A stretch of 39,700 nucleotides of DNA from Candidatus Ruminococcus intestinipullorum (GTDB lineage: Bacteria; Bacillota; Clostridia; Lachnospirales; Lachnospiraceae), in NCBI GenBank assembly GCA_018883985.1, contig JAHLFA010000084.1:1-39700 (forward strand), given 5' to 3'. The notes beneath the pieces are model-generated. The model ran no database searches and had not been told where the DNA came from. It saw only the letters and a list, made by a program, of their open reading frames with translations. Every line of letters begins with the position of its first letter. Positions within the stretch are counted from its first letter, which is position 1. This document shows positions 1-39,700 of the stretch, piece by piece. The position numbers and the translations under genes are program-made.

Positions 1-194
1 CGTTAAAAGTGTTTGTCTGTTCAAAATTAACTGCTAGCTAATTTATCCCTTTACTGTTTGTCACATCTCTGTGACGGGTACATCTTTCGATGCGCTCTTA
101 AAAAATCTTCTCTTAAGAAATTTTCAAGGTGTTGTCTATTGTTTAATTATCAAGGTTCTTTTTGTTTCTTCTTTTTCTCAGAAACAACTCTGAT
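1..194 (-). promoter_or_regulatory. rRNA operon leader (16S gene expected just left of window)
   Basis: Read on the minus strand this stretch resembles the transcribed leader that precedes 16S rRNA in clostridia, and it ends at position 1 in a sequence (CACTTTTAACG) like that found immediately before the 16S start AGAGTTTGATC. The two promoters just upstream point into it. A third, degenerate TGACAAACAG motif near positions 56-66 suggests a decayed promoter copy. No 16S sequence itself lies in the window, so the assignment is inferred from the promoters and from memory of such leaders. The T-rich plus-strand reading frame here is not a gene. Confidence 0.6.
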
Positions 195-223
195 ATTTTA
201 TCATGTCGTTTTCTGTTTGTCAA
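195..223 (-). promoter_or_regulatory. rRNA promoter, gene-proximal copy
   Basis: On the minus strand: a perfect -35 TTGACA, a 17-bp spacer and a -10 TAAAAT. The bases after the -35 (AACAGA) match those in the upstream copy, so the two promoters look duplicated. They point leftward into the presumed 16S gene. Confidence 0.75.
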
Positions 224-284
224 GAAGTTTTTTATTTTTTATTTTTTATTTTTGTTTACTTGTCTTTCACAACTCAGCTTTGAT

Positions 285-313
285 ATGTTATCACATCTCA
301 TTCTGTTTGTCAA
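285..313 (-). promoter_or_regulatory. rRNA promoter, gene-distal copy
   Basis: On the minus strand: a perfect -35 TTGACA, a 17-bp spacer and a -10 TAACAT. It lies 90 bp upstream of the similar second promoter, the tandem arrangement typical of rRNA operons. A/T-rich tracts flank both copies, as expected of UP-type elements. Confidence 0.75.
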
Positions 314-376
314 CAAGTTTTTTATTTTTTAATATCTTGTCCAACTAGATAACCAAATCATAGAACTTGATATTAA

Positions 377-464
377 CGGAGAAAGAGGGATTTGAACCCT
401 CGCGCCGGTTTCCCGACCTACACCCTTAGCAGGGGCGCCTCTTCAGCCTCTTGAGTATTTCTCC
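377..464 (-). tRNA. tRNA-Ser(GCU)
   Basis: The minus strand begins GGAGAAA and closes with TTTCTCC plus a G discriminator. It has the class II shape with a long variable arm, a T-loop reading TTCAAAT and the anticodon loop CTGCTAA (anticodon GCU). Length is 88 nt including the discriminator. CCA is not encoded. A consensus promoter lies upstream at 530-558, and the rRNA promoters follow downstream on the same strand. Confidence 0.95.
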
Positions 465-529
465 TGAACCTGAATGTTCTTGTAACATTAATTACATCTA
501 TTCAGTTTTACACCCACAGTGTGAAATTG

Positions 530-558
530 ATTATACAAGATGTTTTTGATAATGTCAA
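530..558 (-). promoter_or_regulatory. consensus promoter of tRNA-Ser
   Basis: On the minus strand: TTGACA, 17 bp, TATAAT, a full sigma-A consensus match ending about 65 bp upstream of the tRNA. It also lies downstream of metQ on the same strand; no strong terminator is seen between them. Confidence 0.85.
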
Positions 559-582
559 TCATTTAATTTAAATTTTTAAAAT

Positions 583-1416
583 TTATTTACTAGGAATAAC
601 TGCACCATCATATGTATTATTAATAAAATCTTTTATTTTGTCAGATTTCAAGACCTTTATTAAGGCTTTTATTTTTTCGTTTTCTGTATTTTGTTCCTGT
701 ACAGCTATGATATTTCCATATGTTTTTGCCGCTTTTGAGTCCGCATCTTCATATGCCAGTGCATCTTTTCCAACTGAATAGCCTGCCTCTAGTGCATAAT
801 TTCCATTTAATACTACAAAAGCCGTTTCGTCTACTACTCTCGCTACTTGTGCCGCTTCTAATTCTACTAATTCAATTTCATATGGATTTTCTTCTATATC
901 ATTAACCGTAGCATTTAATCCTGCGCCTTGTTTTAATGTAATAATTCCATTACTTTCAAGGAGTAACAATGCTCTTGCCTCATTTGTTGTGTCATTTGGA
1001 ACTGCAATACTATCTCCCTTTTCAATATTTTCAAGGCTTGACTTTGTACCTGGATAAATTCCAAATGGCTCATAATGTATTTCTCCTGCCGATGCTAAGT
1101 GTGTGCCTTTTTCTTCATTGAAACTATCTAAATAAGGCCCATGTTGAAAATAATTTGCATCAAAATCTCCACTTTCTACTACTTCATTTGGCTGTACATA
1201 ATCATCAAAAACAGTAACCTCAAGTTCATATCCCTCTTCTTCCAACAATGGCGCTGCCTGTTCTAAAATTTCTGCATGTGGTGTGGATGACGCAGCCACC
1301 TTAATAATATTATCCTGCTCATTTTTTGTATTAGAGCTATTTGTTGATGCCCCACAACCTGTAATTGTTCCTAATGCCACTACTCCTGTTAATACTGCTG
1401 CAATTGTTTTATTCAT
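583..1416 (-). CDS. metQ: MetQ methionine-binding lipoprotein
   Basis: This is the substrate-binding lipoprotein of the MetNIQ ABC importer, expected to capture methionine outside the membrane and deliver it to MetI. The N-terminus is a lipoprotein signal: a Lys, a hydrophobic run and the lipobox ITGC with the acylated Cys at residue 21. A Ser/Thr/Asn-rich linker follows, then a NlpA-type domain (VFDDYVQPNEVV, ANYFQHGPYLDSFN, IAVPNDTTNEARALLLL). The 277 residues are the usual family length. It is the last gene of metN-metI-metQ, 25 bp after metI. Methionine specificity is inferred from family and operon; related NlpA proteins can bind other small amino acids. Confidence 0.9.
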   Translation of the reverse strand: MNKTIAAVLTGVVALGTITGCGASTNSSNTKNEQDNIIKVAASSTPHAEILEQAAPLLEEEGYELEVTVFDDYVQPNEVVESGDFDANYFQHGPYLDSFNEEKGTHLASAGEIHYEPFGIYPGTKSSLENIEKGDSIAVPNDTTNEARALLLLESNGIITLKQGAGLNATVNDIEENPYEIELVELEAAQVARVVDETAFVVLNGNYALEAGYSVGKDALAYEDADSKAAKTYGNIIAVQEQNTENEKIKALIKVLKSDKIKDFINNTYDGAVIPSK

Positions 1417-1441
1417 AACCTTACTCTCCTTTTCCCATAGA

Positions 1442-2098
1442 TTATTTTCTCTTTTCTAGCTTAGCTGCTGCCTTCATACCAGCTGTCTGAAAAATTTGTA
1501 CCATTACTACTAATAAAATGACTGTTATAATCATAATATCGGATTCATATCTGTAATATCCGTATCGAATAGCTATATCTCCTAGACCTCCTCCTCCAAT
1601 TGTTCCAGCCATTGCTGAATATCCTAAAATAGTACCTGAAGCAATTGTAGCTCCTGAAACAATTGAAGTTCTTGCCTCCACTAAGAGAACTCTCCTTATG
1701 ATACAAAAAGTGCCAGCTCCCATTGATTTTGCTGCCTCTATAACTCCTGTATCAACTTCTTTGATTGAGGACTCTACCATTCTGGCTATAAATGGAACTG
1801 CTGCCACAACCAAAGGTACAATAGTTGCTGTAGAACCATAACTTTTTCCTACTAACAATTTTGTAAAAGGTATTAATAAAATTAATAAAATAAGAAATGG
1901 TATACTTCGTATAATATTTGAAATTACATCTAAAACCTTGTATAAAAGTCTATTCGGCTTTAGTCCACTTTTATCCGATATAGCCAAGACAACTCCTAGT
2001 GGCAATCCAAAAACATATCCCATAATTACCGATACAATTGTCATGTACAATGTTTCTTTTATCCCATTTAATATCATCAGAATAACTTCTTCACTCAT
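1442..2098 (-). CDS. metI: MetI permease subunit of methionine ABC importer
   Basis: This is the transmembrane permease of the MetNIQ importer. Its 218 residues contain about five hydrophobic segments and the BPD_transp_1 coupling region near residues 118-150 (EAAKSMGAGTFCIIRRVLLVEA), whose EAA loop docks on the ATPase. The start overlaps the 3' end of metN by 8 nt, which suggests translational coupling, and metQ follows 25 bp later. Length matches the family. There is nothing unusual in the protein, so the assignment is firm; the exact substrate rests on the neighbours. Confidence 0.92.
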   Translation of the reverse strand: MSEEVILMILNGIKETLYMTIVSVIMGYVFGLPLGVVLAISDKSGLKPNRLLYKVLDVISNIIRSIPFLILLILLIPFTKLLVGKSYGSTATIVPLVVAAVPFIARMVESSIKEVDTGVIEAAKSMGAGTFCIIRRVLLVEARTSIVSGATIASGTILGYSAMAGTIGGGGLGDIAIRYGYYRYESDIMIITVILLVVMVQIFQTAGMKAAAKLEKRK

Positions 2099-2798
2099 CT
2101 TGTATTTCTACCTCCTTCGTTTTTCCTACTTTAATTACCTCACCATGCTCCATAATTGCTACATGTGAACAAATCTGCCTAACTACAGACATCTGATGTG
2201 TTATCATAACAATTGTAATTCCAAACTTTCTATTGATATCTTGTAATAATTGTAAAATTGACGTTGTTGTTTGTGGATCTAACGCACTCGTTGCCTCGTC
2301 ACAAAGGAGGATTTCTGGATTAGATGCCAATGCCCTTGCGATAGCAACTCTTTGTTTTTGTCCCCCTGACAATTGTGCTGGGTATGCATCTCCTTTTTCT
2401 TTTAATCCTACAAGCTCTAAAAGCTCCCCTGCCCTTTTTCGTGCTTCACTTTTCTTTCTCCCTTGTATATAAAGTGGTAAACAGACATTTTCTAACACTG
2501 ACTTTTGCATTAATAAATTAAAGTGTTGAAATATCATTCCTATTTTTTCTCGTTGCTTCCGTAACTCTTTTGTAGATAACTCACCTAAAGATTTCCCATT
2601 AATTAGGATTTTCCCTTGTGTTGGAACCTCTAAAAAATTTATACATCTTACTAGAGTACTTTTTCCAGCACCTGACATTCCAATAATTCCATATATATCC
2701 CCTTCTTGAATAGATAACGTTACATTTTTTACCGCCTCAATTTCCCCCGATTTTGAGAAGTAAGTTTTTGATACATTTTCAATTTTTATTTTATCCAT
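2091..2798 (-). CDS. metN: MetN-type ABC ATPase lacking the C-terminal NIL domain
   Basis: This is the ATPase that powers MetI. It shows Walker A GMSGAGKST (residues 40-48), a Q-loop (IFQHFN), the LSGGQKQR signature, Walker B ILLCDE followed by ATSALDP, and the switch His in MITHQM. At 235 residues it stops right after the nucleotide-binding domain. Many MetN proteins, such as that of E. coli, are about 340 residues and carry a C-terminal NIL domain that binds methionine and shuts transport off. That domain is absent, so substrate feedback may be lost or moved elsewhere. It is the first gene of the operon, with a strong AGGGGAGGAAAA ribosome binding site and a promoter at 2837-2866. Confidence 0.88.
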   Translation of the reverse strand: MDKIKIENVSKTYFSKSGEIEAVKNVTLSIQEGDIYGIIGMSGAGKSTLVRCINFLEVPTQGKILINGKSLGELSTKELRKQREKIGMIFQHFNLLMQKSVLENVCLPLYIQGRKKSEARKRAGELLELVGLKEKGDAYPAQLSGGQKQRVAIARALASNPEILLCDEATSALDPQTTTSILQLLQDINRKFGITIVMITHQMSVVRQICSHVAIMEHGEVIKVGKTKEVEIQDE

Positions 2799-2836
2799 TT
2801 TATTTTCCTCCCCTTTTCTCCCTTGGGATGTTTATA

Positions 2837-2866
2837 ACTATACCAGTTCTTACAGAAATGTGTTAA
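2837..2866 (-). promoter_or_regulatory. promoter of metNIQ
   Basis: On the minus strand: -35 TTAACA, 18-bp spacer, -10 TATAGT. The -10 sits inside a motif (AACTGGTATAGTT) resembling one arm of the neighbouring terminator hairpin, so a LysR-type operator overlapping the promoter is possible but unproven. I saw neither a SAM riboswitch nor a T-box in this 119-bp gap. Confidence 0.5.
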
Positions 2867-2871
2867 TTCTA

Positions 2872-2913
2872 AAAAAATACAGCTGGTTATAGTTAAAAAC
2901 TATTACCAACTGT
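2872..2913. terminator. terminator after the LysR gene, probably bidirectional
   Basis: A 16-bp stem with one G-T pair and one mismatch and a short loop runs from 2879 to 2913, starting ACAGCTGG on the plus strand. On the minus strand seven T residues follow it, a standard Rho-independent terminator. A T-run also follows on the plus side. It separates the LysR gene from metN. Confidence 0.8.
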
Positions 2914-2917
2914 TTTT

Positions 2918-3829
2918 TTATTGCAATGCTTTATCTTTAAATTTTGAAATTTCTTCTAAATATTTTTGTCCTAACGGACTAATATTCGAGCATCTCCTTG
3001 ACAAATATCCTATTGACATAAGTTCATTAGATTTTAATTTTACAGCACAATAATCGATACCATTCAACTCTTCGCAGATAATTCCAGAACATAACGTATA
3101 TCCATTTAAGCCTACCATTAAATTTAATATTGTTGCTCTATCATTGACTTTAATAAGCTGTTTGTATTCAAATGTACTTAAAAACTCTTCTGCAAAATAA
3201 AACGAATTATATTCCCCTTGTTCAAAAGATAAACACGGATAATCATTTAACTCTTCTAAATCAATTTCCTTTCTGTTCGCCCAAGGATGTCCTTTCCACA
3301 TATAAACATAGATATTACATTGTAAAATCTCATGAAATTCCAAATTATATTCATAAAATAACTTTGTAAGCACCTTTTTATTAAACTCATTTATATAAAG
3401 AATTCCTATTTCACTTTTAAAGTTTTTGACATTCTCTATGATTTCATAGGTTTTTGTTTCATAAATCGCAAATTCATATTCATCCATTCCAAACTGTTTT
3501 ACCATCTCTACAAATGCACTTACTGCAAATGTATAATGCTGCATAGAAACGCTAAACTTCTTCTTTGTATTTGTCTTGTCTATATATTTTGTTTCTATGA
3601 GCTGATATTGCTCTACAGTTTGCCTTGCATATCCTATGAATTCTTCTCCCTCTGGAGTGATAGATATTCCCCGATTTGTTCTACGGAATACTTCGATTCC
3701 TATTTCCTGCTCCAAATCCTTAATCGCAGACGATAAACTTGGCTGAGATATAAATAAACGGCGAGCTGCTTCATTCATAGAACCTGATTGTGCTACTGTT
3801 ATTGCATATTTTAATTGCGTCAATGTCAT
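2918..3829 (-). CDS. LysR-family transcriptional regulator
   Basis: A 303-residue LysR regulator. The N-terminal winged helix-turn-helix is clear (MTLTQLKYAITVAQSGSMNE, then AARRLFISQPSLSSAIKDLE, residues 1-40), followed by a linker helix and a periplasmic-binding-protein-like effector domain from about residue 90. It begins 15 bp after the plsC stop, so it may be the last gene of the fumarase-plsC transcript. It ends at a strong terminator 119 bp before metN. Location suggests it may control metNIQ, as LysR proteins often regulate sulfur and methionine genes in Firmicutes, but no operator was proven. Effector unknown. Confidence 0.85.
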   Translation of the reverse strand: MTLTQLKYAITVAQSGSMNEAARRLFISQPSLSSAIKDLEQEIGIEVFRRTNRGISITPEGEEFIGYARQTVEQYQLIETKYIDKTNTKKKFSVSMQHYTFAVSAFVEMVKQFGMDEYEFAIYETKTYEIIENVKNFKSEIGILYINEFNKKVLTKLFYEYNLEFHEILQCNIYVYMWKGHPWANRKEIDLEELNDYPCLSFEQGEYNSFYFAEEFLSTFEYKQLIKVNDRATILNLMVGLNGYTLCSGIICEELNGIDYCAVKLKSNELMSIGYLSRRCSNISPLGQKYLEEISKFKDKALQ

Positions 3830-3844
3830 TGATTATGTATCTCC

Positions 3845-4567
3845 TTATGATGTATGACTAACATTTTTATCTATTGTTTTCTGAATTCTATCATGTACAA
3901 TATTTGCAATCTCATTTGTTTTTAAATCTTTGTATTCTTCAAAATATAATGGCTCTAGAAAATGTACCTGTACCGTTACTTTAGAAATCGTATTTGTATC
4001 AAAAGGACGAAAAGAATCTATTAATGCAATCGGAACAATAGGACACTTCGCTTTCGTAGCTGATTTAAAGCTTCCTCCTTTAAAGTTGCCAATTTTATTT
4101 CCAGCTTTTGAACGTGTACCCTCTGCAAATATTAAGTAATTTTTTCCTGACTTCACTTCTTCCGACACATTGATTATGACCTGCATTGCTTGACGTACGT
4201 CCTCACGATCAATCATATATGCCTTCATACATGCAAATACTTGTTTTAAAAATGGAATATCTCTAATTTCTTTCTTTGCTACAACAGAAAATGGCTTTGG
4301 ACAAGCTTCCAAAATAGCTAATACATCATATAATCCTTGGTGATTTGGAAAAAACATGAATCCATTTTCCTTTGGCAGATTTTCCACCCCATGTACATCA
4401 ATGTGTACGTTGCCACCTTTGTTTGCTCTGTATACTATCCATTTTAAAAATGCACTATGTTCTTCTATACTGTACTTATCTGCATGTGATGCTCTATAAC
4501 ATAATTTACACCACATATACGGCACAAGTAATATATTCCGTAAAACCATCAGTAGAATTCTCTTCAT
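3845..4567 (-). CDS. plsC: PlsC-family 1-acyl-glycerol-3-phosphate acyltransferase
   Basis: A membrane-associated acyltransferase expected to convert lysophosphatidic acid to phosphatidic acid in phospholipid synthesis. The catalytic HX4D motif is present as NHQGLYD (about residues 75-81), the glycerol-phosphate-binding motif as FAEGTRSKAG (about 149-158), and the PIVPIAL block follows. An N-terminal hydrophobic helix anchors it. The 240 residues are typical. The start overlaps the stop of the upstream fumarase beta gene by 4 nt (ATGA), a sign of coupling. Other acyl acceptors are possible within this family, so the exact substrate is inferred. Confidence 0.85.
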   Translation of the reverse strand: MKRILLMVLRNILLVPYMWCKLCYRASHADKYSIEEHSAFLKWIVYRANKGGNVHIDVHGVENLPKENGFMFFPNHQGLYDVLAILEACPKPFSVVAKKEIRDIPFLKQVFACMKAYMIDREDVRQAMQVIINVSEEVKSGKNYLIFAEGTRSKAGNKIGNFKGGSFKSATKAKCPIVPIALIDSFRPFDTNTISKVTVQVHFLEPLYFEEYKDLKTNEIANIVHDRIQKTIDKNVSHTS

Positions 4568-5100
4568 CGTATCTTATCCTCATACAAATTTTTCCCTTTA
4601 CTATCAATTACCACAATTACTGGAAAATCTTTCACTTCTAGCTTGTGAATTGCTTCTGTACCCAAATCTTCATATGCGATTACCTCACAACTTACAATAC
4701 ACTTTGATAGCAATGCTCCAGCTCCCCCTACTGCTGCAAAGTATACTGCTTTATTTCTGACTATTGCATCGATTACTTCTTGTGAACGCTTTCCTTTTCC
4801 TATCATTGCTCCTAAACCTAAATCCAAAAGCAAAGGTGTATATTTGTCCATTCTGCTAGCAGTTGTAGGTCCTGCGGAACCTATAGGACGACCTTCTCTA
4901 GCTGGGGATGGTCCCATATAATAAATCATCTGTCCTTCTATCTCAAAAGGCAGAGGCTTTCCTTCCTTTAAAGCCTCATCCATTCTTTTATGTGCTGCAT
5001 CTCTCGCTGTATAAATTGTACCTGTTAAATAAACATAATCTCCAGAATTTAAAGATTCTGCCTCTTCCTTTGTTATTGGAGCATGAAAATACTTTTCCAT
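4564..5100 (-). CDS. class I fumarate hydratase (or tartrate dehydratase), beta subunit
   Basis: The C-terminal half of a two-subunit iron-sulfur class I hydro-lyase, which interconverts fumarate and malate or dehydrates tartrate. Family blocks visible are AGDYVYLTGTIYTARDAAHKR-like residues near 20-40, the MIYYMGPSPA block, GSAGPTTASRMD (about 78-89), IGKGKR and AAVGGAGALL. The 178 residues match the separate beta subunit of anaerobes. It lies 21 bp after the alpha subunit and overlaps plsC by 4 nt. Substrate choice between fumarate and tartrate cannot be made from sequence alone; fumarase is more likely in a gut anaerobe. Confidence 0.88.
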   Translation of the reverse strand: MEKYFHAPITKEEAESLNSGDYVYLTGTIYTARDAAHKRMDEALKEGKPLPFEIEGQMIYYMGPSPAREGRPIGSAGPTTASRMDKYTPLLLDLGLGAMIGKGKRSQEVIDAIVRNKAVYFAAVGGAGALLSKCIVSCEVIAYEDLGTEAIHKLEVKDFPVIVVIDSKGKNLYEDKIR

Positions 5101-5121
5101 CTTATAGACCCTCTCTTTTCC

Positions 5122-5967
5122 TTAAATCTCTCGTATTGCATGCCTGTTTACATGACAACAAATGTTAACAGCTACAGGTAATCCAGCAATATGCGTTGCA
5201 TATGTATTGATATGAACTGCCAATGCTGTCGTTACACCGCCCAGTCCACCAGGTCCTATACCTAAGTCATTAATTTTTTTCAAAAGTTCTTCTTCCAACT
5301 CTCTAACATAAGGAATTTCTGAATGCTTACCAACTTCTCGAGTCAATGCCTCTTTTGCCATCAATGTACATTTTTCAAAAGTTCCTCCGATTCCTACTCC
5401 TACTACCATAGGAGGACACGCATTAGGTCCTGCATCTTTCACAGCTGTCAATACAGCATTCTTTACACCTTCGATTCCTTCTGCGGGTTTTAGCATAAAT
5501 ACACGACTCATATTTTCACTGCCAAATCCTTTTGGAGCAACTTTAATCTTTATTTTATCGCCAGAAACTATTTTTGTATGCAATACTGCTGGTGTGTTAT
5601 CCTTTGTATTTTCACGGAGTAATGGGTCTGACACAACAGATTTTCTTAAAAACCCTTCAATATATCCCTGTCTAACCCCCTCATTGACTGCAGCCTCTAA
5701 ATCTCCTCCTACAAAATGCACATCCTGACCTATCTCCAAAAATACTACTGCCATACCAGTATCCTGACAAATTGGGATCATATCCTCTGCTGCAATTTTT
5801 AGATTTTCTTGAAGTTGGGATAAAATCTGTTTTCCTAGGGGAGATTTTTCTTTCTCCTCTGCTTGTTGTATAGATATTTGCATATCCTTAGAAAGAAAAT
5901 GATTTGCTTCTATACACATTTCTTTTACATTCTTAGTAATTTCTCCTACATCAATTGTTCGAATCAT
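5122..5967 (-). CDS. class I fumarate hydratase (or tartrate dehydratase), alpha subunit
   Basis: The 4Fe-4S subunit of the class I hydro-lyase. Candidate cluster Cys residues lie in IPICQDTGMA, PNACPPMVVGVG and the C-terminal ICCHVNRHA. The blocks VAPKGFGSENMS and GIGPGGLGGVTTALAV are family hallmarks. I start at the ATG at 5967 (MIRTIDVGEI) rather than the in-frame ATG at 5991 because a strong TAGGAGGTAAT ribosome binding site lies immediately upstream of 5967. This gives 281 residues. It follows gyrA, separated by an 18-bp-stem hairpin that ends just before this ribosome binding site, and pairs with the beta subunit 21 bp downstream. The cluster is oxygen-sensitive in this family, fitting an anaerobe. 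Confidence 0.9.
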   Translation of the reverse strand: MIRTIDVGEITKNVKEMCIEANHFLSKDMQISIQQAEEKEKSPLGKQILSQLQENLKIAAEDMIPICQDTGMAVVFLEIGQDVHFVGGDLEAAVNEGVRQGYIEGFLRKSVVSDPLLRENTKDNTPAVLHTKIVSGDKIKIKVAPKGFGSENMSRVFMLKPAEGIEGVKNAVLTAVKDAGPNACPPMVVGVGIGGTFEKCTLMAKEALTREVGKHSEIPYVRELEEELLKKINDLGIGPGGLGGVTTALAVHINTYATHIAGLPVAVNICCHVNRHAIREI

Positions 5968-5979
5968 ATTACCTCCTAA

Positions 5980-6020
5980 TAGGAGCTCCACATCAGAATC
6001 GCTCTGATATGAAGCTCCTA
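5980..6020 (-). terminator. 18-bp hairpin between gyrA and fumarase alpha
   Basis: A stem of 18 continuous pairs (two of them G-U) closes a 5-nt loop (GCGAT on the minus strand). It lies 8 nt after the gyrA stop and ends 3 nt before the AGGAGG of the next gene. No T-run follows, so it is either a weak terminator, an mRNA-stabilising 3' end or a control element of the fumarase message. Confidence 0.55.
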
Positions 6021-6028
6021 TTCCATTT

Positions 6029-8527
6029 CTACTGTTCTGTTTGCTGCTCTTCTACGATTTCAATTTCTTCCCCATCGATTTCTGCAGATGCCTTTCTTAC
6101 TTTTGCAACACTTGCAACTTTCTCATTCTCTGGAAGATTGATTAATTTTACACCAGATGTAACACGTCCATATACAGAAATATCCGAACATGCCATACGA
6201 ATTACAATTCCCTCTGTATTTATAATCATAATTTCACTGTCTTCATCTACAGCTTTCATACCTACAACATTACCTGTTTTTTCCGTAATCTTATAGCATT
6301 TTACACCTTTTCCACCTCGATTTTGTCGAGTGAATTCGTCCATTTGTGTTCGTTTACCCATTCCCTTTTCAGAAACGATTAACAAATCACTTCCCTGACT
6401 ACTAATTTGCATTCCAATGACCTCATCATTGTCACTTAAATTCATACCACGGACTCCCATGGACACTCTACCTGTTGCACGTACATCTTTTTCACTGAAA
6501 CGAATGCACATACCATATTTAGTTACAAGGATAACATCATCTTTATCATCTGTAATCTTAACTTCTATCAATTTATCATCTTCACGAAGTGAAATTGCCG
6601 CTAAACCTGTTTTTCGAACATTTGCATAATCTGTAACTGGCGTTTTCTTCACAAGACCTTTTTCGGTTGCCATGAATAAGAAATTATTATCTTCATACTC
6701 CCGAATTGGGATAATAGCAGTAATTTTTTCCTCTGGCATTAATTGAAGCAAGTTAATAATTGCTGTTCCTCTAGCTGTTCTTCCAGCTTCTGGAATTTCG
6801 TATCCCTTTAATCTGTATACACGCCCCATGTTGGTAAAGAACATAATATAGTGATGTGAAGTTGTAATAAATAGTTCCTCGATATAGTCATCTTCTATTG
6901 TCTGCATACCTTTGATACCTTTTCCACCTCTATTTTGGCTCTTAAAGGTATCCATAGACATTCTCTTGATATATCCTAATTTTGTCATTGTAATTACAAC
7001 ATTCTCTTTTGGAATCAAGTCTTCCATGGAAATGTCATATTCATCAAATCCTATAGATGTTCTTCTCTCATCTCCATATTTATCTGAGATTATTAGAATT
7101 TCTTTACGAATCACACCAAGCAAAAGAGCTCTATCTGCTAAAATTGCTTTCAATTCGTTAATTTTCTTCATTAACTCCTCGTATTCTGCTTCTAACTTTT
7201 CTCTCTCTAAACCAGTTAATGCTCTTAGACGCATATCTACGATTGCTTGTGCTTGAACTTCTGATAATTCAAATCTAGCAATTAATTCTGATTTAGCAGC
7301 CTGTACATTTTCAGAACCACGAATAATTTTAATAACTTCGTCAATATTATCTAATGCAATTAATAATCCCTGTAAGATATGCGCTCTCTCTTCTGCTTTA
7401 TTTAACTCATACCTTGTTCTTCTTGTAACGACTTCTTCTTGATGTTTTAAGTAATATTTTAACATATCTAGAATATTCATTACTTTTGGTTCATTATTCA
7501 CCAATGCAAGCATAATCACTCCAAAAGTATCTTGCAATTGTGTATGTTTATAAAGCTGATTCAAGAGAACTGTTGGATTAATATCTCTTCTTAGTTCAAT
7601 ACAAATACGCATACCCTCTCTACTAGATTGGTCACTAAGCTCTGTGATTCCTTCAATTTTCTTATCACGAACTAATTCTGCAATCTTTTCGATAAGGCGT
7701 GCCTTATTCACCATGTATGGAAGCTCTGTTACAATAATACGATTTTTTCCATTTGCCATTGGTTCAATATTCGTAACTGCTCGAACTCGAATCTTTCCTC
7801 TTCCAGTACGATACGCTTCTTCAATTCCCCTAGTTCCTAATATCTCTGCTCCTGTAGGAAAATCTGGACCTTTTACAATCTGTAAAATATCCTCAATCTT
7901 TGTTTCTTTTTCTCCATCTATTTGATCATCAATAATCTTTACTACGGCACCAATCACCTCACGTAAGTTGTGTGGTGGAATATTGGTAGCCATACCTACG
8001 GCAATACCTGATGTTCCATTTACTAAAAGATTTGGGAATCTTGCAGGTAATACAACTGGTTCTCGTTCTGTTTCATCAAAGTTTGGTGCAAAATCTACAG
8101 TGTCTTTATTAATATCTGCAGTCAGCTCCATAGAGATTTTACTTAAACGTGCCTCTGTATAACGCATCGCCGCTGCACCATCTCCATCTACAGAACCAAA
8201 GTTTCCATGCCCATCCACGAGAGGATATCTTGTAGACCACTCCTGTGCCAAATTAACAAGTGCACCATAAATAGAGCTATCCCCATGTGGATGATATTTA
8301 CCCATAGTATCTCCCACGATACGTGCACATTTACGATGTGGTTTATCTGGACCATTATTCAGTTCAATCATTGAATACAGGATTCTTCTTTGTACTGGCT
8401 TTAACCCATCCCTTACATCTGGCAAAGCACGGGATGCGATAACGCTCATCGCATAGTCGATATAAGATGTTTCCATCGTCTTTTTCAAATCGACCTCATG
8501 AACCTTATCAAAAATATTATCTTCCAT
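6029..8527 (-). CDS. gyrA: DNA gyrase subunit A
   Basis: The 832-residue breakage-reunion subunit of gyrase, which introduces negative supercoils together with GyrB. The catalytic Tyr lies in AAMRYTEAR (Tyr123), and the quinolone pocket reads [12 protein letters not shown] (residues 79-90). The position equivalent to E. coli Asp87 is Gly88 here. The C-terminal half contains the repeated beta-propeller blades with the GyrA box ([10 protein letters not shown], repeated later as [10 protein letters not shown]). The start has a GGAGAAGGAAC-like site. gyrB lies 62 bp upstream on the same strand, so this continues the recF-gyrB-gyrA unit. The acidic C-terminal tail is usual. Confidence 0.98.
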
Positions 8528-8589
8528 GTTCCTTCTCCTTTAATTACATTTCCAAAGTACTGACAGCTTACTCTTACATGCTGTTTACA

Positions 8590-10527
<1,938 letters not shown>

Positions 10528-10538
10528 TTACAAACCTC

Positions 10539-11624
10539 CTAGTTTTCTTTCGTTACTACTCCATTCTTTACGTGGAATATTTTGTTAATAGAAAATCGAT
10601 GATTTACAAATTCATCTAATCCAGTACATGTAATCACTGTCTGTATATCATGAATACTGTCTAATAAATAGTTTTGCCTATGTTTGTCCAGTTCAGACAA
10701 CACATCATCCAATAATAATACTGGTGTATCATGAATCGTACGTTTTACCAGTTCTATCTCTGATAATTTTAACGATAAGGCAGCAGTCCTCTGCTGCCCC
10801 TGAGAACCAAATCTTCTCACATCTAAATTGCCCGACAAAAAACACAGGTCATCCCTGTGTGGACCAACCGATGTACTTTTCATTCGAATATCACGTTCCC
10901 GATTCTTTCTTAGAGCCTCTTCCAGTGAAAGATTGCCTATACTTGATTCATAACTCAATTCAATCTTTTCTCGCCCTCCAGTAAGCTTTGCATGAATGTC
11001 TGCGATAATGGAATTGACTTGTTCTATAAACTTTTTTCGACTTTCTATCACCTTCGTGCCATATTCGGCCAGCTGCATATCCCAAATGTCTAACGTTTCA
11101 GGTAAGTGATCCTGCTTATACAAATCCTTCAATAATGTATTTCTCTGTTGAATAATTCGATTGTAATTTGATAAATTACTCAGATACACTCTATCCAGCT
11201 GTGACAGTTCCAAATCAATAAATCTTCTTCTGCCAGATGGTCCATCTTTAATAATATTCAAATCTTCTGGTGAAAAAAATACAAAATGTATAATCCCAAA
11301 TAGCTCACTTGCTTTACGAATAGGGACTTTATTCACTGCGATTCCCTTCGGACTATTTTTTTTCAAATGCATGTCAATCTGAAACTCTATGCCTCGTTTT
11401 TCTATAATAGTTTCAAGATGAGCTTCTTCCTGTCCAAATAAAATCAAATCCCTGTCTTTCGTACCTCTATGTGACTTGGTTGTACCTGATAAATACAGAG
11501 CTTCTAAAATATTGGTTTTCCCCTGTGCGTTATCACCATATAAAATATTGGTCTTGGAATCAAATTCCATATTTAACAGGTCATAATTTCTGTAATTTTT
11601 AAGTTTTAAAGATTTGATAACCAT
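10539..11624 (-). CDS. recF: RecF DNA repair and replication protein
   Basis: An SMC-like ATPase that helps load RecA at gaps and supports fork restart. Walker A is GDNAQGKTN (about residues 30-38), the signature motif lies near FGSQGQQRTAALSLKLSE, and Walker B is VLLLDDVLSELD. The 361 residues are the family norm. It lies between yaaA and gyrB in the usual dnaA-dnaN-yaaA-recF-gyrB order, 41 bp after yaaA, with no internal terminator seen. Confidence 0.97.
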   Translation of the reverse strand: MVIKSLKLKNYRNYDLLNMEFDSKTNILYGDNAQGKTNILEALYLSGTTKSHRGTKDRDLILFGQEEAHLETIIEKRGIEFQIDMHLKKNSPKGIAVNKVPIRKASELFGIIHFVFFSPEDLNIIKDGPSGRRRFIDLELSQLDRVYLSNLSNYNRIIQQRNTLLKDLYKQDHLPETLDIWDMQLAEYGTKVIESRKKFIEQVNSIIADIHAKLTGGREKIELSYESSIGNLSLEEALRKNRERDIRMKSTSVGPHRDDLCFLSGNLDVRRFGSQGQQRTAALSLKLSEIELVKRTIHDTPVLLLDDVLSELDKHRQNYLLDSIHDIQTVITCTGLDEFVNHRFSINKIFHVKNGVVTKEN

Positions 11625-11665
11625 AATTTCTCCATCTGCGTATTATCATTTTACACGTTTTTGAG

Positions 11666-11881
11666 CTATTTTTCAATTTTTATTTCTTCTCCATCAAAAG
11701 CTACGATATCTCCATCGTATAACTTTCGACCTCTACGTGTTTCTACCTCACCATTTACTGAAACAAAACCTTGTTGAATAAAATCCTTTGCTTCTACTCC
11801 AGATTCCGCCAAACCAGATGCCTTTAACGCCTGTCCCAATTTGATAAACTCATCCGTTTCTCTTAATTTAATTGTTTCCAT
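11666..11881 (-). CDS. yaaA: S4-domain RNA-binding protein YaaA
   Basis: A 71-residue protein consisting of one S4-like RNA-binding fold. The core reads FIKLGQALKASG, VEAKDFIQQGFVSVNGE and ETRRGRKLYDGDIV, the pattern of a positively charged alpha-L surface. It occupies the conserved slot between dnaN and recF, 14 bp after dnaN. Proteins of this family have been linked to ribosome assembly, but the precise role is not known from this sequence. Confidence 0.92.
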   Translation of the reverse strand: METIKLRETDEFIKLGQALKASGLAESGVEAKDFIQQGFVSVNGEVETRRGRKLYDGDIVAFDGEEIKIEK

Positions 11882-11895
11882 AATTTCCCCTCTTT

Positions 11896-13005
11896 CTATG
11901 CTGCTGCATTAAAATTTACTGGAAGAATCAAATAAATATAGCTCTGCTCTTCATCCTTAATAAAGCAAGGAGCTTTTGCATTCATAAAATATAAGTCCAC
12001 TTCTTCATCATCTATTACACGAAGGGCATCAATTAAGAACTTAGGATTAAATCCAATCAGTAAATCTTTCCCTTCTTTTGTAATGTATATTGTTTCATCC
12101 ATTGTACCAATCTGAGATTTTATTTTTAATTCCATTGCATCATCTGTAATGTTGATGATAATAGGTTTTTTATCTCCTTCTTTAATTAACAATGTTGCTC
12201 TGTCGATACAATTTAGCAGTTCTTTTTTATTAATTCGTACCTTTGTTTCATAATCACTAGATAACATCTGATCAATTTTAAAGTAATCACCTTCAATTAA
12301 ACGTGAAACGACAACTGTTTGATCAAACTCAAATACAATATGATTGTTTGTGAAAAAAATATCAACTAATGCATCTGACTCTCCACCAATGATTTTACTA
12401 ATCTCTTGAAGTGTTTTTCCAGGTACAATAACCTTCTTAGGCTCATAAGATTCCTTCAATTCTATCTTACGAATTGATATTCTATGACCATCTAGTGTGA
12501 CAACTTTAAGAATATTACCATCAATTTCAAACAATTCACCTGTCATCATCTTATTTGTATCGTTATCTGCGATGGAGAAAATTGTCTGACGAATCACTTC
12601 TTTTAGTGTGAATTCTGTGACAGTAACACAATCAATTTTTTCAATACTAGGAAGATATGAAAAGTCTTCTCCAGAATGTGCAGCAATATTAAATTTAGCT
12701 TTTTCACAAGTAATCAAAGCTTGGTGATTGGAATCTGTTTCTATAGTCACATCATTATCTGGTAATTTACGAACAATTTCAGAAAAAATTCTTGCATTTA
12801 AGGCAATAATACCTCTTTCTTGAATTTCCCCTTCTATTTTTGTTTCGATACCTAATTCCATATCGTTTGCTGTCAACTTAATAATGTCAGTAGATGCATC
12901 AACTAGAATACATTCTAAAATAGGCATTGTTGTTTTCGAAGGAACTGCTTTAGATACGATACTAACACCTTTTACTAAGTTCGATTTTTTACATATGATT
13001 TTCAT
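11896..13005 (-). CDS. dnaN: DNA polymerase III beta subunit (sliding clamp)
   Basis: A 369-residue protein that forms the dimeric ring clamp tethering polymerase III to DNA. Three clamp domains are recognisable, the first beginning MKIICKKSNLVKGVSIVSKA with the MPILECILVDA strand, and the third ending in the canonical FLIDALRVIDDEEVDLYF and IYLILPVNF. Its ribosome binding site (AAAGGAGATT) is strong. It is separated from dnaA by a 305-bp gap that holds DnaA boxes, so it is probably transcribed from its own promoter as well as by readthrough from dnaA. Confidence 0.98.
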   Translation of the reverse strand: MKIICKKSNLVKGVSIVSKAVPSKTTMPILECILVDASTDIIKLTANDMELGIETKIEGEIQERGIIALNARIFSEIVRKLPDNDVTIETDSNHQALITCEKAKFNIAAHSGEDFSYLPSIEKIDCVTVTEFTLKEVIRQTIFSIADNDTNKMMTGELFEIDGNILKVVTLDGHRISIRKIELKESYEPKKVIVPGKTLQEISKIIGGESDALVDIFFTNNHIVFEFDQTVVVSRLIEGDYFKIDQMLSSDYETKVRINKKELLNCIDRATLLIKEGDKKPIIINITDDAMELKIKSQIGTMDETIYITKEGKDLLIGFNPKFLIDALRVIDDEEVDLYFMNAKAPCFIKDEEQSYIYLILPVNFNAAA

Positions 13006-13310
13006 TGTTAATAATCTCCTTTCAGAAATAGAAATGTTGTTAAAAGTGGAAAACTTTCAGCAGCCCTTTTATATAAAGAGAAATAAAAAAGTTTTCCGCC
13101 GTAATCGTAGTAGGGGCTGTGGATATGTTAATAAGTGGTTAGAAGCCTTGTAAACAAAGGAGTTTCTAGTACTAATAAGTGTGTAGAAATGAGAGGGAAA
13201 ACAATGGGACAGTGTAGGTATAACTTTCCACGTCCCATTGAGAAATAAAATTATTAACATGTTAATCCACATAGTTTCCACAGATTTATCCACAGTGTAT
13301 TGTTGTTATT
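13006..13310. promoter_or_regulatory. dnaA-dnaN intergenic region with DnaA boxes
   Basis: A 305-bp gap with a perfect DnaA box TTATCCACA at 13286-13294, a one-mismatch box TGTGGATAT at 13118-13126, and weaker forms (TAATCCACA, GTTTCCACA) between 13262 and 13282. The cluster lies just past the dnaA stop. In Bacillus subtilis oriC is bipartite, with one box cluster upstream and one downstream of dnaA; the same layout is seen here. I see no gene in this gap. Confidence 0.75.
13202..13240 (-). terminator. possible dnaA terminator hairpin
   Basis: Perfect 9-bp inverted arms CAATGGGAC and GTCCCATTG are separated by 21 nt. On the minus strand TTTT follows, so this may terminate part of the dnaA transcription. 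The large loop makes it weak. Confidence 0.4.
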
Positions 13311-14681
13311 TTAGATAGGGTTAATTTTCTTTTTGATAATGTTTACAGTATTGTTTAAAGCTTCATCTGTCTTCATATCATTTTCAATTTTCTTAACTCC
13401 ATGACTAACGGAAGCATGGTCCTTACCGCCAAGAATAATTCCAATGGTTTTCAATGGAGTTTCTGTCATCTTTCTGCATAAAAACATGACAATTTGGCGA
13501 GGTAAAACAATTTCTGCATTTCGTTTTTTGCCTTTGAGTTCAGAAATAGGAATATTAAAGTGTTCAGAAACAACTTCAATAATTAACTCAGGCGTAATTT
13601 CTCTGGCATTATCAGGAGAAATCATATCTTTTAGTGCATCGGCAGCAAGTGGAATATCAATAGATTTGTTTTCCAAATTTGCCATTGCTATTAATTTATT
13701 TAAAGAGCCTTCCAATTCTCGAATGTTTGATTTTATATTATTTGCAATATATTGCATGACATCGTTTGGAATGTGGTATCTCTCTAACCCATCTAATTCT
13801 ACTTTTTTTTGTAAAATTGCCATTCTTGTTTCGTAGTCAGGAGAGGAGATGTCCGCAATTAATCCCCATTCAAAGCGAGTACGCAGACGAGCTTCCAAAG
13901 TTTCAATGTCTTTTGGGGGTTTATCACTGGAAATGATAATCTGTTTTCCAGACACATGCAGATGATTGAATGTGTGGAAAAATTCTTCCTGCGTACTTTC
14001 TTTTCCAATAATAAATTGAATATCGTCAATTAAAAGTACATCATTATTTCTATATTTTTCACGAAACGTTGTCATCGCAAGTTCATTTCCATTTTTACCT
14101 ATTTTCAAAGCATCGATTAGTTCATTCGTAAAAGTTTCACTGGTAACATAAAGAACCTTTTTTGTAGGATCATTTTCAAGTATAAAATGGGCAATGGAGT
14201 GCATTAAGTGGGTTTTTCCAAGCCCAACACCTCCATATAAAAATAGTGGATTATAAATTTCCCCTGGTGATTCCGCAACAGCAAGGGATGCTGCATGGGC
14301 AAAATTGTTATTGCTGCCCACAACAAAAGTATCAAATGTATATTTTGGATTCAGGTTAGCCTGTTCAAAAAGTGCATTTGATTTTTGTTTCTTTACAGCG
14401 ATATCTTTTTTTTCTTGTATGACAAGGTGATCGTCAGTGACAAAGGATACTTCGTATTCAAAACCCGTTACCTCTGCTATACAAACTTTAAAGGGCAGCA
14501 GGTATTTTTCTTCAATATGTTCAAGACTTGCACGTAATTTAACTAAAATATATACGGTATCATCAGTAACCTCATAAACTGTCAGTGGTGCAATCCACGT
14601 ATTATATGAGATGTTAGATGAGCAATATTCTAGTTTCATCTTATTCAGGATTTGCGTCCAGTTTTCTTCTACAATATTCAT
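13311..14681 (-). CDS. dnaA: Chromosomal replication initiator DnaA
   Basis: The AAA+ initiator that binds DnaA boxes and melts oriC. The 456 residues comprise the N-terminal oligomerisation domain (about 1-85), a linker, the AAA+ core with Walker A GGVGLGKTH and Walker B VLLIDDIQF, a sensor region (LEARLRTRFEWGL), and the C-terminal DNA-binding domain with GGKDHASVSHGVKKIE. An in-frame TTG lies one codon upstream; I prefer the ATG at 14681, preceded by GGAG 9 nt away. It is transcribed leftward away from oriC, and perfect DnaA boxes flank it on both sides, which suits autoregulation. Confidence 0.98.
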   Translation of the reverse strand: MNIVEENWTQILNKMKLEYCSSNISYNTWIAPLTVYEVTDDTVYILVKLRASLEHIEEKYLLPFKVCIAEVTGFEYEVSFVTDDHLVIQEKKDIAVKKQKSNALFEQANLNPKYTFDTFVVGSNNNFAHAASLAVAESPGEIYNPLFLYGGVGLGKTHLMHSIAHFILENDPTKKVLYVTSETFTNELIDALKIGKNGNELAMTTFREKYRNNDVLLIDDIQFIIGKESTQEEFFHTFNHLHVSGKQIIISSDKPPKDIETLEARLRTRFEWGLIADISSPDYETRMAILQKKVELDGLERYHIPNDVMQYIANNIKSNIRELEGSLNKLIAMANLENKSIDIPLAADALKDMISPDNAREITPELIIEVVSEHFNIPISELKGKKRNAEIVLPRQIVMFLCRKMTETPLKTIGIILGGKDHASVSHGVKKIENDMKTDEALNNTVNIIKKKINPI

Positions 14682-15225
14682 CAATCGTAACTCCTAATCA
14701 ATATAATTGAGAGATAAGCAGAGTATCTCAAGTACATTCTACATCAAAATGTGGATATAAGCAATGTCAAAATAAATTAAGTACACAGGGTGTGGAAAAC
14801 TTTGTTGATAATGTGGAAAACTTTGTTAACATTGAAAAAGCCTTATACTTGAGCAAAAAAAAGAATATAAAAAACTTTTCTACATGTTCTCAACGCAAAA
14901 AAGTGTAGTTATCTACAGAAATTTTTTTGTTTATCCACAAATTTGGATAAAGTTTTCAACAATTTGTGGATAACTGGTAAAATCTAACCTAGATATTGTT
15001 GTAAAAAATGTAGATAATGTGTAAACATTAAATAGTTTCTCACAATAGAGCTGAAAATAAAAGAAAAGTAAGAAACAGAAAAATGACGAGAATTGTCGAT
15101 AAGTATGTGAATAAAATTTGAATAACTAAAAAGAAATCAACATAAGGCAAAAAAAATATGAGAAACAAAAAATTTAAAAAGATATCTGTGGAAAACTATA
15201 AATACGATAAAATCTGTTGTTTTAC
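14682..15225. other. Chromosomal replication origin oriC
   Basis: The dnaA-rpmH intergenic region. Perfect DnaA boxes: TTATCCACA at 14931-14939 and its inverse TGTGGATAA at 14965-14973. One-mismatch boxes lie at 14750-14758, 14791-14799, 14812-14820, 14909-14917, 14942-14950, 15009-15017 and 15187-15195. From about 15060 to 15185 the sequence is almost entirely A/T with long A-runs, a good candidate unwinding element. All replication-linked genes point away from it on both sides. I see no credible gene in this stretch. Confidence 0.93.
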
Positions 15226-15254
15226 TTGACTTTAAGGCTTTTTTTGAATATAAT
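15226..15254 (+). promoter_or_regulatory. rpmH operon promoter
   Basis: TTGACT, a 17-bp spacer and TATAAT, a near-perfect sigma-A promoter. It gives a leader of about 125 nt before rpmH that contains a perfect 12-bp palindrome (ACTATATATAGT, 15299-15310) of unknown meaning. Confidence 0.85.
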
Positions 15255-15386
15255 TAAGAGCAGTGTCTTGTTGTGTGATAGTAGATGTCGTAGTAAACAC
15301 TATATATAGTAAGGACACAAGAATAAAAGGCAGATATTGTAAATACTTTATGATAAGTATCTCAGTGTAAGGGAGGTGTATGTGGA

Positions 15387-15521
15387 ATGAAGATGACATT
15401 TCAGCCAAAAAAGAGATCAAGATCTAAGGTGCATGGTTTTAGAGCAAGAATGAGCACAGCAGGTGGAAGAAAGGTTTTAGCTGCTAGAAGAGCAAAAGGA
15501 AGAAAAAAATTATCAGCGTAG
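15387..15521 (+). CDS. rpmH: 50S ribosomal protein L34
   Basis: A 44-residue, very basic protein of the large ribosomal subunit, beginning [17 protein letters not shown] and ending GRKKLSA, the nearly invariant L34 pattern. The ribosome binding site GGGAGG lies 10 nt upstream of the ATG at 15387. It is the first gene of the rpmH-rnpA-yidD-yidC-jag run on the right arm of the origin. Confidence 0.98.
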
Positions 15522-15566
15522 GCCGCATATATGTGGCCTTTTCTTCTATTAAAAAAGAGGTTATCA

Positions 15567-15902
15567 ATGAAATATTCTGAATCTTTAAAGAAAAATAAAG
15601 ATTTTCAAATAGTTTATAAGAATGGAAAATCACTTGCGAATAAATACTTAGTCTTATATGTGAGAGAAAATGGATTGGAAAAAAATCGACTAGGTATTTC
15701 TGTTAGTAAAAAGGTTGGAAACAGTGTTGTTAGACATCATTTAACAAGGCTGATTCGAGAAAGTTATCGACTTCAAGAAGAGCATTTTCAAAGTGGATTT
15801 GATTTAGTGGTTGTAGTTAGAGTTGGTGCGAAAGATAAAGGTTTTCACGACATACAAAGTGCACTTATCCACTTGGGAAAACTTCACAATATATATAATT
15901 AA
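15567..15902 (+). CDS. rnpA: Ribonuclease P protein component
   Basis: The basic protein cofactor of RNase P, which helps the catalytic RNA trim tRNA 5' leaders. I start at the ATG at 15567 ([14 protein letters not shown]), with AGAGG upstream, rather than at an earlier in-frame ATG that would add a non-conserved extension. The family motif [20 protein letters not shown] (RNR-type) is present, followed by DLVVVVR. The 111 residues are standard. It follows rpmH by 45 bp and precedes yidD by 14 bp. Confidence 0.96.
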
Positions 15903-15916
15903 GGGAAGTGACGCAG

Positions 15917-16129
15917 ATGAAACATATTTTAATAGGGGCAATACGATTCTATCAAAAATATTTATCTGGTTTGAAGACAAGGTATCATTGTATTTATACG
16001 CCTACATGTTCCCAGTATGGGATCGAAGCTATACAAAAATATGGTGCTTTCAAGGGGGGAGCCTTGACTGTCTGGAGGATTCTGCGGTGCAATCCATTTG
16101 CAAAAGGCGGATATGATCCCGTACCTTAA
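15917..16129 (+). CDS. yidD: Membrane protein insertion efficiency factor YidD
   Basis: A 70-residue YidD-family protein, thought to assist YidC-dependent membrane insertion. The conserved core is [10 protein letters not shown], then [33 protein letters not shown] and GGYDPVP, with the three typical Cys residues. An upstream in-frame GTG at 15908 abuts the AAGGGAAG site, so the ATG at 15917 is the better start. It lies 12 bp before yidC. Confidence 0.95.
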
Positions 16130-16141
16130 GGAGGATAAACA

Positions 16142-17443
16142 ATGGATTATGGTATGATTGTTTCAACAACGGCAGATTGGCCGATTGTGGGACAGATTGC
16201 ATGGGTATTTGGACAGATTATGAATGCAATCTATAATTTTCTGAATTTATTTGGAATTCAAAACATTGGAATTTGTATTATTTTGTTTACAATTATTGTG
16301 TATACATTGATGATTCCTTTGACAGTAAAACAGCAGAAATTCTCAAAAATGCAATCAGTAATGATGCCTGAGATTCAGAAATTACAGAAAAAATATGAAG
16401 GAAAAAGAGATCAAGCATCTATGTTAAAGATGCAGGAGGAACAAAGATTAATTTATGAAAAGTATGGAAGTTCTCCTGTAGGTGGTTGTTTGCCACTTTT
16501 AATTCAGATGCCAATTTTGTTTGCCTTGTATCCTGTAATTCAGGAAGTTCCTAGGTATGTTGCTGGTATTCGTGATATCTATATGCCGTTAGTAAATCAT
16601 ATTATGGAAACTCCAGGGTACCAGAAAGTTTTGGAGGCAATTGGATCGGCAAGTCCTGTATTTATGTCACCAAGTAAGTATGATTATACGCAGGCAAGTA
16701 CATTAGTTAGAGTATTATATAAATTTCAAGATTCTACATGGGATACGTTGTTAGATAAGTTGCCATCTTTGGATACAGCAGTTGTAAACCAAGCAACAGA
16801 GACAATGAGCCATTTAAATAGTTTTTTAGGCATCAACATTGGGGAAGCTCCTATGACGATGTTAATGCAAGCTTTGGAAAATTTCTCCGTTATGGGAATT
16901 GTTCTTGCTGTAATTATTCCAATTATGGCGGGATTATCTCAGTTTATTAGTGTAAAATTATCACCACAGCCATCTTCTAATACGGATATGGCAGATAATC
17001 CAATGGCAAATTCTATGAAAACTATGACATATGTGATGCCATTATTCTCTGTATTTATGGGATTTTCACTTCCAGCAGGTCTTGGACTTTATTGGGCTGT
17101 AAGTGCATTGGTAAGATGTGTTCAACAAGTGTTAATAAACAAATATTTGAGTAAAAAGACAGTAGAAGATTTGATAGAGGAAAATCGTAAAAAAGCTGCT
17201 AAAAAACGTGAAAAACATGGGGTTCCAGCACAGGAAATTAACCGTATGGCTACTGCAAATACAAAAAATGTAGTAGAAAAGAAGGTTGAAGTTTCACAAA
17301 AAGAGAAAGAAGAAAAATTGGAGAAAGCAAAACAGACAGGGAATACTGCAAAGCCAGGAAGCCTTGCTGCAAAAGCAAATCTTGTAAGTAGATATAACAA
17401 TGCACAGGATCGTGCAAAAGTCAAAGGTGAGAGTAAAGAATAG
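16142..17443 (+). CDS. yidC: YidC/Oxa1 membrane protein insertase
   Basis: A 433-residue YidC/SpoIIIJ-type insertase that places proteins in the inner membrane alone or with Sec. The first conserved helix (IGICIILFTIIVYTLMIPLT, about 41-60) is followed by the cytoplasmic loop with MQSVMMPEIQKLQKKY, then GGCLPLLIQMPILFALYPVI, an extended extracytoplasmic segment (about 140-230), and the last helices with AGLGLYWAVSALV. The C-terminal 90 residues are charged Lys/Glu-rich and probably bind ribosomes. No lipobox is seen, unlike B. subtilis SpoIIIJ. It precedes jag, its usual partner. Confidence 0.96.
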   Translation: MDYGMIVSTTADWPIVGQIAWVFGQIMNAIYNFLNLFGIQNIGICIILFTIIVYTLMIPLTVKQQKFSKMQSVMMPEIQKLQKKYEGKRDQASMLKMQEEQRLIYEKYGSSPVGGCLPLLIQMPILFALYPVIQEVPRYVAGIRDIYMPLVNHIMETPGYQKVLEAIGSASPVFMSPSKYDYTQASTLVRVLYKFQDSTWDTLLDKLPSLDTAVVNQATETMSHLNSFLGINIGEAPMTMLMQALENFSVMGIVLAVIIPIMAGLSQFISVKLSPQPSSNTDMADNPMANSMKTMTYVMPLFSVFMGFSLPAGLGLYWAVSALVRCVQQVLINKYLSKKTVEDLIEENRKKAAKKREKHGVPAQEINRMATANTKNVVEKKVEVSQKEKEEKLEKAKQTGNTAKPGSLAAKANLVSRYNNAQDRAKVKGESKE

Positions 17444-17469
17444 GGAATCTTAGAAAGGATGGGGTCACA

Positions 17470-18198
17470 ATGAATGGTAGTATTAGAGTATCAGCAAAAA
17501 CAGTGGATGATGCAATTACGGAAGCATTGATTCAATTAGGTGTTACCAGTGATCGATTAGAATATAAGGTCATAGAAAAAGGGAGTTTGGGATTTCTAGG
17601 AATTGGAATGAAACAAGCCGTTATTGAAGCATGGAAAAAAGAAGAGCCAGTAGAAGAGATTGAAGAACCAAAATCCGTATCTGTGGAAACCAAGGAAGAG
17701 AAAGAGCTTACCGAGGTTAGTAAAGTGGGACAAGATAAAGTTTCTGAGGATACCATTCAAGCAGTGGAATCCTTCTTAAAAGATACCCTAAAAGCAATGG
17801 GAATGGATGTGGAGATTACTTCTGAGATAGATGAAGAAGGTGCATTGAACATAGATATGAAGGGTGACAATATGGGTATTTTGATAGGGAAGAGAGGTCA
17901 AACTTTGGATTCCCTTCAGTATCTAGCAAATCGAGTAGCAAATAAATATCAGGATAGCTATGTTCGTGTGAAATTAGATACAGAAAATTACAGAGCTAGA
18001 AGAGAAGAAACCTTAAGAAAGCTTGCTAAAAATATTGCATCTAAAGTAAAGAGAACAAGAAGAGCTGTGTCATTAGAACCAATGAATCCATACGAAAGAA
18101 GGATTATTCATGCTGCATTGCAGTCTGATCCACAGATTACAACCCATAGTGAAGGGGAAGAACCATATCGAAAGGTTGTCATCGCATTAAAAAGATAA
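17470..18198 (+). CDS. jag: Jag/KhpB RNA-binding protein
   Basis: A 242-residue RNA-binding protein. It has the Jag_N domain (residues 1-55, ending KGSLGFLGIGMKQAVIEAW), an acidic Glu/Lys linker, a KH domain with the GILIGKRGQTLDSLQYL loop (about 135-155), and a C-terminal R3H domain (MNPYERRIIHAALQ, then the TTHSEGEEPYRKVVI tail). The family is implicated in small-RNA and cell-division control in Firmicutes. It lies 26 bp after yidC in the classic spoIIIJ-jag arrangement. Confidence 0.94.
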   Translation: MNGSIRVSAKTVDDAITEALIQLGVTSDRLEYKVIEKGSLGFLGIGMKQAVIEAWKKEEPVEEIEEPKSVSVETKEEKELTEVSKVGQDKVSEDTIQAVESFLKDTLKAMGMDVEITSEIDEEGALNIDMKGDNMGILIGKRGQTLDSLQYLANRVANKYQDSYVRVKLDTENYRARREETLRKLAKNIASKVKRTRRAVSLEPMNPYERRIIHAALQSDPQITTHSEGEEPYRKVVIALKR

Positions 18199-18227
18199 TA
18201 AGTGAAACATTTATATTGGAGCGAAAG

Positions 18228-18276
18228 AGGACGTTTTACGCTTCACGGATGCTTTCGTGAAGTGTTAAGACGTCCT
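18228..18276 (+). terminator. hairpin between jag and mnmE
   Basis: Outer arms AGGACGT/ACGTCCT and inner arms CTTCACG/CGTGAAG form a long stem with a small internal loop. TTT follows but no full T-run, so it is a partial terminator or a processing site between jag and mnmE. Confidence 0.55.
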
Positions 18277-18298
18277 TTGAGATTTTAAGAGGTGGAGA

Positions 18299-19696
18299 AT
18301 GAAGAAAGATACGATTGCTGCAATATCCACAGGTATGACAAATTCAGGAATTGGAATTGTACGAATCAGTGGAGAAGAAGCATTTGACATTATAGATAAA
18401 ATATATAAAGGGAAAAAACAGCCCTCTACAGTAGAATCCCATACAATACACTATGGATTTATTGTAGATGAAGAGCATACGGTTGATGAGGTTTTAGTGA
18501 GTGTTTTACATGCACCAAGAACATTTACAGGAGAGAATACAGTAGAAATCAATTGTCATGGTGGAACTTATGTAGTAAAGAAGGTTTTAGAAACAGTCAT
18601 TAAATATGGAGCAAGACCAGCTGAGCCAGGTGAGTTTACAAAGAGAGCATTTTTAAACGGGAAGATGGATTTATCACAGGCAGAGGCTGTTATTGATGTT
18701 ATACAGGCACAGAGTGAATATGCCCTACAAAGTTCTGTTAGTCAGTTACAGGGGAGTGTAAAGCATAAAATACAAGCTATCAGGGAAAAGATTTTATATC
18801 ATACAGCCTTTATTGAAACAGCATTGGATGACCCTGAACATATTAGTGTAGATGGGTATGGAGATACATTATATCAGGCTGTAGAAGAAGTATTAGAAGA
18901 AATCAAGCTTTTAATTCGTTCATCAGATGATGGAAGAATATTGAAAGAAGGAATTCAAACAGTTATTGTTGGGAAACCAAATGCAGGGAAGTCTTCCCTT
19001 CTAAATGTGTTATCAGGACATGATAGAGCGATAGTAACCGATATTGCAGGTACAACAAGAGATATTTTGGAAGAGCAAATCCAATTACAAGGATTAAGTT
19101 TAAATATCATTGATACAGCAGGAATTAGAGAAACAGAGGATATTATAGAGCGAATGGGCGTAGAGAGGGCAAAAGAGTACGCAAATAGAGCAGATTTAGT
19201 TATATGGGTTATAGATGCTTCCTGTCCATTCGATGAAAGTGATGAAGAGATTTTAGAGCTTATTTCAGATAAGAAATCAGTAATTCTGTTGAATAAAATT
19301 GATTTGAATGTTATGACTTCAAAAGAGTATTTATTGTGTAAATTAAATTCGTTGTCTGATAATTCTAATGAGTTGGAAATTCCGATTATTGAAATTTCTG
19401 TAAAAGAAGAGAGGGGAATTTCTGAATTAGAGGAAGTAATACAACACATGTTTTTTGAAGGTGAAATCTCTTTTAATGATGAAGTTTATATTACAAATAT
19501 CAGGCAAAAGGCAGCATTACAGGCAGCAGAAGAGAGTTTAGTAAGAGTGATGGAAAGTATTGAGAATCAGATGCCAGAGGATTTTTATTCTATTGATTTA
19601 ATGGATGCGTATGAATCTCTTGGTAATATTACAGGTGAGACGATAGGAGAAGATTTAGTAAATGAAATATTCAGCAAATTCTGTATGGGAAAATAA
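18299..19696 (+). CDS. mnmE: tRNA modification GTPase MnmE
   Basis: A 465-residue GTPase that, with MnmG, adds the carboxymethylaminomethyl group to wobble U34 of certain tRNAs. The N-terminal folate-binding domain starts DTIAAISTG; the G domain holds [12 protein letters not shown] (G1), DIAGTTRD (G2), DTAGI (G3) and LNKIDL (G4); and the C-terminus ends in the functional CMGK motif. The GGTGGAG ribosome binding site is upstream. Its last 35 nt overlap mnmG. Confidence 0.97.
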
Positions 19697-21584
19697 AGAT
19701 GAATATGATGTAATTGTTATAGGTGCAGGGCATGCAGGATGTGAAGCAGCACTTGCATGTGCCAGACTAGGGTTTCGTACACTCGTATTTACAGTGAGTG
19801 TCGATAGTATTGCATTGATGCCATGTAACCCTAATATAGGTGGAAGCTCTAAGGGACATCTTGTAAAGGAAGTGGATGCTCTTGGAGGAGAGATGGGGAA
19901 AGTTATTGACCAAACATTTATTCAATCTAAAATGTTGAATCAGTCTAAGGGACCAGCTGTGCATTCACTTCGAGCACAGGCAGATAAGGCAAGTTATAGC
20001 AGGGTAATGAGAAATGTTTTGGAAAATCAAGAGAATCTGGAAATCAAACAGATGGAAGTAACAGAGCTTCTAACAGAGGATGTTTTACAAGGGGATGAGG
20101 TAAGAAAGAGAATTATAGGGGTTAGAACCTATTCAGGAGCTGTATATTCCTGTCAGGCTGTTGTTTTGTGTACAGGAACGTATTTAAAATCACGTTGTAT
20201 TTATGGAGATGTCAGCACACAAACAGGACCAAATGGCTTACAGTCGGCAAATTATTTGACAGAGAGTTTACAGCAATTAGGTATTTCCATGTATCGCTTT
20301 AAAACAGGAACACCTGCAAGAATTGATAAAAGAAGCATTGACTTTACAAAAATGGAAGAGCAAAAGGGTGATGAAAAGATTGTGCCATTTTCATTTACAA
20401 CAAATCCAGAAGACGTGCAAATAGATCAGGTTTCTTGTTGGCTCACATACACAAATGAAAGAACGCATCAGATTATTAGAGATAATTTAGACCGTTCTCC
20501 ATTGTATTCTGGAATGATTGAAGGTACAGGTCCTAGATATTGTCCTTCGATAGAGGATAAAGTGGTTAAATTTGCAGATAAAAATAGACATCAAGTATTT
20601 ATAGAGCCAGAAGGTCTTGATACGAATGAGATGTATGTTGGAGGTATGTCAAGCTCTTTGCCTGAAGATGTACAGTATGAAATGTATCGCAGTGTACCAG
20701 GGCTTGAAAATGCAAAAATTATTAGGAATGCCTATGCGATTGAATATGATTGCATAGATGCACGTCAGTTAAAGAGTACATTGGAATTTAAGTCAGTAGA
20801 TGGATTGTTTAGTGGTGGTCAATTTAATGGAAGTTCAGGTTATGAAGAGGCAGCAGCACAAGGATTGGTTGCAGGAATCAATGCAGCTAGAAAGCTTCAG
20901 GGAAAAGAGGGCATTGTCATTGACCGTTCAGAGGGTTATATTGGTGTTCTAATAGATGATTTGGTGACAAAAGAAAGTCGTGAACCTTATAGAATGATGA
21001 CATCAAGAGCGGAGTATAGGCTTTTATTAAGACAGGATAATGCAGATTTAAGACTTACAAAATTAGGGCATGAAGTAGGGTTAATTGAAGAAGAGAGGTA
21101 TCAAAACCTTTTAGAAAAAGAACAGCAGATTCAACAGGAAATTGAACGTGTGGAAAGTGTATATGTTGGAAATACGCAAGAGGTACAAGAATTATTAAAA
21201 GAGTTTGGAAGTACACCACTGGTTTCAGGAGCCTCTCTAGCCGATTTAATTCGTCGCCCAGAGCTTAGCTATGAATTATTAGCCCCAATTGATAAAAGTC
21301 GCCCTAAATTGCGAGAGGATGTCATTGAACAGGTAAATATAAATATCAAATATGCGGGATACATTAAAAGACAACAAAAACAGGTAGAGCAGTTTAAAAA
21401 ATTAGAAAAGAAAAAGATACCGTCAGATATTAATTATGAAGAGGTTCAGAGCTTGCGTATTGAAGCAAAGCAGAAGTTATCACAGATACGACCAGCATCT
21501 ATTGGACAGGCATCTAGAATATCAGGAGTTTCTCCAGCAGATATATCTGTACTATTGGTATATTTGGAAGGAAGAGGAAAGTAA
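19662..21584 (+). CDS. mnmG: tRNA uridine-5-carboxymethylaminomethyl modification enzyme MnmG
   Basis: The 640-residue FAD-dependent partner of MnmE in wobble-uridine modification. The dinucleotide-binding motif [12 protein letters not shown] (about 21-32) is followed by [19 protein letters not shown], the Cys-containing [11 protein letters not shown], and the second conserved block [16 protein letters not shown]. The C-terminal helical domain binds MnmE. The start overlaps the end of mnmE by 35 nt, with GGAG upstream, and rsmG begins 4 nt after its stop, so the three are tightly coupled. Confidence 0.97.
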
Positions 21585-21588
21585 AGAT

Positions 21589-22302
21589 ATGGAAAATAGA
21601 TTTGAGCAGCAGTTAAGTCAATTAGAACTTACATTAACAGAGAAGCAAAAAGAACAGTTTAATCAATATTATGAGCTTTTGGTAGAATGGAATAAAGTCA
21701 TGAATCTGACAGGGATTACAGATTACGACGAAGTAAATGAAAAGCATTTTGTAGATAGTGTAGCCATTGTAAAGGCAATAGATTTAAATGAAATTAACAA
21801 AGTGATTGATATAGGAACAGGTGCAGGATTTCCAGGAATACCATTAAAAATCATGTTTCCACATTTAAATATTGTGTTATTGGATTCATTAAAAAAGCGA
21901 ATTAGTTTTTTGGATGAAGTGATTAAAGTATTAGGCTTAGAGGGAATAAAAACTCTTCATGGAAGAGCTGAGGATTATGCACAAAAAGCAGAATATAGGG
22001 AAATGTTTGATCTATGCGTTTCAAGAGCAGTTGCAAATCTTTCAACATTAAGTGAATATTGTTTGCCATATATTAGAGAAGATGGATATTTTATTCCTTA
22101 TAAATCAGGGACGATTGAAGAAGAGCTAAAAGCTTCAGAAAAGGCTGTGAAAATTTTAGGTGGAAAAATTGAAAAAACTGTAAAGTTTCATCTGCCAGAT
22201 ACAGAGATAGGTCGTTCTTTTGTAAGAATCAAAAAAATTGCTAAAACTAATAAAAAGTATCCTAGAAAAGCTGGTTTACCATCAAAAGAACCTATCCAGT
22301 AA
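21589..22302 (+). CDS. rsmG: 16S rRNA (guanine527-N7)-methyltransferase RsmG
   Basis: A SAM-dependent methyltransferase acting on G527 of 16S rRNA; loss gives low-level streptomycin resistance in other bacteria. The start at 21589 (MENRFEQQLSQLEL) is set by GAGGAAAG just upstream, within the mnmG 3' end. Motif I is VIDIGTGAGFPGIPLKI (about 67-83), and LLDSLKKRISFLDEV and the SRAVANLSTLSEYCLPY catalytic region follow. The 237 residues are typical. Transcription ends at a perfect hairpin at 22334-22369. Confidence 0.95.
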   Translation: MENRFEQQLSQLELTLTEKQKEQFNQYYELLVEWNKVMNLTGITDYDEVNEKHFVDSVAIVKAIDLNEINKVIDIGTGAGFPGIPLKIMFPHLNIVLLDSLKKRISFLDEVIKVLGLEGIKTLHGRAEDYAQKAEYREMFDLCVSRAVANLSTLSEYCLPYIREDGYFIPYKSGTIEEELKASEKAVKILGGKIEKTVKFHLPDTEIGRSFVRIKKIAKTNKKYPRKAGLPSKEPIQ

Positions 22303-22333
22303 AAAATGTAAATAAAAGTTATTCACTAACAAA

Positions 22334-22369
22334 GAAGAGTTATCCACAATATTATGTGGATAACTCTTC
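22334..22369. terminator. perfect 15-bp hairpin made of two inverted DnaA boxes
   Basis: Two perfect 15-nt arms with a 6-nt loop form an inverted repeat between convergent genes rsmG and the hydrolase. Each arm contains an exact DnaA box: TTATCCACA at 22340-22348 and TGTGGATAA at 22355-22363. It also encodes the last residues of the minus-strand hydrolase. No T-run follows on either side. It could act as a bidirectional terminator, a DnaA-binding site, or both. Confidence 0.7.
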
Positions 22370-23344
22370 GCTATTGTTGATATCAAATAAAATTTCTACT
22401 TGTTCTACAAATTTCTCTGGCATTTCTATATGTGGTAAATACTTTGTATGATCTATACCTATAATTTCAATGGATGGCATATAGTTTTGATATTGATCAG
22501 CAATAAGTTCAAATTCTGGATTATTATTTCCCACAATAATAAAAATACTGTTATCAATATGATTTAGTGCATATAGAGTATTCGCATTTGTATATCGTGA
22601 TTTTATACTAGCAAATAAATATTTTCCAGATGTTTTATCCCTATGTGATGATTCAAAACAAGTGGATACAAGATGCTCGTCTACCAATTCTTCATTATAA
22701 AAATAATGAGAACGAAGTGATTTCTCAATAGTTTTTTTATTGATAAGCATGTTGTATAGGAAAGTACCTAATATAGGAAGCTCGATTAATTGTTGCAGCA
22801 TCTTAGTTTGTTTTGTAGGAATTTTTGCTAAATCTACTAAATCATTTGGATTAATTAAAATTACTCGGTTTATAATTGAATTATTATTGGCACATGCCAT
22901 TAATACAAAACTACAAGACCTACCAACAGTTATTACATCTGTTTTTTCTGAAATAACATGCTTAATAAAGTTTGTAATAAGCTGTACATATAGATAATTC
23001 GTATATGTAAAATGTGGTTTGTCAGAGCAGCCACAACCTAACAAATCCAGAGTATATACTGTATTTGTCTTAGCTAAATCGGAAACGATTTTATTCCACT
23101 CAGCAGAGGAGCTACACACATTTAAATCATGAATGAGAAGAATTGGGGAACCTTTTCCATATTTGTGATAACAAATACGTCCAAATCTCCATTCATAATA
23201 TAAGCTGTTTTCGTTATAAAGTTTATCATCCTTGTTTGAAAGATAATTGACTATTTTATTCATGATGTGCATAGTACCTATTGCTAATCCAGAAAGAACA
23301 GCAAGTGTTGTTAGCCTTTTTTTCCAATGCAAAAAAATCACCAT
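22352..23344 (-). CDS. membrane-anchored alpha/beta hydrolase
   Basis: An alpha/beta-hydrolase-fold protein of 330 residues. A hydrophobic segment near residues 13-27 suggests a membrane anchor. The fold motifs are the oxyanion region LLIHDLNVCSSS (about 75-86), DLLGCGCSDKPH, the nucleophile elbow TVGRSCSFVLMA (Ser within G-R-S-C-S rather than the usual G-x-S-x-G), and a late His in GIDHTKYLPHIE. Substrate unknown. It is one of few right-arm genes on the lagging strand, divergent from an AraC-like regulator 180 bp away. The listed ATG has AAGG directly against it; a TTG at 23332 with better spacing may be the true start, giving 326 residues. Confidence 0.8.
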   Translation of the reverse strand: MVIFLHWKKRLTTLAVLSGLAIGTMHIMNKIVNYLSNKDDKLYNENSLYYEWRFGRICYHKYGKGSPILLIHDLNVCSSSAEWNKIVSDLAKTNTVYTLDLLGCGCSDKPHFTYTNYLYVQLITNFIKHVISEKTDVITVGRSCSFVLMACANNNSIINRVILINPNDLVDLAKIPTKQTKMLQQLIELPILGTFLYNMLINKKTIEKSLRSHYFYNEELVDEHLVSTCFESSHRDKTSGKYLFASIKSRYTNANTLYALNHIDNSIFIIVGNNNPEFELIADQYQNYMPSIEIIGIDHTKYLPHIEMPEKFVEQVEILFDINNSEELST

Positions 23345-23420
23345 CCTTATTTTGAAAATAAAATTAAAGTTACTTTCTCATTATACTACAGTAGTAAAAT
23401 CAAATAAAGAGGGAATCTTA

Positions 23421-23468
23421 ATGCTTAATAAAATTCCTTTTTGGCTATATATAAATAAAAAAGTATAG
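23421..23468 (+). CDS. possible 15-residue peptide upstream of the AraC-like gene
   Basis: A short frame MLNKIPFWLYINKKV with GAGGGAATCTTA upstream of its ATG. It is hydrophobic in the middle with a basic end and lies between the divergent hydrolase and the AraC-like gene. It may be a leader or signalling peptide, or chance. The spacing of the ribosome binding site is the only support. Confidence 0.25.
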   Translation: MLNKIPFWLYINKKV

Positions 23469-23494
23469 TAAAATCTTTCACTATATAGTAAAAT
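23464..23494. promoter_or_regulatory. paired direct repeats TATAGTAAAAT, operator candidate
   Basis: Two identical 11-bp copies, at 23464-23474 and 23484-23494, are spaced 20 bp apart (about two helical turns), and a looser copy lies at 23390-23400. AraC-type regulators often bind direct half-sites about 21 bp apart, so these may be operators for the gene 30 bp downstream. Confidence 0.4.
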
Positions 23495-23524
23495 TTTGTT
23501 ATATATAAAAGGGAGATTTGAAAA

Positions 23525-24226
23525 ATGAATAAACAGCAGAAATGTGAAGTAGTTTCTTCATACATTGCATATAAACATGAAAAGGAGCTATATAGTCTTA
23601 TTAAGAATGGAAGGGTAGATGAGATAGAAGATGTTTTAAAAAAGATTCCAGAGTCAGTAATAGAAATATTAGAAACAAATGAGTTACGTTACGTAAAAAA
23701 TATTTTTATTAAATCTATTACAATGTTTACATATTCAGCAATTGAGGGAGGGGTAGAAGAAGTAGCTGCTTATGAAATGGGTGACAAGTATATCTATAAT
23801 GGAGAACGTTGTAATACCGTAAAGGAATTAAAAGAACTATATAAAAAAGCCATTAGTGAGTTTACTCAACATGTTTCAGAAGTAGAAATGAAATGTTATA
23901 GCAAAGTAACACAATCTGCAATCTACTATGTTCATAGACATATTCATGAAAAAATAACTTTACAAAAAACTGCAAATAGCATTGGAGTTAGCGACTGTTA
24001 TTTATCTAGAATTTTTCGACAAGAAACAGGAATCTCATTTGTGGATTATATTCAAAAAGAAAAAATAAAATTAGCAAAGAAAATACTTATTTGTTCAAAA
24101 AACAAAGGCATTGAAATTAGTGAATATTTAAGTTTTTCAAGTAAAAGTTATTATATAAAAATATTTAAGAAATATACGGGTATGACACCTACAATGTATC
24201 AAAGATATTATATGGAACAGAAATAA
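23525..24226 (+). CDS. AraC-family transcriptional regulator
   Basis: A 233-residue protein with a C-terminal AraC double helix-turn-helix (about residues 132-230): YVHRHIHEKITLQKTANSIG, then VSDCYLSRIFRQETGISFVD and the second helix pair ending FKKYTGMTPTMYQRYY. The N-terminal 120 residues are helical, contain no recognised cupin, and are of unknown ligand. The GGGAGATTTGAAAA ribosome binding site supports the start. It is divergent from the alpha/beta hydrolase and directly upstream of the parS-parA-parB locus, but nothing suggests it regulates partition. The likely target is the hydrolase or itself. Confidence 0.82.
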   Translation: MNKQQKCEVVSSYIAYKHEKELYSLIKNGRVDEIEDVLKKIPESVIEILETNELRYVKNIFIKSITMFTYSAIEGGVEEVAAYEMGDKYIYNGERCNTVKELKELYKKAISEFTQHVSEVEMKCYSKVTQSAIYYVHRHIHEKITLQKTANSIGVSDCYLSRIFRQETGISFVDYIQKEKIKLAKKILICSKNKGIEISEYLSFSSKSYYIKIFKKYTGMTPTMYQRYYMEQK

Positions 24227-24239
24227 TGCAAAGCACAAA

Positions 24240-24255
24240 TGTTTCACGTGAAACA
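24240..24255. promoter_or_regulatory. parS site 1
   Basis: A perfect 16-bp palindrome TGTTTCACGTGAAACA, matching the widely conserved bacterial parS consensus bound by ParB/Spo0J. It lies 110 bp upstream of parA. Confidence 0.97.
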
Positions 24256-24284
24256 TTGTTCATAGTAAATAAATAAAAATTTAA

Positions 24285-24300
24285 TGTTTCACGTGAAACA
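24285..24300. promoter_or_regulatory. parS site 2
   Basis: A second perfect copy of the 16-bp parS palindrome, 45 bp from the first, in the leader of the parA-parB operon. ParB bound here could both load clamps and repress its own operon. Confidence 0.97.
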
Positions 24301-24364
24301 TTTTATAGATTATAAAAAGAAATGGTGATATAATAGGATGGTGTTCACTGAAAGGAGTATCAAT

Positions 24365-25132
24365 ATGGGAAGAATTATAGCAGTTGCGAACCAAAAGGGT
24401 GGTGTAGGAAAGACAACAACATCTATTAATTTGTCGGCATCACTTGCTAGTCTTGGACAAAAGGTTTTAGCACTTGATATGGATCCACAAGGAAATATGA
24501 CAAGTGGGCTTAGTATAAATAAAGACGAAGTAGAAAATAGTATTTATGATTTAATTATAGGCAATGCGGAGATAGAGGAATGTATTTGCAGGGATGTATT
24601 TGAGAACCTAGATGTACTTCCTTCAAATATTAATTTATCAGCAGCAGAAATTGAATTGATTGGTGTTGATAACAAGGAATACATCATAAAAAAGGAAATT
24701 GAAAAAGTTAAGGATAGATATGATTTTATTATAATAGATTGTCCACCAGCATTAAGTATGCTTACAATAAATGCAATGACAACAGCAAATTCTGTGTTAG
24801 TTCCAATTCAATGTGAGTATTATGCGTTGGAAGGGTTGAGCCAGTTAATCCATACAATTGAACTTGTTCAGGATAGATTAAATCCTGATTTGGAGATTGA
24901 AGGTGTTGTCTTTACAATGTATGATGCGAGAACGAATTTATCTTTGCAAGTAGTAGAAAATGTGAAAGATAATTTGAATCAAAATATTTACAAGACTATT
25001 ATTCCAAGAAATATTCGGTTGGCAGAAGCACCAAGCTACGGAATACCGATAAACTTATATGATCCGAAATCTTCGGGAGCAGAAAGTTACATGTTATTAG
25101 CAGAAGAAGTGATTCATAAAGGAGAAGAGTAG
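24365..25132 (+). CDS. parA: Chromosome partitioning ATPase ParA (Soj)
   Basis: A 255-residue deviant-Walker ATPase that, with ParB-parS, moves origins and influences DnaA. Walker A is KGGVGKTT (residues 11-18) with the first Lys of the deviant type, Walker A' is LDMDPQGN, and Walker B is DFIIIDCPP. I start at the ATG at 24365 with AAGGAG 7 nt upstream, not at the earlier in-frame ATG. The gene abuts parB (stop followed directly by ATG), and two parS sites lie upstream. Confidence 0.96.
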   Translation: MGRIIAVANQKGGVGKTTTSINLSASLASLGQKVLALDMDPQGNMTSGLSINKDEVENSIYDLIIGNAEIEECICRDVFENLDVLPSNINLSAAEIELIGVDNKEYIIKKEIEKVKDRYDFIIIDCPPALSMLTINAMTTANSVLVPIQCEYYALEGLSQLIHTIELVQDRLNPDLEIEGVVFTMYDARTNLSLQVVENVKDNLNQNIYKTIIPRNIRLAEAPSYGIPINLYDPKSSGAESYMLLAEEVIHKGEE

Positions 25133-26053
25133 ATGGCAGTAAAAAGGAATGGTCTAGGCAAAGGTTTAGATAGTCTTATACCAAATAAAAGTGTGAAAAC
25201 AGTAGAAAAATCTGAAAAACAACCGCAGACTACTGTAAAAAAGAAAAATGAAAAAAGTCCTGTTAATGAAACTATGATAAAGACTAGTTTGATAGAACCA
25301 AATAGAGAGCAACCAAGAAAAGATTTTGATGAGGATGCTCTTTTGGAACTTGCAGATTCAATTAAACAATTTGGAGTTTTACAGCCACTATTAGTTCAAA
25401 AGAAAAAAGACTATTATGAAATTATAGCTGGAGAAAGACGCTGGCGTGCGGCAAAATTAGCAGGAGTAAAAGAACTTCCTGTTTTAGTAAAAGAATATAC
25501 AGATCAAGAAATTTTAGAAATTTCGTTGATTGAAAATATACAACGGGAAGATTTAAATCCTATAGAAGAGGCACTTGCATATAAGCGTTTACTGGAAGAA
25601 TTTAAATTAAAACAAGATGAAATTGCAGAGCGTGTTTCAAAAAGTAGAACAGCAGTGACTAATTCCATGAGGTTACTGAAATTGAATGAAAAAGTTCAAC
25701 AAATGGTTATTGATGATATGATTAGTACAGGACATGCAAGAGCGTTATTAGCAATAGATGATCAAGAACAACAATATGTACTAGCTAATAAGATATTTGA
25801 TGAGAAACTAAGTGTTAGGGAAACTGAAAAATTAATCAAAGAATTTAAAACACCTAAAAAGGATGATGCAAAAAAAGAAAAGGATAAAAATGCATTTATC
25901 TACAATAATTTAGAAGAAAAAATGAAATCAATTATGGGTACAAAGGTAAATGTGGCTGCAAAATCAAATGGTAAAGGAAAAATTGAAATTGAATATTATT
26001 CAGAAGAAGATTTAGAAAGAATATTTGATTTAATTATGTCCATTCATGTGTAA
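25133..26053 (+). CDS. parB: Chromosome partitioning protein ParB (Spo0J)
   Basis: A 306-residue CTP-dependent DNA clamp that loads at parS. The N-terminal ParB/Srx domain contains EIIAGERRWRAAKLAG (CTP-binding box) and ENIQREDLNPIEEA, the central helix-turn-helix lies at ERVSKSRTAVTNSMRLL, and the C-terminal dimer domain follows a Lys-rich linker. It begins NGLGKGLDSLIP, the usual ParA-stimulating N-terminus. Its coding sequence directly follows parA without a gap. Confidence 0.96.
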   Translation: MAVKRNGLGKGLDSLIPNKSVKTVEKSEKQPQTTVKKKNEKSPVNETMIKTSLIEPNREQPRKDFDEDALLELADSIKQFGVLQPLLVQKKKDYYEIIAGERRWRAAKLAGVKELPVLVKEYTDQEILEISLIENIQREDLNPIEEALAYKRLLEEFKLKQDEIAERVSKSRTAVTNSMRLLKLNEKVQQMVIDDMISTGHARALLAIDDQEQQYVLANKIFDEKLSVRETEKLIKEFKTPKKDDAKKEKDKNAFIYNNLEEKMKSIMGTKVNVAAKSNGKGKIEIEYYSEEDLERIFDLIMSIHV

Positions 26054-26086
26054 AGCCCCTATAATACTAGAAGGAGGTATGGTAGA

Positions 26087-26617
26087 ATGGAAAGTGGATT
26101 GTTATCGTATTTGGGTGTAGATCCAGCATATTTAATCATACTACTATTTGTAATACAGTTTGTTTTAATAGGTTTTTTAATAAGGCTTCAGATGAAGTAT
26201 AATAAAATGCGTTCTAATTATCAGACATTTATGAAAGGAAAAGATGGGAAGTCTATTGAGCAAAGTGTTCTTGATAGATTTAGAGCTTTTGATAAATTGG
26301 AGCGAATTGTACGAGAAAATAGTAGAGATATAGATACATTATATCGAATGAATAGAAAAAATTATCAAAAAGTAGGCATTGTAAAATATGATGCATTTCA
26401 TGAGATGGGTGGAAATTTGAGTTTTGTATTAACAATGCTAGATGAAGACAATAATGGATGGATTTTTAATGCAATGCACAGCAGAGAAGGCTGCTATACT
26501 TATATAAAAGAAGTTGTAAAAGGAGAAAGTTATATAGAGTTAGCAGAGGAAGAGAGAGAATCATTAGATCAAGCAATTTACCAAGAAGAGTTTGATATAA
26601 GAAAAATTAAAGATTAA
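26087..26617 (+). CDS. DUF4446 membrane-anchored protein
   Basis: A 176-residue protein with one N-terminal transmembrane helix (about residues 14-34), a helical region (SVLDRFRAFDKLERIVRENS) and a soluble domain with KVGIVKYDAFHEMGGNLSFV and the NGWIFNAMHSREGCYTYIK block. This matches the DUF4446 pattern found next to parB in many clostridia. Function is unknown. It lies 33 bp after parB and 27 bp before serS, so it probably shares their transcript. Confidence 0.85.
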   Translation: MESGLLSYLGVDPAYLIILLFVIQFVLIGFLIRLQMKYNKMRSNYQTFMKGKDGKSIEQSVLDRFRAFDKLERIVRENSRDIDTLYRMNRKNYQKVGIVKYDAFHEMGGNLSFVLTMLDEDNNGWIFNAMHSREGCYTYIKEVVKGESYIELAEEERESLDQAIYQEEFDIRKIKD

Positions 26618-26644
26618 TATATAAAATTAGCAGGAGGGTGTATT

Positions 26645-27931
26645 ATGTTAGATATTAAATTTGTAAGAAGTAATTCAGAGGTAGTGAAAGAAAATATTAA
26701 AAATAAATTTCAGGACAGTAAACTACCACTTGTAGATGAAGTTTTAGAATTGGATCAAAAGAATCGTGAAATAAAGCAGGAAGTAGAAGCATTAAGAGCT
26801 GAAAAAAATAAAATCTCAAAGCAAATTGGGGCTATGATGGCACAAGGTAAGAAAGAAGAGGCTGAAGAGTTAAAGAAAAAAGTAGTAGAAAATGCTGATA
26901 AAATGGAAAGTCTTTCAACTGAAGAAAAAGAAGTAGAAGCAAGAATTAAAACAATTATGATGACAATACCAAATATTATCGATCCATCAGTTCCAATTGG
27001 AAAAGATGATAGTGAAAATGTTGAGTTAGAAAGATTTGGTGAGCCAGTAGTTCCAGATTTTGAAATTCCATATCATGCTGAAATTATGGAAAAGTTTGAT
27101 GGATTGGATTTGGATAGTGCAAGAAAAGTAGCAGGAAATGGATTTTATTATTTAATGGGTGATATTGCAAGACTTCATTCAGCTGTAATATCTTATGCAA
27201 GGGATTTCATGATAAACAGAGGGTTTACGTATTGTATTCCTCCATATATGATTCGCAGCAATGTAGTAACAGGGGTTATGAGTTTTGCTGAAATGGATGC
27301 CATGATGTACAAAATCGAGGGAGAAGACTTGTATTTGATTGGAACAAGTGAGCATTCTATGATTGGTAAATTTATTGATACACAGCTTACAGAGGAACAG
27401 TTACCACAAACACTAACAAGCTACTCACCTTGCTTTAGAAAGGAAAAAGGAGCACATGGAATTGAAGAAAGAGGTGTATATAGAATTCACCAATTTGAAA
27501 AACAGGAAATGATTGTTGTATGTAAGCCAGAAGAGAGTATGGATTGGTATCACAAGCTTTGGAGAAATACGGTAGATTTATTCCGTTCTTTAGATATTCC
27601 AGTTCGTACATTAGAATGCTGTTCTGGAGATTTAGCAGACTTAAAGGTTAAGTCTGTAGACGTGGAAGCATGGTCTCCAAGACAGAAGAAGTATTTTGAA
27701 GTGGGAAGCTGTTCAAATTTAGGAGATGCACAGGCGAGAAGATTGGGTATTCGTGTAAAGGGAGAAGATTCTAAGTATTTTGCACATACGTTGAACAATA
27801 CAGTAGTTGCACCACCTAGAATGTTAATTGCATTCCTTGAAAATAATCTTCAGGCAGATGGCTCAGTAAAAATTCCTGAGGCTTTAAGACCATATATGGG
27901 TGGAAATGAAGTGATTCAACCAAAAAGATAA
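26645..27931 (+). CDS. serS: Seryl-tRNA synthetase
   Basis: A 428-residue class II synthetase that charges tRNA-Ser. The N-terminal coiled-coil arm (about 30-100) binds the long variable arm of the tRNA. Motif 2 is SPCFRKEKGAHGIEERGVYRIHQF and motif 3 lies in NNTVVAPPRMLIAFLENN. Only 27 bp separate it from DUF4446, which leaves no room for a T-box, so it is not under the usual tRNA-sensing control here unless that lies upstream. The GGAGGGTG site supports the ATG. Confidence 0.97.
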   Translation: MLDIKFVRSNSEVVKENIKNKFQDSKLPLVDEVLELDQKNREIKQEVEALRAEKNKISKQIGAMMAQGKKEEAEELKKKVVENADKMESLSTEEKEVEARIKTIMMTIPNIIDPSVPIGKDDSENVELERFGEPVVPDFEIPYHAEIMEKFDGLDLDSARKVAGNGFYYLMGDIARLHSAVISYARDFMINRGFTYCIPPYMIRSNVVTGVMSFAEMDAMMYKIEGEDLYLIGTSEHSMIGKFIDTQLTEEQLPQTLTSYSPCFRKEKGAHGIEERGVYRIHQFEKQEMIVVCKPEESMDWYHKLWRNTVDLFRSLDIPVRTLECCSGDLADLKVKSVDVEAWSPRQKKYFEVGSCSNLGDAQARRLGIRVKGEDSKYFAHTLNNTVVAPPRMLIAFLENNLQADGSVKIPEALRPYMGGNEVIQPKR

Positions 27932-27939
27932 GGAGAATT

Positions 27940-28815
27940 ATGCATCAATATCTAAAAGCAATTGGATTTAAAAAGGCAAAATCGAAAAAAGATATAATAG
28001 ATTTATTAAAAGAAGTTGAAACAAGTTTCACACATAAGGTGCTTGTTTCTCATAATGAAGAAACAAAGTATTGTGAGTTTCAAAAGTTATTTGGAGATAA
28101 TATTGGGATTACAATATGTGGGGAAATGGATGAGGAAGAAACATTTGAAATGGAGTACTATTTTCCTTATTTTCAAGGCTCTCATGCAACTATGTGTGCA
28201 GAAATTATTATTGAGCGTAGAATAGATAAAGAACAATATGTGGGAATTTATGAAGATTCTGCAGTTGGAATTAGTCTTATTTTTACAATTGGAAATGGTA
28301 TAGAAATTATAGAGGAATGTCAGTTGGGTGTTACCTCTAAAGTTCCAGTGAATGTAACTTTTTCTGGATTGGCAATATCAGGGAAAATACTTCTTCCAGT
28401 GAAAAAAAGTAGTGAACAAAAGTGGATGGAGCAAAGAGAGTCCGATAATCGCAAATATCTTATAAACTTAGCTAGAAATGGGGATTCACAGGCAATGGAA
28501 ACGTTGACTTTGGAAGATATGGAAATGTATTCTAAGGTATCAAAAAGGTTAATTACAGAAGATGTTTTCTCTATTGTGGATAGTTATTTTATGCCTCATG
28601 GTGTAGAGTGTGATGTGTATTCTATTTTGGGAGAAATTTTGGAAGTAGATAAAATTCAAAATCATGCAACACAAGAAGAGTTATATCAAATGACTTTAGA
28701 TGTAAATGAGTTGGTTTTTGATATTTGCGTACCAGTAAGTGAGGTTATGGGTGAGCCTAAAGCTGGAAGACGTTTTAAGGGTGATATTTGGCTGCAAGGT
28801 TATATTGATTTCTAA
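27940..28815 (+). CDS. DUF3881-like protein
   Basis: A 291-residue soluble protein matching the DUF3881 type seen mostly in Lachnospiraceae. Visible features are MHQYLKAIGFKKAKSKKDII at the start, an acidic middle (EEETFEMEYYFPYFQG), and the C-terminal GRRFKGDIWLQGYIDF. No catalytic motif, signal peptide or membrane segment is seen. It begins 8 nt after serS, with GGAG upstream, and is probably co-transcribed. Function unknown; the family assignment is by pattern memory only. Confidence 0.7.
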   Translation: MHQYLKAIGFKKAKSKKDIIDLLKEVETSFTHKVLVSHNEETKYCEFQKLFGDNIGITICGEMDEEETFEMEYYFPYFQGSHATMCAEIIIERRIDKEQYVGIYEDSAVGISLIFTIGNGIEIIEECQLGVTSKVPVNVTFSGLAISGKILLPVKKSSEQKWMEQRESDNRKYLINLARNGDSQAMETLTLEDMEMYSKVSKRLITEDVFSIVDSYFMPHGVECDVYSILGEILEVDKIQNHATQEELYQMTLDVNELVFDICVPVSEVMGEPKAGRRFKGDIWLQGYIDF

Positions 28816-28831
28816 AAATAGAAAATGATTC

Positions 28832-28860
28832 TTGTCAATGATATTAAACTATTGTATAAT
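28832..28860 (+). promoter_or_regulatory. promoter of tRNA-Arg locus
   Basis: TTGTCA, 17 bp, TATAAT, ending 36 bp before the tRNA-Arg 5' half at 28897. An 18-bp inverted repeat (28836-28853 with 28875-28892) brackets the -10, so readthrough RNA from the serS operon would fold into a hairpin while RNA starting at this promoter would not. Confidence 0.8.
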
Positions 28861-28896
28861 AAAAAAGCTGAGAAAATAGTTTAATATCGTTGATGG

Positions 28897-28939
28897 GTCC
28901 TGTTAGTTTAATGGATAAAACAAGCGCCTCCTAAGTGTT
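28897..28939 (+). pseudogene. tRNA-Arg(CCU) 5' half, interrupted after the anticodon arm
   Basis: Acceptor strand GTCCTGT, D-arm GTTT/AAAC with its loop, and an anticodon arm with loop CTCCTAA (anticodon CCU) are all canonical. The 3' anticodon strand is only loosely paired (GTGTT), after which no variable loop, T-arm or matching acceptor strand follows. A weak complement (GCAGGGAC) at 28963 cannot restore a T-arm. This is what integration of an element at the anticodon loop leaves behind. The missing 3' half was not found elsewhere in the window. Confidence 0.75.
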
Positions 28940-28956
28940 TGGTAAGCGAACACCTC

Positions 28957-29109
28957 ATGGAAGCAGGGACAGGCAGATTTGAGTACAAATCGGATCTGGT
29001 ACGGAAACGAATTGAACAGAAGTTGAACATGAAAAAGGTGTTCGCTTCACTGTCAAAGAAACAGAAAAAATTGTTGGTTACCAGTCATAAAAAATGGCTG
29101 TTACCATAG
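28957..29109 (+). CDS. possible 50-residue basic protein between the two tRNA-Arg copies
   Basis: An open frame beginning MEAGTGRFEYKSDLVRKRIE and ending KKWLLP. It is rich in Lys and Arg and lacks cysteines, membrane segments or a good ribosome binding site. It may be a small DNA-binding protein of the integrated element, the tail of a lost gene, or chance. I do not recognise it. Confidence 0.25.
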   Translation: MEAGTGRFEYKSDLVRKRIEQKLNMKKVFASLSKKQKKLLVTSHKKWLLP

Positions 29110-29167
29110 AATCGGTTATCTGACCGAGAGGCTGAAAACCCAGTGTTTAAGCCAAAAATCAGAGAAT

Positions 29168-29241
29168 GTCTTCGTAGCTCAGCTGGATAGAGCACTCGCC
29201 TCCTAAGCGAGGGGTCAGAGGTTCAAATCCTCCCGGAGACG
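29168..29241 (+). tRNA. tRNA-Arg(CCU), intact
   Basis: A complete 74-nt cloverleaf: acceptor GTCTTCG/CGGAGAC, D-arm GCTC/GAGC, anticodon stem CTCGC/GCGAG with loop CTCCTAA (anticodon CCU), T-loop TTCAAAT, discriminator G, CCA not encoded. The outermost T-stem pair is A-C. Its sequence is unlike the broken tRNA-Arg upstream except around the anticodon (CGCCTCCTAAG shared), so the two are not a recent duplicate. Confidence 0.95.
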
Positions 29242-29249
29242 GCAAATAT

Positions 29250-29292
29250 AAGCGGGAATTATTAGCTGGAACGGTTGAATAATTACCCGCTT
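29250..29292 (+). terminator. hairpin after tRNA-Arg
   Basis: Arms AAGCGGGAATTATT and AATAATTACCCGCTT pair with a single bulge around a 14-nt loop; ATTTCATTTT follows. It is a likely 3' end of the tRNA transcript. The loop region contains an inverted copy of the AGCTAATA motif. Confidence 0.6.
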
Positions 29293-29424
29293 ATTTCATT
29301 TTCTGGAGAGAAAAAAGGGTCTGTCAGGAATGAAATCTCAGCTAATACACCGACAAAAATCGGCGGCTCCAGCTAATAAATATGCTCTGTGGCTAATACT
29401 TTTTTTCAGAGCGTTTAGCTAATA
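29260..29424. repeat. cluster of AGCTAATA motifs
   Basis: Exact AGCTAATA at 29340-29347, 29371-29378 and 29417-29424, one variant GGCTAATA at 29391-29398, and an exact inverted copy at 29260-29267. Spacings of the direct copies are 31, 20 and 26 bp. The cluster lies in non-coding DNA 200-350 bp upstream of a parB-parA-parB operon, where plasmid centromeres and iterons are commonly found. Confidence 0.6.
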
Positions 29425-29439
29425 TGAGTGCTCGGTTAG

Positions 29440-29526
29440 ATGTCAGCCTGTGTTTTAGATAGTAAAAAAGAGAAAATGCTGGATAAACAGGCGGTACGTC
29501 ATTACGGATTATCTGAAGAAAGCTGA
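29440..29526 (+). CDS. possible 28-residue leader peptide
   Basis: A short frame MSACVLDSKKEKMLDKQAVR followed by HYGLSEES. It ends 33 nt before a strong terminator hairpin that precedes the partition operon. No good ribosome binding site is seen for the first ATG; an internal ATG at 29476 follows AAAGAG. It could be an attenuator-type leader peptide or chance. Confidence 0.3.
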   Translation: MSACVLDSKKEKMLDKQAVRHYGLSEES

Positions 29527-29559
29527 TACAATATCAATTACATAGATATGTCAAACGAG

Positions 29560-29608
29560 AAGCTCGTTTGGATCGGATTTATAAAAATCTGATCTGAACG
29601 GGCTTTTT
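29560..29608 (+). terminator. strong terminator or attenuator before the element's parB
   Basis: A 21-bp stem with four G-U pairs and an ATAA loop, ending GGGC followed by TTTTT. A smaller alternative hairpin (AAACGAG 29553-29559 with CTCGTTT 29563-29569) would use part of the terminator's 5' arm. It lies 28 nt before the TTG start of the first parB, so it either ends upstream transcription or attenuates the operon. Confidence 0.8.
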
Positions 29609-29636
29609 ACGTATCAGAAGAAAGAAGGAGGAAGAA

Positions 29637-30482
29637 TTGGAAGAAAAAGAGAAAGTCATTGAAATTGAGATTGAGAGGCTTCGTGATTTTAAGAAGCATC
29701 CATTTCAGGTCAGGGACGATAAAGAGATGTCGCTTCTAAAAGAAAGTATTCAAAATTACGGGATACTCAGTCCACTGATCGTTAGACCTGTCCTGGACGG
29801 TGTGTATGAGATTGTGGCAGGGCATAGAAGAAAATATGCGGCACAGCAGTTGGGATATCGTAAGCTGCCCGTAATCATCCGGGTGATGTCTGATGACGAG
29901 GCGATTATTTCCATGGTAGATTCTAATTTGCAGCGGGAGCGGATCAGCTACAGCGAAAAAGCATTTGCCTATATGATGAAAAATGAGGCAATGAAAAGAA
30001 AAGGCGGTCGAAAGCGTAGCCAAATTGACCACAAATTCAAAGGGAAAAAGACAGTCGAGATTATTGGAGAGGAAGGCGGTGACAGCCCTAAGCAGGTTCA
30101 GCGCTATATCAAGATTACAGAATTGATTCCGGAACTGCTCCAACAGTTGGATGATGAAATGATCGGATTTAATCCTGCTGTAGAGATCGCCTCTCTGAAG
30201 AAGGAAGAGCAAAAACAGCTTCTCGACGCTATGGATTATGCACAGTCTACGCCTTCACTGTCACAGGCGCAGCGGATGAAAAGGTTAAGCAAAGAAGGAA
30301 AGCTCACAAAAGAAAAGATGGAAGATATTATGAGTGAGATTAAGAAGGGAGAAATCTCCAGAGTGATTTTTACAAATGAACAGCTTCACCGATATTTCCC
30401 ATCCAGTTATACACCGGAGAAAATGAAACGGGAAATCCTGGCGATATTAAAACTCTGGGCAGAACAATACTGGGAACAGTAA
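29637..30482 (+). CDS. ParB-like partition protein 1 of the mobile element
   Basis: A 281-residue ParB/Srx-domain protein. The N-terminal box reads IEIERLRDFKKHPFQVRDDK, then GILSPLIVRP, IVAGHRRKYAAQQLG (the G-x-RR nucleotide-binding box), and SMVDSNLQRERISYSEKAFA. A helix-turn-helix follows (GDSPKQVQRYIKITELIPEL). The C-terminus (RYFPSSYTPEKMKREILAIL) is shared with the second ParB here. The start is TTG at 29637, fixed by AAGGAGG 7 nt upstream. It is expected to bind a plasmid or ICE centromere and work with the ParA 16 bp downstream. It is far from the chromosomal ParB in sequence. Confidence 0.88.
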   Translation: MEEKEKVIEIEIERLRDFKKHPFQVRDDKEMSLLKESIQNYGILSPLIVRPVLDGVYEIVAGHRRKYAAQQLGYRKLPVIIRVMSDDEAIISMVDSNLQRERISYSEKAFAYMMKNEAMKRKGGRKRSQIDHKFKGKKTVEIIGEEGGDSPKQVQRYIKITELIPELLQQLDDEMIGFNPAVEIASLKKEEQKQLLDAMDYAQSTPSLSQAQRMKRLSKEGKLTKEKMEDIMSEIKKGEISRVIFTNEQLHRYFPSSYTPEKMKREILAILKLWAEQYWEQ

Positions 30483-30498
30483 TTGAGGAGGATAAAAA

Positions 30499-31284
30499 AT
30501 GTGTAAGGTTATTTCAATAGCAAATCAGAAAGGCGGAGTCGCAAAGACTACTACTGCTGTAAATCTTGGCATTGGATTAGCAAGAAAAGGGAATAAAGTA
30601 TTGCTTGTCGATACAGATCCGCAGGGAAGTCTGACTGCAAGCCTTGGATATGTCGAACCGGATGAAATTCCGGTTACTCTGGCAAACATCCTGACGGCTG
30701 TTATTAATGAGGAAGAAATTGATATGGCAGCTGGGATTCTTCATCATGAGGAAAATATAGATATCATGCCCGGCAATATTGAACTTTCTGCGTTGGAAGT
30801 GACAATGGGAAATGTTATGAGCAGGGAATTAATACTGAAGGATTATATCGATATGATGAGAGAACGATACGATTATATTTTGATCGATTGTATGCCAAGT
30901 CTTGGAATGATGACAATTAATGCTCTGGTGGCATCAGATTCAGTGCTTATCCCGGTTCAGGCTGCTTACCTTCCTGTAAAAGGACTTCAGCAGTTAATTA
31001 AAACAATCATGATGGTAAAGAAGAGGTTAAATCGTAAATTGAAAATCCAGGGAATTCTTCTTACTATGGTCGATTACAGAACAAATTATGCGAAAGATAT
31101 TTCTTCTAAAGTACATGAAACATACGGATCAAGGATTGTTGTCTTTCAAAATACGATTCCTATGTCTGTAAAGGCTGCCGAAACAAGCGCAGAAGGAATA
31201 AGTATTTATGCACACTGTCCCAGGAGTAAAGTTGCAGAGGCATACAGAAATCTGACAGAGGAGGTTTTGGAAAATGAAAAATAG
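30499..31284 (+). CDS. ParA-type partition ATPase of the mobile element
   Basis: A 261-residue deviant-Walker ATPase: MCKVISIANQKGGVAKTTTA (Walker A KGGVAKTT), LLVDTDPQGSLTAS, and YDYILIDCMPSLGMMT (Walker B). Unlike the chromosomal copy, Ala replaces Gly in the P-loop. There is no N-terminal DNA-binding domain, so it is not expected to self-repress. The GAGGAGG site gives a firm start. It lies between two ParB-like genes and overlaps the second by 11 nt, so all three are translated together. Its likely job is stable inheritance of the circular form of the element. Confidence 0.92.
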   Translation: MCKVISIANQKGGVAKTTTAVNLGIGLARKGNKVLLVDTDPQGSLTASLGYVEPDEIPVTLANILTAVINEEEIDMAAGILHHEENIDIMPGNIELSALEVTMGNVMSRELILKDYIDMMRERYDYILIDCMPSLGMMTINALVASDSVLIPVQAAYLPVKGLQQLIKTIMMVKKRLNRKLKIQGILLTMVDYRTNYAKDISSKVHETYGSRIVVFQNTIPMSVKAAETSAEGISIYAHCPRSKVAEAYRNLTEEVLENEK

Positions 31285-32185
31285 AAGCGGGGAAAAAGTT
31301 AAACTGACAAGTATTGACGAAATGCTTGGAGTTCTGAATGAAGAGTCGGCTATGGAGATAGAAATCAGCAGGATCCATAGTTTCAAGAATCATCCTTTTA
31401 AAGTTCTTGATGATGGAAAAATGCAGGATCTGGTAGACAGTGTAAAGGAAAATGGAGTGCTTACTCCTGTATTGATCCGTCCAACAGCGAATGATCAATA
31501 TGAAATGATATCCGGTCATCGTAGAATGCATGCAGCTGTTATCGCAGGTCTTACTACAATTCCGGCAATCATCAGAGAACTGTCAGATGATGAAGCGGTA
31601 ATCGCAATGGTAGATGCCAATATTCAGAGGGAAGAACTGCTTCCGAGTGAAAAGGCATATGCGTTTAAAATGAAATTGGATGCCATGAAACACCAGGGAG
31701 GAAGGACAGATATTACTTCTGGTCAAAATGGCCAGAAGTTGAAAGGAACTGTTTCAAGAGATATTTTAGCTGAACAGGTTGGAGAAAGTTCAAAGCAGAT
31801 ACAGCGTTATATTCGTCTCACGGAACTTATACCGGAACTGCTTGAACTCGTTGATAAAAAGAAACTGCAATTTACTGTAGCTGTTGATATTTCATATCTC
31901 GACAGGGAAATCCAGAAATGGATTTATGAATATATCCGGGACAATGGTTTCATCAAGCCTTGCCAGATTTCAGCTTTGCGGAAACATCTTGAAACGGAAA
32001 CAATCAGTCAGAATTTTATGATCTCGATATTTAATAATTGTATTGCTCCTAAAACCCAAAATAGAAAGGTGACAATTTCAGAGAAAAAGCTCACGAAATA
32101 TTTTCCGCTGGAATATTCAGAAGAGCAAATGGAACGGATAATCGTCAGTTTATTGGAAAAATGGAAGACGGAACAGGAGGGATGA
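31274..32185 (+). CDS. ParB-like partition protein 2 of the mobile element
   Basis: A 303-residue ParB/Srx-domain protein paralogous to the one before parA. Shared blocks are MEIEISRIHSFKNHPFKVLD, GVLTPVLIRP, MISGHRRMHAAVIAG, MVDANIQREELLPSEKAYAF, and SSKQIQRYIRLTELIPELLE, and both end in a YFP..Y..EQM-type tail. It starts inside the parA 3' end with AGGAGG upstream and is followed 4 nt later by the first repA-like gene. The two ParB copies differ in the middle and C-terminal thirds, so they could recognise different sites or form mixed complexes. Confidence 0.88.
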   Translation: MKNRSGEKVKLTSIDEMLGVLNEESAMEIEISRIHSFKNHPFKVLDDGKMQDLVDSVKENGVLTPVLIRPTANDQYEMISGHRRMHAAVIAGLTTIPAIIRELSDDEAVIAMVDANIQREELLPSEKAYAFKMKLDAMKHQGGRTDITSGQNGQKLKGTVSRDILAEQVGESSKQIQRYIRLTELIPELLELVDKKKLQFTVAVDISYLDREIQKWIYEYIRDNGFIKPCQISALRKHLETETISQNFMISIFNNCIAPKTQNRKVTISEKKLTKYFPLEYSEEQMERIIVSLLEKWKTEQEG

Positions 32186-32189
32186 AAAC

Positions 32190-32540
32190 ATGGCGTTTCG
32201 GTATTTTTATGGAAAAGAGGCGGATCAATACTCTTTTATCCGCATTCCCAAACTGTTATTAACAGGCAAGGATTTCTCATCTCTGTCAATTATGGCTAAG
32301 ATGCTATACGGTCTTCTGTTGGATCGAATGGGAATGGCATCAAAGAATAAATGGCTTGACAGAGAGAACAGAGTATATGTGATCTATCCTATTGCAGAAA
32401 TCCAGCAGGATATGTGTATTTCAAGAAAAAAGGCGATGGAGATCCTTTCTGAATTAGAGGAAAAGGGACTTGTTGAGAAACAGATCCGGGGATCCGGATT
32501 GCCAAACCTTTTATATATTAAACAATTTACAGCGGCCTGA
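32190..32540 (+). CDS. short RepA_N-domain protein
   Basis: A 116-residue protein equal to only the N-terminal winged-helix domain of RepA_N replication initiators: FRYFYGKEADQYSFIRIPKL, LSIMAKMLYGLLLDRMG, then ISRKKAMEILSELEEKGLVE and LLYIKQF. It ends where the longer neighbour continues for over 200 residues. It could be a truncated duplicate or a real single-domain regulator of replication. AGGAGGGATG lies upstream. It sits 4 nt after parB2 and 51 nt before the full-length paralogue. Confidence 0.8.
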   Translation: MAFRYFYGKEADQYSFIRIPKLLLTGKDFSSLSIMAKMLYGLLLDRMGMASKNKWLDRENRVYVIYPIAEIQQDMCISRKKAMEILSELEEKGLVEKQIRGSGLPNLLYIKQFTAA

Positions 32541-32591
32541 TCAGAGGTGCCGGAAATAGCACCTCTGAAATCCAGAAGAAAGGAGGAACAT

Positions 32592-33596
32592 ATGGAACAA
32601 AAAGTATCATTTAATTATTTTTATGGATCCCAGGCGGATCAGTATAGTTTTTATCGGATTCCAAAAGCGTTATTTAAGAATGATTACTTCCGCGGACTGT
32701 CCAGTGATGCGAAGATATTGTATGGGCTGATGTTGGACAGGATGTCTTTATCTATCAAGAACCAGTGGTTTGATCATGAAAACAGGGCTTACATATACTT
32801 TTCTATTGAAGATATTATGGAATTGCTGAATTGTGGCAGAAATAAAGCTGTAAAATCGCTGCAGGAGCTGGACAGTGAAAACGGGATTGGTCTGATCGAG
32901 AAGAAACGCCAGGGATTTGGCAAGACCAATATTATCTATGTAAAATCATTTATGATGGCAGACGAGGAAAAAACTGTGGAAGATATTCCATCAGATCAGG
33001 AGACAGAGCCACAGAAGTTTACAATTCAAACTTATGAGGGGGAAGAGTCAGATCAAGAAGTTTACAAAACAAACTTCAAGAAGTCCCAAAAACAAACTTC
33101 AAGAAGTCCTGAAAATAAACTTCAAGAAGTTTGCAAAACAAACTCTATTTATAATAATTTAAGTTATAATAAAGAGAATGATACTGAATCAGATCTAATC
33201 GGATCGTTTCAGATGCGATCCATAGAAGGGATGACAACTATGCAGGCGTACGGAAGCCTGATCAAAGAGAATATTGACTATGATAATCTTCTGATCAGCC
33301 ATCCTTTTGAGCAGGAGCTGATCCAGGGAATCTATGAGCTGATACTGGAGACAGTATTGTGTCAGAATGAAGAAATACTGATTGCCAGTAACCGGTATCC
33401 GGTTCAGCTTGTGAAAAGCAAATTTCTGAAACTCAAATATTCACACATCGAGTATGTGATCGAATGTCTGAAAAAGAATACTTCAAAAGTCAAGAATATC
33501 AAGAAGTATATGCTGGCTGCATTATTTAATGCGCCTACTACAATTGATGGTTATTATCAGGCTGAGGTAAATCACGATATGCCCCAGTTTGCCTGA
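32592..33596 (+). CDS. RepA_N-type replication initiator with DUF6017-like C-terminus
   Basis: A 334-residue protein of the kind found in clostridial ICEs and plasmids. The N-terminal RepA_N domain (about 1-120) has FNYFYGSQADQYSFYRIPKA, DAKILYGLMLDRMSLSIKNQ, CGRNKAVKSLQELD and NIIYVKSF. A low-complexity linker (about 125-205) is encoded by four 23-bp DNA repeats and AT-rich DNA. The C-terminal domain (about 210-325; MTTMQAYGSLIKENIDYDNL, YVIECLKKNTSKVKNIKKYM) resembles DUF6017. I start at the ATG at 32592 with AGGAGG just upstream. The expected role is binding its own origin, which the repeats suggest lies inside this gene. Confidence 0.85.
   Translation: MEQKVSFNYFYGSQADQYSFYRIPKALFKNDYFRGLSSDAKILYGLMLDRMSLSIKNQWFDHENRAYIYFSIEDIMELLNCGRNKAVKSLQELDSENGIGLIEKKRQGFGKTNIIYVKSFMMADEEKTVEDIPSDQETEPQKFTIQTYEGEESDQEVYKTNFKKSQKQTSRSPENKLQEVCKTNSIYNNLSYNKENDTESDLIGSFQMRSIEGMTTMQAYGSLIKENIDYDNLLISHPFEQELIQGIYELILETVLCQNEEILIASNRYPVQLVKSKFLKLKYSHIEYVIECLKKNTSKVKNIKKYMLAALFNAPTTIDGYYQAEVNHDMPQFA
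33053..33144 (+). repeat. four tandem 23-bp repeats (iterons) inside the rep gene
   Basis: Four head-to-tail units begin at 33053, 33076, 33099 and 33122. Each starts TCAAGAAGT and ends AAACT, so each junction makes the palindrome ACTTC-AA-GAAGT. A degenerate unit lies at 33010-33032. Because 23 is not a multiple of 3, successive units are read in different frames, so the repeat is conserved at DNA rather than protein level. An AT-only stretch follows at 33145-33170. This is the expected look of a replication origin. Confidence 0.85.
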
Positions 33597-33614
33597 TGGA
33601 GGAAAGGAGAAATC

Positions 33615-33881
33615 ATGATAATTTTAAAATTAATTGAAAAACTGATATTGCTTCCGGTATGGATCATCTTGGCTCTGATCAGCCTTTGCATTAAGCTGAC
33701 AGTCAATTTATATGGCTTTATAAAAGGGGTTTTTACTTTCCTGCTTATTCTTTTGATGATCGGAACGATTATCTGTTATCAGGACTGGGTTCAGGTGGCG
33801 GTACTCTTGTGTATTGAAGCGGCAGCATTCTTGATTTTATTCTGTGGATGCTTTATACAGGACGTGAAAAAGAAGTATTAA
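33615..33881 (+). CDS. small membrane protein of the mobile element
   Basis: An 88-residue, highly hydrophobic protein with about three membrane segments (LILLPVWIILALISLCIKLT, FTFLLILLMIGTIIC, and VAVLLCIEAAAFLILFCG). It resembles the short CD1845-type membrane proteins that follow the rep gene in Tn1549-like ICEs. The AGGAAAGGAGAAATC site is strong. Its last ten residues (CFIQDVKKKY) are read out of frame from DNA that in another frame encodes a YitT/DUF2179 remnant, so the original C-terminus was probably replaced at a junction near 33850. Confidence 0.65.
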   Translation: MIILKLIEKLILLPVWIILALISLCIKLTVNLYGFIKGVFTFLLILLMIGTIICYQDWVQVAVLLCIEAAAFLILFCGCFIQDVKKKY

Positions 33882-34006
33882 TGTGTGCATGTAACAATAA
33901 AGAAATGCATATGATTCAAGAAGCTGTAAAGAAAGTAGATTCATCAGCGTTTCTTGTTACAATGGAATCGAATGAAGTGCGTGGAAAAGGATTCAAGCCA
34001 ATATAA
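33854..34006 (+). pseudogene. YitT/DUF2179 C-terminal remnant
   Basis: One frame reads YTGREKEVLMCACNNKEMHM, then IQEAVKKVDSSAFLVTMESN and EVRGKGFKPI, ending in TAA. This is the pattern of the cytoplasmic DUF2179 domain at the end of YitT-family membrane proteins. All transmembrane segments are missing, and the 5' end runs into the small membrane protein gene in another frame. It is a fragment left by a deletion or insertion; a short ATG-started frame (41 residues) remains. Confidence 0.7.
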
Positions 34007-34029
34007 TATAAAAATTAAGAAGTTCTAGC

Positions 34030-34221
34030 ATGGATCGGTATAAGATTGGATCCGGAACATTATCTTTGATTATGGAACGTTATCACGCGGGAGGAATTCC
34101 GATTGAAGAACTCCAGATGATGCCACCAAAAGAGGTGGAATTACTTTTTTATCCTCAGAAAAATATTAAAAAGAAGGATATTCCACTTCCAGATTTCCAG
34201 TACTATTTATACAGGTCATAA
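34030..34221 (+). pseudogene. IS21-type transposase (IstA) N-terminal remnant
   Basis: A 63-residue frame: MDRYKIGSGTLSLIMERYHA, then GGIPIEELQMMPPKEVELLF, YPQKNIKKKDIPLPDFQYYL and YRS. The G-x-GT-x-x-x-I-x-x-R helix, the ..LLFYP block and the LPDFQYY block match the start of IstA-like transposases. The frame ends where the DDE catalytic domain should begin, and no IstB or terminal repeats are visible. Read as a degraded insertion-sequence fragment; an intact small protein is less likely. Confidence 0.6.
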
Positions 34222-34293
34222 GATGATATCTAAAAACAAGAAAACAAAGAAAGAACCAATATCATTAGGAAATGAAGAATAATACAATCAACC

Positions 34294-34389
34294 TTGTGCC
34301 CAGTGGGCACGAAGTTGGCACAGTCACTACGGTGTCGGGAGAAATCCTGTAGCAAGTGGGGAATGGTTCGACTCCATTCCTCATTTTTT
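34294..34389 (+). ncRNA. candidate structured RNA with three hairpins and a terminator
   Basis: Hairpin 1: GTGCCC-AGT-GGGCAC (34296-34310), with a competing pairing TGTGCC (34295-34300) to GGCACA (34317-34322). Hairpin 2: CTAC/GTAG outer stem and GGGA/TCCT inner stem closed by a GAAA tetraloop (34327-34352), with a 6-nt bulge. Hairpin 3: a 9-10-bp stem around TTCGACT (34357-34383), a loop fitting the T-loop consensus, followed by TTTTTT. No open reading frame is needed to explain it. A -10-like TACAAT lies at 34283-34288; no clear -35. It does not fit a tRNA. Confidence 0.55.
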
Positions 34390-34451
34390 CGTGCAGAAAA
34401 TGCATAGATTATTATCCTGTTTGAAATACCAGGGAAGCATTATACGTTTAC

Positions 34452-34841
34452 TTGTCAGAATATCATTCTGGAAAACGAGTTTCTCATAAACGAGTTTTGG
34501 AACTTTCCTATGAGGATGTGAAATCTGCAAAAAATGGATTGATTGTTATTACGCCGGATTTTGATAATTTTACTGCAAAGCTTATTGCGGCAGATGAATA
34601 TTCAAAATATATGACAGAAACGCTAATCTTGGAGGGTGCTGCAAACAGAGAATATTATGGCAGATCTGCAACGTCTATAGAGAACAAAAGCCCGATAGAA
34701 TACGGAACAGAGCAAGGATTGGCAGCACTGATCTATGGCGAACAAGGAGTGAGTTCGTTGCCGATACAGGATATTAAAGGTGAATACATAGATACAAATA
34801 ATGAGTATATGTATTATTATTCGGTTGAGTTCGTAAAATAA
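34452..34841 (+). CDS. unrecognised protein, probably 5'-truncated
   Basis: A 129-residue frame starting at TTG with no well-placed ribosome binding site. The same frame is open upstream to a stop at 34422-34424 and reads NTREALYVY before the listed start, so the original gene probably began further left and was cut. It contains KRVLELSYEDVKSAKNGLIV, a central ILEGAANREYYGRSATSIEN, and ends YMYYYSVEFVK. No signal peptide or membrane segment. I do not recognise a family. A strong hairpin follows. Confidence 0.5.
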   Translation: MSEYHSGKRVSHKRVLELSYEDVKSAKNGLIVITPDFDNFTAKLIAADEYSKYMTETLILEGAANREYYGRSATSIENKSPIEYGTEQGLAALIYGEQGVSSLPIQDIKGEYIDTNNEYMYYYSVEFVK

Positions 34842-34858
34842 GAATAGTAAAAGAGAGA

Positions 34859-34904
34859 AGAGGATACCACAAATCATTGCTTTGATGATTCTGTGGTATC
34901 CTCT
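34859..34904. terminator. bidirectional terminator between convergent genes
   Basis: A perfect 13-bp stem (AGAGGATACCACA with TGTGGTATCCTCT) continues inward with AATCAT/ATGATT. It lies between the truncated protein gene and the converging AraC-type gene and would stop transcription from both sides. Confidence 0.8.
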
Positions 34905-34913
34905 TTGTGGATT

Positions 34914-35777
34914 TCAGAATTTGTTTCTCAGTTTTCGGTATTCTCTCGGTGAATATCCTTTCAGCTTGTGAAAAAGCCGACTGAAATACAGCTGGTTATC
35001 ATATCCGACGATTTTAGAGATTTCATTGATGGAATAGGTTGTTGTTTCAAGTAACATCTGAGCATTGTTGATCCGGATTCCTACGATGAATTGCATTGGT
35101 GTGGAACCGGTGTATTTTTTGAAATTCCGGATAAACCAACTGACACTCATGCCTCGTGAGGCTGCGTAATTCTCTATGTTGATGTCCTGATTATAATTTT
35201 CGCTGAAATAGGTAACTGCAGTGTTCATTTCCTGATCCAGGTATTCGTTTTTCAGGATATGTTCTCGTGTCAGTTCTCGGTGGAAAGTGATTAGTAGATG
35301 ACGAAGCAGAAGAACAAGCATTTCCTCATAATCATCCTGACAGCGTTGGAGTTCGATGATAATACGCTTAAAAACCCGTTCATATTCCATAGATGTGCCG
35401 ACTTGGAAAACCCGTTCTTTATCCGGAAATCCATACTGACGCAAGATATTTTTAACATTGCTGCCTGTAAAATGAATCCAGTATACTTCTGTCTTATCTT
35501 CCCCATAATATTCATATTTCTGAAGTTCCTTCGGTCTGTACAGCACAATATTACCGGCGGGAACAATCGTTTCGTTACCTACATTGCCAAAATGAAAATG
35601 CCCACAACCAGCGGTGATATAGATGATCTGATAATCCAGGCGTCCCCTTGGACGGTAGGTTGGTAATTTTGGATGGCTGGAAAGGCGATAAGTACCACAG
35701 CTTCCTACAATCAGTGGGCGACTTTTGTCTTTGAAATCCATATGGGAGTGGTTCAGATAACCAGTATTCATATACAT
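34914..35777 (-). CDS. AraC-family regulator of the lacZ locus
   Basis: A 287-residue activator-type regulator. The N-terminal half is a cupin sugar-sensing domain (residues about 30-110, with YITAGCGHFHFGNVGNETIV and VYWIHFTGSNV), and the C-terminal 100 residues form the AraC double helix-turn-helix (INIENYAASRGMSVSWFIRN, YTGSTPMQFIVGIRIN, ISKIVGYDNQLYFSRLFHKL, GYSPREYRKLR). It is divergent from a beta-galactosidase 202 bp away and followed across it by a sugar symporter, so it probably activates that pair in response to a galactoside or related sugar. The inducer is inferred, not shown. Confidence 0.9.
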   Translation of the reverse strand: MYMNTGYLNHSHMDFKDKSRPLIVGSCGTYRLSSHPKLPTYRPRGRLDYQIIYITAGCGHFHFGNVGNETIVPAGNIVLYRPKELQKYEYYGEDKTEVYWIHFTGSNVKNILRQYGFPDKERVFQVGTSMEYERVFKRIIIELQRCQDDYEEMLVLLLRHLLITFHRELTREHILKNEYLDQEMNTAVTYFSENYNQDINIENYAASRGMSVSWFIRNFKKYTGSTPMQFIVGIRINNAQMLLETTTYSINEISKIVGYDNQLYFSRLFHKLKGYSPREYRKLRNKF

Positions 35778-39018
<3,241 letters not shown>

Positions 39019-39188
39019 TAAAGTTTTAAGTAACCCGTTAACAAGGAAGGAGAGTCTGGGTGTTTTGTAAAGTCCGGATATACAGAACAATCAGACAAAA
39101 ACAAAGCAAAAAAATTTAGAATTAGGCATCATACTGTTAGGCATCTTGAGATTCTAAGTGCGATGAATATGAGGAGCAAAAGAATTCT

Positions 39189-39700
39189 ATGGAAGAAAAA
39201 AAGTATTTAAAATGGTATAACAAAATTGGATATGGTTCAGGTGATATCGCAGGTAATGTAGTCTATGCGTTCCTGACATCTTTTATGATGGTCTATCTGA
39301 CAGACTCAGTAGGACTTGCTGCTGGTGTCGTAGGTACCCTGATTGCCGTATCAAAATTCTTTGATGGTTTTACAGATATATTCTTTGGATCAATGATCGA
39401 CAAAACACACAGCAAAATGGGAAAAGCAAAGCCTTGGATGTTATATGGCTATATTGGATGTGCCATTACATTAGTCTGCTGTTTTGCAGTACCAGTCAGC
39501 TGGGGAACAACCGCTAAATATGCATGGTTCTTTATTTCTTATACACTGTTAAATGGTGTGTTTTATACAGCTAATAATATTGCATATTCAGCACTTACAT
39601 CACTCATCACAAAGAACAGCAAAGAACGTGTGCAGATAGGATCTTACCGTTTCATTTTTGCATTTTTAACAAGCCTTCTGATTCAGGCAATTACAGTTGG
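39189..39700 (+). CDS. GPH/MFS sugar symporter, 5' part, runs off the window
   Basis: The first 170 residues of a membrane transporter that continues past the right edge. It starts MEEKKYLKWYNKIGYGSGDI, then shows hydrophobic helices (VVYAFLTSFMMVYLTDSV, GVVGTLIAVSKFFDGFTDIF) and the cytoplasmic-loop motif GSMIDKTHSKMGKAKPWMLY, typical of glycoside-pentoside-hexuronide:cation symporters such as MelB and LacS. GAGGAG lies upstream of the ATG. Position after lacZ suggests it imports the beta-galactosidase substrate. The stop codon is outside the window, so total length and any C-terminal IIA domain cannot be judged. Confidence 0.9.
   Translation, partial: MEEKKYLKWYNKIGYGSGDIAGNVVYAFLTSFMMVYLTDSVGLAAGVVGTLIAVSKFFDGFTDIFFGSMIDKTHSKMGKAKPWMLYGYIGCAITLVCCFAVPVSWGTTAKYAWFFISYTLLNGVFYTANNIAYSALTSLITKNSKERVQIGSYRFIFAFLTSLLIQAITV

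Follow-up and report, generated by a model that had tools for sequence, protein, structure and literature searches.

Why should a tRNA-Arg(CCU) gene that breaks off after its anticodon loop be followed at short distance by a complete tRNA gene with the same anticodon and a different body? The question is raised by a stretch of 39,700 nucleotides from Candidatus Ruminococcus intestinipullorum, called here the window, which represents positions 1-39700 of a 106-kb contig (C75) and shares its coordinates. The source genome (G000) is a MAG of 2.14 Mb assembled, 83.5% complete. The original prediction was that one element had integrated into the anticodon loop of the resident gene, thereby destroying it, and had brought a tRNA of its own. 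Comparing this locus with its counterparts in other genomes, we arrived at an explanation that we hold, as a whole, with high confidence: an integrative mobilizable element (IME) splits the host tRNA-Arg(CCU) at the anticodon loop and supplies its own, and nested arrays grow from such insertions.

The site begins with a DUF3881 gene (27940..28815, + strand), which is conserved to the left of the tRNA-Arg(CCU) landing site and served as our anchor for locus comparison. It is followed by a promoter-like TTGTCA-17-TATAAT of the resident tRNA (28832..28860, +; 11 of 12 consensus positions) and by the 5' half of that tRNA, anticodon loop included (28897..28934, +). The loop, CTCCTAA, occupies 28928-28934 and the sequence beyond it fails to complete a tRNA: ARAGORN makes no call, and the Rfam score of 18.6 bits is under the 29-bit gathering score. 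The left boundary of the inserted DNA (attL) is the recombination core CTCCTAAG at 28928..28935 (+). Behind a leader of 231 bp (type X; 28936..29166, +) comes a complete element-borne tRNA-Arg(CCU), also of type X (29167..29243, +), recognised by ARAGORN and by Rfam (59.7 bits for 29168-29241), with 12/12 acceptor and anticodon-stem pairs. The core CTCCTAAG recurs within it at 29200..29207 (+) as the next landing site; in a relative (G002) another cassette lies there. The bodies do differ, as the acceptor strands GTCCTGT (broken tRNA) and GTCTTCG (intact tRNA) show, and the prediction was right about both genes, the first canonical as far as its loop and lacking its 3' half, the second complete with the same anticodon. 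The string CGCCTCCTAAG said to be common to both is present, and the common core around the anticodon can be refined to CTCCTAA(G), that is, to the anticodon loop itself. Two minor features of the region were seen as well: an inverted repeat, TGATATTAAACTAT / ATAGTTTAATATC, noticed by eye at 28837-28895 of the window, which overlaps the resident promoter and had only microRNA matches in Rfam, all sub-threshold, and a tRNA-Ser(GCU) on the minus strand at 377-464, close to the left window edge.

The missing 3' half, which was to be looked for at the far end of the element, lies at contig position 63072, behind the same core CTCCTAA. With its acceptor strand ACGGGAC and anticodon stem GCGCT, it pairs with the 5' half at 28897 at 7/7 acceptor and 5/5 anticodon-stem positions; the other three 3' halves on the contig reach just 7 or 8 of 12. 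Joined at the core, the two flanks give a canonical 72-nt tRNA-Arg(CCU), so split by 34,144 bp (28928 to 63072). Neither junction rebuilds a functional tRNA: the resident 5' half pairs at 4+3 of 12 positions with the next 3' half, and at 63072 the 3' half stands alone. The idea that the intact tRNA is the ancestral gene was rejected because the far 3' half of the broken tRNA is present. Group I introns occur in bacterial tRNAs, and the two cores flank a unit of intron-like size (272 bp), across which the 5' half might be joined in RNA to the downstream 3' half by an intron or by trans-splicing. Such a hybrid, however, would have just the 4+3 pairs mentioned above, its true partner half is 34 kb away, and between 28700 and 29700 group I introns and all other RNA families, the intact tRNA excepted, stay below the Rfam gathering score; we therefore give splicing virtually no chance.

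What separates the two halves is a series of elements. The stretch from 29637 to 63072 holds 34 ORFs that are 90 aa or longer; 28 were scanned with Pfam, one of these over part of its length. The inner element starts with a ParB-like protein (29637..30482, +; PF02195, E 3.5e-19), a ParA-like ATPase (30499..31284, +; PF13614, E 5e-58), a second ParB-like protein (31274..32185, +; PF02195, E 6.9e-23) and two RepA_N-type replication initiator ORFs, the second with DUF6017 (32190..33596, +; Pfam). AraC regulators follow, of which one (34914..35777, - strand; Pfam) adjoins the cargo, a LacZ-type beta-galactosidase (35929..39018, +) and a sugar transporter (MFS_2; 39189..39698, +, continuing beyond the window to 40586). 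Farther on are a haloacid-dehalogenase-like ORF and a Thy1-like ORF, a MobA/VirD2-type relaxase (44436-46151; PF03432), the partly scanned ORF, with a weak helix-turn-helix match, a full-length tyrosine integrase gene (48107-49573; PF00589) and, at 51593, the right end with its core. The integrase has weak matches only in the PDB, solved integrases among them (6emy, E 0.0018), and is found at 99% identity in two relatives (G002 and G076), about 2 kb from the same type of right end. The scanned ORFs contain no phage capsid, portal, terminase or tail family, and have a relaxase and ParA/ParB instead; VirB4 and VirD4 families are absent from them too. Judged by these predicted genes, an integrase and a relaxase with no conjugation apparatus in the scanned ORFs, the inner element qualifies as an IME.

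Behind it lie two remnants. Remnant 2 (7.2 kb, 51593 to the core at 58822) begins with a displaced X-type tRNA 3' half and carries polyamine genes (a decarboxylase, a spermidine synthase, members of the arginase and saccharopine dehydrogenase families and a further decarboxylase), with no integrase domain in its scanned ORFs. Remnant 3 (4.2 kb, 58822 to the core at 63072) begins with a Z-type 3' half and retains just a short integrase fragment (57.9% over 38 aa), after which the resident 3' half follows. Searching the genome against itself, we found the 3' part of the intact tRNA (29199-29241) as an exact 43-bp copy at 51592-51634 and as an 81% copy at 58822, and a pattern of CCU loop plus T arm matched at 29201, 51594, 58823 and 63073 of the contig and once on another contig, in a sequence that is not tRNA-like. 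A count of CCU tRNAs, one of the checks proposed at the outset, gave one complete copy as far as this MAG is assembled. Three right ends face one left cassette, so that loss of cassettes must be assumed; the order on the contig is what would be expected if elements had inserted serially, each into its predecessor's tRNA, with later decay and loss of two left cassettes. Integration into the anticodon loop with destruction of the resident tRNA, as originally predicted, is thus supported; the single element of that prediction has given way to three stacked insertions, two of them decayed.

The exact 43-bp repeat also has a conventional reading, as it is the signature by which Islander recognises islands (PMC4383910): the resident gene would have been restored at attL by a 43-bp 3' fragment carried in attP and would now stand at 29167-29243, the broken 5' half being an old fragment of unrelated origin. 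Taken alone, the inner X insertion is ambiguous and could be read in this way. The broken half, however, has its own matching 3' half at 63072, and the resident tRNA is not restored. Moreover, insertion of X into X explains the repeat, and tandem X cassettes exist in G002. The relatives argue in the same direction: in G031 the X leader, its tRNA and the element interior are contiguous behind a different tRNA 5' half, and in G007 (L012, G007:C188) leader and interior, with another tRNA body, are contiguous behind a different 5' half. Canonical integration thus strikes us as very improbable, and the insertion of elements that bring a foreign tRNA remains our preferred reading.

Leader X occurs in three of the 60 other genomes examined, 97-100% identical in two and 84% in one (G007), and each copy follows a tRNA 5' half unlike that of G000. 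G002 has the X cassette twice in tandem together with a third, different cassette, and there an X tRNA 5' half is itself interrupted at its core by another cassette; in G031 another cassette precedes X. At the left junction of G007 only CTCCTAA is common, and its leader beside a different tRNA body makes it seem that bodies have been swapped between elements. Rightward of the G007 locus, about 70 kb of sequence yielded no additional core, and the displaced 3' halves expected for X and X (G002), Q (G031) and the resident tRNA of G016 did not turn up in the respective assemblies.

For a wider view of the genus, DUF3881 served to locate the site, with a match in 35 of 58 genomes; full-length matches in the genus group were 54-62% identical. 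In the public genome set the one named relative of this gene, 60% identical, comes from a Candidatus Mediterraneibacter MAG, and Mediterraneibacter (Lachnospiraceae) is the probable genus. Downstream of it 33 distinct loci were read, leaving out DUF3881 copies in G064 and G008 and a second copy in G061. Ten of them have no recognisable tRNA 5' half in the sequence available, including one with a tRNA in the opposite direction (G018, L020) and one where an array is present and was missed by the search expression (G078, L042). The other 23 divide into nine with a single uninterrupted tRNA downstream of DUF3881, as anticipated for relatives lacking the element, and 14 arrays, 12 readable and two cut off by the sequence end. 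The uninterrupted tRNAs do not have the same body as the broken tRNA of G000. Each readable array consists of one to three broken 5' halves and then one intact tRNA, which pairs 12/12 in all 12; for the outer 5' halves a cognate 3' half follows in none of 19 cases (best 8/12).

The same organisation extends to the family. Using a pattern of two cores, the second behind a D arm and 74-104 bases from the first, we obtained matches in 33 of 397 Lachnospiraceae genomes and 31 of 334 genera, a lower bound since the pattern misses longer leaders such as X and G000 itself is unmatched; the reversed control gave 0 in every case. All 15 DUF3881-anchored family arrays chosen by this pattern and readable to their end have an innermost tRNA that pairs 12/12, and three more are cut off. 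Adding the 12 genus arrays to these 15 pattern-chosen ones makes 27 that can be followed as far as the innermost site, and in all 27 the innermost tRNA is the only intact one, as would be expected under selection for function. Two of the array contigs (G116, 2.77 Mb, and G403, 3.66 Mb) approach whole genomes, and on these the loop-plus-T-arm pattern has no hits besides the element-borne tRNA and the resident 3' half that was displaced; the additional matches of a looser pattern do not look like CCU tRNAs by eye. A single intact tRNA in the array does not always mean a single one in the genome: G063 has an intact Y-type tRNA in its DUF3881 array and a second complete tRNA-Arg(CCU), with the other X-type body, on a 4.7-kb contig (L103, G063:C98, position 590), to which its second 3' half belongs.

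Some uninterrupted genes resemble those of elements. G027 and element Z agree in every base of the 76-nt stretch that holds the uninterrupted tRNA of G027, and the tRNAs of G079, G022 and G080 are identical to the cassette V tRNA of G020 and G016. Exchange in either direction would give such identities; in G027, however, the first 159 bp downstream of the tRNA are a 97% match to the displaced Z remnant of G000, and this adjoining element interior speaks for the present gene having come from an element.

If the elements were nested, the 3' halves should follow on the right in reverse order. In the mapped loci element ends are joined to tRNA halves by the junction core CTCCTAA(G), 7-9 bp, and joining the flanks restored a canonical tRNA in each of four further cases tried (G116, G403, G140 and Monoglobus). 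In eleven loci a displaced 5' half could be scored against a far 3' half from the same contig or record: eight pair 12/12 (G000, G140, G403, G116, G370, G158, G034 and Monoglobus), two pair 11/12 with one mismatch each in the anticodon stem (G086 and G303), and one gives no match (G364); its far 3' half fits the 5' half of the intact tRNA, not the displaced 5' half. For comparison, when 53 distinct 5' strings, a few of them spurious, were combined with 40 distinct 3' halves, 50 of the 2120 combinations reached 12/12 and 147 reached at least 11, true pairs included. In G370, G303 and G158 the far half belongs to the array's second 5' half or core, and for their outer 5' half no separate partner was found on the contig. 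G034 has R, Y and Q on the left; on the right, Q stands beside its own 5' half and Y follows 25.5 kb on (12/12), and the 3' half fitting R is on another contig. In G021, with R, Z and W on the left, 3' halves fitting Z and R each lie behind an element end on other contigs. Cassettes and right ends also tend to come together: Y with the right end GTTGTGGTTT in G116 and, on two contigs, in G185, and Z with AGTGCCT/AGTGCTT in G140, G403 and G370; the right end beside the resident 3' half of G031 is unlike the type paired with cassette Q in G034. Two left cores stand after non-tRNA sequence (G158:C11:11555, L117 and L154; G352:C1:3476848, L137), which might mean that the insertion used a secondary site or the right end of another element.

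Outside the family, a 50.2-kb element of Monoglobus pectinilyticus, of the order Monoglobales (NZ_OY725736.1, 418705-468937; L173, L172), splits a tRNA-Arg(CCU) with yet another body, whose halves pair 12/12. It carries MobC, a relaxase, VirD4-like and VirB4-like proteins and PrgI, and is thus conjugative by gene content; it contains predicted tetracycline-resistance (tet) genes, and its integrase, 48% identical to ours, is the last annotated gene ahead of the right end. The 125-bp left cassette is identical to that of a Lachnospiraceae genome (G088). Arrays of tRNA fragments can also arise through duplication, and tandem duplication of tRNA genes followed by decay would need no mobile element. 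Against this, the bodies are unrelated, the junction is always at the same 7-8 bases, integrase homologues of 38-99% identity occur in many of the loci examined, and one 125-bp cassette is identical across two orders; the 3' halves, kilobases away behind element ends, already refute it, and we can accord duplication almost no credence beside integration by elements.

Relatives of the integrase (48-57%) are present in at least five fecal scaffolds deposited as "Bacteriophage sp." and in two plasmid-collection records. Five of these seven were examined for element boundaries: a left boundary with cassette and intact tRNA was found in two (OY725843.1 and the Monoglobus record), a right end ahead of a tRNA 3' half in three (Monoglobus, MT836781.1 and MT836186.1), and neither in MT837272.1. 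When phage records were searched with the cassette, the matches were tRNA-sized and none covers 80% of the query. OY725843.1, a circular record of 75.8 kb deposited as a Subdoligranulum plasmid, shows at 37297-37443 (L167) a broken 5' half followed by a cassette together with an intact tRNA-Arg(CCU). We rejected the idea that it is an excised element circle, because a tRNA 5' half precedes the cassette and there is no right end, hence no attP; it may be a piece of chromosome.

These observations lead to the following scheme. The tyrosine integrase of the IME would recombine attP with the 7-base anticodon loop CTCCTAA of the host tRNA-Arg(CCU), and because attP and attB share only the loop plus one or two bases, the host tRNA would be split and not rebuilt. 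A leader and a complete tRNA-Arg(CCU) of another body would arrive in the same direction just inside the left end of the element, so placed that the new tRNA would lie directly downstream of the host tRNA promoter and could take over AGG decoding. Since it has the same loop, the next element can insert into it and nested arrays grow: broken 5' halves presumably accumulate to the left, their partners follow to the right in mirror order, and the innermost, newest tRNA alone is whole. G000 would then display three insertions, of which two are decayed and the inner one has a full-length integrase gene, and would have lost two left cassettes. Several parts of this scheme can be read directly from the sequences, namely that the resident tRNA is split in its anticodon loop and has its second half far away, that the core is shared, that arrays exist in which the innermost tRNA is intact, that a whole tRNA lies in the same direction inside the left end, and that tRNAs of element type are split in the same way themselves. 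That the adjacent integrase catalyses the recombination, and that the new tRNA functionally replaces the old one, we infer; the loss of left cassettes in G000 is probable on the counts given above.

As for expression, the resident TTGTCA-17-TATAAT is the sole promoter-like site on the + strand within 28750-29400, and no terminator-like site was found between it and the element-borne tRNA, so that the host promoter may well serve the foreign gene; on both strands 2 promoter-like sites were counted vs 1.3 expected in shuffles, a number not above chance. Inspected by eye, several other leaders seem to contain their own promoters. G000 also carries a tRNA-Arg(UCU), which might read AGG and make the CCU tRNA dispensable.

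A broader reading, whose chances we put at about even, is that the replacement tRNA acts as a self-renewing landing pad and the locus as a last-in-first-out stack, with the succession of invasions preserved in its halves. Under this reading, the tRNA-Arg(CCU) now in use in many Lachnospiraceae would be of mobile-element origin, G027 being an example, and elements could cross orders regardless of tRNA body, since only the 7-base loop must match. The same integrase could also excise segments of leader plus 5' half between two cores as minicircles, and the cassette losses in G000 would thereby be accounted for.

How does this compare with known systems? According to studies of islands and of archaeal tyrosine recombinases (Islander PMC4383910; PMC8371274), the general rule is, as the original prediction had it, that elements targeting tRNAs rebuild the host gene through attP. 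Such classical islands share with ours the tyrosine integrase, the crossover in the anticodon loop, displaced fragments and tandem arrays, but there an attP fragment restores the host tRNA, whereas here a whole foreign tRNA replaces it. The closest principle is the tRNA-dependent lysogeny of actinobacteriophages described by Guerrero-Bustamante and Hatfull in 2024 (PMC10865867), in which the target tRNA is destroyed and a phage-borne tRNA of the same isotype is supplied, with cores of 8-17 bp and with experimental backing for some phages; its discussion mentions one possible case outside Actinobacteria, a Lactobacillus prophage. The likeness includes a tyrosine integrase, a short core, no rebuilt tRNA and a whole element-borne tRNA, which G000 has too. 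Those are, however, temperate phages, while ours are mobilizable or conjugative elements; in phage Fionnbharth the tRNA overlaps an opposite-strand phage gene and has its own promoter, whereas here it lies at attL behind the host promoter; and in the Lachnospiraceae elements the tRNA contains the same core and is thus the next attB, with arrays as the result, while the word "array" has 0 occurrences in the main text of that paper.

Other systems are similar in part. The ssrA islands of Dehalococcoides (PMC3146451) are likewise stacked in number at one tRNA-like gene, but use a serine recombinase, insert in the T loop and are flanked by ssrA and 20-bp 3'-end repeats. Sinorhizobium prophages carry an isoacceptor that replaces the host tRNA; they differ in being phage-related sequences, and nested arrays are not described in the text available of that report (PMC11476347), while a later study presents one Sinorhizobium prophage group without tRNA substitution (PMC12429752). 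The model for the tRNA-Thr of Caldiarchaeum (PMC3293823) also places a 5' fragment upstream of a complete tRNA with the same anticodon, the two being separated by a putative mobile element; it concerns an archaeon and a 1.8-kb recombinase-bearing insert, and was framed around introns and split tRNAs. Our literature search, from which subscription papers were mostly absent, found no mobilizable or conjugative elements that supply a tRNA, nor a supplied tRNA that is the next target. The principle is thus known, and what is apparently new is its use by IMEs and ICEs, the replacement tRNA at attL whose identical core is the next target, and the nested arrays.

The mechanism known from actinobacteriophages is hereby widened to elements of gut Firmicutes that are mobilizable or conjugative, and in these the supplied tRNA doubles as the next target. 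A reason can also be offered why an element should bring along an entire tRNA: with an attachment site reduced to the anticodon loop, hosts with quite different tRNA bodies are open to it, as the cassette common to a Lachnospiraceae genome and Monoglobus suggests. There is also a practical side, in that no intact cognate of the outermost tRNA is left, so that the outer boundary should escape algorithms which match a tRNA to its own fragment; tools built on this matching should misplace the ends of such islands. Whether tRNA-supplying systems evolved from tRNA-rebuilding ones is left open in the actinobacteriophage study (PMC10865867). Our leaders make this a testable question: a decayed tRNA T arm (GTTCRANTC) is present in seven of 53 distinct leader starts (L084, L090, L094, L116, L118, L123 and L144), as if these derived from a tRNA-rebuilding attP, an eighth match (L107) being a displaced 3' half. 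Finally, a palindrome-like GTTnnAAC was noticed by eye just inside many leaders.
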